A DNA stretch of 64,000 bases from Spinacia oleracea (lineage: Eukaryota; Streptophyta; Magnoliopsida; Caryophyllales; Amaranthaceae). How positions within the stretch are numbered: the stretch's first letter is position 1; each line of letters starts with the position of its first letter. The position numbers and the translations under genes were made by a program. The stretch is taken from assembly GCF_020520425.1 (NCBI RefSeq), contig NC_079489.1, positions 18,686,001 through 18,750,000 on the forward strand. The letters run 5' to 3'. Shown one piece after another: positions 1 to 64,000 of the stretch. The notes below the pieces were generated by a model. The model was not told where the DNA came from. It searched no databases and saw nothing but the letters and a program-made list of their open reading frames with translations.

Positions 1-183
1 GATGGGCCAAAATCTATTCCTACATTCTAGGTTTTGAATAATTTGTTGTAACTAATGTCGTCCATTTTATAATCCGTTACATATTGGCTGTCGCTTTGGT
101 TTTATAAAAATGTAAAGATTTCTATTGATCATGTTATGAATGAATGACCCTTTTGGGCTACAATGTTGATTTGTATGACCATT

Positions 184-1009
184 TGATATTAAAATAATGA
201 GAAGAAATAACTGAAGAAATTAAAACACACACAAAGATTTAAGGTGGTTCACTCTTCAATGAGTTACATCCACCATGGGGGAGGGTTTGGAGCTTGTATT
301 GCTCTTAAATGGAGAAAGGATTACAAAGAGAAATTCTCAAGGATGAAGAAGAGAGATTTCTATGTATGCTTAGATCTAGGGTTTCAACCTCACTTGTGTT
401 TCTCTCTCTTAATTCTGAAAATCTCATTATACATTTGGTATTTATAGTGTTCGACATCAAAACAATCTAAGGGACAAGAAAAGACCACGTCGATTGAAGC
501 TGCGGAGAAGAAAACAGTTCACCCGCAGGGTTCGGTCGAACCTTTAAAGGGTTCGGCCGAACCAAGGTCAGGTTTGACCAAACCAACCCAAAGTTCGGCC
601 GAACCTCCAAAATCTTCAAGCTTCTGATTCTTTTCTTGTTCGGTCGAACCATCAAAAGGTTCGGGCGAACTTCCAGAAAGTTTGGCTGAACCTCAAACAT
701 GTTCGGTCGAACCTCCAAAATCTCCAAGCTACTGACTCTTTTCATGTTCGGTCGAACCATTAAAGGGTTCAGCCGAACTTCCAGCAGGTTCAACCAAACT
801 TCCCCTGCTTCAGAACAACTTCTCGTAAAATAGTCATAACTCCCTTATTTCTCATCCAAAGCAAGCTTATGAGTTATGACCATGGGTTGGAAAGCTATAG
901 AACCAAGCTTTCACCTCCAACTTGAATCAACTCAATCTAATGAGTAGATCATGATATAACAACCTAACATCCTAACATCCTTCAAGGACGATTCGAGGCA
1001 CGCATAACA
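184..1009 (-). mobile_element. Copia-type 3' LTR, lower end approximate
   Basis: On the minus strand the sequence starts TGTTATGCG at 1009, just after a purine-rich tract (AAGGTGGAGAAT, about 1010-1021) that looks like a Copia polypurine tract. It continues to about 184, where it ends in CA. A Copia RNase H remnant lies upstream on the same strand, which is the order expected for a 3' LTR. The interior holds many TTCGGYCGAAC palindromes between 520 and 800. The lower boundary is a guess from the terminal CA; no target duplication could be tested because the 5' part of the element is missing. The open frames inside are low-complexity repeats, not genes. Confidence 0.6.
593..790. repeat. Duplicated block of TTCGGYCGAAC palindromes
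   Basis: Two blocks of about 85 bp (roughly 593-677 and 700-785) share the order palindrome, CCTCCAAAATCT, a run ending TTTTC, palindrome, then a third diverged palindrome. Further single copies lie upstream from 524. The core is TTCGGCCGAA or TTCGGTCGAA. They sit inside the Copia LTR. Confidence 0.8.
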
Positions 1010-1094
1010 ATTCTCCACCTTGAATTGAATCCTCCACATTTCCTCATAATGTAATATCATACTATGCTCCAAACACACTCCCAACAAACCCTTA

Positions 1095-1445
1095 TGGGCT
1101 TACATCGACCATTGAGAAAGACCAACTAAGTCCACACACAAAGTGAACTTAGTTGTCGGCAAAGGCTTTGTCAACATGTCGGCGGGATTCTCTTCGGTAC
1201 CAATCTTCTTCAAGAGAAATTCTTTCGTAGATATCACATCTCGAACAAAGTTTTAATTGATGTGAATATGATTGGTTCTCTTGTAGAATGTGTTTTGATT
1301 CTTAGCCAAATGTATGACACTTTGACTATCACAAAACACGGACACCAAGCTTGAACATGGACTAAACTCTCCCACTAGACCCTTGAGCCACTTTGCTTCT
1401 TTGAATGCTTCGGTAATGGCCATAAACTCGGCCTCCGTAGTTGAA
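1095..1445 (-). pseudogene. Ty1/Copia RNase H C-terminal fragment
   Basis: Reading the minus strand from about 1442 gives a clear Copia RNase H end: [20 protein letters not shown], then a stretch with [21 protein letters not shown], an in-frame TAA, NFVRDVISTKEFLLKKIGTE and NPADMLTKPLP. The TAA replaces the usual residue of the HIDVRYHF-type motif, so the copy is dead. Integrase and reverse transcriptase are absent upstream, so only the extreme 3' end of pol remains. With the polypurine tract and LTR below it, it forms a truncated element. Confidence 0.9.
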
Positions 1446-2325
1446 AGAGCTATAATATATATCTTGTAGCGTTGATTGCCAACTCACGGTCGTACCATCC
1501 AAAGTAAAGACATAACTGAAAGTTGATTTCTGGTCATCCAAATCACCTCCATTATCCGATTCACAAAAACCTTCAAGTCCATTTGCATTTCTACCAAAAA
1601 AGTTAGCAGTTTTTTATACCATTTTTCCTTGAATATTGCATGGTCATTATGTGCCTCTTGCATAATAGACAAATGAAAGTGAAATGTTGTTAATTCTAAG
1701 AAGATTATCATGAGATGGTTTGATTAAACTTTAAAACATTAGGACTCGAAAACAATATCTAATGATTTAAAATATTATTGTGATTTATCTTTGAACTACT
1801 GCGCAAAACTTTACCTTTAATGTGACTATGATCTTTTATCATGTCATGTTTAGTCACATGATGGAATATGCTTAGGTGCTATGGAGTATATTACTCATAC
1901 TCTTATTGGGGGTCGTGTCCGACAAGGGAATGGAGGATCCAACACTCTCGATGTAATAAATTTCATACAAGGCCACTATATATTTGGGTATCATGTCGTG
2001 TCGAAGTGACAGAAGATCCGACACCCTATGTCAACCAAAGTATTAAAGTAACATGGCTTAGGTATATACCAAGTATGTCATTGAGGCGGTTAATTTATTC
2101 TTGAATTGGGTTCGTTCGACTAACCGTTTTCATGTTTTTTCACTCCTTTCTCGCTATTGTTTGTTCTAATTTTTTACAATGGTTCAACTTAGATTGTAAT
2201 TGCTTGACTTATAATAATTTCGGTACTCAACTTGAAGTATAAAGCATTTATCAAATTGTTTATATTTATCTTACAATTGATGTTTGAAGTTAGACCGCCT
2301 TTTTCAGTGTTCTAACTATTGTTGT
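1446..2325. other. Intergenic, no gene seen
   Basis: AT-rich sequence between the Copia remnant and the Helitron-like ends. Short open frames here have no recognisable motifs. Around 1900-2000 there is some Copia-LTR-like wording (gtcgtgtccgac, gtatcatgtcgtgtcgaag), too short to call. Confidence 0.5.
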
Positions 2326-2452
2326 CATTTATATATCCCGTGCATTAGCACAGGCACACACTAGTATAAAGAAATTTATAATTGAATTTAAAATGACTAA
2401 AAAATTCAAATTATATACAACATTCCGGGACATTATCCGGGCCACTAACTAG
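2326..2452 (+). mobile_element. Two Helitron-type 3' termini
   Basis: Two sequences have the form of plant Helitron 3' ends, with a short GC-rich hairpin a few bases before CTAG followed by T. The first is CCCGTGCATTAGCACAGG with CTAG at 2361-2364. The second is TTCCGGGACATTATCCGGG with CTAG at 2449-2452. I could not find matching TC-type 5' ends, so the element lengths are unknown. Confidence 0.55.
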
Positions 2453-2599
2453 TTAAGAGTGTAAAACCTAATTTGAAAGTAAGAATTTGTTATTAATTTC
2501 AATTTTCAAGATGTGTTAGAAAAGTACATTGCGTTGCATTTGCAAATATAAATTTTACACGGTGCGATTTCAATACGGAGTACTCGTACTATTTTACGC

Positions 2600-2670
2600 C
2601 TGAAACTTCATTCGGTCTGTTAAAAAAGCTCCGCCACTTCCCTGCCGCCATCTTCGCCGCCGCTAATCTG
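2600..2670 (+). other. Probable first, non-coding exon of the COA3-like gene
   Basis: A CCGCC-rich stretch ending CTAATCTG|GTAATATC is a typical plant 5'UTR exon with a GT donor at 2671. The matching acceptor TTTGCAG ends at 4778, just before the COA3-like start codon. The exon's 5' limit is not determined. Confidence 0.5.
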
Positions 2671-3191
2671 GTAATATCTCTCACTCCCACCTGCAACAGA
2701 ACCTTAAATACCCGCATTTTTGCGATGTGTTTCTCGTTCTTTATCAAACATTCGCAACCTTCTCATGATTAATTATAATCTATTTTTGAATCATTCCTTT
2801 ATCAATCCGTTGAACTATGACGCATTTTGATTTTGAATGACATTCTAATTTTTCTGTTATTAGACCGATATGTTGGATTATTGGTGATTATGTGTAGAAA
2901 CTATCAAACTTCCTATATTGTATAGGGTTTAAATGTGGTTTTTGAAATGAGCAAGTGGGGTTTACGATTCATCATAGACGATTTATTCGATTGTATTGCT
3001 CTAATTTTGTTATTGTTAAGATACGATTTGGGGTTTTGGTTGGAAATGGAGGTAGAATTGGAGATTGGAATTTGGGATTTTTTTCGAGAAATTTTAATTT
3101 GGGTAATTTTAGAATATTGGTTTCAAATGAATTCAGCGGTTAACCTACTTTAAGAACATACAACCATCATCCATGATAACCCCTTGATGCT

Positions 3192-3414
3192 TTAGGATAT
3201 CCTTTGTTTTTTTTTTTTGGTTCTACTACGAGGAGTTCCCACCGCCTTCGGCGAGGTAATCTCCCGTGGGAGTTTGCATGGGTACCTCGATGGGCAGCAT
3301 CCCTCCCAGTTGAGATTTTTTCCATTCCCAAGGCTCGAACCCGAGACCTTGGTTAAGGAGCAAGAGGCCCTTAACCACTCATGCTAACCTCAATTGGTTA
3401 GGATATCCTTTGTT
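3192..3414 (-). mobile_element. tRNA-derived SINE with 17-bp target duplication
   Basis: The sequence TTAGGATATCCTTTGTT occurs at 3192-3208 and again at 3398-3414, and encloses about 190 bp. On the minus strand the insert starts with a pol III A-box-like segment (TTAGCATGAGTGGTTAAGG) and a B-box (GGTTCGAGCC), and ends in a poly(A) run, seen as T's at about 3207-3219. This is the standard structure of a plant SINE. It lies in the long 5'UTR intron (2671-4778) of the COA3-like gene. Confidence 0.92.
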
Positions 3415-4815
3415 GAGCTACATAATCCTTGGGATGGGGTAGGGAGGGGAGATACTGTATAGTCAATTCCTGTACATATCGGGGCAATGACATCTGCCTT
3501 CCCCTTCAAATTTTGTTTCGATAAGAGGGGGTGGGGGGTAACTTGATCATCAGCTAATATGGAGTCAATTTGGAGGTACCCAGCTTGGCTTTACGCTATT
3601 TTGATATGTCAGAAATTCTGATTTCAGTTTTATAGTGTTCGCTTGATGCAATATGCAAATTCAATGGTGATTGACTACCCTTTTAGTGAAAATTATTCAG
3701 TACATGGTTATCTTGATGAATCCACTGCTAGTTATTTATTACCAATCATTTCTATACCAGTATGCTCAACTTCGTAGCTGAGCTAGTTTTTCCATTCAGA
3801 TACAGTTTAAGAAGTCTGTTTTGGATTCCTAATAAGTTCTGTCTACAAGTTTCTATTTAAATCTGGTTTCTCAATTGTGTCGGTAGAGCGTGTGAGTGAA
3901 GCAAGTAATTGGTTGTCCTTGTGGTGCTGGAACAGTTTCGGGTAATGGGTTTATCTTCGGCCGGAGTGGGTTTGGATGTGGTGTCTGTATGTACCCACGG
4001 CTTGTAGCCGGCAGATGCAGTATGGTGGACCCTTCCCCTGCATCCACCCTGCCCCATCACTGCTGGACAAGGTTATGGTGGTTCATCTGCGGTGCTTAAA
4101 ATTCTAGGCCCTTCTTCTTGGCTACGTATAGGGAAACATTATTGCTAAACTCCAATTTCTTTATTTCGATTCCTGATTCCACCTAGCATCAATTTGCGTC
4201 TGCTATCATGGCTGCTGATTTTGCTTCGTGATCTGATATCAGTATCTTCAATTTCCTTGTGTATGACTTTTGAAATCTCTGTTCCCTGCCCCTTTTTTGT
4301 GTTTGATGATAGCCTTGCTCAATACCCATGGATTTATGGAGGTTACTCACGTTGCTATTAGCCCATTACCTCCCATGTACGAAGTTCTCTATGAACTGGT
4401 AGTCCTTAGGCCCCGTACCACAACCAAAAAGGAGAATGAAAAAAGCATGATTCAAATTTAGGGTTCTTTGCTTTGTAGCTTGTTTATAATGTATACAAGT
4501 GTGGAAGGGGGCTGAGAATTCTCGAGCATTAAAGCCAATACTCATGTCTGGTTGTGAAAACTGAAAAACCAGTTATAACAATAATTTGTCGACCTCACAG
4601 TTCTCTTTTTAAGCTGTTGATTGGCATTAAAACATAACTGTAACTTTAGATGTTGCGGAAGCTCAATTTACGAGGGACAAGAAACATTTCTTTTTCGGTG
4701 CTAAATTGCAATGTACTTTTATGTTACATCATTTCATGTCATTTATAACTGTGATGAGTTTATATGGGTGATTTGCAGGTTTGGAAGTTTCACTAAGCAG
4801 TTGAGTACTCGCAAG

Positions 4816-5007
4816 ATGGCTGGGATTTCAAGATTCAGTGCGCTTGCACCCAAAACTAAGAATGTGATTGTCGCTGGGGGTCTGACATCATTTGTTTTCG
4901 GAGTGTACTTTTACACCATGCGAGCTGTGGGGGGTACTGATGAAGTTCAGGTAGCCATTGACAAGTTCGAAGACAACAAACGCCAAGATGAGGCCAAAGC
5001 AAACTAG
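4816..5007 (+). CDS. COA3-like cytochrome c oxidase assembly protein (63 aa)
   Basis: The protein starts MAGISRFSALAPKTKNVIV and resembles the Coa3/CCDC56 family: a basic segment (residues 13-15), one membrane helix at about 17-36 (VIVAGG to YFYTMRA), then an acidic and charged tail. Family members sit in the inner mitochondrial membrane and help translation and early assembly of COX1. The length of 63 aa is shorter than human COA3, which carries an N-terminal extension. I chose the ATG at 4816 because the upstream in-frame ATG at 4711 lies in the intron, before the acceptor at 4778. A non-coding first exon probably ends at 2670. An ATAAAG stretch at about 5041 could serve for polyadenylation. 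Assignment rests on one helix and its flanks, so another small single-pass mitochondrial protein is possible. Confidence 0.75.
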   Translation: MAGISRFSALAPKTKNVIVAGGLTSFVFGVYFYTMRAVGGTDEVQVAIDKFEDNKRQDEAKAN

Positions 5008-5009
5008 GA

Positions 5010-5930
5010 TTTCAACCCGGTCGTGCTTTTAGGCTTTGGAATAAAGCAATGTCAACAATTTTGTCCTGCAAACCTTGAGTTGCTACATTAAACCGTTTGT
5101 TTTGTACCTCATCTACAGCTGAATCCCGAAAGGCAATGTCAATGATGTATGTTCAGCAGTCCTACAGTTATGTGATGTCGAAGACTTTATTTAGACATTG
5201 TATAGTTTACATAAAGCAACTTTGTTGGTCTTTTAAAAAAAAAAATTGAATGTTTATAGCATGAGTTTCAGCTGGATTTCAAAATAAGGTTTATTGATCA
5301 TGTGAAGTTTATGTACCAAAGACTGAACAATGTTCAAAAGAACTCAAAAGTTGTAATCCTGCAAGATTAACCAAATTCTTGTTGCACATTTTGCAGCATG
5401 TCTTAGTCTGTTAGATTTCCCAACCTACACCATTTGACTCAACCAAACAAAGTTCAGTTGAAGGAGATTACAACCTCAGAATCTCTTTCTCTTTATTCAT
5501 CTCGATCTCAATCTCTTCATCACTTTCCTCTCACTGTGTCCCCAAGAGAAAGAGGATAACTAAATCATATGCAGTAATTCCAATCCCTCAAGGTTGTGAG
5601 TCCAAACAATGTCATAATACCATACATAAACATGTATAATCTATTTTCTCTGCTCATCAAGCAGAGGATCCTCATTTCAAAGCATGATAATATGATGTTC
5701 TGAGAACATCTAATTTTGAATTTTACATACTTTTTTGTAAATTTGAAACTTGAACTATAAAGCATGTCATGTACAACTCCAAGCCATTCATTTGTCAAAT
5801 TGCCTATCTATTCGGAGTTTGGCACAAGAAAATTTTATCATCTAAGCTTTTTCATCTTGCAAGTACTCAGACAAGTATAACGAAATAAACAAATTGCACT
5901 GATTGATCAACCAGGCTCCTCGTAGCAACC
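5010..5930. other. Convergent intergenic region
   Basis: This holds the 3' ends of the COA3-like gene (+) and the FAM136A-like gene (-), which point towards each other. No further gene is visible. The short minus frame at 5565-5798 has no motif. Confidence 0.5.
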
Positions 5931-8457
5931 TCAAGTGCTGTTGTTCATGCCAAGGCTGGTCTTCATTCTTTCCAAAAGGGATGGCAAAGTCTTGATATTG
6001 TCATCAATTGTCTGGTTAACACAGGACTCGAGGTCATTCATGGAATTCGAGTGCCCAGGTTGCAGTTTCGCAGTCTCGTATTTGTCTTGGCAAACCATTA
6101 AAGCTCTTTGCAACTTTTCCTACAAGTAAAAGAAAAGTGGCAAGTGTATATCAATTATTTGGGTAAACAGTCTAAACATGATTGCAGGTCTAAAGCCTTC
6201 CATGTGGTTGTCCGATGGATGTCCTGGAAAATGGCAAATAAAACATACTCAATCCGTTCTCAAATATTAGTCTTATTTGTAATCTTGACACTATTCACAA
6301 TGGAAGATAATCTTTTAGTTTCTTTAAATACGTATTATAAAACATATTCATGTAAGATCTTGTTTTATTCGTCTCAATGAGTAGTTTCACAATATCAAAT
6401 TTTTATAGTTTTTAACATACGTCTTTGGAGATATTTACGTTTAAACATTGAGTTGAAACGGGGAGAAAAGTCGAAATAAGACTAATATTTAAGAATGGAG
6501 GGAGTATCTACAATTCTACACATCAAAGAACTAATTACTCCTTAACAAGTAAGGTGGCTTGGCACTGGTGAAATAACTTTATAGTACTTTATGCAAATAA
6601 ACGGTTTGAGACCACGTTAACCCTCTTTCAATTATAGCTGCTCAAGTTCCAAAAGATGCAGCACAGCACAAAAAAGAAAAAATTCTCGCCCTTTTTTGCT
6701 ATTACTTTTTACGGTTTCCCCCCGGGGTTTCGCGAAATGCACCACCCTCAAGTTTTCAAAATACACAAACTACCCCTAATTTTTCAGAAATGTACCAAAT
6801 GCCCTTGGACTTAACGGCCGTTAGTGCTCCGTTAGCGTCACTTTACCTTTATGCTACCTTTTTCTTTTCTTTTATTTTCTCTCTCCCCTTTCCTTCTCTT
6901 TTCTTTCGTGGAGCATTACATCCACGGAAGCCAGCCACCCGCTCTCGGCTGACCCATCCACCACGCCAGCCAGCCAGCCAGCCAGCCACCTACTCTACCC
7001 TTGCCACCGTCGAAAGCACTCTCTGCGCCTTCATTTGCAGCCGGCCCACCTCCGCCCCTCTGTCTCTTTTCTCCCCTTTCCCTTAAAAGGTTTCCCCTGA
7101 TTTACTTCGAACACAAAATTTGATTTCGTGTGGTAAATTCCCAAACAAGTTTAATTTATTTGGAATTACATAACTAATCGAATTCATGACCAAATTTGAA
7201 CGAATATCATTCGAATTTTCCCCCAAATTCAATAAAATGTTCTCGAAACAATCTGGGAGTCAGATTTGCTGATTTGTTGGCGTGGGGTGCTAAAGGAGAG
7301 AAAAAGAGATAGGGAGAGTGCCTGGAGCAGAGAAGAGTGGACTCTTCACAAGAATTATGTGAGTGTTGATTAGTCATTTAATAGCAAGAATTATCTCAGT
7401 GTATAGCTTTGTTTCAGCCGTCAATTTTGGAGTTCAATTAACAAGTCTGACTATGGTGCTCTCCGCTTTGGGTTTGTTATTGTAAGTGCCTCCAATTGTT
7501 TCAAGAGAAAAACTACTAATCCTACATTTGTATGAGAGTAATTTCTACTACTGAAACTTTATATTCTTAACTGACAACTGACTCGTTGACTTGTTGTGAT
7601 CTCCACTTCATTAACCAATCTAATCCTTTATCAGGAACTAATGTCTACCTTTGGCTTTCCTTTCTTCCTGTTATTGCAAGTTGTTCACTTCTCTGTCTCA
7701 TTTATACTTGTCTAAGATATCGATGCCTTGTTTTTTTTTATCCAGTTAAGTTACTTGTTTTGTGTTTGTATGTGGAAGATAATCATCATAATCGGCACAA
7801 AGCTGCACCAAATTGTGGTGAAGCTTGCGGTAGATATCATTTATTCAATCCTATCTCAAAACCCAAGAGTTCAAACTGCGAGATGAGCTCTTCTGGTTTG
7901 GGAAGCCAAGACTTTTATTTAGGTTCATACAATTCGTAATTTCCCAAGTAAGAAAATCCAAGAAATCGAGCATTGCTTATTAGTTCTAACTTCTAAGCAT
8001 TTTGAAACATAGGGGTAGTTGGTGAATTAAATTTTAAAATAGGTGTATTTGGTGCAATAAGTTTAAGCAAAGGTGTACTTGGTGAATTAGTTAACGACTA
8101 ACGGAGCACTAATGGACCGTCTAAATTTTGGGTATTTGATGCATTTTTGGAAAAATAGGGGTAGTTTATGTATTTTGAAAACTTGAAGGGTATTTGGTGC
8201 ATTTCGCGAAACCTTGGGGGTATTTCATGAAAAAACTGTATTTTTTATTCCCACAAAGTGCTTAGCTCTCAGCATGACCTAGGGAAAGACTAGATCACAA
8301 ATGAAGACCAAAAATAGAAGATTGCTAATCACAAATGAAAGTTCCCCACCCAGATAACTACTCGGTACACTTGAAACTAACATAGAATATGCAAAACTAG
8401 TTACAAGGGAAAGACTATACCTAACCTCAAAAAGAATTTGAGAAGGGACAAGAACTG

Positions 8458-8494
<37 letters not shown>

Positions 8495-10179
8495 AACAAA
8501 CCTTAGTCCCAAAATGATTTGGGGTTGGCTAACATGAACCGTCATAAGGAACCGTCCATGAAAAGTGTATCTAGTTTTTAACAACAGTTGAATCTTGTAA
8601 AAGTGTAGGCTATAAACATCAAGTACAAAATTTATCATCTTTTTGTTTATTTCTATTTTATCCGTGCCAAATTGCCATTACAAACTTTAAATCATCCAAC
8701 ATTAAAAGGTAGCAATATTGACTGACACGGACCACAAACCAAATTAAGCATCACCAAAGCTCCTACTAATTACAGAGTTCATGCTAATTGTAGCCAAATA
8801 CACATTATTTACACTTAGTCTATTTAATGAACTCATTAAATTTATTTTAACAAGCAACGAATGTTAAACATTTTAAAACATCCCCCAAACCCGCTACCAT
8901 GAAGAATGACACATAGAGTTGATGTCACAATATAGGGTGCATGCATGAGTCATCCTTTTCCAGGTGAAAGGGTTGAGTAAACATAAAAACAACAAAACAA
9001 CAATGTTTGCATGTGAATGTTCTAGTTACAAAAGCCTTGAGCAAAAACATTTGAGCTTCAAAATCGGAATCACGGGAATCCCACGAATAATTTACTTGCA
9101 CAAACTATTTCATGTATATATGTCAATAAAACTTCAATCTCCAAGGCAAATGACACGCACAAAACTTATGCCAATGACAGAATATAGAGAATACATTTCA
9201 TCAAGCATTCTACATTACCTCGTACGTTGGTTTCTCCTACATAATCTTGCCTTAGAAGACCCCCCACTCCCCTCAGCGCTCCCCAACACACATTCAAAAG
9301 ATAAAATGAACTGATCATATGATTGTATGATTTGTATCGGAACTTATTCAGCATGAGATTCTAAAGTAATAGTCTGGACCAATTTATAATTGCTACTATC
9401 ATCATTACTAAAGAATCTCTATTCACCAAACTGGTTAATCGTTAACTAGCACATTCCTAATCAGCCAAAATGCATCTATACTTGCTTAATTCTGCAGGAA
9501 TACTGTATTTAAAATCATGAGAATTAGCTTTCTACAACCACAGAGAATCTTTAATTTACCAACCAATTTATCAAGAACAATAATCATTACATCCCAGCTG
9601 AAATTATCGTCTTTTCGCACCCATTTAAACCCAGTTAAACACATGCAAAAATTCTAAGATTTTGCTACAGTGTGTAATGCAGATAAATTCATCAAACATA
9701 AATATATCAAATTTCAATTCAGCAAGCATAAAACAAAAATTAATACTCTTTAAATAACAATTACCCGCAATTAATTAGCTAAATCATTGAAAAGAAAGAA
9801 AATTGGAGAAAATTAAAGTACCTGAAACCTAGCCATTTCATTCTCAACAAAATTTTGAGCTTGCATAACAGGAACACTGCAATGCTCAACGCAGTTGCTT
9901 ATCTCCCCATGAGTTCTACTCCTATCGAAGCAATTATACGCACATTTGAAATACGCTTGCTGAAAATCACAACAACACAATTAATTAACCCAAATTTTCG
10001 GAAAATTAAAAACCTAGAAAATGGAGAAAAATTGGGGGTAAGTTGAGTACCTGAAGAGTGAAATTGATGTGATCTTGAACCCCAGAAAGTTGGGATTGTG
10101 CAGATGAATTAACTTCATTGAGTTTTCTTTTTAATCTTTCAGTCACAATTTGTTCTTCAGCATTTGCAATGTGGTTCAT
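5931..10179 (-). CDS. FAM136A-like (DUF842) mitochondrial protein, 3 exons, 151 aa
   Basis: Exons are 10179-10051, 9959-9822 and 6119-5931, both introns in phase 0, stop TGA at 5931-5933. The protein starts MNHIANAEEQIVTERLKRKL and contains a twin CX3C motif: C49-x3-C53 and C66-x3-C70, with HCSVPVMQAQNFVENE following, the signature of FAM136A/DUF842. Such small twin-CX3C proteins act in the mitochondrial intermembrane space and are imported by oxidative folding; the exact role of FAM136A is poorly known. The second half keeps only one Cys per site (C99 and C122), where the animal protein has CX3C pairs. The length is close to the family's roughly 140 aa. Intron 2 is 3.7 kb and full of transposons. 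A telo-box lies about 40 bp upstream of the ATG. Confidence 0.87.
6246..6506. mobile_element. Stowaway-like MITE
   Basis: TA-bounded element of about 260 bp. The left end is CTCAATCCGTTCTCAAATATTAGTC and the right end, read in reverse, is CTCCCTCCATTCTTAAATATTAGTC: inverted repeats of the Stowaway CTCCCTCCRTT type. It lies in intron 2 of the FAM136A-like gene. Confidence 0.88.
6706..8242. mobile_element. Long-TIR non-autonomous DNA transposon
   Basis: About 130-150 bp at the left (from ACGGTTTCCCCC and GGTTTCGCGAAATGCACC to GTGCTCCGTTAG) recur inverted at the right (CTAACGGAGCACTAATGG to GGTGCATTTCGCGAAACC and GGGGGTATTTCATG). The 1.2-kb centre has no transposase frame; it holds a CCAGCCAGCCAG run near 6970-6985 and a 117-codon frame at 7586-7939 without a known motif. 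Long TIRs fit Mutator-like or foldback elements. I could not settle the target duplication. It sits in intron 2 of the FAM136A-like gene. Confidence 0.75.
8459..8560 (-). mobile_element. (AAC)n-tailed retro-insertion, SINE/LINE 3' end
   Basis: An (AAC)n tract of about 35 bp is followed by CCTTAGTCCCAAAATGATTTGGGGT. Read on the minus strand it ends ACCCCAAATCATTTTGGGACTAAGG then (TTG)n. The same tail recurs at 38.75 kb and 59.14 kb on the plus strand. The 5' end of this copy is not defined. Confidence 0.65.
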
Positions 10180-10215
10180 CTTTTTCTCTTAGTTCTTGTG
10201 ACTTTCTATGCAATA

Positions 10216-10230
10216 AGGGTTTAGGGTTTA
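10216..10230 (-). promoter_or_regulatory. Telo-box upstream of the FAM136A-like gene
   Basis: AGGGTTTAGGGTTTA on the plus strand reads TAAACCCTAAACCCT towards the gene. Telo-boxes (AAACCCTAA) are common near the transcription start of plant genes for mitochondrial, ribosomal and growth functions. This one is about 37-51 bp before the ATG at 10179. Confidence 0.7.
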
Positions 10231-12139
10231 TACTAACTTGGCTACTTTGGTGATTTTGATCAACAAATTGTGCCGCTTTATCGAGGTAAGGTGTTTTTAA
10301 GCTTTAAACATGGATAACTTTTTGCCTAAGTCAATAAGGGTGTCGACTCATGTAAAGTTGTAAACGGGTGGAATTTGATGATGAGTCTGGTTTATGTGTG
10401 GTCGGTCGTTGAGTCGATTCAGGTCCAAGATCAGAAATCAATATTGTTTAATTTGGATTTTGTATGAATTGGATTGACTCACAATGAGTCGGGTATAATT
10501 TACCTTCGTCGAACCAGTCTGGTAAAGCTCGGTACGGGTCACTGGATGATCTTGTCAACTTTTAAAATTGTTAGTTGGTACCCTCCTACAAGAGGTGGAT
10601 AAGTTGGTAACTTTGGCGTCATATAGTCTTTGTGGTTTTTTATACAAGGAAAAATACATATACTTCGGATTTTACAAAAAATTTATTTTTTATTTTTATA
10701 AAGATAAGAAGAAAAACTTATGAGCCCCTCAGCACGAGGGTAACTCCTAAGTGATCATCGTTTACAATGGAGTCTAACTGCGGGCTATTACAAGTGTCGA
10801 TATACATAGACTGGACCAAGAGATGTCCTACATTAGCTATCCAATCTGCCGCTCTATTTGCTTCTCTGTAAACGTGCTAAATATGAAAAGTTTGGAAGTG
10901 CTAAAGAAGTAATTGGATATCCTTAATAATATTTTGAAGCTTCCACGGCGTTTTCCAAATCCTTAATTGGGTATCGTATTTTACAAAATGCTTCTAAGCT
11001 TTACAACCTTTATATAGTGTATCGTTATTCGACGTCCTCGTTCGCCAAAAACGCTCGCGTATTTTACACGAAAGGACGATTGTGCCCTTATAAATATACC
11101 CCACCACTTCACCTTTTACCACAAACTTCCACCCTCCCTCTTACTCCGACATGTCAAAACAATTTACGACAGCAAAATCCGGCAGCCCCGTCACCATCTC
11201 CACCACCATCATCTTCAGTTCTTCACAACCATCTCCACTTCCATCATCTTCACCACCGTTCGTTTAAAAAGATTTAGAGAGACCCTCACCGTCTCCACCA
11301 CCATCTCCTCCACCAGCAGCCCCTCACCGTCTCCACCTCTATCTCCAGCAATTCACCGTGCACCACCATCGTCTTCTTTTGCACTCCATCACGCACCACC
11401 ACACACCACCACCTGATTTGCACTACCACCTGCACTGCACCCCACCTCATGGACGACAACGTTCCTTCAACATCGTGGTCATCGGCCATGTGGGTAGCCT
11501 CGTCGTTGGAAGTTTGATTTTTTTTTATTAAATCGAAACGCCACCGCCGCCCAGAATTGGCAGGGCATGACCATGGTGGGCCGCCCATAAATGGCGGCAC
11601 CCACTATGACTCTGCCGCAGATCTTGGTAATATATTCTGTTAAGTTCAGTTCAGTTCAGGAGCATTCAGTTCAATTCAATTCAATTCAGCTCTAAGATTC
11701 AGCTCTAAAGAACAAGGCCTAAGTGTCTACGGAGTACTCAAATTCTGAATAATCCTCATAACATACAACACCAAGAATCAACAAAAAACTTTACTCACGT
11801 CTGAAAACATAAAATAAAAAAAACATAATAAGTTTATCGGAATATAGAGAAATAACCTTTGTGACCTTTTACCTTAGGTTAACTCTAATAGTCTTACATG
11901 TCAAACCATTATACAAAAGTATGTAATCTTAATTCTTGTTACCAAGGAATATCTACAAGAGTTGCGATTTGCAAACAAAGTGAATTAATATACAAACCCT
12001 ACATACAAATGGATAACATGGAAGAACTTCAGTCAGAGACTTGGACTCGTCAACAAAAATGTCTAAGATCAGCTCAGTATAATGATCCAAGCCTCTTATT
12101 TGTACAAGATACAGTCTTCGAGTGAAACTTGGCATATAT
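10231..12139. other. Intergenic between two minus-strand genes
   Basis: Upstream of the FAM136A-like gene and downstream of the rhodanese-like gene. It contains a CAC/CAT/CTC-rich tract (11100-11460) that yields long but low-complexity frames on both strands, and a TTCAG/TTCAA tandem stretch (11646-11690). A CTTATAAATATACC box at about 11087-11100 precedes the tract and could be a promoter of an old transposon. No gene is supported. Confidence 0.5.
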
Positions 12140-15100
12140 TTACGCCTCTGATCGACCCACATTTTCATCTATTGTAGCAGTAGAGGAGAGAACCTTATCT
12201 TGTGATTCCTCTGAGTCGAAAGGCTGGGATTCATGTTTAGCTGCAGCCTGCAACACCCGGTTTTGGACATCTAATGATGACGGTGAGACTGGAAGTCCAT
12301 TCCCGTTACTTTCTACTTTTCCAGCTGCCCGAGAGACAGCTTGTGCTCCAAGTTTCACCGGAGATAGCAACAAACTTTGCACAGATACTCAAATCAGCAT
12401 CATTCTTACAAAAATGTCTATTAACAAACAAACAAACCACACACAGGAAAATGCTAATTTCATTCAGAATCAGCTCTCTGTTGAGTTCTTTTGTTATGCC
12501 CCATCTCAAGTCTTTCTTAATCTTCTTTCTACCCAATTCTACCTCAATTTTACCAATTCTTTTTTACATATTCCAAAATCAATAAACTTAAATTTGTTAG
12601 CCAGATTTAGACACATTGCGAACAGACAACAGCAGTACTCTTGAGAGTTGAGAAGGTTCTAGGCTTCTAGGTCCATCAACCCAAAGTTATAAGCAAAAGT
12701 ACAACAATGTAGGCATCGGAGCATTTTAAATGATCACAATTTACAAGCAGCAGCTTGACTTGAGAAAGTTCTATCTTGAACTACCAATTCGGACAACAAA
12801 TACCACAAAATAGCATAATAAGAACAAATGATATGGAATCCTCAACAGCTTGTCAATCCCAAAAATAATTCATTTTCATGAAAAAGTACTTCAGGCTTCA
12901 AGAACTTTGGCACTTCAAATACATTTAAATACTTGCCCCATAAAATAACTACAAAAAGTATATTCGGAAAGAGAATAGATTGCAATTGATAGAACCTTAG
13001 ATTATAAATCCTCATTAGGTAATGCTAAAGTATAGAAGACATTACCCGACATCCTTCTTGAAATCCTCAGAATCCTCGTAAGAAGCCACTCGGCGATATA
13101 TGGTCTAGTATGTTGGAGAAAATCAAAGGAAAAACATAATAATTATATAAAGTAAGTGAAGATGAGGTAATGTTTAACAGCCATCAGGCTAATTTTTGTT
13201 TCTTTACTACATCATCATCATCATCACAAGAACATCAGCAGCAACATTAAAACAACAATAATATTTTAAACATTACAATAATTATTATTTTTCTTGAGTA
13301 ATCAGGAAGCAAGAATGATAGGTATACAGTAAATCACAAGTTAAGTTCCTGCCTCAGGTATTTCCTCTAAGGCACATTGATGGACGGGGCTCATGAGTCA
13401 TGGCCTCATGGGAGTGTAGTATTGAGTGATATTTTTCTACATGTTGCTTGTTTATTCATTTTAACCTTAGCTTAAACGTCTACTACAGCATCTCAGTTGC
13501 TCAAGCATTCAAATAAGAGGTCTTTCAACATTTTTTTTATTCAACCTGTTATGTACCACTTGGAAAAAGACCTAATTTTTAACTGGAGATAACTGATCTA
13601 CACTAGTCATCCAATATAGTTAGATCAGATATGGTGACATGAAATCCAGATAGGACCAGCATTGGCAGACCTCTAAGCCCTAAGGCCCTAATACAAAGCT
13701 AGTACCTGCCATCTAGCTAGGCAGACTGGGAGATGGAGGAATTTGAGTACCATCTCCAGAAAAAAGTTGATTACTAGCTAGTCAGCGGATTTAAGTACTG
13801 AGGTGTGTATCACTTGAAGGCAGGATTTCATTACAATCTTCAAAAACAAATCTGTTGATACTGTCTAGAGTACAACCAGCACCAAATATAGTACGAGTCA
13901 TCATTTTTCTTGGCAAATATTGCTCAAATTTCCATAAATTCCACAGCATAATTCTAAATAATCAGGGGGTTCCAACATCACATTTCGCATGAATTTCTTC
14001 AACCCATTTTCTAAAGAAATATGCATGAGCCCTCAAACTCCAATAATACTAATTTGGCTTGGTATGTGAAGAATATTAATCATAAACAAGTTACAAAAGA
14101 ATCATATTCTACCATTTTACTGTTTTTAACACAACAGAATTCTATCAAATTTCATTCAAGGTATGGAAAAATACCTGAGCAACACCAATAATACCAATGA
14201 GTTGTAGAGTTTTCTCCCACTCTGAAACCACGTAATATCCTCAGTAAATTACAAGGAAAACTGAAAACAGTTTCAAACACTCAACAATACTAAAAGAAAC
14301 CTTAGTTACACCTCAAATATATTCAGATAACAGAGAAATCAAATGAAGATAACTTTGTTACATAATACTCCCTCCGTTTCGAAATAATGGTTACACTTTG
14401 ACATTTGACACTATTCACAAATTTCATTTTGACTATCATTTGTAATTTATACGTAAGGGGAAATATAATAGTGTGGGCCCTTGTTTGATTCGTCTCGATA
14501 TGTACTTTCGGAATATCAAATTTGTATAATTTTTACGAATACAAAAGTAGAGAATTAATCTTCAAACATTTACATTTGCAAACGTGAAAATGTAAAGTGT
14601 AACCGTTAAATCGAAATGGAGAGAGTACTTAAAAAGAAGCAATAGAAAAATAAACTTGATTTGCTTGTTCTATTTCAGGAAAGACTGCTCTTACATTAAA
14701 AACTCTACAAGTTCCATATGCAAGCGATGCGTGCAAAAGTAACTAGATTACTAGAATCACGCAGCAAAATTGATCTGGTGTACTTGCATGCGTGATTCCA
14801 TGTGTATAATTTTTGCATCAGAATTTCCTACTTGAATAGCTGACATATAATATCATGCGTATAAGCAAAATCCCTTTTAATTAAATAATGTTTGCGTCAT
14901 TTTTTAAAGTAATTCAATTAAACTATTCAATTATAATACTAAGTGAATGAGGGTATGATGTACTATTCATAAGGGGACACCAAAAGGTCAAAGACTTTAA
15001 GAGTTCCCTCATAGAATAAGATATAAACTAATTTTAAGGAAGGTGAAGGAGATCCCTCATAAAAAAAAGGAAGATGAAGGAAACGAACCTAATAATGCAT

Positions 15101-18100
15101 AGAATGCCGCAACAGAACCCTGCATCAAAACAATTGATGTCATTTTTATGTCCATGGTACAAGCAAAAACTTTCCAGAATGAAATCCACAAGATTTCTTG
15201 ACTTGACGACAACTGAATGTTATATTGTTTACTCAATGAAAGTAACCTCGTCTTACCACAGCAACCCCCAAAACTTGCACAGGAGTAGGATTCAACTCTT
15301 CCAGGATTGCTGCAGCTTCCTGAAAAAGATATTATATGGTCATAAACTCATAATTATATAAAAGTTGGTGTGTCGGGACTTGGGAGGGACCACATACATG
15401 CATACATTCCGAGAGTTTCCTATTGTAATTTTTGTATGCTTTTAAACAACAGAGAAGCAAGTCAGCAACACCTTTAAAGCTGATGATTGCTTTACATCAT
15501 CTGACCACTATTAAACATGGACTCAAATGCACGATTACGACTAAATCCAGCTCAGAGACGTGCTAATCCTCACACTTATATAGTTATATGCATTTATACA
15601 TGACTCGACTTATATTTTTGGTATGAGGGTACTTTCATCTGACAGTTAAGATGTGTGAAATCACAAGCAATCGGGATTACTTTACGAATTTAGTTGCCAG
15701 AAATAATGAATTTCAACTTCAATAATTACCCAGATGTAAAGCACTGAATGTTTACAATTCTTTACCAATGATGTCTTGGCCAAGTGGTTAAGACAGACTA
15801 AGGGTCTCAGGTTCGAATCCCCCTCCCCTTATTTGTAGTTTGTATTGTCCTTGTGGCTCATTTACACCCAAAAAAAGCTCAATTGCACCCAAAAAATTAT
15901 AGCTCTTTGTAAGGCAAGAAAAAATTTAGGCGATATGGGGGAAAAAACAGTCAACGTTACACGAATATGGAGGACCAAAAATCCTCAAAATAAAGAAGTA
16001 TTCAATGTTAAAGTAAATGTTGACTGTCGCACATTGTGATGTTTTTTTAATGTCATAGAGTTTGTGCCTCCTATAACCCAGAGAGCACTGACTTTCCTAC
16101 GACGTCCAACATGATGCAAAGAAAAAAAATCAGCTCCTGCACATAAATGTCATATTTTTATCTCAATCTTGTTTTTTTATTAAACTTGTTATTTGATAGA
16201 AAGAGCTAGGGGAACTGTTTTATGGAATCAACGGATCAAAAAGAATAACAAAGCCCGTAACTCTATTTGGGCTCTAAAGGCTAAACCAGTCATAACTTAA
16301 TTCAAATTTCTTTCATTCTTCTTTTGGGTTGTTGGATGTTAAGTCATTGTTGGCAGTGGAGGTTCCTCTCCTTGAATGTCACGACCCTAGGAAACATACT
16401 GTAGCTAACTGTAAAATGCTGCAAACTAGGTTCCAAAGAAACCCTGATCCCTTCTTTCATCCTGCCTTACGCATCTCTACTTGACATATCACATATGGAC
16501 CTACCATCTCAGTGTTGATTCCGCACAGAGTCAGTCAAATACACTATCTAACTACTGGATTGTTGGTGAAGGAATTTCAAGAAGAAGGCTGAGTGCAACC
16601 CAATACCCAACTATGGAATATCACGCGGGGTGGGGTTGGGGGGGGGGGGGGAGTAGGTAAACCATGCACAAGTTCTAAGTGATTCAAAGAACTAAACACA
16701 GACACAAATCCCCAAGTCTACAAACATTTAAAATCTAAGCATTTTCCTCTGAAAGATTTTCCAGAAAATGGATAGTTGGATACACATCAATAGTCCCATG
16801 AGAAATATGAATAACTGAGGAACTGCAGAAGACTACCTCATTGAGGATGGACATTGCTGTCTCAGGTTTAAGCTCCTTAGCACGAAGGCCATGTTTGACC
16901 CAGGACTTGAAACCACCATGAAGGACATATGGTCTCTGGAACATAGACGGAAATTGAAGATTGGTGAAATTAAAATATACTCCACAAGTAAAGGATATGG
17001 TTGACAAAATGAAGAGCATGCAGAGATAAGCATCGGCAGAAAAAGATTTGATATTTGGGATTGAGGGAGAGAGATTTAATAATTGAGGTTTGAGCGCAGA
17101 AAGATCCATCACAATAAAGACTAGTATAGACTAGAAATACAAACTTACCTTAACCCCAAGCTTCCTCAAGGATCTAGCAATGCCTTTTGCATGACTTCCA
17201 TCAGCATCCATAACTATGATCTTGGAACTGCCCTATAGGTAACACAAGACTTGTAATGAGACGCCATCCAGACATGAAGAGTGACAGTAAGAGGTGTTAT
17301 AAGAGAATGTAGGGATGAGCCATCAAAAAATTTATAAAGAAAAAAACCTAAGGCACACAAAAGAGTTATTCAAGCGGGTTTTCATCTTTGTTTCAGTAAC
17401 AAATAAACATTTGATGGAAATAAGAAAGCAGTAAAACAAAGTAAACATGGAAATATAATAAAATCTACTGCATTTCTCATTCACCTTAATCAACAAGAAA
17501 TATTGTCTTTTATATAGGCTTGAACCAAACTGAATTTGCAAAACAATAGGAAAAACTATCAAAAACTTGGAGTGTTGCTGACATAGTATCCCACTATTCC
17601 ACATTTCCTCCACTAACCTAGTGAGATATCTTAAATTAAAACTAACCAATTTGACTAATCTGACTAATTTGTAAATAACAATTATAATTAAATGACTAAA
17701 ATTAAGGGAACTTTGAAGCACTAACTTTAACACACCCCGTTGCTTCAAAGTTTGATAAAAAAAAATGAAGCACGTCTCTTCATCCATGATGCACTCTCAT
17801 CACCGAAACAATGTTGTTGATGCACGTTTTCACCAACCTCAAATGTCTGGAGCACTTCTCTCCCTTGGTGCACATCATCAAACTTCAGTCTAGAACAATT
17901 TTTCTTCTACGGCCACTTGCGCCTTACATGCTTCCTCGACATTTTGAAGCAAGCAATTCCTTTCCAAATGGCCAAATTTTTTACACTTGAAACATTTTTG
18001 CTTTCCCCTATGCCAAAAAAAAAATTCTTCAAAACCAACCATCTACAATGGTTGCATTTTGGGATTCTTCTTTCCCTTTGTGATACGAATATTTGACCAA

Positions 18101-21100
18101 TAATGCTCCTTCAATTCCATTTTCTTCCTCCCTCATTGATCTTTTTTGGTCTACAGCTTTAAGAGCATTGACCAACTCTCTCAGGGTTATTTTGGTTAGG
18201 TCTTTAGAGTCTTCAAGTGAGGAAATATTTTACCAATATTTTCGGGAACACTCACTAAAACCTTATCAACCACTCTCTCATTGGAAAATGTTTCCCCAAG
18301 CAATCTAATTTGATTAACAGTGGCCATAACTCATAAGTTTACTTACATATTCTTTAATGGTTTCGCTCTTCTTCTTCCTTTGCATCTCAAATTCTAGTTT
18401 GAGGTTCAAAACTTGCATCAACTTTGTTTGAGCATTGCCCTCAAACTTTTCCTTTAGCGGTTTAGCCTATCCCATGCCTCCTTTGGTGTCTCACAAGTCC
18501 TGCTACTCGTAAAGATTTCAACTGACACATCAGAATGAATACATGAAAGTGCCTTTGCTTTCTTCGCCGCTTTTCATCGTGCTTTTTTTTTATTTGGGAT
18601 ACAGTTGGATTTTCTGAAATAGGGGTTGAGTCATCACTCTCGGTTGCTTCCAACAAATTCATGGCTTTCAAATATGATTTCATTTAGATAGCTCATGTAT
18701 TGTAATTCTCTCCTTTAAATGTGGGTATAGAAAGTGACAAAGTATTTGATGCCATTGAGAGAAAGATATGAACACTCAAATAAATTAGGTCTCACAAAGA
18801 TCACTGCCTCTGATACCAATTTGTTGAAAATAAGAAAGCAATAAAACAAAGTAAACGTGGAAATATAACAAAATCTATTGCATTTCTCATTCACTTTAAT
18901 CAACAAGAAATATTGCCTTTTATATAGGCTTGAACCAAAATGAAATTTGCAAAACTATAGGAAAACTATCTAAAACATGGAGTACATGTTGCTGACTTAG
19001 TATCCCACAATTTTCTCCACTAACCTAGTGAGATATCTTAAATTAAAACTAACCAATTCGACTAATCTGACTAATTTGTAAATAACAATTATAGTTATTA
19101 ATTAAATGACTAAAACTAAGGGAACTTTGAAGTACTAACTTCAACACACCCCTTTGCTTCAAAGTTTGATAAAAAAAAAATGAAGCACGTCTCTTCATCC
19201 ATGATGCACTCTCATCACCGAAACAATGTTGTTGATGCACATTATCACCAACTTCAAATGTTTGGAACACTTCTCTCCCTTGGTGCACATTATCACCCTT
19301 CGGGCTAGAACAATTTTTTTTTCTACGGCCACCTATGCCATAGATGCTTACTCGACATTTTAAAGCCTGCAATTCCTTGTCAAATGCCCAAATTTTTAAC
19401 ACTTGAAACATTTTGGCTTTCTCTTATGCCAACAATTTTTTTCATGTTTCTCTCCATGTATGATACGAAGATTTGACCAATAATGCTCCTTCAATTTCAT
19501 TTTCTTCCTCCCTCATTGATCTTTTTTGGTCTACAGCATTAAGAGCATTGAGCAACTCTTTTAGGGTTATTTTTGGATAGGTCTTTAGAGTCTTAAAGTG
19601 AGGAAATGTTTTACTCATATCTTTCGGGAATTCTCACTAAAACCTTATCAACTACTCTCTCATTGGACCGCCCAAGAAATCTTATTTGATGAACATTTGT
19701 CATAAGTTTACTTACATATTCTTTAATGGTTTCGCTCTTCTTCATCCTTTGCATCTCAAATTCTAGTTTGAGGTTCAAAACTTGCATCAACTTGGTTTGA
19801 GCATTGCCCTCAAACTCTTCCTTTAGCCTATCCCATGCCTCCTTTGGTGTCTCACAAGTCCTGATACTTGCAAAGATTCCATCCGTGTCAGCCGATTGAA
19901 ATGCATGAAATTGTCTTTGTTTCTTTGCCGCTTCTTCATTGTGTTTTTTTATTTGGGATACAGTTGGAGTTTCTGGAAGAGGGGTTGAGTCGTTACTCTT
20001 AGTTGCTTAGCACAAATCATGGCTTTCAAATATGATTTCACTTAGATTTCATTAAGATAGTCCATGTATTGTAATTCTCTCATTTGAATGTGGGTATAGA
20101 AAGTGAAAAAGTATTTGATGTCATTGAGAGAAATATATGAACACTCAAATAAAATAGGTCTCACAAAGATCATTGGCTCTGATACCAATTTGATGGAAAT
20201 AAGAAAGCAATAACACAAAGTAAACGTGGAAATATGATAAAAATCTACTGCATTTCTCATTCACTTTAATCAACAAGAAATACTACCTTTTATATAGGCT
20301 TGAACTAAACTGAAATTTGCAAAAAAAAAATAAGGAAAAACTATCTAAAACGTAGAGTACATGTCGCTGACGTAGTATCCCACTATCCCACAATTTCCTC
20401 CACTAACCTAGTGAGATATCTTAAATTAAAGCTAACCAAGTTGACTAATTTGTAAATAACAATTATTATTAAATGACTAAAATTAAGGGAACTTTGAAGC
20501 ACTAACTTTAACATAAACAATCAAAAAGAAACTTGTGTATGATTTTTGCATTAAACTCAAACGTAATCTATAAAGAAGGGAGCAATTTTGATAGTTCAAT
20601 CGTAACAAAAGGAATGGTATACACTAATGCCTTTCTAGAGCCAACAAAAAATTGGATATATTTAGGCTCCGTTTGTTTTAATGGAAAACACTTTCCATAA
20701 ATGATGTTTGTATTGTTAAGGGTGGAAAACTATTTTTCCCAAAGTGGAAAAAAGTTTCATTTTGAAAAGAAGGAATACCATATTTTTCCTATCTACTCCT
20801 ATCCATCTCTCCTTTCCATTTCTATTACCTCTTTTCTCTATAATTTTTCTAGTAAGGAAACAAACACAGGAAAACTATTTTCTCATGATGTTTTCCCTTG
20901 AAAACTATTTTCCATGAAACACATTTTCATTCCATTAAAGCAAATGGAGCTTTGATTAGGAAAAAGAAAAACTATTATAAAATAGCATCCTCTACCACTT
21001 CTCAAAAGTAAAAATAAAAAGTGAACAGAAAATAATGTCACATACATATATAAACTAGTATGAATGAATCATGCAGATTTCATAATGTTGAACTCAAGTA

Positions 21101-23799
21101 GGGGCATTTCTTTTGGGGGAAAGATGGTTGATAATGGTGTTATTGCCGTATAAATGTATAATATCAAGATTACGATAATTAACAGAAGATACAAGGATAA
21201 AAACATACTTGAACATTCTTTAGATCCCGAATCACCACGGATATTAAATTGTCATCAAGGTCTCTGCTGCTCTTCATTAATTTTCTTAAAGAGCTATCAA
21301 CCTGGCATTACAAAAATTTAATGCATTAATTAACAATCCCTGCCCCATAATAAACTACACAGTATCTCTCTTTTGATTGCAGCAAGAATATATATGTTGC
21401 ATGTATAAACATTAATGTATGGAATCTTCTACAGGATATTGTAAGTCAAACCTTGGGCAAGGATACATCTGCATATCGAAATCGAGCTGATCGTCTAAGA
21501 TCAGGGATTCCATCTTGTTGCCGCAGATCCTTCAAGAGTATAAACCACGTAAGTGGCTACCAAAAGATACACAAATAATCACATAAACTTCTAAATAAAG
21601 AAAAATGCAGCCCTACAGGTCACATTTTCCAAGAGAAGAAAACTAGATAAATTTTGATTCATTAGCAATTTTATGCTGCTTCTTAGCAACACTAACTGAA
21701 AACAGCATCATCATGGTATTAATCACTTTTGTATCATGTGAAAAGGCCAGAGAAAAACAGTATCTAACCTCAGGCCTTATGTCTACAAGAACTGCACTTT
21801 CCTTTCCTGATAAGAGCTCAAAAGCCAATTCAGGAGAAATATCTCCAGCATAGCCACTGTAGGTGACCAGCCAATATACAGCCCTGCACAAATCTGGTAA
21901 ACAGCATAAATTTCCTGTAAAAGCATGGAATAACCCCAGGTTACACCAGGAGAAAATATCAGAGTCGGGAGTGCAACATCAATACCACAAAGTAGACGTA
22001 GTGCCAAAGAAAAGAACAAATGGGACAATAGGATCTGAAGGGTCTAGGCCTAAGCTTCTCTCCAGTCCTTCGATGACAGAGTAGACCTGCTCATAAGATC
22101 CATATTTTCAGAATAAGAAAAAACAATCAACAAAGAAACGAAGTAACCATCATTAATGTGAGTTAGTACATGACACATTTAGTAGTTATCATGTCTATAT
22201 GATGCCCTGTGCATTTATATGGCAATCTTTCACTCGCATAACAAAAAGAATTAAGCCACGGTGAGATGCCAAACCATGTTTGAATAGAAAGGAATGCATC
22301 TTAAACCTATCAAAATTTAAGGTATGTTATTATCATTCATGATGAAACAACTGATCAGTAAAAGTTATCAACAAAAAACTTGACCCAACTCAAGTCACAC
22401 AAGATCATTCAAGAGGGAGAAAGAGAGAGTAGAAGCAGAAGCTAAGAGTTAACATCACCTGTAGGAAAACCATGCCCACCGGCCTTGAAATTTCACTAGC
22501 TTTCTCCTCGAATAACTTCACTGCATTTTGGATCTCTGAGGGCAGAAGATCTTTGGAAGTCTCATACGAGTAATAAACAAATTTACCCCCCTTCACCAAA
22601 GAATCTTCCACCACAAAGATAGTCTTTCTTAATAACTCAAGAGCTAGAGTGCCAGCTTTACTGCTGGATTGCTGAAGGTCACTTGGAAGTTTGTTCAATT
22701 TAGAACTAGTAACCTCACCAGCTTGATCAAAAGAAGAGAGCACTTTAGCGGTAAGATTTTCAATTGCGTTATTGCCATCCTTGACAATGTCTGTTATCGT
22801 TGAATTAATCTTATCCACAGAGCTATTCAATGCATCTCCCCCCTCACCAAATGATGCCCTCATTGATTCATTTGTTTGAGAGAGGAGATTATCAAAACTA
22901 CTGCTGGAAGACGGCAATGGCTCAGCATTGATGCCAAGAGTGTCTGGCACATTGCTAGTGCTACCTGCAACGCGATCCAAAATTGAGATTGGTTCTTTAC
23001 TAGGAGGATCTAGCAAGATATTAGCGCTATCCATCATGTTGTCTCCTAGCTGCTCTTCTTGTGACACAGAGGCAGCAGAATCCTCCACATAAGTTAAACG
23101 TTCCCCACCTCTGAAAAAAGAATCACTCATCTTTCCGGTAGTGTAGTGCCATCCATTCAATAAAGTTTTATGTCCATGAAAATCATAATTCAGAGAAGTT
23201 GCAGCTTCTTTTTGAAGGCATGCCCCTTGACAAACTCCACCTGATAAGCTAGGAATTGTCGTGTCTACTGATACGCATTGAACACCAAACACCTTTTGTG
23301 TTCGAGTGAGGTACCTTACTCCATCATTTAACAAGATCTGCACAATCAATATTGGTTGATGTATAAGAAACAATTTCAAAATGTCATTAGCCTTTGCAAT
23401 CCTAGAAAGCATAATGCCTGATGGGATTCACTGTCAAGTACTTAAGAAAGTTAAACCCCAATCATCTCCCAATTATTAAAACATTCTTTACAGCTATAAC
23501 TATGCATCACTTTGTGGATACTAACTACACATGTGATCAAATCCCGATTCTTTGATAATTCCAGTTGATCACCTCCCAAGACACATACACACAGCAAAAG
23601 ATGAAAATGCATCCTAATTAACCCAAACAAACAGCTTCAGAACTAAACAGCAATTTCGAAACTTGTAAAAAGTCATGATTATCCAAGTCAAATGCATCTC
23701 ATTCCAAATTAAGCTAAAAAAAATTAGAAATATAAAGCATAAGCTTAATTTTACCTGTGAGTGAGAAGAACAGCGAGTGGCTGAGCAAACAGGCAACAT
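12140..23799 (-). CDS. Chloroplast rhodanese-like membrane protein, At3g59780 type, 14 exons, 642 aa
   Basis: Exons, 5' to 3': 23799-23755, 23337-22459, 22086-21986, 21883-21769, 21529-21452, 21301-21209, 17232-17149, 16935-16837, 15319-15257, 15119-15089 (31 nt), 14221-14175, 13104-13046, 12374-12140. I count 13 blocks by coordinate; a further non-coding 5' exon is possible. All phases close. The start MLPVCSATRCSSHSQ looks like a plastid transit peptide. Residues 16-308 are a low-complexity, helix-rich stroma-type region; a membrane helix lies at about 327-349 (VPFVLFFGTTSTLWAVYWLV); the rhodanese fold follows (AVLVDIRPE to YVLHGGFKSW); then a second hydrophobic stretch at 513-545 and a Ser/Glu-rich tail. 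The layout matches the plant CaS/TROL group of thylakoid rhodanese-like proteins, which act as scaffolds or regulators. The active-site loop reads DADGSHA, with D446 in place of the catalytic Cys, so sulfurtransferase activity is unlikely. Family assignment is firm; the function is inferred. Confidence 0.93.
14367..14629. mobile_element. Stowaway-like MITE
   Basis: TA-bounded element with left end CTCCCTCCGTTTCGAAATAA and right end reading, in reverse, CTCTCTCCATTTCGATTTAA. The inner terminal sequences GGTTACACTTTGACATT and AATGTAAAGTGTAACC are also inverted. It lies in an intron of the rhodanese-like gene. Confidence 0.9.
15770..15900 (+). mobile_element. Possible tRNA-derived SINE
   Basis: The stretch TGGCCAAGTGGTTAAGAC (A-box-like) followed about 25 bp later by GGTTCGAATCC (B-box) looks like the tRNA-related head of a SINE. 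There is no tRNA acceptor stem. The 3' end was not located; A-rich runs at 15871-15878 and 15890-15896 may belong to it. It lies in an intron of the rhodanese-like gene. Confidence 0.5.
17860..18690 (-). pseudogene. Copia gag (UBN2 type), left copy
   Basis: This region parallels the right gag copy: the same FEGNAQTKLMQVLNLKLEFE core is seen on the minus strand at about 18370-18460, and a zinc-knuckle end at about 17900-18000 reads KFGHLERNC then LLQNVEEACKAQVAVEEKLF. Short insertions and stops break the frame. Differences between the copies show that they have evolved separately for some time. Confidence 0.83.
19250..20040 (-). pseudogene. Copia gag (UBN2/Retrotran_gag type), right copy
   Basis: Minus-strand reading gives CETPKEAWDRLKEEFEGNAQ, TKLMQVLNLKLEFEMQRMKK and SETIKEYVSKL, the typical core of Copia gag. 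A later basic, Cys-bearing segment would be the zinc knuckle, clearer in the left copy. Frame changes and stops interrupt it, so it is unlikely to make protein now. It is one of two gag units in the tandem array. Confidence 0.85.
20664..20951. mobile_element. MITE with GGCTCCGTTTG termini
   Basis: Left end GGCTCCGTTTGTTTTAATGG, right end reading in reverse AGCTCCATTTGCTTTAATGG. The element of about 290 bp has no coding capacity; the (T)GGAAAACT runs inside are also partly inverted. The target duplication is not clear. It lies in the same intron as the tandem LTR element. Confidence 0.75.
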
Positions 23800-24110
23800 C
23801 TTTTCCCCTTTGACTTGCTGAATTCCCAAAAGAAAAACAACCCAATTAAAAGTCCCAGATGCCTGAAATTCTGAAAAATTATGCTAAAATTTTAAGACCC
23901 ATAAAATGTTTGATGAGATAGAAAGTGTTTTCTTGAAATGGGTTTCTCAAAACCCAGATAAAAATGGCAGCAGCAGGTTGTTTCAATAGTGAAGTATGGG
24001 AAAATGACAGAATTTTAAGCCAGAAAATTGTGTATTTGCAAGTAATGACCAATGAAATTGTAGTGTATGAAATCGTGTGGCGTATCGAGCTGTTTAGGTT
24101 CATCTATTGA
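23800..24110 (-). other. Probable 5'UTR and promoter-proximal region of the rhodanese-like gene
   Basis: Upstream of the ATG at 23799. If transcription starts beyond 24103, the leader holds a 74-codon upstream frame (24103-23879) with no known homology. Confidence 0.4.
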
Positions 24111-24591
24111 GATTCTCTTTATTGCCTCTCGTTTGTGATGCCAAGTTGTGGACAAACCTTATTGCTAGTCGTTGTCTTTTTGGCATCATCCTTTTTTTTT
24201 ATTTCTTATGTTCGAGTTAAAATATTAGTTTTCTCACCTTGTAATCTAAAAACGCATACATATTTGGTTAATTATTTTTGCACCTAACAGAGATCTTTTA
24301 AGTGGAAGCAACGTGCCAGCAGTTGCGATGAATAAAGGGCAAAGAAGATAAATGTTAGATATGTAAGGGTATTTTAGGCATCACACTATTGGATGAATAG
24401 TGGAACTCAAGTCCTCACTTTTAAAGGTTGTAAGATTTTTTACTTAAACAACAACAACAAGATGATCAATATAAGTAATGTCATTTTTCTAATTCATGAT
24501 TCGTTCTAAATCATGTGAATTTCAAAATCATAAAACCGGAAATTGAAAACTAGTAATGATATCGAACGTGATTGTAACTATGGCCCTGTTT

Positions 24592-25278
24592 GGTTAGACT
24601 AGTTGTTAGCAGTTAGCTGGTTTGACTAGCTGGTTGAATTAGTTGTTTGTGTAAAAGTGTTTGGTAAATTAGCTGATAGATGTTAGCTGTTTAATATGTA
24701 AAATGACCATTAAGGACATTGTCATACTTTGTTTCTTATTAATATTAGACGAATAGTTTATTGTGTTAATTGTTTTCTCTTTAGCTTTGTAATAAACATT
24801 GACTAAATAAAACAATTTATTTTATTTTAAAAAAATACTCTTAATTTAAATTTCTTAATAATATATTATTTGCAAATAGAGCAATATTACTAATGATATT
24901 TCAAATATGATTGCAATAGCTTTCAATTGCTTCAAAGTACTAATATAAAATTTATTACAATAAAAAACGAGTTTATTAATAAGGTGAAATGAAAAAGGAC
25001 GTGTGAGTAATGTTTTTAGGAGAAAAATAATGTAGGGTACCAAGGTTGATAGTGGTCGTAATTATATGACAAAATAGTCATTTTCATCCACTTTCTCAGA
25101 CCTCTAATTGCAAAAATCTCATATATTAAGCTTTTCCAAAATTAGCTTTTTACCTCAAAACTCTCTTCCAAACCTCTCCTAACCAAACACTTCAAATTAG
25201 TTTTTTCTAAAGGTCAATCATCTAATTCACTCCAAAAAGCTCTTTTTCTCTCAAACCTCTCCTAACCAAACACCCCCT
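24592..25278. mobile_element. hAT-like foldback MITE
   Basis: Left end GGCCCTGTTTGGTTAG, right end reading in reverse GGGGGTGTTTGGTTAGGAG. The subterminal parts repeat TTAGCTGGTTTGACTAGC (left) and AACCTCTCC (right). There is no transposase. The flanks do not show a clear 8-bp duplication. Confidence 0.65.
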
Positions 25279-26399
25279 ATAATTTAATTAAATTAAATTT
25301 TCTTTTTTGTTTTCCTTCACATAAGTGTTGGAGTAACGTCTTTTATTTTGTTTTGTTTTGATTTATTTTTCCACGGGTTGGTCGTGGCAATGTAGGCAGG
25401 GTTGTGGGATGGTGGCGGAGTAGATAGCCCATTTTAAACTACTCCTTTGTGTCACTTGAAATCCCCTTTGATAATAAAAAGATTTTCACTTCAAGTGTTG
25501 TAACAACTCCTCCATTTTGGTGGTTGCAACCTTTCATTTCATGTTTTGATTACTCCATTTTAATAATGATTTTTAAGCTTTCTTCAAAATTATGCAATCG
25601 ATTTGTTTGATGATGAGTGGTTACATACTCTTCATCTTCATCTACTCGTCTCTATTTATTTAGTTTTTATGAGTTGTTGATGAACAACTCTTATTCAAAG
25701 TTTTATTTATTTATACTTTCCCTAATCATTTCTCCTACTTATTCTTCTTTTTTGACATAAGATCATATCTCTCACCTTGGATTTTTTTTTTTTTTTTTTT
25801 TGTGTGTTAGAGCGGTGTGTGAAGCTTAGGGAATGAATTGGCTAATACAATTGAGCACTCGGTTGTGTGAATATCATTTTCAAGTTACTGGTTCCTAATA
25901 TTGTCACGATGCACCAAATCCTTGATTATACTTGAATAATTTCTTGTTGTTATTTTCCTAATTGTGTATTCTTGAAAACACTATATTTTTCAACAGTAGG
26001 CACTTTAGTCGGGGATTTAGGCAATGGTTTTTGTGGTATATTTTTTATTTCTTCAACTCAACTCATTTCAGGTCAAGTCAGTTTTGTTTAGTTTCGGCCA
26101 AATTTAGTCCTAAAGAACATGGTCATTAGTCTATATAGTTCATTAAAGAGAATTGCCACTCTTTTTAGGATAACAGTTTGAAACTGAAAGAATGCAATTT
26201 ATCAGTTGTATAATCAGGGTGAATTGATAAAATAGAGTATTTAGTTTCATTTTTTTAAAAAAAAATCCTACAATAGTCATGGTCCACATATATAGTTAAT
26301 GTTTTTTTTTGTTATTCCTTTACTCTACCATATATCTTTGTTGATCCTTTTTTGATAAAAACGATTAATATATTGACACGCTCAAATGTCGTTATGGGA
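25279..26399. other. Intergenic AT-rich DNA
   Basis: No gene seen. It holds a T run of about 20 at 25780-25801 and a degenerate TCAACTCAACTCATTTCAGG stretch near 26045-26075. Confidence 0.5.
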
Positions 26400-26400
26400 G

Positions 26401-27227
26401 TGTTAGGTTTGGTGTAAAAAAATTCATGGAAAAACAATTTTCTCTTTTCAATCATTTTACGTTGTTTGGTTTGACAAGGGATGTAAAATAATTCATAACT
26501 CCCTCAAATGTGAGAAAACCCTTTCCATTTGGAGGAAGTTTTTTCGAATAACAGTTATGTAACAACAATTACATAACATCAGCAAAAAGACAAAATAGAA
26601 AAAATAAAAACTTTTATGGTCAACTTTTTTTGTAAAAATAATGTTTTTATGATTATTTTTGGACTTATTATGAATATGAAAAAATGAAGTAATGGTACAA
26701 AAAATTGAAACAATGGTAATATTTTTTTTAACAAAAAAAATGGTATTTTCTCTCTCTACGTTGCCACTTTCTCTCTATACGTTGTCACTTTCTCTCTCTA
26801 TTGTCATCTCCTTCTCTCTCTACTTCTTGTATACCTTCTCTCTCTTCTTTGTTTCTCCTTCTCTCTCTTTTTTCTGTTTAGATTGTCCTTTTCCTCTCTT
26901 TCTTTTATTCTTTTATTCTTTTTGTCATTTTCCACTTGTTCTTTTTTCTATTTTGTTTTTTTGCTAGTGTTATGTAATTGTTATTACATAACAGTTAGAC
27001 GAAAAAAAGACCTATTCCATTTGAAAGGAAGGGAAACCATTTTTCCTCCTTAACTCCCTCTCTTCTTCCCATCAGTCTTCTCCCCTTTTCCTTTTTCTAT
27101 GAGTTTTTTCTACAAAGCCCCAAACAAAGGAAAACTTTTTTGAATTTGTATTTTTTTCTTGGAATTTTTTTCTATGGGAAATCATTTTTACTGAAATTTT
27201 TTATGCCAAACCACACGAAACCTAACA
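26401..27227. mobile_element. MITE with TGTTAGGTTT termini and a nested insertion
   Basis: Left end TGTTAGGTTTGGTGTAAAAA, right end in reverse TGTTAGGTTTCGTGTGG. Inside, a second inverted pair ATGTAACAACAATTACATAAC (26556-26578) and GTTATGTAATTGTTATTACAT (26969-26990) frames a CTCTCTAC-rich tract, which suggests one element nested in another. No coding capacity. Confidence 0.65.
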
Positions 27228-28390
27228 ATTAAACTTAGTTGCTGGACAAAAGGTCATATGTCTTTGTTGTTTTCATATTGGATGCATGCTTAATTAATGG
27301 TTGATATGTAACCAATAACACGCCTGGCTAATAGTTATTTTCTTAACACATGCTCTTGTAATTATCCTCATGGTTCATGTGTGTTGTATGAGGTAGTCTA
27401 AGCGGTGATTAAAGGTTTTTTCATCTTTCCCGGAGGTAAGAGAAGAAGGAGACGATGGTCTCAAGAGAAAGTCTTTGAATAGTGAAAAACAAATTAAATA
27501 ATTAAGATGAGAATAGAAAAAGATAACCACTCTTCAACCATAAGAAATGAACGATGACTTCTTCACCCTTAAAACGGAGAAGCTCCAGTATAACATCAAG
27601 CTCCAAAATTTAATGTCACCGCAAGAATTTTCTTTACAAATTATCTATTTTCATGTTTACATTATTAATTAAATAGCTATATTTCATGTAAAAATGTAAA
27701 TTAAAATAACATACTACGTATATGATGTCATTTTGCCCCAAATACAATGAAAATATAACATGTAAAGTGTTGCGTTGACTATTTATTATTTCTCATATTT
27801 TATTCATTTTAGCATAAAAGTTAATAGTATCTACTCTGTATTAGCAAAATGTTCGTACGAGAAAAATGTTTGTCAAATGGATTGGCGAGTTTATCCTGCA
27901 CTGCAATGCCTTGAAAACATGCCATGTATAATAGAGATAAACACTATTGCTACAATAAGTTCTAAACACACAATAAATATTATCTACAAAAATCAACTAG
28001 GTCGGGCATGTGTTTAAATGACTTTCACTTATCTTACTGTATTTAAAATTGAATTTTTTTAGCTGTAACTTTAGTTATTCGTACTTTTTGAATTTATTTT
28101 ATCTAATAAGTGAAGATAATTTAAATAAAACAAAATATGACATAAACCCATTCTAAGCTTGTTCTTCCAAATGGTAAGATGAACATAATGAAGAGCATGG
28201 TTCTAAGTGGCATTTATGCAATTTTTGGTAAGTGACTTAATGGACTTATGTGGGATAATACTTTCACCTACCTCCGATTATTCAACAAATTATCACTTAA
28301 TACACTCATATAATTCAATTAATAAATAAAATACAGTTTATAATGAATCTAAATCCCTATCATCGCGTTCAAAATTTTTCAAATGATAAT
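27228..28390. other. Intergenic AT-rich DNA
   Basis: No gene or clear repeat boundary seen. The open frame at 27775-28017 shows no motif. Confidence 0.45.
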
Positions 28391-28653
28391 TGATTCTTTA
28401 TGTTGGAGTTTCCTCCATGATTGGCTTTTACTTAAGTTCTTTTGTCTCACATTGACAAAAAAACAAAAAGTGTTTCACCTACTTCGTATTCCCATTCAAC
28501 TAGTATATTTTTTAGAAGACAAGAGAGGTGGCTTTAGGCCACCGCACACGCGCACGCGGGCCGGGCCGGGCTCGGGCCGGGCTCGGGCTCGGGCGTGTGG
28601 CGCGACACGATTGCGGGTGTGGGTGGGACCCTTTTTGCTATCGCTCAGTCTTA
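28391..28653. mobile_element. Fragment of another LTR element with a GC-rich tract
   Basis: The block 28391-28540 followed by a GGGCCGGGCTCGGG-type repeat (28556-28595) differs sharply from its surroundings in base composition. It looks like a fragment of a second LTR. Family not determined. Confidence 0.35.
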
Positions 28654-29000
28654 TGTAACGGCTAGTGTGACATGTGTTAGGTTATGATACATATGACAAA
28701 ACATAAATCATGCGGAAAACCTTAATGCCATGAAACATATTATTTACACATAATCATTTAGCATAATTCAGATGCATACACTTTGTAGCGTGCCCTCCCT
28801 AGCTGCACCCGAACCGAACAAGAACAAGTTTTCAGGACTCCAAGTGTCGTCCCTCCGTAGATAGTCCACAGCACGTCCGGATCCGCCTTAAGCTTGACCA
28901 ACTAGAATCGCCCTTAAGGTACTATAAATTTCGGCTAATAGGGCAAGTGTTTGTGGCTGATTTTTGCTTGAAAATCTTACCTTTGAATACTTGAATCTTA

Positions 29001-29465
29001 CGTCAAATCAGGGCCGTCTTAGACAATTTGGAGGCTCTGTGCTGTATATATACTACTTCGTACATAAATAATGCACCTTTCACAAATTTTTAAACTTCAT
29101 AAAACATGCTCCGTACTACTTTATAAAGTCAAACTATACTTCCGATTATCTAAGAAATTATACATTTACCAAATACATCCACCATAAAATGCATTAATCA
29201 CGAACGTTACGAAGTCGGGAAAAAAAATTACAAACAAGAGATCAGGTATGCGGGATTCGAACCCTGTACCTTCTTAAAAGAAAAAGGGAGATACATTTTT
29301 GCTACAAACAACCAACTGAGCTGTAATACATTTATGCATATGTCTCACGCTGAAAATTATTAATATGTAAATGCAGTTCTAGTTCGATTTTGGGGCCCCA
29401 AATAAATTGGAGGCCCTGTGCTGTTGGGCTGGATGCACAGCCCAATAGCCGGCCATGCGTCAAAT
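29001..29465. mobile_element. hAT-type non-autonomous element with 8-bp target duplication
   Basis: CGTCAAAT occurs at 29001-29008 and 29458-29465. The insert (29009-29457) starts CAGGGCCGTC and ends, read in reverse, CATGGCCGGC. An 8-bp duplication with CAGGG-like ends is the hAT hallmark. It contains a tRNA-like GGGATTCGAACCC at about 29250, perhaps a captured SINE piece. It is nested in the Copia LTR, so it is younger than the LTR. Confidence 0.88.
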
Positions 29466-29924
29466 AAATTTGTGACCCTAGGCACATATTTATAGAGTTA
29501 TGGTAAAGGACTTAGAATCCTATTAGAATACCAATTTAGTTTAATTAGAATCCTATTAGGACTCTTATTAAATAAAATCTATCTACTAGGATTAGGATTT
29601 AATCATAGAACAAATTCTAATAGCTTTAGGATTTGTATTGCACACAACCGTACACGAGCACGAACACGAGCACCACCCGCGCAAGCCTTGCGGCCCACGC
29701 GAGCTGCACTCGCTCGCAGCCCAAATGTCGCAGCCCAAATGTCGCAGCCCAAATGTCGCAGCCCATATTGCTCCGCGCGTGCCAAGGCCTGGCCTTGAGC
29801 TGGGCCTGGCGGGGCTTGGCTGTGTGTAATTGATGCGTGTGGTTTGCTGGGCGATGGCCCGGCTTCGTGTTGGGCCTTCGTCTGGCAGGCCTCGTCCGAT
29901 GCTAATTCGTACGATACGCTTCCG

Positions 29925-30240
29925 ATTAAATTCCCGATTCCGGAATTTATTTCCGATGCGAACAATATTTAATATTTCCGATTCCGGAATTAATTTCCGT
30001 TTCGAACAAATATTTAATATTTCCGTTTCCGGAATCATTTTCTGATTTCGATAATATTTCCGATTCTGACAATATTTCCGTTTCCGGCAATATTTCCGAT
30101 TCCGGCAATATTTCCATTTCCAATAATATTTTCCGATACGTACCATGTTTCCGTTTCCGGCAAGATCTACGACTTGGATAATATTTATATTTCCGATACG
30201 ATCCATATTTCCGTTTCCGGCAATATCATCGTTTCCGGAG
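29925..30240. repeat. TTTCCG/CCGG/AATATT short tandem array
   Basis: More than fifteen copies of a 10-14 bp unit of the type AATATTTCCG with TTTCCGG or ATTCCGG. The spacing varies between copies. It lies inside the Copia LTR. Confidence 0.85.
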
Positions 30241-30557
30241 TATTCATTTGCTTGCCTTTGAAGATCTCAGCTCCCACTGAAACCAAGATCCGTCGATTCC
30301 GAATATCCATAGATGGAGTATTTAATGCCATTAAATACTTGATCTGTATACGTACTATTTGTGTGACCCTACGGGTTCAGTCAAGAGTAAGCTGTGGATT
30401 AATATCATTCATTCCACTTGAACTGAAGCGGCCTCTAGCTAGACATTCAGCTCACTTGATTTCACTGAATTATTAACTTGTTAATTAATACTGAACCACA
30501 TTTATTAGACTTATCATTATATGCATATTTGGACCAAGGGCATTATTTCCTTCAACA

Positions 30558-32540
30558 TGTATGGTAACAGTTACAAATTTTATTGCGTAATTAAGTATTT
30601 GATTAATATTAATTGGTTGCCAATTTAATTTGCATCCGAATTAATTGGCCAACTCTTTGGTTTTATATTATGAACCTTTCTTCCTCACAAAAACACACAG
30701 AAAATTATCGGTCACCATTTTTCTCTCTAAACACAAATTCTTTGTTTCGTTTTTTGGGCAACGTTCAATTTTCTTTTTCAATTTATCTCTTTGTACTACA
30801 CCATCGAGAAAGATGTCTTGTAACTCTGGAGGTTGATTGTCAAGAGGGCGTGTGTGCATAACAGGGCACATTCAACTTTAGGGCATTGTTTATACATGCC
30901 ACGATTTGGTTGAGATAAGTTTATTCGTTCGTTACAAGTCATTGTTCCTACACTTTAAAAATCTCAAGAAAAGTCATCATTCTCGAAATCTAAAATATTT
31001 GTACGTAGCTAAAAGTGCCCTTCTCAAAATTACATTTAAGCACATCTTGTGTTTGGGTGCCCAATTAACTCTCGATTGGACCTGCTGCCCAAGAGCTCAC
31101 TTGGCTTAACAACAACATAACTTCGTTTCCTCTATCAAGGTTCTACACCTCTTAATCGGCCCACGCCCCACTTGTAATAAAGCCAACAACATTTATTACA
31201 CAAACGCTATAAATGTGTCGCCCTATTGCACATACCAAGGTACGTTCATTTATTGTACTCACACACACTTTCACCTAGAGAGCTTTCTCTACTCCTAAGC
31301 CTAGTACTTATTTAGCATCGGAGGGGCTTTTTTCGGAACATCCCGAGACCAGTGTTAATCTCACTTGTGTGCATGTATTCTTGGACAACAACATTCAAAG
31401 ACCAAACTAGATCTTTCCACCACTACAAAAAGGCCTTCGGATCGTAGCCCATTGTTTCATACACGGAACATCTTGTATCATAGTTAAAGATAGGAGTACG
31501 TAGTAAACTTTCTCTTATCAAACTTAAAAAGTAGACATGGGTAATAAGAGATGTAAATTTTATAGAATATAATTATACACTTCACTTTATTATTAGTGCA
31601 CAAATTACTATCAAACTTTTTATAGAAAAGTTTATTGCCAAACGTTCCTACTTGTTTTTTTTACGCAAGTCATTGTTTAAAAGTGTATAAATACACTTAT
31701 TTATACGGAGTAACATTGTTTAGCGCTTGAAGCCTAATAAAAGCATGGTGAATATTCCATATTTGCAATCAAGCTTTACATTCTATTACCACAAATTGTT
31801 GCATATTCAAACAATCTTACATGTATAAAATCATCAATTTCAAATGTTGTTATAACTCATATGCAGCATTGAGACGCTATAGTCTCTTATTGCTAGAGTT
31901 AACTATCGAGTTGTCGATTCTAGTTAACGTTGGATAATATTCAGGTGAGGAGTCTTTCATTTTGATTTAAGTCAAGTGTAGTAATTTTGGGTCGTAGCAC
32001 CAATTAATTTATCTTAAAAATTAGCTACGACTCCGATCATATTTGTTTTCCGATCCGATTATCCATTTTTAGTACGATCAAATTATCCAACTTCATAGAC
32101 CATTCGAGTAATTCAAGTCGGGTCAGTTTTATCAAATCTACTTATTACTGCCTTACTGGGTATGTCAATAATATAATATGGTACCATCCTCTTGATCAAT
32201 ATATTTAAATTAGCGTTTTGTATAAACTCATACACCATTATGTACTTCAATTCATCCAAACCTTGCAACAAAACTATAGTGGCGTGATATGCTGCCATGG
32301 TAGAACACTCAAGACTTCACTCGAGCACACTAGTGCGCAGTACCCTAAAAACCTTTGCATAGCACGACCCGAAACATCGGATACTACCACTTCCACCAAC
32401 TAACCCTACACCAGACTCAAATCAACCGTCTATTTCATCAAATACCACACACGTCTCAAATCAACGACTATCAGTACAACGGACCTTGTCTCCACCGAAA
32501 CAATAGTAAACCTTGCCACACCGGATATCACATTTTCGAA
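30558..32540. other. Intergenic with LTR-like fragments, upstream of CCT2
   Basis: No gene seen. The block 31240-31400 (CTAGAGAGCTTTCTCTA, then a GGAGGGGCTTTTTTCGG-type run and CCCGAGACCAG) looks like an R/U5 end of an LTR retrotransposon. 31440-32500 is AT-rich without recognisable features. Confidence 0.4.
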
Positions 32541-32559
32541 ACTTCAACCAGCAAAACTG

Positions 32560-32909
32560 CAAAACCCTCCCCATTTCACTCGAAACAGAGAAACAAAACA
32601 TCCTCCGAACTTCCCATTCTCTCTCCTCCGCCGTCGCTTTCTCTCTCCTCCGGTAACCATTTCCTCCCTCCTCTACTTTTCTTCGTCGTTGCGATCTAGC
32701 TTCAATGTCCTACTTTCGAATCTTACTGTATTCATTTCTAATTTTTTTTTGTTGGTGTCGATTTATGTCTCGCATTTTTCATTTTTAATTATGAAGAGAA
32801 CACCGCATTCGATTTCATGATCTGATGTATTTTGTTGGTTTTATTCGTAGGTGATTATTTGCGTTTGGGGTGTCAGAGTTGAAGTTCTCACTTACTTCAG
32901 TATACTATC
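32560..32909 (+). other. CCT2 5'UTR with a short intron
   Basis: A CT-rich leader (CTCTCTCCTCCG) ends at a GT donor at 32653; the acceptor TTCGTAG ends at 32850, and exon 2 runs from 32851 through the ATG at 32910. The CT-rich leader and UTR intron are usual for plant housekeeping genes. The transcription start is not determined. Confidence 0.6.
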
Positions 32910-35502
32910 ATGGCGGTATGTTTTGTTTTATTTGATTTGTTTTAGGGTACCTCACCCGGTTCCTCCGGGGAGTACTAGACTCTGACTCACCCGGATTCGA
33001 ATTGGGCTTATTTTTCTATTGTTTTGCTAATTTGTGTGTGATTTGGGGTATTGTAATTAGATTGATAGAATCTTGAAAGATGAAGCTTCTGAGGAGAAGG
33101 GAGATCGTGCTAGAATGGTGAGTTGTTCTTGTTTCCTAGATTGAGTTTTAGCTTAATTAAAGCTTACTCTGTAATGACTGGCTCTAAGTTATGTCTCACT
33201 CGTAAATTGGCTTTTTGTTGTATATCTTTTTGATGATTTACTGATGTATAATGGAGGAACTCCTGGAATATATTTCTGCTACTTTTGTGAGTAAACTGAA
33301 CTTGTATGTTCTTGCTGCCTTGCTGGGCAGGGAAAACTGACCCAGACAACTACAACCCAGTCGTAAATCGTAATGCCATCCTCGTCTCTTTTTCCCTCTG
33401 TAGATTTGGTCCAACTCATCATTCATGTCTGACTCGAACCGATTCAAGTTGATTTATTTGAGTCACTTCTTCCCTAAAGCTTTTGAATTCCCAACATTGC
33501 ATCATTAGTTGATGAGTGCTCGTTGCAAGGATTAGAAGCTTGGATAGACATTATGTACTTTAGAGTAGCTTTTACAATATTAACTAGCTTGGGTATATGT
33601 GTTAGGTATCGGTAAATGTTTGCCATGGCTCATTAGTTTGGATTTATCACTAGTTAGGGTGGAACTATGACATTTTATTCAAGAAGTAATTAGTTAAATA
33701 AACCTGTTTATTCTGTTCAGAAAACAGTACCCAAAATTCAATGTTATAAACAGGTTTGCTGTCAAATGTTTTCTGTGAAGCCGTTTCGATCCACATATAT
33801 GAATATCCCTTAAACCTAAGAAGTGACAGGGAGAGAGGGATCACCTCTCAATGGTTGTTTGAATAACATATTTTGCTGCATGTACGTAGATCGCATTTTT
33901 TACTAGGTTAACTGCCACCCGCCCTCTCTCCCGTCTCATTTTTATTGGCGTTTTAAAGCAGCATGAAGTGTTCAACTACAAGCAAATAGTGTCTCTTTAT
34001 CGAGAACCAGATTTTACACCCATGTCTTTGTGTTGTGTCAACACTGATGTGGCAGCCGCCAGAATGTCAATGGTTTTTAAGCTTCAGCTTGCACAATATT
34101 TTGCCATTCAGCTAAATGTAATTAGCTAAATAGCCTTGTTTTGTTTCATTAAGCTTGAGAGAAAGCCAAAGATAAAGAATTTTAATGTTCTTCAAATTGA
34201 GATGCCTAATTGATAAATGGATGTTCGTACATAAAGTTAAACTTTAACCTTTTAAAGGGAAAATGGAACTGGTGCTTTATGGACGTCAATATTGCAACCT
34301 AGCCAAATTAAGTCGAACAAAGATATTAGCATTAGCCGCTTGTAAGTTGTAATAGTATTAATATATATCACATCTATTGCTTGCCTGGATGGTCATTGTT
34401 GTTTAACAGAGTTTTATGTTTCTACCTTTCTCCCCTTAAATCAGGCTACATTTATTGGTGCACTTGCAATTGTAGACTTGATCAAAACAACTTTGGGACC
34501 AAAGGGAATGGTATTGTTCTCATGAATCTTAACAACTCAACTATTATATTTCAAGCTTTATTGATTTGTTTCATGTTTGTAGTTGTACTCCAACATTGAT
34601 TTGTTATGCTTTATTCATGTGTTTTGTTACAGGACAAGATTTTGCAGTCAACTGGTCGGGGTCATAATGTTACCGTGACAAATGATGGGGCGACAATCAT
34701 GAAGTCCCTTCACATTGATAACCCTGCAGCCAAAGTTCTTATTGGTATCCTCTCAAGGTTTTTTTTTTTAATGGTCAATGAAAGAACCTAATGGTGCAAT
34801 TGCTTATGGAAGTCTGGACGTAGGTGTTATTCATGTGATTCAATAAATAATGTTATTGATTTAAGTAACACACTATTAAGGTTTAAGATTGTTATATTAA
34901 CATTTAGCACATGTGTAGGAACTAATTGAGGCATGTTTATTTGTGTTTTGTCTGTACCTTTTTATAAGTCAACGATTTGTTAATGTTTTAGTGAATTGAA
35001 GGATTAGTAGTTTTGGACTAGTGTTGTTCTGGTTGTGTGCTGTCCTTAACCCAAAGTCAGATATTTCAAAGACACAAGATGATGAAGTTGGTGATGGGAC
35101 AACATCAGTTGTTGTATTGGCTGGAGAGTTATTAAGAGAGGCCGAAAAGCTTGTTGCAATGAAGATTCATCCCATGACCATAATAGCAGGTTAATAAATT
35201 GAGCTTTGGCAATGATCTTTTTGTTTGTATGTGTATATGACTTTATGCATTGTGCACATCCTTTTGCTTTTAAATTTTGTTTTATTTTTACAATTTTTTT
35301 TAAGGCTTTTACCTCAGTATAGTTTATCCTTCCCCACATGAAGTGTATGATTGCTTGTTTTTATTATTGGCCTTTCTCCCCAGAATTAGTTTACTTGATC
35401 AGGTTTTCTGAGTAGTTCAGTAAGTGTATTGAAGGATTTAGGATCCAAATAGCGTGAAGGTAGAGCTGTTCAAGTCCACCTCAGATCATTATAGTCTTAG
35501 GC

Positions 35503-35540
<38 letters not shown>

Positions 35541-38500
35541 AGCCTGAGCTGATTTTTCAGGCCTAAAATTTGTCTGCCTCAATGTATTGGGCCAAGTACT
35601 TTTTAAAATGCTACGTGCTTAGTTTAAAAAAGCGCGCCTAGGCGCAAGGCTCACCTAGGCTCAGCCTTCGGCGCCTTGAGCTTTCCAGGCTCACTGATGT
35701 CAACAAGGCGCGCGCCTTTGTGCGCCTTCAGTCTTCTGGCGTAGTAGGATGACGTGGATCTTCTATTTACATTTTTTTTTCTTTTTTAATGATACAAACA
35801 CACCCCATGTGACCTATCAACGGTCATATCTCTACAACATTAGCTTTTTGGGTAGTGGAAGTAGCATAATATGAGTTAATTTTCATATTTCCAGCTTGTA
35901 ATTACCATGGAAGGTTCTAATTCCGGCACTCCATCGACGGGATCACGCAATTCTTATGAACCGATAAGAAAATATGGCACTCCAATAGAAATATGTTGTT
36001 TTGAGTATAAATTGTGTTAATTTTTTTCTATACCGAATTTCAAGGTTTATTAAAAAATTATGTGCGTCTTGTATCCAAAAGGCGCGCCCCTAGGCTCCAT
36101 GACCCTTGTGCGCCTTATTAAACTAAGGCTACGTGGCCTACCCCTATGCAGAAGATTACATGAACTGACTTTTTTAAGTATCCCCATGTGTTTATGCTCA
36201 GTAAATTTTTAAGAGGAAGATTGAATCTCGCTAACATATCTCAAAGAAAGGGCTTTAGTAATCTTTTAGTGAATTACAAACCCAAGTAGTTATATGTGTT
36301 GGTGCTCGAGGGTGTGTGGTGGAGAGACATCCTTCCCGGCTTATTGCACCCCTAGACGTGTCATTTTTACTTCTTATATTATCTTGTATAGAATTTGCTA
36401 GCTTTTTGCTGGAAGTCTTCTCAAAGAAAAGGCTTTAGTAATCTTAGAGTGAATTATGTACCCAAGTAGTTATATGTATTGGTGCTCGGGGGTGGGTGGT
36501 GGAGAGACATCCTTTACAGCTTAGTGCACCCCTGGATGTGTCATTTTCACTTATATTATCTTGTATATGATTTGCTAGCTTTTTGCTGGAAGTTTTCTAA
36601 GGATGGCATACTTCCAGTCATGAAAATTTTAAGTGCAATATTAACTCTGGAACTTTTAATAACATGTGAACAGTCCAGCTTCAGTAGTTACCATGAGAGC
36701 CTTAGATGCTATGGACAATTGGTGTAATGAATCGATAATCTACAAATCTAATAACTGGCCATTTATTTATCAGTTCAAGATTTTTATTTTTATTTTTAGA
36801 ATTGTGTGTGGTAGAATAACCTGTACCAGGCCTCACCTGCTAGTTAGCTTCTTTTGTATATAGTCTACTATAGGTATATAGCTTTACAGCCTTCACTGTT
36901 AGAGGGTTGTGGACTTAAGGTATGTGCAGTTGAATTGATCCTCCTTCAATTAGTTTTAGAAAATTTGTTTTTTTGGTTTAGTAATCAATTCCAAAGCAAA
37001 TTTCCCATATTGTAGCATGTTTTTATGTATTTTGTTATTAATATATTTTGAACTAGATTAGATCCCGTGCATGCACGGATATTTTAAAATTATTTGACTA
37101 AATTTTATAATATATTTGACTAAAATATTTATCTCCCTAAAATTACTGCATAATTAATAAATGTTAGCATACTCATTTAATCATCTGGAGTATGCAATTT
37201 TCTCCTATTAAATATACATATTTTATATACTTGATATGATAATTTGACCAAAATATTGAGTATATAAATATAAATATATATATAATATATATTCCATTAC
37301 TAATAGTATTACAATTAGTTTGACTAAAATATTACCAAAATTTATTTTTAGAAAACTATTATTATGTGGCATATATTATTTCCATAATATATAATTTTTT
37401 TCCATACATAAACCGTAAATAAAAAGGATAGATTTAAGAAAAAAAACAGATTTTTTTTAGGAAAAGAGTTTTGGCGGGAAAATTTTACACCAGGAAGTGA
37501 CACATGTCACTTCTGGTGTTTGTTTTAGTATAATGTAATAGATATTCGTTCTAGAAGATGGGTAAAATTTGTTGTTCTAGATTATGTTTTTAAGCACTAC
37601 TACGGGTAAAGCAAATCTTCTTCTTTGTTTTCAAAAGTTTGGTTGGAAATGCAATACAGTTACTCTTGCCTACAAGAAAAAAGGGAAAAAAAAAGTAGAG
37701 GAAACTATTGAAATGAAAACAAACTGTGTTTGTGGAAGTATTTGAACTTTTGTAACATCATTTGTCACACACTCATGTTCTCACTTCACATACTATAATC
37801 CTTAGCAGAACAATGAACAACAAAAGGCTAACTTTTGCCTTTCAATAGACAAATGATGTTACAAAGGAGATGTCTCATGGTGGACTGAACTTGTGTGCTT
37901 TTTGTTAGAAAATTCAAGGCAATAAATGAAGGGTCCAGAGAATGCCGGAGAGAGAAACTAAAGCTTTTGCTAAAAATAATTGAATTGGAAATTTTTTAGT
38001 AGAAAAGTGTGTAATTTTTATGCAGTCTTAAAATTTTATGTAGCATACTAGTGTTTTCTTTAACCTTTGATCGATTGGAGGGAAGGACTTTTTATATGTA
38101 CAGGGCATCAGTGAATGGGAGGAGAGGGAGGTGTTATGATGAATGTTTAATTGTGAAGAGGGTTTTGGTTCAGTGTTACTCTTGTTGGAAATGGTTTTTA
38201 GATGTTTTAAGATTTAATCATTTAATTGTGAAGGATTACCATCTTTTCTGGTTGGGTGCTGACTGCCGAGCATCTGTCTGTTTTGCTTCCTGATTAATCT
38301 TTAGGTAACTTTTTTTTGCTGAAGAAGGTTTTAATATTTTGTCATCCAGGTTATAGAATGGCTTCTGAATGCGCTCATAATGCATTGCTGAAGAAGGTGG
38401 TCGACAACAAACAAGATGCAGGTACTGATTATTAGAATCCTCTTATTAACTTTCTTTTATAATACGTTTCATTTTCTCATTGATGCATGACAACCTGTAC

Positions 38501-41500
38501 AATGCAGATAAATTCCGGTCAAACTTGATGAACATTGCAAGGACTACGCTGAGTTCGAAAATATTGTCTCAAGACAAGGAACACTTTGCCAATATGGCAG
38601 TAGATGCAGTTATGAGGCTGAAGGTGATAAATCTAAAACCTTGTTGATTTTAAAAAGTGTGCATGATGCTGTTGCTTAACTCAATTGCACTCTTTGTGAC
38701 CATGCAATATTTTTCTTGGGTATGACGTGTGACGATTCATGTTAGCCGACCCCAAATCATTTTGGGACTAAGGCTTTGTTGCTGTTGTTGTTGTTGTTGA
38801 TGACGTGTGATGACAATAGAATTTTCTTTTCTTGCTCCTCTTGTTTATGATGCGGTCTTGACAATTGGCAGGGTAGCACGAACCTGGAGGCCATCCAGAT
38901 TATCAAGAAGCCTGGAGGTTCCTTGAGAGATTCATTTCTAGATGAAGGGTATGCCTGTTTTTGAAAATTATTGCTTAATGCTTGTGAGTAGTAGAGTTAC
39001 AGTAGATTTCTTTTCTTTTCTTGTTCTCTTGCTACATGGTAAGTCTTCGTTAGTCTGAGAGCATTACACACTGTTTCACTTTTATTTTTTTGTCTTAAAG
39101 TTTCAAGTCACCAAACTTCCTTTTGTATGGAGGAGACCTGCGTGTTTTTGTAAATTGTCTAGGAAATGTTTTCATTTGTTGAGTTTTTCCTGTCTCAGTA
39201 ATAGTTTACTTTATTTTATGATGTTTTATTTCCATGACATTTGAGCTTACGTGAAACTATTGTCTACTTCAGATTTATTTTGGACAAGAAGATTGGTGTT
39301 GGACAACCAAAGCGTATAGAGAATGCAAATATTTTAGTTGCAAACACTGCAATGGACACAGATAAAGTAAAAATCTATGGGGCACGAGTACGTGTTGATT
39401 CAATGGCTAAGGTTGCCGAGATTGAAGGAGCAGAAAAGGACAAGATGAGGGAGAAAGTGAAGAAGATTATTGGTCATGGAATTAATTGTTTTGTTAATCG
39501 GCAGTTAATCTACAATTTCCCTGAGGAACTCTTTGCTGATGCTGGAATCCTTGCCATTGAGCATGCCGATTTTGATGGTATTGAGCGCCTTGCTCTGGTG
39601 ACTGGTGGGGAGATTGCATCAACTTTTGATAATCCTGAATCAGTTAAACTTGGACATTGCAAGCTGATCGAGGAAATTATGATTGGGGAAGACAAGCTAA
39701 TTCATTTCTCTGGTGTTGAGATGGGACAGGCGTGCACAATAGTACTGAGAGGTGCAAGGTATTAATTCCTCCATTTGGGTTCCTCTAACTTATGGTATCT
39801 TCCTCCTTTCTCAAATATTTGCGTTGCAATGAATTAGATTCAAAATTTGAGTAGGCTTGCTAGTCAATCCACTTGAGGGTACTTTCTTCCTTTCTCTTTC
39901 ATAGCAGGAACAAAATTTGGCTTATTGCTCGTCAACAAAAAATGTTTGGTCTACTGACCTGCTAGGATTTTTATTGGAACATGGCCGTGGTGGTTTATAC
40001 TTGTCAAAAAAAAAGTATTGTTTTTGTTTAGAAGAGATTACTGTCTAGTAATCAGATAAGGAGGGCTTTATTATTAAAGGAACTGATAGTGCACATAAGT
40101 AAAGCTTGACTACTTATGCTTGGGAATGGATGGCTGCTTTATTGCTTATCGCCTCATATATTGAAGACATTCCTTTGATGTTTGCTATTGCAAATCTCGA
40201 GTACACTGTTGTTTCTCAATTTATTTCTACAACTTCTGTTTTGATTTTTCCTTATTAGTTTCGGAAATTTGAGATTTTTTTCAGAAGAGTCTACCAATAT
40301 TATTTTATTTTCCTTTACCGATGAAGATAAAATTGAGTCCATTTTTATCTTCATTTAATTGGAATAGTCAATATTGCACTTTTTGCTCTTGTCTACTTGT
40401 GTGCTCTTGGCATGAGCCCCATTGAAGGAATTGGTAATGTAGTATTCAAGTGAGAAAGTACAATGGAAGATGACAAGCTATTTATCCCCTTTTCTCTGTC
40501 AAAAGGCATCGACTTTGGAACATCTTGGTGTTGGCTCTTTTATCAGGAAAACTTTACCATGTGCTTACTTTATACATCCACTGTTTATTGGCTACATGTG
40601 TACGCAAACTTTAATTTTGGTAGATTTATTAATTTGTTGACAGGCATTATTCTGCTATTAGTAGTGTAATTGGATGTGTTTCTCTCTCTTCATGAGTTGA
40701 CATTTGTTATCTGTTTGCAGCGAGCATGTACTTGATGAGGCTGAAAGGTCCTTACACGATGCCCTGTGCGTGCTTTCGCAGACGGTGAATGACAGTAGGG
40801 TTTTGCTTGGAGGTGGTTGGCCTGAAATGGTGATGGCAAAAGAGATAGATGAACTGGCTAGAAAAACTCCTGGAAAGAAGTCTCATGCCATTGAAGCTTT
40901 CTCACGGGCACTGCAGGCCATACCGACAATCATTGCTGACAATGCTGGATTAGACAGTGCTGAGTTGATATCAAAGCTTCGTGCTGAGCACCACCAAGAA
41001 AACAGTACTTCAGGAATAGATGTGATCACTGGAACTGTAAGTAGACTTTGAATCCTCATTTTAAAACATGCTAAACTGGGCAGCTGCTGTAACTATATGC
41101 ATCTAGTTACTGCTGCTCACATGTCCATGTTCTTGTAGTCTGTTGCTTCTTATGAATGCAATGTCTTATGAATTGCAATTCATGAGTACAGACAGTATTT
41201 TGATTGTCGGTTTGGCACAGTGGACTGCAAATAGATTAGTCATGCCCTTGAATTCTTCTGGACTGCAAATAGATTAGTCATCTCCTGGAATTTAACTTCA
41301 TAGAGTTCTGTACTGCAAATAGATTAGTCATGCCCGATGTTTTTAGGCCGTCTTTTGGATGCTGGTAGACTAGGCTATGATGCAGCATTTTGATACTTGA
41401 AGTGAAACCAAAATCAGAAACAAATCCTTATCCGTGAGTGCGAGTAACAGCTGAAACATATGTGACAAAATTCTAATGAAGTGTGTCCTATTTTCTGGAT

Positions 41501-41798
41501 ATATGGGGGGTGAATCGCGTAATTCTGTCATATTCATATGGACGGTGGCTAAATTATTGAGAAGTTGGTCATGATGTGCTTTTGAGCTGTACCTAGTTTT
41601 ATTATCATAATTAATCATGTTATTAATGTCTAAGGTATTGGATTCGTGCAGGTTGGAGACATGGCTGCTCTGGGAATCTCGGAGTCTTTTAAAGTAAAGC
41701 AGGCTGTCTTATTATCTGCTATAGAGGCAGCTGAAGGGCTCCTGAGGGTTGACGAGATTATCAGATGCGCTCCAAGGAGGAGAGAAGATAGAATGTAA
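32910..41798 (+). CDS. CCT2: T-complex protein 1 subunit beta (chaperonin CCT), 527 aa
   Basis: Coding exons: 32910-32915, 33061-33117, 34445-34510, 34633-34744, 35061-35189, 38350-38421, 38508-38623, 38872-38948, 39273-39758, 40721-41036, 41652-41798. All phases close, giving 527 aa, the same as Arabidopsis CCT2. Group II chaperonin motifs are intact: [24 protein letters not shown] (91-96, nucleotide binding), the HDAL Asp (387, ATP hydrolysis) and GGGWPE (404-409). The end [10 protein letters not shown] is typical of the beta subunit. CCT is the cytosolic hetero-octameric ring that folds actin, tubulin and other proteins with ATP. Coding exon 1 has only six bases (Met-Ala) and depends on the donor at 32916. 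The 3.16-kb intron 35190-38349 holds most of the local transposons. Identity is certain. Confidence 0.97.
35502..35540. repeat. Poly(T) run of about 35 bp
   Basis: An almost pure T tract in a CCT2 intron. It may be the tail of an antisense retro-insertion; no flanking duplication was found. Confidence 0.7.
35610..36135. mobile_element. Non-autonomous DNA element with GCTACGTG duplication
   Basis: GCTACGTG flanks both sides (35610-35617, 36128-36135). The 510-bp insert starts CTTAGTTTAAAAAAGCGCGCC and ends, in reverse, CTTAGTTTAATAAGGCGCAC. The subterminal regions are rich in GCGCC and CTAGGC. An 8-bp duplication fits hAT-type transposition. There is no coding capacity. It lies in a CCT2 intron. 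Confidence 0.9.
36238..36600. repeat. Tandem duplication of about 181 bp
   Basis: The block from TCTCAAAGAAAGGGC at about 36238 to GCTGGAAGTCTT at 36419 repeats from TCTCAAAGAAAAGGC at about 36419 to GCTGGAAGTTTT near 36597. The copies differ by scattered substitutions and short gaps. It lies in a CCT2 intron. Confidence 0.88.
37053..37542 (-). mobile_element. Non-autonomous Helitron, 490 bp
   Basis: Minus strand: it begins TCTATTACATTATACTAAAAC at 37542, after an A, and ends with a hairpin CCGTGCATGCACGG close to a terminal CTAG (37056-37053), followed by T. There are no target duplications, as expected. A 33-bp inverted repeat (37487-37519, arms ACACCAG and CTGGTGT) lies near the 5' end. 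It shares its 5' end with the element at 48649-50088. Confidence 0.85.
38722..38810 (+). mobile_element. 67-bp retro-insertion with (TTG)n tail
   Basis: ATGACGTGTGA flanks the insert at 38722-38732 and 38800-38810. The insert contains CCGACCCCAAATCATTTTGG, GACTAAGGCTTTG and a (TTG)n tail. Target duplication, a simple-repeat tail and extreme shortness mark a 5'-truncated non-LTR insertion. It lies in the CCT2 intron between 38624 and 38871. Confidence 0.88.
41223..41332. repeat. Three copies of CTGCAAATAGATTAGTCAT
   Basis: The 19-bp unit starts at about 41225, 41261 and 41313, with differing spacers, in CCT2's last intron. The unit is exact in all three. Confidence 0.85.
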
Positions 41799-42545
41799 AA
41801 CCAATTTTTGGTTTTGTATCGCCGGAACCTAGGTTTTGTACTAGTGTTTTTTTTTTATTTACTTGATTGATTTAGAAGACAGTCTGGGATTTTGGTTTTC
41901 ATCCCTGTGCAATATGCTGGTCTGTAGCAGATTATGATTTCTTTCTGCAGTGGTGTTGGATGTAGGAGCTGATATTTTGTACATTGAAAGATTGCAACCC
42001 TAAAGTTTTGATGGATGAACCAGAAACGTGAATTATTTATGAGGAGGATGAGCACAGTTTTTACAACATAAAATCATGCAAATGACTTGTGTGTTTAAAT
42101 TTAATGATTTGGAATGACTATGAAACGGATTTACTTGTACCCTTATTGTGTAATGGTAGTAGGCTAGTAACACTATAGGTATCTTTTGACTGTAACTATA
42201 TAAACTTTGGGGTTGTTAAATGACGCTTGCATTTATTTAAAATGCCCACATTTAACTGCATGAAAAAACATATTTATACTATTATTAAAAGTCAATAACA
42301 AACATTGTTGGACATATGTAAAGTAAGTTGTAACCCATGACCTCATGTATCATAAAGTGGTATGCTAATACTCCATTCATCAAACACTACTCCTTTTTAA
42401 AATACAAAACTATAAAAGTATAGTACCCACAATTTTTTTTTTAAGGAAAAAACCTAGGAAAAAAATATAAAATAAGACAAATTTCTATATACAACAAAAT
42501 ATTTTTACCCCAGACTATTTCTTTTGCTCATGTGACTCCCATCTA
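41799..42545. other. CCT2 3'UTR and AT-rich spacer
   Basis: The 3'UTR probably runs to about 42060. No canonical poly(A) hexamer is decisive, though AATAAA-like A/T-rich stretches occur. The rest is AT-rich, without a gene. Confidence 0.45.
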
Positions 42546-42822
42546 TCTATACTATATATTAAAAAGCGTTTACAAGAAAACATATGTGACACGTGACGCT
42601 CTTCTTATGGGTCGTTCTCTCCATGTAATATTCATCTACATAAAAAAATGGCAAACATGGTTTGTGTAAGGTTTGAATTCATGACCTTGAATTTAAATAA
42701 TAAAGCTTTTACCACTAAGCTATTACATGTTTCATGTTATCATTACAAAAAATTATATATATAAGTAAACGTTAATGTTATTAATGTAGTAACCCGGGGC
42801 ATCGCCCGAGCCTAAAAACTAG
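42546..42822 (+). mobile_element. Short Helitron, 277 bp
   Basis: It starts TCTATACTATATATTAAAA after an A and ends with hairpin GGGGCATCGCCC, a short AT stretch and CTAG (42819-42822) followed by T. This is the classic plant non-autonomous Helitron shape. A tRNA-like TTTGAATTCATGACC and ACCACTAAGCTA lie inside. Confidence 0.88.
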
Positions 42823-43989
42823 TTGTACGATTAAAATAAGTTTGTTTAATTTCTTTAGAGAAAAAACTTAGAACAAGTAACCAATTTTCATGATTTGAAC
42901 AAGTAATTCTACAAAATCCGAACCTGGGTGATCTATCCATGACCAAGATGAAGCTTGGGTGAAACTAAGTGGAGGTCCGACTGATGTGGAAAAATCACCG
43001 GATGAGTAGTGTTTAGGGGTGAAATGTCACTCGAATCCAGAGCTAGTTGGTTCTCCCTGAAATACATTGAGGCACAACAGTTGACTAAGTCGGCGACTCA
43101 TAGCAGTGGCTTGGATAAGGGTACCCACGAAAACCTTAGAAAGCTTGTCATGACTGATCTCCGCATACGGAAAATCTAGATTCAGGAACCAGTCCGGATC
43201 GGACCGGTTTTAAACCGATACACCGTCATAATTGTCACTGCTTGTGGACCCGAACCCACAAACTAAAACCGAAAAGAAATTATTTGACCAAAACAAGTAA
43301 TTTTCGTGATCTTCATTCGTATGAAGTCCCTCTTGTAATTTCTTTTTTTTAAAAACACAAATAATTCTACAGTTTACCCAACAATCACGAGAAATCACCA
43401 AAATATCAAATTTGCATCCTTTGCTTTGACGCCATAGCTTCAATCACAATCCCCAATTAAAGAGCTACAATTTTCTCTATTAATCAATCAAATCGTACAG
43501 ATTTATTGATTTTCCTAATAGATTCCTCAGAATTTCATGTGAAATCAATCCGCTAATGGTAGATTAACTATTCTCCCCACCCATTGCAATTCGAATGGAA
43601 GTTTAGCATTCTCAGGTACAATTCAGGTTTTTTTGGTTGATTTTTCCGGTCGACCTAAGATTTGTATGATCAAGTTTGTGGGTTCATTCAATTTGGGTTT
43701 TCTTCTTCTTCAAATTTATCTTCGTTACCCAGAAATGCAATAAGATTGTTATGAACAAAGTTTAGACCAAGTAGCTTTGGAATCTGGTGCTGAAGGTTAG
43801 CTTGGAGCTCGTTGATGTTTCCCTTAGATTAGGCATTTTGGGAGTGATTGGATTTCAATTTTTGTATTTGTCCTTTCTTAGCAGTTATAGGTTTGGTCAT
43901 TTTGATTTGTTGGGTTTGCTTATGTGCTTTATGTGTTTGTAGATTTTAAGTGGTATACTTTGATTCCGGGGAATCGGACGAAGTGAGCC
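42823..43989 (+). other. SAC9 promoter and 5'UTR region
   Basis: Between the Helitron and the SAC9 start codon. The stretch from about 43440 is T-rich and CT-containing, with leader-like features. No TATA box or UTR intron boundary could be fixed. 42940-43210 has LTR-like wording but no structure. Confidence 0.4.
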
Positions 43990-46900
43990 ATGTCATCATC
44001 AGGTGAGCATTTGCGTAATCTCTCTCCTTTTCCTTTTTTGGTTGATTATGGATTTGTGAGTTTTGAACTTTCAATTTAGAACTTGTGATTTGTGCACTAC
44101 TGTTCGTGTTGTTGAGTTCTTCTTCTTGTGTCGAAGGACGGCAAAATGTAGTTTCTGATTTGTTGTTTTTATGAATATGTGTATATATAATGCCAATTCC
44201 AATTGTTTCCTTGCTTGGACAATGATAATATCCTAATTTCTGCATTCCTTGAATCCAATTTTGTTTATGCAACAATCGTTTCTTGCTAATGAACCACCCC
44301 TTGACAAGAAAAAAGGAAAAATAACAAACAATGCTTAAGTAGTTAGTTTGGAGTTTTACAAGCTGAAGTTGAATGTATTGTAGATATAAGTTAAAGACTA
44401 GATTAGTTCCATCAAAAAAACCTTTTGCCTAATGCTATCTTCACCGTAAAAACACATTTTTATTTTAGAAAGTAAACTTTGGGGTGTGTTCCATGTTCAT
44501 CATAAGTTTGATTTATTTATGATAACCTAGTCTAGGGGTACCCTTTCCAAATTGGTCACTGTTACAGACTGCATTCTTGTTCATTGCCTCAACTTGCGAG
44601 TTGCGACAATATCCAGTGTTTCATTAATTCACCAAGGTTGACGTATTTAATGGGGAATGGTATGGTGGTTTCTTCAGCAAATTATCCAATTTCGTATCAT
44701 TGGATGGGGGCTATGGGGCTACCGGCTACGTTGGTGGTGGTACTGGTGGAAAGTGATGGTGGTGAAGAGGAAAGACGGGGATGGGATTAGTGGGAGGAAA
44801 TTAACATGGGCACGCAGGAGGACTTGGCTGGGTTAGGAAAACATCTAGAAGGTTTTTCTCTGCTGATGCCTGGTGGTGCTTTGGCGAAGGGGATGGGTGC
44901 AGGAGTATATAAATGTCAGTTCATATTTGACATTGGAAAAATTTCCCCCAAAGATTAGAAACCTTTTGCATACATCAGCCAAGATGGTTGATCCCTAAAA
45001 ATACTTGATTCCGTGGAAGGAAGAGATCTTGACACCAAGGGTCTTGGAGAGGGGAAGGGGTTTTTCCAGAATGAATCTGGGAAGAGGGAGGGGAAGGAGG
45101 GTTGCCGGAAAAAGTTAGGGAGGGGACACAAGTCAGAGAGAAAATAAAGGTGAAGGGGAGGGAAAGGAGTTTTATAGTTAAAATTATTTAATGGCTAATA
45201 AGAACAGGACATGTGGGTCTTTTAACTGCTTAGCTAGACAACTTGGAGTTCGAAACAATTTGGGAACTTGGGAAGGATAACCCCAAAGACTGCCCTCTAT
45301 ATTTTTCCAATAAGTACAATGGCCCGGAAAACTCGGATGGTCGTTGTTTATATCGTGGGTAACAATAAGGGGTTGTGGTGTTGGGATGTTTATGCAGGTC
45401 ACGTGGGAGCTTATCAGTGGTTTTCTCATTTTCTCTTCTATTTTTGGAGTTTTGCAATCATATATCTTTTCTCTGACCTGCTTGATTGGCGTTGGTTAAG
45501 CTGCCATTGCTACTGCACAATAGTTTCTTGCTGGCTTTATTTGTTTTGTTCCTGCATGAACCTTATTATGTTTTGCTTTGCTTTTAGATGCATTGAGATA
45601 CATTTTTAGTAATATATAAGTGCCTCAACAAGAAGGTAGAGTTTCGTTTTCATTCACGAGTCTATTAGTGAAACTATGTTTGACATGTGGCATTTTCCAC
45701 CTTTTGTGTTGGTAGGCGGCGGTTTGAGGAATACATCTGTTATTGTCCTTACTTTGGAATCTGGGGAAATATACATTGTTGTGAGCTTATCCTCAAGGAG
45801 TGACACCCAAGTAATTTATGTCGATCCAACAACTGGAGGACTGTGTTATTTTGGAAAGATTGGGGTTGACATCTTTAAGTCAGAGCGCGAAGCTGTAGAT
45901 TTCGTCACAAATGGTTCAAAGTGGCTCTGCAAAAGTACCACATATGCCAGAGCAATTTTAGGTTATGCAGCCCTTGGAAATTTTGGCATGCTTCTTGTTG
46001 CTACAAAGTTGGCTCCCAGCATTTCCGATTTACCTGGGGGAGGTTGCGTTTATACAGTGATGGAGACTCAGTGGATCAAAATTTCGTTGCAAAATCCTCA
46101 AGCTCTTGGGAAAGGAGAAGCGAAAAACATATTGGAACTGATGGAGCTCGATATTGACGGGAAGCATTACTTTTGTGAGACAAGGGACATGAGCCGCCCT
46201 TTCCCTAGTCAGAAGCCCTTGGACCAGCCTGATGATGAATTTGTTTGGAATGGATGGCTGTCCTCCCCTTTCAAGATCATAGGGCTTCCTCAACATTGTG
46301 TCATTCTTTTGCAGGTTTGGAACAATTATTGTGTTGTTACGCTATTTTATCCTTGTCGTGAATTGCTCAATGGCTTTAATATAATGTGGCTAATGACCAA
46401 ACACATGATGATCTATCAAAGTTTCTGGGTTCTTGCTTGTGTGTTGGTGGTCTGTGATGATTGATTGGGAATACAACATCTCTTCCTAGAAATCTGGAAT
46501 AGGTGTGTATAGTCTAAGGCTTTGTTCTCTTCACTTGGAATAAGGTGTTCTGGTCATCCATGATATGACTAAATTTTGATTGTGTTTTTATGCTAATTTT
46601 TGGAAAAAAGTTACCGAACAAGATTAAGGAATATGTTCCTAAAATAAGACGAAGACTCAGCCAAAGAGAACATAGCCTAAATCATAATTAGTTTCTCTCA
46701 AGCAAAAAAAGTAGCTTCTCAACCTAATATGTGTAATCCCTCCTTTCCAATAAGAAGTTCCGAATTATTCCTTTATTCGCAACTTTTCTTTGTGAAATGT
46801 CTCAATGTTGTTTAGATTGACTACCTTCTTTTAATTCTACTTTCATATTAACCTTACTCTTTCCTCAAAAAATTAATAAATTTTGACTCACGATTTGATC

Positions 46901-49459
46901 AAAAGAAATTATAATTGAAGTGGGGGTACTTTTGGCATAACTTGTTAAAAGAGACAAGTCAAAGTGAACTTTAAAAAGTTTTTGAACAGTTCAAGTGGAC
47001 ATTGTTATTGAAAAGAAGTGAGTGCTATTGGGCTTGTTTGGTAAACAGCGGTTTGAAGAGCTTTTAGCGGATTTGGCACTGTTAGAGGTTTGACCATGTT
47101 AAACCGCTAATTCATGTGTTTGGTTGTAAGCGGTTTCAGTTAGCGGATTGAACCTAAAACGCTAATTTTGAAAAGTACAATATATCAGCGTTTTCAATTA
47201 GCTGTTGGGATTTGAGAGAAGGAAAGACAACCTTGCGCCCTAGGATTTGGGAATTCCAGGTTATAATCTAACCTCCATTTAATTTCTCAATTCTTTTCGG
47301 CATGAGCAACTGATCAGGTACTTCTCTTTACTCGCCCAAAAAAGAGGGAATTTCTCTATCCTCTTCCATAATTTCACATCACAAATATACATGCATGTCT
47401 CCATTTGAGAAATTCAACCTTCATTGAAATAATTTCAGATCAAAATATGCTTATGAATTGAAGAGTAATTTTGATTTGTGAAAGTTCTAATCGGGCTTCA
47501 CCGCTTTTTAATCTCCGTAAGAGTATATTATTTGATTTGAATTGTGAAATTCGATTGATTTTTTTGGGTTCATGGAGATGGTGATGGCGGTGGGTTGGCG
47601 TGAGGGGGTTTGGGGTTTTGTGGTTCAGGAAGATGAAGAAAGGTGGGTAGAAAATTAGGGGTAAGTAGTTCTTCTTTTTTGGTATATAATTTTAAATCAT
47701 TAAAACATAAGTCTTTAAAATAATCTTTTTAAACCGTACTTTACTACTCTGTATATTCTTGGAGTTGGAGTATTATCTCCCATGTTAAGTTTGATTTAAG
47801 TAGTTTTTTTTTTTGTTTTTTTGAGGGAATGTTTAAATGGTTTAATGACTTTAAACATTAATTTTACAAAAAAAATCAATGTTCATCCAAATGATAATTA
47901 CAAAGTAGATCTAAATAAAAAAATTCCTTATTAATGAAAGTACCCAATAATAAATTAATCCAATGTCCCTTCAAAAAAATAAAAATAAATTAATCCAATG
48001 TCCTTATTGGTCATTTTATACATCAAACAGCTATTATAAATAAGCTATTTACCAAACACTTTATTACAATCCGCTAATACAATCATCTAGTCAAACCAGC
48101 TTATAAAAACAGCTAGTCAAATCAGTTAAGACAATCCGCTACCGCTAACCGCTGATTACCAAACAGGGCCATTATATTAGGCTGTCCCAAAAAATGTTCT
48201 TCCTTCTGTTTCAGGGTAAAAAAAGTTGTGTGAGAAGGTATTGGAGTTGAGGAAGAAAAATATATCGATGTGATTGAGGGAGAAAGTATTTTAACTTAAA
48301 AAGTAAATGAGAATTGAGAAGTCTTTTGAGACATCACAATAAGGGAAGTGGGAAAATACATATGGGATGGGGGGAGTAGTTTGTGTACTTACCCATCTTC
48401 TACTCTCCAATATCCTAAATCATTTTTCAAGCTTTGTAGGTGTTTTTTTTCATTTTATTCATTTGCTTCATGTGAACTCATAGGGATTTGCAGAATGTCG
48501 AAGCTTTGGGAGCTTAGGTCAGCAAGAAGGTATCATTGCTCTCATTGCTCGCCGTAGCAGACTGCATCCTGGTACTCGATACTTGGCAAGGGGAATAAAT
48601 TCTTGTTCGGGCACTGGTAAGATAATGGTGACACTTTTTAGTACCTTACTAGTGTAGAACCCGTGTATCGCACGGATGCTACTAAATTCATTTATTATTA
48701 CTTCAATAATTAAAAAAAAATGTGTAATGAAATGAAATAAACTTGAATCTTGATAGATGATTTTGTAAGACATGAAATCAATGACATGGAGTAGTATAAA
48801 TGCAAATTTGTGCTAAAGAATCCCTTAATTTGACTTAATACATATTTTTGTAGAGAAAAACAAACTTGTTAGAAGCTACAAATATAGTCAAAAGCTAATG
48901 ATCTAATATGATACTCGGTTAGGAAGGATGACTTGTAACCCGGATAGACCAGATTTGAAGCTGAACTTTTCACCAAATTATCTGGTCGAAATCAAATATA
49001 GTTGAAATTGATTATTTCCCGCAAAAACATACTCTGTAATTTTCAACACATTTGAAATTGACTTGATTTTTTATACCCACCAATTCAAGTGTTTGCACTT
49101 GGATGGACTGTTTCGATATGTACCTAACCTAAAATTTACACGCAAAACTATGACCTAATATAAATGGACCGACCCATACCCGAACCGACGACTTGATTGC
49201 CACCTCGTCTACTTGTATATTTGGATTGAAATAAATTATCTGATTATAGACTTAAATTCTGAATTTATTACAAAATCAATCCGAATTATTAGAGTAAAGG
49301 ACGCAAAAGACATTCCAAAAGGTATATATTATTCAAAAACCAATTTCTTATCAAGTCATTCACAGAAAAAAGATTAAAATAAATCGACAAAGAAAAAATT
49401 TACTCTGTATCTACTTATAAAAGTGTAAATTCCCACCAACCTCATCATTAGGCCTTAAC

Positions 49460-49490
<31 letters not shown>

Positions 49491-52400
49491 TTTTTTTTTG
49501 ATAGTAGGCCTGATAGCTACTTAATTAGTCATTTGTATTAAGGTTCCTTAAGTTCAAATTAATTATCAAAATTCAAGAGAATTATAAATTGAGGACAAAT
49601 TTTACTTCTTTTGAAAAAAAAGAAGATGAAAACAATTTGTTAGATTTTAAAAATAAAAATACATAAGGAAATATTCAAATACACCGTGTTTTTTTATAAG
49701 TTGATGGATTGTACTACAAAAAGTTGCAAAGAGATCAATTAAAAATGATGGTATTACACTCAAGTTGTTAGAAAATATATGGAAAAGAAAATTGATCAAA
49801 AACAATAGTACCCTATTTTGACAGATTTTACAAATAATAATAAATCTGATACCTACAAATATTCTTTTATTATATCTATAAATATTACTCCATTATTTTG
49901 AAACATGATATAGTAATTGAAAAATATTACAAACAAAGATCAAGTATACTTGGAAATATTAGATTCTTGTCAAATACATTGTTTTTCCAAAAAAGAAAGA
50001 AAATGGAGAATTTTTTCCGCCGGGGATATTTTTAATCAGAAATTTACACGTGTCATTCCTGGTGTTTGTTTTAGTATATAGTTATAGATATCTACGATGA
50101 CGGACTCAGCAAAATCCCCTTCCGTATTGTGTCGACCGTGTTGTGTGGACACTACATGACTGGGATACATATGAGGAATGGACATGGCCATGAATCAACA
50201 AGATAAATCAATGTCAATATCTAACTTTTGACTTTTGAGATTTAGGATTAACATCTAATAACTCTAGATCCAAAATTGGAGCCATTAATTGACGAGAAGG
50301 TTAGAGCATCTTTAATGGTTATCTAATATCATTTTTAGCTTATTACGCCACATAAGTTTTCAAGCTACATCACTTTCCAGCTACAAGATGCTCAAATGGT
50401 TAGCAAGTTGCTTGAAATTTTCTTAACACTTTATTTTTTTATTCAATCCATACATTTACGTACCAGATAAAAAATAATTATTTTATTCTCTTTCTCCAAG
50501 ATAATTAGCTTGGTAAAGCTAATATTTTTTGGCTAGCTAATACTGGCCAAGCAAGTTATCTTGCCCAAGCTAATTTCCTTGACAAGAAGTAATTAATGGT
50601 TGATTGACAAGTGGAACACAATTAAATAACAAGGATTGGGGTGCAAACTAGCTAGCAATAAGAATAACTTGTAATCTTATGTGGCATAACAAACTAAATT
50701 GGAAATTAGGAGATGCTCTTAGGTGGAACTGTGGAAGTTGTATTATTCTTGTAGCGAGGTGGTGCCAAGGGCGGACCTATGTAGACTCGATGGGTCCAAA
50801 GGGACCCCCATTATTTTTGAAAAAAAAAATGTAAAATTGATATTGGGGTAATTAATTGCACTTGAAATAGTTAACTTATGTATAACTAACTTTCATTAAT
50901 TACAATGAAATCTTGTTGCATAATGGTTGCTTGAATACTATGTTACTCAATTTATCTCGGTTCGAATCCTCCTAAAAGGATTTTAAATATGATTTTTTCC
51001 CCTTCTTTTTGTCTTTTACTTGTCCTTCGTTGATCATCTAAATTCTTCATGTTTATTTTCTTTCCTTTTCCCTTTGCAAGTCTTTTTTCCTTCATCTCTT
51101 TTATTTTTATTATTTATTTTTTTTTCCTATCGTTCATGATTTTTCTTTTACAAAAACACAAAAAATAGTAATGTTATTTTTTCTTCAAAAAGATTTTGTA
51201 CTTTTCATAAGATATATACTTCTAAAATGTGTTTTCATACTCCACTGTTATAGACTTATAGTTGCATGTTTCTTGAACTTAGAGGCTTAATTAATTCCTT
51301 CGTACGTATATAATAGCATAATGCCCCATAAACCGTTAAGAATGATGTTCCTTTTTTTTATTAGTGTCTTTGCGTGCTATTTGTTCAGTGGCAGTTATTG
51401 TAATGAAGTAAATCTCCTTCAAAGACGATAAACTCATTTTTTCCATTTTAAATTGATATCGCCCTAATATGTTGTTGAAATTTGGACTAGGTGTTGAGTT
51501 TTATTGTTATGAAAACCCAAAAAAATGTTCCAAAATCCTACATATATTTTATTATGGTGTTTTTAATATTCCGACTACTTTCCTCTCAACTTTAACCCCT
51601 AAAAGGAGCAAATATGAGAAATTAGAAAGAAAATCAAAAAAAAATTTGGACCCCCATTTATAAATTCCTGGATCCGCCCCGGTGGTGCTGATGGTGGAAT
51701 AAATTTCATGCATGGATTTGCGAGAGAGAGAGAACCAAATAAGGGGGAACAAATATATATTGTTCCCTTTGTTCCTTTATTTTTTTGGTTCAAGTTCATA
51801 AGAACAAAATGTAAATTCAGTACAGAAATAATTATCATGTGCTATCTTTTACGATTCATTTCAATGAATTTTTAAAATATCTGAAAATTTCATTTTTTTA
51901 GAAACTTATGCGTGATTCATTGTCAAAGTTATACATTGGTGAACATGAAGAAAAATAAGGATGTTGAGGGAATACTATGTAATGGTCTGGCCCCACCGAA
52001 GTCAGGTTGCTTATTTGTGACTACAAGGGAAAGAATGGTCAGATAATGCAGGGTTATTATCACCAACAGTTGATCTTCCATTCTCCAATGTCCAAACATT
52101 CCACTCCTGCTGCCATTGTTAATTGTGTTGTTTGATCCGAAATACTCAATGAAACGCTGCAATTATTGCTTGAACCTCCGGAGACATCAGACCAGCACTG
52201 GTGTGAGGGATGCTGCTACAACTTCTCATTCCGAAAATACTATTCCCATCGGTGCTCAGACCAGATCTTCCATTATAGGACCCCCCCCCCCCCCAGGGAG
52301 CAGTTTTGAAAGGGGTGCTTATTGAGCATGTTTAATCTGAAACGCCTTATGATAAGATAATAAGTGCCTGATTCTTTGTGTCGTGTTTTAGAGTGTCTGA

Positions 52401-54417
52401 ATGATGGGGTATCTGGTTTTCACTTTTCAGTGATTCATACACAGAAATTATTTGGGACATCACTTTCTCGTTTTGCCTAATTTAGTGTTTTTACTTACTT
52501 TTCTTCTTGTACGTGTACATTTTATAAGCTTCCGTTCTTTCTTCTGCATACTGAGTCATAAAGTTGTGTAGGAAATGAAGTGGAATGTGAACAGCTTGTT
52601 TGGGTACCCAAAAGGGCTGGTCAGAGTGTTCCTTTCAATACATACATTTGGCGGAGAGGCTCTATTCCCATGTGGTGGGGTGCTGAATTAAAGATCAGTT
52701 CTGCAGAGGCAGAAATAAAAGTTGCTGAACATGATCCTTACAAGGGAAGTGCTGAATACTACCAGAGATTGAGCAAACGATATGACACTCGAAACTTCAA
52801 TCTCTCTGGTGGTAGCCAGAAGAAAAATTCTTTGGTCCCAATAGGATGCATTAATTTGCTTAGGAATGCAGAGGGGAAATCGGAATGTATACTGGTTCAT
52901 CATTTTGAGGAATCTCTAAATTTTATCAGATCATCAGGGAAGCTCCCTTCCACTAAAATTGTTTTAATGAATTATGACTGGCATGCAAGGGTTAAGTTAT
53001 ATGGTGAGCAGCAAACAATTGAAGGGCTATGGAGACTCCTTAAAGGGCCTACGATAACCATTGGCATCACTGAAGGGGATTACCTACCTACACGTCAGCG
53101 CATAGCCAGTTGTAGAGGTGAAGTGATCTGCACTGATGAGATTGAGGGTGCATTTTGCTTAAGATCTCGCCAAAATGGAGTGTTACGTTTTAATTGTGCC
53201 GATTCTTTGGATAGGACAAATGCTGCTAGTTATTTTGGAGCTTTGCAAGTGTTTGTAGAGCAATGCAGAAGACTGGGCATATCTCTTGATAGTGATATGG
53301 CGTTTGGTCATCAGTCAGTGGATAACTATAGTGGATATACGGCCCCACTTCCGCCAGGCTGGGAAAAACGCTCGGATGCAGTTACAGGGAAGTCGTATTT
53401 TATTGATCATAACACAAGGACGACTACATGGAGCCATCCATGCCCGGATAAACCTTGGAAAAGATTTGATATGACATTTGAGGAGTTTAAGAGGTCAACT
53501 ATTTTGTCACCTGTATCTCAACTAGCTGATTTGTTTTTGATTGCTGGGGATATACACGCTACACTTTACACTGGCTCTAAAGCCATGCACAGCCAGATAC
53601 TCAACATATTTAACGAGGAAGGTGGCAAGTTCAAACAATTAGCTGCAGCACAAAACTTGAAAATCACTTTACAAAGAAGATACAAAAATGCCATTGTAGA
53701 TAGTTCTCGCCAGAAGCAGCTGGAGATGTTTCTTGGAATGAGGCTTTTTAAGCATCTTCCATCAATCTCACTTTATCCTCTGCAAGTATGTCGTTTTTGT
53801 TAGCTGCACTTATTATTTTGTCTCAAAAAAAAAGCTGCTGTTATATAGGTCTAGTCCTAATTTTATTGCACTTGTGAAAAGAAAAGTGTGAGTCAGACCT
53901 TAAGATCTTGTAAAAAGGCTAAAATAACTTGTATTGTGTCCTGGAAATATCAAAAGACTTGTTGATGAGAAGCTTATAAGGCTCTGTTATCCGAACTCTT
54001 CATTTCGCCGCATGTGTTGGATAATTATTGTTCAACATGGACATAGACACTCGACATTTCATTTGAAGCCCTTAGTGTTCCATAAAATGGCTGAGTCTGA
54101 CACCTGACACATACTTGCGACCACTAACAGCCAAGTAACGTATTGAGCAGGTTAAGAGTTATCTAGGCATGTGACGTTATGACCTTTGTTTGTGGGCATG
54201 GTTATTTGCTATATCTTTGGATAAAGGTTAAGTTCCTGTGCTCAAAAGTATACTCAATTTAATGTAGTTTATGGTTGTTTTCTGATCAGGGTCTTAATCC
54301 GTGTCTTGTGTCTTCCATCCTGGAGATCTGGGGTCTCTATCTTGTCAATGGCCATTAAGCAGGACCTGGTTATCGTTCTACCAGTGTCAGAGGAAGGCCT
54401 TGTGTGTGTATGTGTGT

Positions 54418-54457
<40 letters not shown>

Positions 54458-57400
54458 TATCCAACCGATTGCATCTATTTTAGGTTTGGCATACCAAGTA
54501 AATAGTCTGGCCAATGTAGGTATTGGTGGACAGACCGAAAGTCCATATTTTACCGTGGTATAACTTTTGGTCCCGTATGAATTACTTTTCTGCTGTTAGC
54601 AGGGGGCTTCATTTTGAATTGTGGGTATTTTCTTCTTTTAAATGTGGTTTTTGATGTGCCAAGTGGACGTTGTCAGGTATTATCTCGACCACCCGCTTGC
54701 TTTCTTAAGCCTGTTCCAAGCATTTTCCCAAATTCTGGTGATGGTGCTGGTCTTCTGAGCTTCAAGAGAAAAGATCTGGTCTGGGTATGTTGAGCCTCCT
54801 GCAAATAAGGACATCTTTTTCTGGTTATGAGTTTCATTTAGTAGCTATTACTTGAATTATATTTTTATATTTGAGCTGAATAATCTGTAGCTTTTACTTT
54901 ATTTCAACTTTGATGTTACAGGTTTGCCCCCAGGCAGCAGATGTAGTTGAACTTTTCATTTACCTTAGTGAGCCATGCCATGTTTGTCAGCTTCTTCTCA
55001 CTGTCTCACATGGTGCAGATGATATGACTTTTCCTTCAACAGTTGATGTGAGAACAGGCCGAGATCTGGATGGACTTAAACTGGTCTTGGAGGTTAGCAT
55101 TATACTATTGTCTCATATTTTCAATTTTCTTACAATAAGTATGCTAAACTTTTCATGAATTGTAAGTAGTCTGTCTTGCATGAGAATACATAATGTGATA
55201 GTGATCTCCTGCAATCATATTTTATTACCCTTTCAGTGACTTATATATCGGTTATTTACTTTAAGTGGTAATTTTTTAGGGGGTGGGGGGCGTTGTTTGA
55301 GGCATTGCTCATTCGCAGTAGAAGTAGATGTTAATATTCAATGGGTGATGAAAATTGAGTAGAAATGTGTAAACCAGCAAAATTGGGAAATACAGCAAAG
55401 TGTCACTATTCTTGTCAAGGTCAAGTTTGTTTTGAAAGAAAAGGATTGGAAGGGGTTTTTTTTTGCTGGATATAGGAAGGGGTGCTGTGTACTAAAGGCC
55501 AAAGCTTGCCTGAGACAAAATCAGGTAACTGGTGGGTTATTTCAACTTATTTGCCAGGAATAAGCTGCATATTTCAGACATCTACTCTTCTCCGTCGCTG
55601 CTGTTGGCTTATGCAAGATTGTCATTGACTTCTTGTTTTGTTGTTGTACCTGATGGGTTATTCATCAATGTCTTGACATTTGGCCTTTCCAAAATGGAAT
55701 AGAACACATAGAAGACCAGCTGCTTGAATTGTTCATTTGACATAAATGTCCCTTCTGAGTTCTGATGTCTTCTAGTGATGTTACAGTTACGAATCAGCCT
55801 TGGAATTTGGCCTGCTGTTTTGTTACCGGGAATAGTGTTGGTGTTGTTTATAGTTATGAGATATAGTAGTGCAAAATTGCAGCTCTATCTTATATTTTCC
55901 TAGGTGAATAATCAAGTTTCTAATGCCTCAAATTTTCAAATGAGAGTACTCTTTTATTGTACAATTGCACATTATTTTCCTGTAGGCAACTATACTTTCT
56001 GCTGTAGATATGTTTAAGATTTTTTTTTCTTCTTCTCATAATGTTTTGAATTCTTCTCAGGGTGCTTCAATACCTCAATGTGAAAATGGGACAAATATTT
56101 TAATACCTTTACCTGGATCTGTTAGTTCAGAAGATATGGCTGTAACTGGAGCTGGTGCCCGTCTTAATGGTGCAGATGCATCAATCTTGTCATTGTTGTA
56201 TGATTTTGAGGAACTGGAGGGAGAGTTGGACTTTCTTACTCGTGTCGTCGCTCTTACTTTCTATCCTGCTGCTTCTGGGAGAACTCCATTAACTCTTGGT
56301 GAGGTACAGAGCAGTTCTGCTGGGAATTATGTCTTAGTTTTTGCTTCCATTAAGTAATTGTGAACCTGTGAACCGTGTAGACTACAGTTAATTGAATCAA
56401 ACGTAGACCTAAAGCCAAAAAGAAAGACCTATTTTTTTTTCTTCTTTTTCTTCTTTTTAAAAAAGAACTCTTTGTCATGCACAGATGCTCGCTTGTCTGA
56501 CTTGCATCTCTCATTGATATTATATGCGTTAGATGCGAGAGACCTCATTGTAGAAGGGTGGGCTTCCTTAAAATTTGACTACTAATGATTTTTGAATTAT
56601 TATTTAGCTATCTACTACTTGACTGCAGTTGGCCAATGATCTTATGTACCACATATATCTTGTAGGGGATAAAATGGCAATATGCAGCATTCCCTTTCCC
56701 GAACTTAGAAGACATTTCTCATGTGAAAGTTCTGGCACCTTCACCAAACTATACATTTTAAGCTTCGATATGCTTTTAAGTTATGGAAGAAAACTTTTAG
56801 AAGGTTTCTCTTAGAAATTGTCATCTTTTTGTTTGTAAATGTCAAGAAAATCTCCCTCATTCTCTTATTCATATGACTACTAAGTTTATCCGGTCTTCAT
56901 ATAACCTATGATTCTATCCAATTTCATTTTAGCATTGGGGTGATTGGGTGAAAGGGTCAATATTGGCTGTTATTTGGCTCTGGACTACAGTTAATTAATC
57001 AAATGTCTCTGGTTTCTTTGCTTTTTGCTGTGAAGTTTTGGACGGTGGGTTAATCTGTTCAGGCTTTTGATGAATTATCTTAAGCAAAATATGCATAAAA
57101 CTTTAAGAACTTCCTAGCTTATGAGTTAATTTTATTGAGAGACTTATAGAGATAGAAAATCTCTAACCAGGAGGATGTTGTAATAAATGAATTAGTTACA
57201 TATGAATTTAGGTTAAGCTGTTTATACTACCTAAGCTGGTTAAGCCTTACAACAGAAAATATTTAGAAAGAAGAAAATATCTTCTTATACTAAGGAAATA
57301 TCTTCTGATACTAAGAAAATATCTTCTTATACTATTACAATGCTGACAGATGTCAGCTTCTCTAACTAACTTCCTAGAATTTAGGAGCTTGAAAGGAAAG

Positions 57401-60400
57401 CTTTATAAGAGCTTTGACTTCTCTGCATTAGCTCGGACGTCCTTGAAATGAGCTGGCTTCTCCGATCTATCTGTTTATGCTTACTGTGCAATGCTGACTT
57501 CTGCGGATGATGCTTTTGCTGTTGCTTCTTTGCTTGCTGGTGCTGCTGCAACAGTCATATCCTGAATTATGGTCTAACCAAAACAGCCTTTCTGCAATTG
57601 CTAAGTAAGAGTGCATGGTGGACCTATTACCCAGCCATTAGCGCAAGTTGTTCAAGGCTTTGTGTTAAATTGCAAAGTTAACCATTGTGTGTTATCAATA
57701 ACTTTTAGCATTTTGGCACTTAGATTGCTACTTTAAGAGATGATATAGTGAGGAACTTTAATGTGGACCGCCATCTGTTGAGGGAGGAAACTATCATCTC
57801 TTGTTTTTTCACCCTATAGTTTGAGGAGTGTAGAATTTGAAACTTAACCTTCTTCTTCCCCAACTTGAGGAGAATCTCATCTTGAAAGGCCTGTTTACTG
57901 CTGGTAGTCGATTTAGCTAGGTTTGGGCCATTTGGCTTTGGGTTGTGACTTGTGAGATTTACTGTTGTCTTCTTGTGGTATGAAAGAAATGCGGGGATTT
58001 GTTTTTTCATATTGTGTTCTGTCTTGATACCAGGCTTTTAATCTCACTTGCATTTTCATCACTGAGCTTTGAAGAGATTTGCTTCTCTTCCTTTTCTGAA
58101 CTCTCAGTATTGTCGAGTTGATTTACTTCCCTTGACCCATTATTGTATCCGGTTTCACTATTCAACGTTTTTAAATTTGCCAAATTTCTGCATCTTGCTT
58201 TATGTGCTGAAATACAAACTTTTGAGATGAGATACAATTCGAATTATGTAGTATAAAATTACTTGCTCCCTTATTTTGATTTGTAACTTGATCACTTAGT
58301 TTCTGTACTGCAGGTTATTGTGTTCTGATTTTATTCTTCTTTGTATCATCGATGTTTCTTTCTCTAATGTTGGCCACCCTTTATTATAGTTTGAGAAACA
58401 CTCACTACATTGCTTGTCTGTGGCATGATAATTATTTTGTAGGTCGAGGTTCTTGGTGTGTCACTTCCTTGGAAAGCCGTTTTTACAAATGAAAGCCGTG
58501 GAGCAAGATTGCTTGAGCATGCAAAAAATTGTCAGAAACAGAATACCTTCTTGTCTGGTCCTCATTCCAGTGCTGTTGGTGGTGCCTCGTTATCCAGTGA
58601 AACTGTGCAACCAAAGACTCTACCGAACTCTTCATCCAACGATTGGTTAGATCTTTTGACTGGAGATGGAATGCATTTGAATCCGTTCTCTAACCCTTTA
58701 AATGAGCATAATGATGATCAGGCTGGTTCTCAAACCTCCCCATCTTTGGATGTGAAACCATCTGATAAAGGCGGTGAACAGTATATAGAGTGCTTAAAGT
58801 CCCTTACTGGTCCGCAAATGGTATGTATCTGTTATTCCATTAGTATATATATTAGTTCTTGCAGACAGGTGTCAATATTCAGAATCTATTTAGTAATACT
58901 TTGTACTTTACATATAATAGTTCTATGAAAATGAGATGTGATTTATGCGTGTACTCTGACTTTGCTTTCTGCATTCTGCCTTTTATGGGTTCTGATTTAG
59001 ATTTGACCAATTGCTGGAGATAGCTAGTGCATCCGTGTAGGTGTCAGACTAATCCGTTATAACTATTATTAGGATAGGAAGGTTATATGTGATTTTTTTC
59101 CCATAGTAGGGTAGTAGGGCTAAGGCTTGGTTAACCGACCCCAAATCATGTTGGGACTAAGGCTTTGTTGTTGTTGTAGGGTAGTAGGGCCTGAAGCTTG
59201 GTTAACAGTTCGGAATTGATTTATTGACTACTTCTATTCTGTAGATCATATTGTGACTTATACCCTTTTCGACAGAAGGTGTAAATTAGTAAACCACTAC
59301 ATTTTCAATCTATTTACATATTAACTATTCACCAGTAGCTACTCACGTGTATTTATTTAGAGTGATAAACAATTTTCATGTTGATTTATATCCAGTGAAG
59401 AAAATAGAGATGCATAAGTCTCTCTTCTGATTGTAAAATCCTAAAAGTTATCTAATTGTCTGTTGGGCTGAAATCTGAAGCATTTATTTACTTAATGCAG
59501 AGACAGAAGCTAAATTACATGGAAGCCATGAAACTGGAAATTGAACGCCTCCGCTTAAATCTTTCTGCTGCTGAGAGAGATAGGGCTCTATTGGCAGTTG
59601 GCACAGATCCTGCTTCTATAAATCCGAATCTGTTGCTGGATGATCCGCAGATGATAAGATTGTGCAGGATCACAACTAGTCTTGCAATGGCGGGACAAGC
59701 AGCTCTTGAAGACAAAATTACTAAATCAATTGGTCTTGAGAAAAATGACGATGATGTCATTGATTTCTGGAATGTTTCTGGTTTTGGAGAGAGCTGTGTT
59801 GGCGGTGTGTGTGAGGTACATGCTGAAAATGGGGAAACGGTGCAAATATCTACCGTGAAATCATCAGCAGATTCCTCAAGGTCTTTGTTGTGTTCTCATT
59901 GCGGGAGAAACGTTTGTCAAATATGTTGTGCTGGAAGGGGAGCATCTCTGCTTGCAAGTTCTAGTACAAGGGGTTCTTTGAACTCTAATGGTGGACAAGG
60001 CCGCAGTGGCTCAAGCCATGGAAGTCAAGCTGACATCTATACTAATAACAACTATGTCACATCAAATGGGGTCATCTGTAAACAGTGCTGCAGTGATGTT
60101 GTGCTGAATGCATTAGTACTGGACTATGTCAGGGCCTTGTTAAGCTCCAGGAGAACCACTCGTGTTGGTACTGCTGCTTTTACAGCTTTGGATAAAGTCC
60201 TTGAATTTTCCTTGAATGCTGAAACTAGTAAAAGGTGTATACCTTCTGGCGCCCCAGACTCTAGTAAAGTTTTGAGAAAGATACTTAATGGGGAAGAATC
60301 TTTAGCTGAATTCCCATTTGCCAGCCTTTTGTACTCGGTAAATTCTTTTTTCTATTCTGATCACTCCCAAATGCTGTTTTATTTAAGAGTCTTTAACTAC

Positions 60401-63400
60401 ACTGCATTAAATGATATGCTTTACGAGGTAGAACTGAGTTTCCCCCCTTCAAAGTCCGTTATCTGTTTCAACTCTGACAGCTATTTGCATGCTATATTGG
60501 CCATGCATTCTGCAGAGTATCTGAAGAATACGGCCAATTGATTCTCAGTTGGGCAAGCATGTAACACTGGTTATCTTTTGATGCTTATAGAATGTGATGA
60601 TGACAATGATATTAGAGCATTAGTATATATTCTGTGCTTTTCCTAATCCCTATACCATCAGAAAAATCTTTTGTTCTGTTGTTTGCATGGAAACAGCTGT
60701 AATCCTTTTATTCCACTGAAAGGATAAACTACTCTACTATTCTTACGTAGCATTTTTTTATAATGGAAAAGGTCATATGTCGCTGTAATCAGTTCCATTT
60801 TGACGACCCCCCCCCCCCCCCCCCCAACACACACACACAGCTTAGATATTTACCATATTGACCATTGTGATTCAGTGTTTGAGAACTTTTTGTTTTTTGA
60901 AATCTTTTGACTGTTTAGTGCTGTAAGTTGGTGATGTTCTTGCTCTAATATTAAATTTTTTATGTAATTTTGTTCTTATGCTGCAGTATTCTATTGTATT
61001 TAAGTCCTAACTTAGTCGAACTGGGCCACCAAAATGATCATCCACTTTTTTTTTTTTTGCCAACCCACCCCTCCTCTGGGGCACCTTCCACAAGAATAAA
61101 ACAAAAAAGAAAACAACAAATTTAATTGAAGCTTGGGGCGTAATTAATGTCAATATCAGATTGAGAATCTGAAAACAGCATGAATAAATTAGTGTTTTTT
61201 CCCCTAGGTTAAAGTTCATAATCTTAGATTCTTTTTAATGGAATAGTTTCTCTTCCGGTGATGTTCTCTATCAATGTGCCATAACTGATGAATCTTGGCT
61301 TATTCTTTTTTAAGCAGCTTCATAATGGTAAATAGATATACTGTTGACATGTAAAACGATATGGAAAGAAACAAACCACTAGGCTTTCGGCCTTATTGAT
61401 ACCGAAAAAGTAGAGCTGCTGTACTGCTAGAAATTGCAACAAATTTTGTTCTTACACATCATTTGGTGCTTTCCATTTTGAGTGGACATGAACTACTACT
61501 AGAAGGATATCTTACTTTTCCCCGCCTTTGTTTTCATGTACTTGAAGGTTGAAACAGCTGTCGGAGCAGCTCCCCCCTTGTCATTGTTTGCACCTCTGGA
61601 CTCAGGGCCACAGCATTCCTATTGGAGAGCTCCTTCTAGCTGCAATTGTATTGAATTTTCCATTGTTCTTGGTACTCTTTCAGATGTCAGTGGAGTAACT
61701 CTAGTGATTAGTCCATGTGGCTACTCAGAAGCCGATGCTCCTATTGTAAGTGTTTCTTCTGTACACGCCCTAATCTTTAGCCGGTGGTTTACACTGATTA
61801 AGTTATACATGATTTATGCTTGAAAGTTTTTGTCATCTGAAATCACTCAGAGATATTATAAACTAAAAAGCAGTCAGATAGTCAGTATAACCACTATAAG
61901 GTGGAAACTAAATTAAGCTCTTATCTATATATATGTATATTTTTTTTTGAGGGAGCTCTTATGTGTATTTATTTAGACTCTCGAATGAATCAAACTTGAA
62001 AGCATCAGCTATAAGAAAAAGAAAACGTTAGGGGAGAATGGGAGATAGAATATAGTGCTTAGAGATGTATTATCTTAGGCCGCCTGTAAGAAGTTGTCAT
62101 TTTTATAACATTTAATCATTTATGATTTGATTCCAAAGTGCCCCTACTTGAAATAATTGAAGGAGATAGAAATGGCACAAATATTATAAAGTCTCTTCTT
62201 GGAAAACAACATCATATTCTTAATTATGAGTTGTTTGAACAATATAACAAATCTTTGGACTGATGGAGTAATTGTTAATGACTAACCTTTTTTTTTTATC
62301 CCCTAGAATCCTAGATCCTTAACATTTTAACTGAGAATCTTCATCTTAGCTATGCCTTTCCCTGGATCTCTACCCTTGTTTTATTTCAGTTCACACCTGA
62401 TACAAGATTCCGTAACTACCTCCGTCCTTTTGCTTAAATCTTCAAAATCTCACATATCATGTAAGAGGCTAAGAGCATCACAAAGTGTAACACTAACTAG
62501 AACATATTAGGTGCACCTGGGTGCACCGTAAACCCTCTCACATTTTCCCTTTACATGTGAGGAGAAAATGTGAGAGGGACCACCAATAGGTATTAAAATA
62601 CCCTTGGGTGCACGGTGCACCCTGGTGCACCTAATACTTTTCAAGAGTTAGGGTTCAGCACTGCCTATGCTGCAGACATTTAGAAGCTGCCACATGTAGC
62701 GGCACGCTGGCACATGTGTTTTTGCTGGTTGCAAAATGGTGTTTTCCAGCCATGGAGTATGAAGAGGAAACAGATTTCGAATATATCTCAAGTCTGTTAT
62801 GGGTGTGGGCATCCCTCTAATAATTTCTGTCCCTCCTGGTTTTATGTATTTTGTATATCAAGATGTGGTTCAAAAGACTATTTGTCCAACCAATTGATGT
62901 GTTAGGTACCAATTGTATACCCAGAGTGTTGAGTGTCTGACATGGGCACTTAAGATATACTTCGTAATAAAGAGCCAAAGAAACTTAAGTCCCAAACAAG
63001 GTGGGCAAAATTCACTGATGGGCAAGTGAACTCCAAATTGGATTACAGTGATCCACGGTGTGCATTGCCACCTAGTTTGGTAAAGTCAGTGGATGTTTAT
63101 GAACCATGCTTTTAATTTCATACACAGAAGATAATTTTAATACTTGAAAACTCTGCCTATTATTTACTCCTCTTTCTTTTGGCTGAGTATTATTGGGGTA
63201 TACGTAACTAGTTTTCATTTGTATTCTACTGTAGGTGCAAATATGGGCCAGCAATAAAATAAGCAAGGAAGAAAGGTCATGCGTGGGAAAGTGGGAAGTG
63301 CAATCTTTCTTGCAATCTTCGCCAGAGTATTATGGACCAGAAAAGTTTGACGCTGTTGGAACTGCTCCCCGGTACATCAATTTTTCCTTCAGGAATCCTG

Positions 63401-64000
63401 TTCGGTGTCGCGTCATTTGGATCATGCTACGCCTTCAACGAGCTGGTTCAGCTTCTGTGAATTTTGGGAGTGATTTCAATCTTTTGTCATTGGATGAAAA
63501 TCCTTTTGTTCAACCAACTAGACGTGCGTCTTTTGGGAGCCTAGATGAAAAAGACCCATGTCTTCATGCCAAAAGAATTCTTGTACTTGGAACTCAATTA
63601 AAGAAAGATACGGAGCTCACAGCACCAGAAGGTTCAGAACAGTTAAAATTGCAAAATTGGCTGCAGAAGGCACCTCAGCTTAATAGATTTAAGGTGATTT
63701 GAAACTTCATCTTTGCCTGGTCTTGATATTACTATTACTATTATTCTCCACATGTCAATCTTCATATGAACTGAAACAGTAAGTTTGGCTTCGCATTTCA
63801 GGTTCCAATAGAGACTGAAAGATTAATTGAGAATGATCTTGTCTTAGAGCAGTATCTATCACCTGCTTCGCCGTTGTTAGCTGGTTTTCGTCTTGATGCT
63901 TTTAGTGCTATTAGACCTCGTGTTACTCATTCACCTACTTCTGATGTGATTGCTTGGGATCCCTCTGCTGTACTACTCTTAGAAGAAAGGCATATCACAC
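43990..64000 (+). CDS. SAC9: Phosphoinositide phosphatase SAC9 (SAC domain with WW insertion), 3' end outside window
   Basis: Exons: 43990-44002, 45716-46314, 48484-48616, 52572-53785, 54677-54784, 54922-55092, 56061-56303, 58443-58820, 59501-60337, 61548-61745, 63235-63693, 63802 to the window end. Phases close; about 1,517 residues are present of a family length near 1,630. SAC domain: catalytic loop CADSLDRT with Cys457 (CX5R). A WW domain (about 506-540, Trp512 and Trp535, LPPGWEKR to TTTWSHP) is inserted just after it, which is specific to plant SAC9. Exon 9 starts with a coiled coil (about 954-985), then a Cys-rich stretch from C1084 with CX2C pairs. SAC9 hydrolyses phosphoinositides, PI(4,5)P2 being implicated in Arabidopsis, and affects membrane traffic and stress signalling. 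Coding exon 1 has only 13 nt (MSSS). Introns hold Helitron, hAT and MITE insertions. Identity is certain. Confidence 0.97.
47030..48170. mobile_element. hAT-like non-autonomous element
   Basis: Left end GGGCTTGTTTGGTAAACAGCGG, right end in reverse GGCCCTGTTTGGTAATCAGCGG. Flanking octamers GTGCTATT and ATTATATT match at only five of eight bases, so the duplication is decayed or the ends are off by a few bases. No transposase. It lies in SAC9 intron 2. Confidence 0.75.
48649..50088 (-). mobile_element. Non-autonomous Helitron, 1.44 kb
   Basis: Minus strand: it begins TCTATAACTATATACTAAAAC at 50088 after an A, and ends with the hairpin CCGTGCGATACACGG and CTAG (48652-48649) followed by T. It has no Rep/helicase frame. 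Its 5' end (TACTAAAACAAACACCAGG) matches the 490-bp element at 37.05-37.54 kb. It lies in the 3.96-kb SAC9 intron 3, only 32 bp from the donor of exon 3 (48616). Confidence 0.85.
49455..49490. repeat. (TA)n microsatellite
   Basis: TATATACATATATATATATG-type run inside the 1.44-kb Helitron. Confidence 0.8.
50313..50722. mobile_element. MITE with AGAGCATCT termini
   Basis: Left AGAGCATCTTTAATGG, right in reverse AGAGCATCTCCTAATTT. About 400 bp with GCTTGG/CCAAGC motifs and no coding capacity. It resembles Harbinger-type plant MITEs, which share AGAGCAT ends; the 3-bp target duplication is unconfirmed. Confidence 0.65.
50758..51688. mobile_element. hAT-type element with GGTGGTGC duplication
   Basis: GGTGGTGC flanks the insert at 50758-50765 and 51681-51688. 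The insert starts CAAGGGCGGACC and ends, in reverse, GGGGCGGATCCAGG. Ends plus an 8-bp duplication fit hAT. The 915-bp interior has no transposase and has short inverted GGACCCCCATT pairs near both ends (about 50800 and 51648). It lies in SAC9 intron 3. Confidence 0.92.
54400..54455. repeat. (GT)n microsatellite
   Basis: GTGTGTATGTGTGTGTGTAT-type run of about 55 bp in a SAC9 intron (53786-54676). Confidence 0.95.
59106..59206 (+). mobile_element. 40-bp retro-insertion with (TTG)n tail and a ~30-bp flanking duplication
   Basis: Near-identical flanks at 59106-59135 and 59176-59206 (GTAGGGTAGTAGGGC through GCTTGGTTAAC) enclose CGACCCCAAATCATGTTGGG, ACTAAGGCTTTG and (TTG)n. The insert is the same 3' tail as at 38.73 kb. 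The right flank differs by two or three bases, so it is not recent. It lies in SAC9 intron 8. Confidence 0.85.
60807..60838. repeat. Poly(C) run with (AC)n
   Basis: A C run of about 18 followed by ACACACACAC, in SAC9 intron 9. C homopolymers are also at 52279-52294, and a G run at 16634-16651. Confidence 0.9.
62506..62635. repeat. 130-bp foldback MITE
   Basis: The ends ATTAGGTGCACCTGGGTGCA and AGGTGCACCTAAT are inverted, as are CTCTCACATTTTCC and GAAAATGTGAGAGGG inside. Nearly the whole element could form one hairpin. It lies in the SAC9 intron between 61746 and 63234. Confidence 0.85.

Follow-up and report, generated by a model that had tools for sequence, protein, structure and literature searches.

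A tandem gag-only LTR retrotransposon in an intron of a spinach rhodanese-domain gene

The 64,000-nucleotide stretch of the Spinacia oleracea genome analysed here (the window; contig NC_079489.1, positions 18,686,001 to 18,750,000) contains an intronic LTR-gag-LTR-gag-LTR element on the minus strand. With a probability of about 0.55, this element goes back to one integration of a dimeric cDNA derived from one source, a gag-only Copia-type element of the TR-GAG kind, followed by decay in place. The layout was established by direct reading, repeat search, local BLAST and alignment (Table 1): LTRs and internal regions alternate, and the middle LTR is common to both units. The three LTRs of the original prediction stand, but their predicted lengths of 324-328 bp counted a 3-nt spacer and are corrected in Table 1. 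Two internal regions of about 1.05 kb were also found as predicted, each with its own primer-binding site (PBS), Copia gag and polypurine tract (PPT), gag being broken in both. The PBS TGGTATCAGAGG/C lies beside the upstream LTR in both units with an AAT spacer between, and that of unit 1 is presumably of the tRNA-iMet type. The motif GAAGCAA(A/C)GGGGTG stands in both units immediately 5' of the TGTT of the downstream LTR. At the inner junctions the LTR runs straight to PBS or PPT without a target-site duplication (TSD).

Table 1. Features of the tandem element and its host intron in window coordinates.
Feature	Position	Strand	Remarks
Host intron, rhodanese-domain gene	17233..21208	-	3,976 bp, GT...AG
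TSD, left copy	17404..17408	.	TAAAC, identical to 20514-20518
LTR-PBS spacer bases at outer end of LTR1	17409..17411	-	ATT (AAT in sense)
LTR1 (3' LTR in sense)	17412..17732	-	321 bp, TG...CA
INT1, internal region with broken Copia gag	17733..18818	-	1,086 bp
PPT, unit 1	17733..17746	-	GAAGCAACGGGGTG
Zinc-knuckle piece of gag, unit 1	17893..18042	-	zf-CCHC 5.2e-4; 20.4 bits, below cut-off 20.8
Gag piece, unit 1	18457..18573	-	Retrotran_gag_2 4.4e-6; 26.7 bits, below cut-off 27
PBS, unit 1	18807..18818	-	TGGTATCAGAGG; adjoins LTR2
LTR2 (shared middle LTR)	18822..19146	-	325 bp
INT2, internal region with broken Copia gag	19147..20187	-	1,041 bp
PPT, unit 2	19147..19160	-	GAAGCAAAGGGGTG
Gag piece, unit 2	19614..20006	-	Pfam Retrotran_gag_2, 2.7e-14
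PBS, unit 2	20176..20187	-	TGGTATCAGAGC; adjoins LTR3
LTR3 (5' LTR in sense)	20191..20513	-	323 bp
TSD, right copy	20514..20518	.	TAAAC, identical to 17404-17408

The predicted location within a gene intron is borne out by the joined exon translation of the host gene, which matches PF00581 (4.6e-9), and gene and element share the same orientation. The locus is an old, decayed insertion, and no effect on the host gene is shown.

One TAAAC pair encloses the whole array, provided that three spacer bases stay outside LTR1. The LTR ends were set by the TG...CA ends of family copies elsewhere that have clean TSDs, and by this rule ATT stands between TAAAC and LTR1. In each unit the same AAT bases, in sense, separate the LTR from the PBS, and they are absent from the outer ends of two simple copies (L009 and L019) and a solo LTR (L014) elsewhere in the genome. 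At the canonical end of LTR1 the flanks are unmatched (ACATT on one side, TAAAC on the other), so that the TSD requires the spacer to be retained; the prediction of flanks that match on refinement of the boundaries is upheld in this qualified form. With the spacer kept, there is a single flanking duplication around three LTRs, and the argument drawn from it, that the array arose at one site or moved as one unit, is supported. Five-base matches at this spacing occur at 113 of 60,880 window positions (0.19%). The TAAAC match is also readable as 6 bp (TGTTTA in sense), in which case two spacer bases remain. Judging from the anatomy, the three bases probably stayed on because the U5 end of the cDNA escaped processing.

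Gag is the sole retroelement domain in the element, with the INT1 pieces just below the Pfam cut-offs; of nine pieces searched, the three listed in Table 1 included, six gave no Pfam match, nor did a tenth. The match to PF14223 ('gag-polypeptide of LTR copia-type') together with 5-bp TSDs places the element in the Copia superfamily. The gag frame is broken in both window units and open at other loci of the family; the window element is a dead, decayed family member. Pfam finds DUF4219 and Retrotran_gag_2 in L010, and both of these and a zinc knuckle in L013. In keeping with the predicted lack of pol, tblastn with a Copia pol probe detected none in the window element or inside the gag-only units examined.

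A genome search for LTR-gag-LTR units without pol, suggested by the original prediction, recovered such copies. Simple siblings with 5-bp TSDs were found at L009 (AGAGA), L019 (CCCTA) and L029 (AAAAT), and the solo LTR L014 has the TSD GATTA. These insertions show that the family moved, and they agree with the view of a non-autonomous, gag-bearing LTR element of the TR-GAG kind. A second tandem array of the same design, L013, lies at C4:87.46 Mb (TSD AAATA); its units are 97% alike and its LTRs 1.3-2.0% apart, and it is younger than the window array. Since such an array and single copies occur elsewhere, and since the window units are more than 10% apart and carry private indels, an assembly artefact or a chance similarity is a most improbable source of the repeats.

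Full-length copies with intact pol from the same LTR family, named in advance as evidence against the prediction, were not found in the genome searches completed. A recent origin by deletion from a family of this genome that carries pol, instead of membership in a gag-only lineage, would be compatible with any mechanism of duplication but is unlikely given this result and the absence of pol from the gag-only units probed. Moreover, the 22 gag matches of at least 46% identity among the matches listed all lie in gag-only or fragment loci, and the remaining matches listed reach at most 37%. These figures refer to the best 150 of 2,145 candidates, most loci having been seen with 1.5-kb flanks only, a scope which leaves some room for such an origin, as does a 93-bp LTR match on C2. 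A copy at C4:72.93 Mb had the look of a pol-bearing member but proved to be an LTR interrupted by a different Copia element.

Pairwise alignment of the three LTRs and two gag regions, also suggested beforehand, gave 19/312 differences between LTR1 and LTR2, 22/312 between LTR1 and LTR3 and 26/309 between LTR2 and LTR3, with 109/1025 (10.6%) between INT1 and INT2. Within the window array the ratio of INT to LTR divergence is 1.48 (1.04-2.28). Scaled by the comparison of the window with L009 this ratio becomes 0.96 (0.72-1.35), but scaled by L010 it is 2.32 (1.62-3.49), opposite rate ratios that make the calibration unstable. Fisher tests of INT against the outer LTRs are weak singly (p 0.065 for the window, 0.080 for L013) and give p 0.011 for both arrays combined. 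The units thus differ no less than the LTRs do, which makes the duplication and the insertion about equally old. In a tree of 13 units INT1 and INT2 are sisters (bootstrap 99), with 10 derived substitutions in common versus 0-3 in seven other pairings counted. Sister units and a duplication of about the age of the insertion together disfavour late unequal crossing-over, and a late duplication is unlikely.

The predicted choice between unequal recombination and a template switch is narrowed in part by these results, an early crossing-over remaining beside the template switch. One LTR-gag-LTR element may have inserted and then have been made tandem in place by early unequal crossing-over between its LTRs, on sister chromatids or homologues; this is a possible but distinctly less probable history than integration of a dimer. 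It would leave an identical anatomy with one TSD, it accords with the sister relation of the two window units, and the mechanism has been proposed for plant tandem LTR elements (PMC11899658; PMC7215508). However, crossing-over predicts an INT difference no greater than the LTR difference, against the observed 1.48, or 0.96 after L009 scaling; only an early event fits. Informative LTR sites, one common to LTR1 and LTR3 and one to LTR2 and LTR3, are too few for their patterns to separate the mechanisms.

Gag differences within both arrays are without detectable constraint. The dN/dS is 0.86 (0.52-1.58) between INT1 and INT2 and 1.17 (0.51-5.09) between the units of L013, versus 0.18-0.44 in the comparisons of L013 with L028 and L029; the contrast with constraint between loci is clear-cut for L013 and blurred for the window. 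For INT1 and INT2 respectively, dN/dS is 0.78 and 0.76 against L009 and 0.62 and 0.73 against L019, with intervals that reach 1. Subtracting the between-locus value from that of INT1-INT2 gave zero or less in 32% of bootstraps with L009, 21% with L019 and none with L010. Differences by codon position are flat for INT1-INT2 (37/27/30, p 0.45) and equally so for INT1-L009 (36/28/31, p 0.61), and INT2-L009 exhibits a first-position excess (47/20/32). Some decayed copies elsewhere in the genome are just as neutral in appearance, so the neutrality of the window array is not distinctive. The values near 0.6-0.8 for L009 and L019 accordingly lowered the weight of the best explanation and raised that of a rival with two RNAs.

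According to that rival, two already differing family members were joined, either by a template switch between different RNAs or by recombination of neighbouring insertions. Fusion of two diverged elements was the reading favoured first, and it was moved down on the sister relation and the shared sites and kept as a rival. The INT1-INT2 difference is close to the 10.2-11.5% that separates the window units from L009 and L010 and is above the LTR difference (the combined test of two arrays), and its dN/dS is not separable from that of INT-L009. Recombined neighbours, however, would lack a common TSD, the sister units INT1 and INT2 have 10 derived sites in common, and the L013 units lack constraint between them while the relatives of L013 are constrained. 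Given the sister relation and the neutrality within L013, any difference between two RNAs must be small; the array may be a dimer of two close sister RNAs, but the joining of two members that already differed is improbable. Among the observations that run against the dimeric-cDNA reading, the greatest similarity is not between the outer LTRs, the TSD depends on the retained spacer, the window neutrality is not distinctive, and the internal regions differ more than the LTRs, possibly a sign that two RNAs were unlike from the start.

Under the preferred reading of a single dimeric integration, a pol-bearing element elsewhere would have supplied reverse transcriptase and integrase. A template switch from one RNA to another like it, at the repeated R region, may have formed the dimer; a read-through or circular template is the alternative. 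As the anatomy suggests, one integration of this cDNA would have duplicated TAAAC, with the 3-base spacer retained at the U5 end of LTR1. Both units would have begun as the same sequence and then decayed in place.

Inverted arrangements of gag occur as well: at L033 one insertion, bounded by a single TSD pair, includes a gag copy in inverted orientation, and L036 and L038 have further inverted pairs of gag. Tentatively, the genome may hold an old Copia-derived gag-only lineage without a close pol relative, comprising subfamilies with well diverged LTRs and a gag under purifying selection, whose borrowed reverse transcription is prone to joined products, such as these inverted forms and at least two head-to-tail dimers with one TSD each, those of the window and L013, in different subfamilies. 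In that case selection would act on the gag supplied in cis, and an element genome as short as this would regularly yield dimeric or fold-back cDNA as a by-product.

TR-GAG elements, attributed to Chaparro et al. 2015, are reportedly LTRs with gag only and without pol. The window element resembles them in its LTRs, PBS, PPT, single gene and lack of pol, and differs in its broken gag and its form as a tandem dimer. The class is in use (PMC6022998, PMC5818461, PMC8704663); no tandem TR-GAG was found by that name in the TR-GAG literature examined, which is not a claim of absence from print. Tandem LTR retrotransposons with three LTRs, two internal regions and one 5-bp TSD have been read as one insertion, and in rice 89% of 66 such structures belong to Gypsy (Morales-Diaz et al. 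2025, PMC11899658). The window element has the same layout, shared middle LTR and single 5-bp TSD, but is of a short gag-only Copia type. That survey leaves it open whether such elements enter the genome as dimers or expand at the site. The L3I2 layout is likewise common to the window element, tandemly arrayed TRIMs, with a maize example flanked by the 5-bp TSD GGGTT (Gao et al. 2016, PMC4717578), and Cassandra arrays (PMC7215508). However, TRIMs encode no protein, and the gag pieces set the window element apart from them. Complex elements of Triticeae attributed to template switching also have three LTRs, two cores and a flanking 5-bp TSD, and under that model the outer LTRs should be almost identical (Sabot and Schulman 2007, PMC1950507); in the window element the outer pair is not the closest (22/312 versus 19/312 and 26/309), the gaps between pairs being small.

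Persisting gag-only families with an intact gag frame, like the present group, are known in Athila, whose pol-less families have gag under purifying selection (PMC2410132), and in RLG_Quinta (PMC11302176). Those are Gypsy elements with known pol-bearing relatives, whereas here no pol-bearing relative exceeds 37% gag identity among the matches listed. Both tandem LTR arrays and elements with gag alone have been published before, and the window element is a clear but decayed example of a known structure. Compared with non-coding TRIMs, an array whose gene was once under selection can be probed in one further way, by constraint between loci and none between units. This contrast is clear in L013 (1.17 versus 0.18-0.44), and the test could be applied to other young tandem elements.

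The predicted LTR-gag-LTR-gag-LTR layout of the array is borne out almost to the base by direct reading, repeat search and alignment. In sense, the element runs LTR3, primer-binding site (PBS), INT2, polypurine tract (PPT), LTR2, PBS, INT1, PPT, LTR1, with TAAAC on both sides. When the LTR limits are placed at TG...CA, as taken from family copies elsewhere with clean target-site duplications (TSDs), TAAAC abuts LTR3, and three bases stand between TAAAC and LTR1; a five-base match at this spacing is found at 113 of 60,880 window positions (0.19%). These three bases are the same as the LTR-PBS spacer of both units. Because that spacer is present at the U5 end of the linear cDNA until it is trimmed by integrase, untrimmed integration of the outer end of LTR1 is the simplest reading. 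The array does lie within a gene intron, as had been proposed: joined minus-strand exons with GT-AG borders encode a rhodanese domain (PF00581, 4.6e-9), and the element and its TSDs make up 3,115 bp of the intron, in the same orientation as the gene.

Features of the window array, its host intron and related loci (positions in the window for the first six rows, in the locus for the others)
Feature	Description	Position	Strand	Length	Borders
LTR3	LTR	20513-20191	minus	323 bp	
LTR2	LTR	19146-18822	minus	325 bp	
LTR1	LTR	17732-17412	minus	321 bp	
INT1	internal region	between LTR2 and LTR1	minus	1,086 bp	
INT2	internal region	between LTR3 and LTR2	minus	1,041 bp	
Host intron	intron	21208 to 17233	minus	3,976 bp	
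L009	simple copy				read; TSD AGAGA
L010	simple copy				read; AATTT / ATTTT, imperfect
L014	solo LTR				read; TSD GATTA
L019	simple copy				read; TSD CCCTA
L029	simple copy				read; TSD AAAAT
L028	simple copy; extra internal-end piece outside 5' LTR, beside GAAA run	1090-1161 (piece)		72 bp (piece)	read
L013	three-LTR array, related subfamily	3203-7283 (C4:87463702-87467782)			outer TSD AAATA
L033	gag-only insertion, inverted gag copy inside	698-3317 (C1:56.83 Mb)			TGGCG pair on flanks
L036	head-to-head inverted gag pair, 84% alike	1269-2762			
L038	head-to-head inverted gag pair, 72% alike	1500-3202			

The array belongs to a family that is represented in the genome by at least 13 matches to LTR1 and at least 31 to INT1, and the LTR of the second array (L013) has at least 15. 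One outer LTR of L013 contains about 1 kb of interrupting sequence and has a shortened end, and the two units of L013 are 97% alike. Border readings cover L009, L010, L013, L014, L019, L028, L029 and L033; many of the other matches (L020-L027, L034-L046) are fragments. The extra piece of L028 corresponds to the internal 3' end, as if plus-strand priming had started upstream of the usual purine tract. The interior of L033 holds gag stretches running forward, inverted and forward, with a palindrome at 1509-2401 (92% alike). Four similar loci, two on contig C5 and two on small contigs (L024-L027), share one gag fragment, which may reflect a segmental duplication or else alternative contigs left unplaced.

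Stops and frameshifts break gag in both window units. A domain search finds Retrotran_gag_2 clearly in one INT2 piece (2.7e-14), and in INT1 both Retrotran_gag_2 and a zinc knuckle lie slightly under their cut-offs; six of nine pieces gave no domain match, nor did a tenth. DUF4219 and Retrotran_gag_2 are both found in L010 and, together with a zinc knuckle, in L013. The noted absence of pol holds as well. Simple units and arrays whose borders were read leave no space for it between their LTRs. A probe of 971 aa from a Copia pol (RVT_2 1.4e-76), run against 47 sequences comprising the window and loci, most with 1.5-kb flanks, matched only its own source, a stretch outside the array at the L013 edge, and a window remnant; a 93-bp LTR match on C2 falls outside this coverage. 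This weak Copia remnant (1109-1453, 31% to the probe) lies far from the array. At C4:72.93 Mb (L011 5568 to L012 3649), an LTR of the gag-only family has nested within it a Copia element from a different family, in which pol is open over a stretch of 971 aa. When the best 150 of 2,145 genomic gag candidates were scored, the 22 listed matches with at least 46% identity all fell in the window or in the collected gag-only or fragment loci, whereas the remaining listed matches reached at most 37%, some in gag-pol-like frames of 850-1,370 residues. Among the matches listed, the gag-only group thus stands apart in this search.

The outer LTRs of the window array differ by a JC distance of 0.074, suggesting an insertion some 2.9 to 5.3 million years old at 1.3e-8 or 7e-9 substitutions per site per year; L013 is younger (0.0137). 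In a tree of 13 units, INT1 and INT2 are sisters (bootstrap 99), and they have 10 derived substitutions in common, against 0-3 for seven other counted pairings. They differ at 109 of 1025 positions, and the internal/LTR divergence ratio is 1.48 (1.04-2.28) unscaled; scaling by L009 gives 0.96 (0.72-1.35), and scaling by L010 gives 2.32 (1.62-3.49). The ratio of L013 is 2.19 (1.13-6.64). None of these ratios suggests a duplication much younger than the insertion. Together with the single TSD, this fits one integration of a dimer. Early unequal crossing-over fits nearly as well. Both origins originally proposed, unequal recombination and template switch, stay compatible, the former only if early. 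Contrary to the strict template-switch prediction (PMC1950507), other LTR pairs are as close as or closer than the two outer ones (outer pair LTR1-LTR3 22/312, LTR1-LTR2 19/312, LTR2-LTR3 26/309).

Comparisons between loci address constraint on gag. In the window subfamily, all 35 between-locus pairs span dN/dS 0.29-1.02, with the 95% interval below 1 in 28; the same holds for five of five pairs among L013, L028 and L029 (0.18-0.44), and dN/dS is about 0.09-0.10 in three cross-subfamily pairs, where dS is saturated. Within L013 the value is 1.17 (0.51-5.09), a plain contrast with the between-locus pairs which says that its two gags started alike. Within the window array (INT1-INT2) it is 0.86 (0.52-1.58), and the contrast is plain against L010 but unclear against L009 (0.78 and 0.76 for the two units) and L019 (0.62 and 0.73), themselves decayed copies, where bootstraps do not separate the values. 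Thus, the window array may have come from a dimer of two slightly different sister RNAs.

Three-LTR tandems enclosed by a single 5-bp TSD are reported to be common in plants (PMC11899658), and published forms are L3I2 TRIM arrays (PMC4717578), Cassandra arrays (PMC7215508) and Triticeae complexes (PMC1950507). Likewise, gag-only elements already form a named class (PMC6022998); transposition of at least one of them is reported in Arabidopsis (PMC8704663), and there are pol-less Athila families with gag under purifying selection (PMC2410132). The window array joins these two already known things, a three-LTR tandem and a gag-only element, and the most useful part of the analysis is the second array, L013, with the test of gag constraint that it makes possible.
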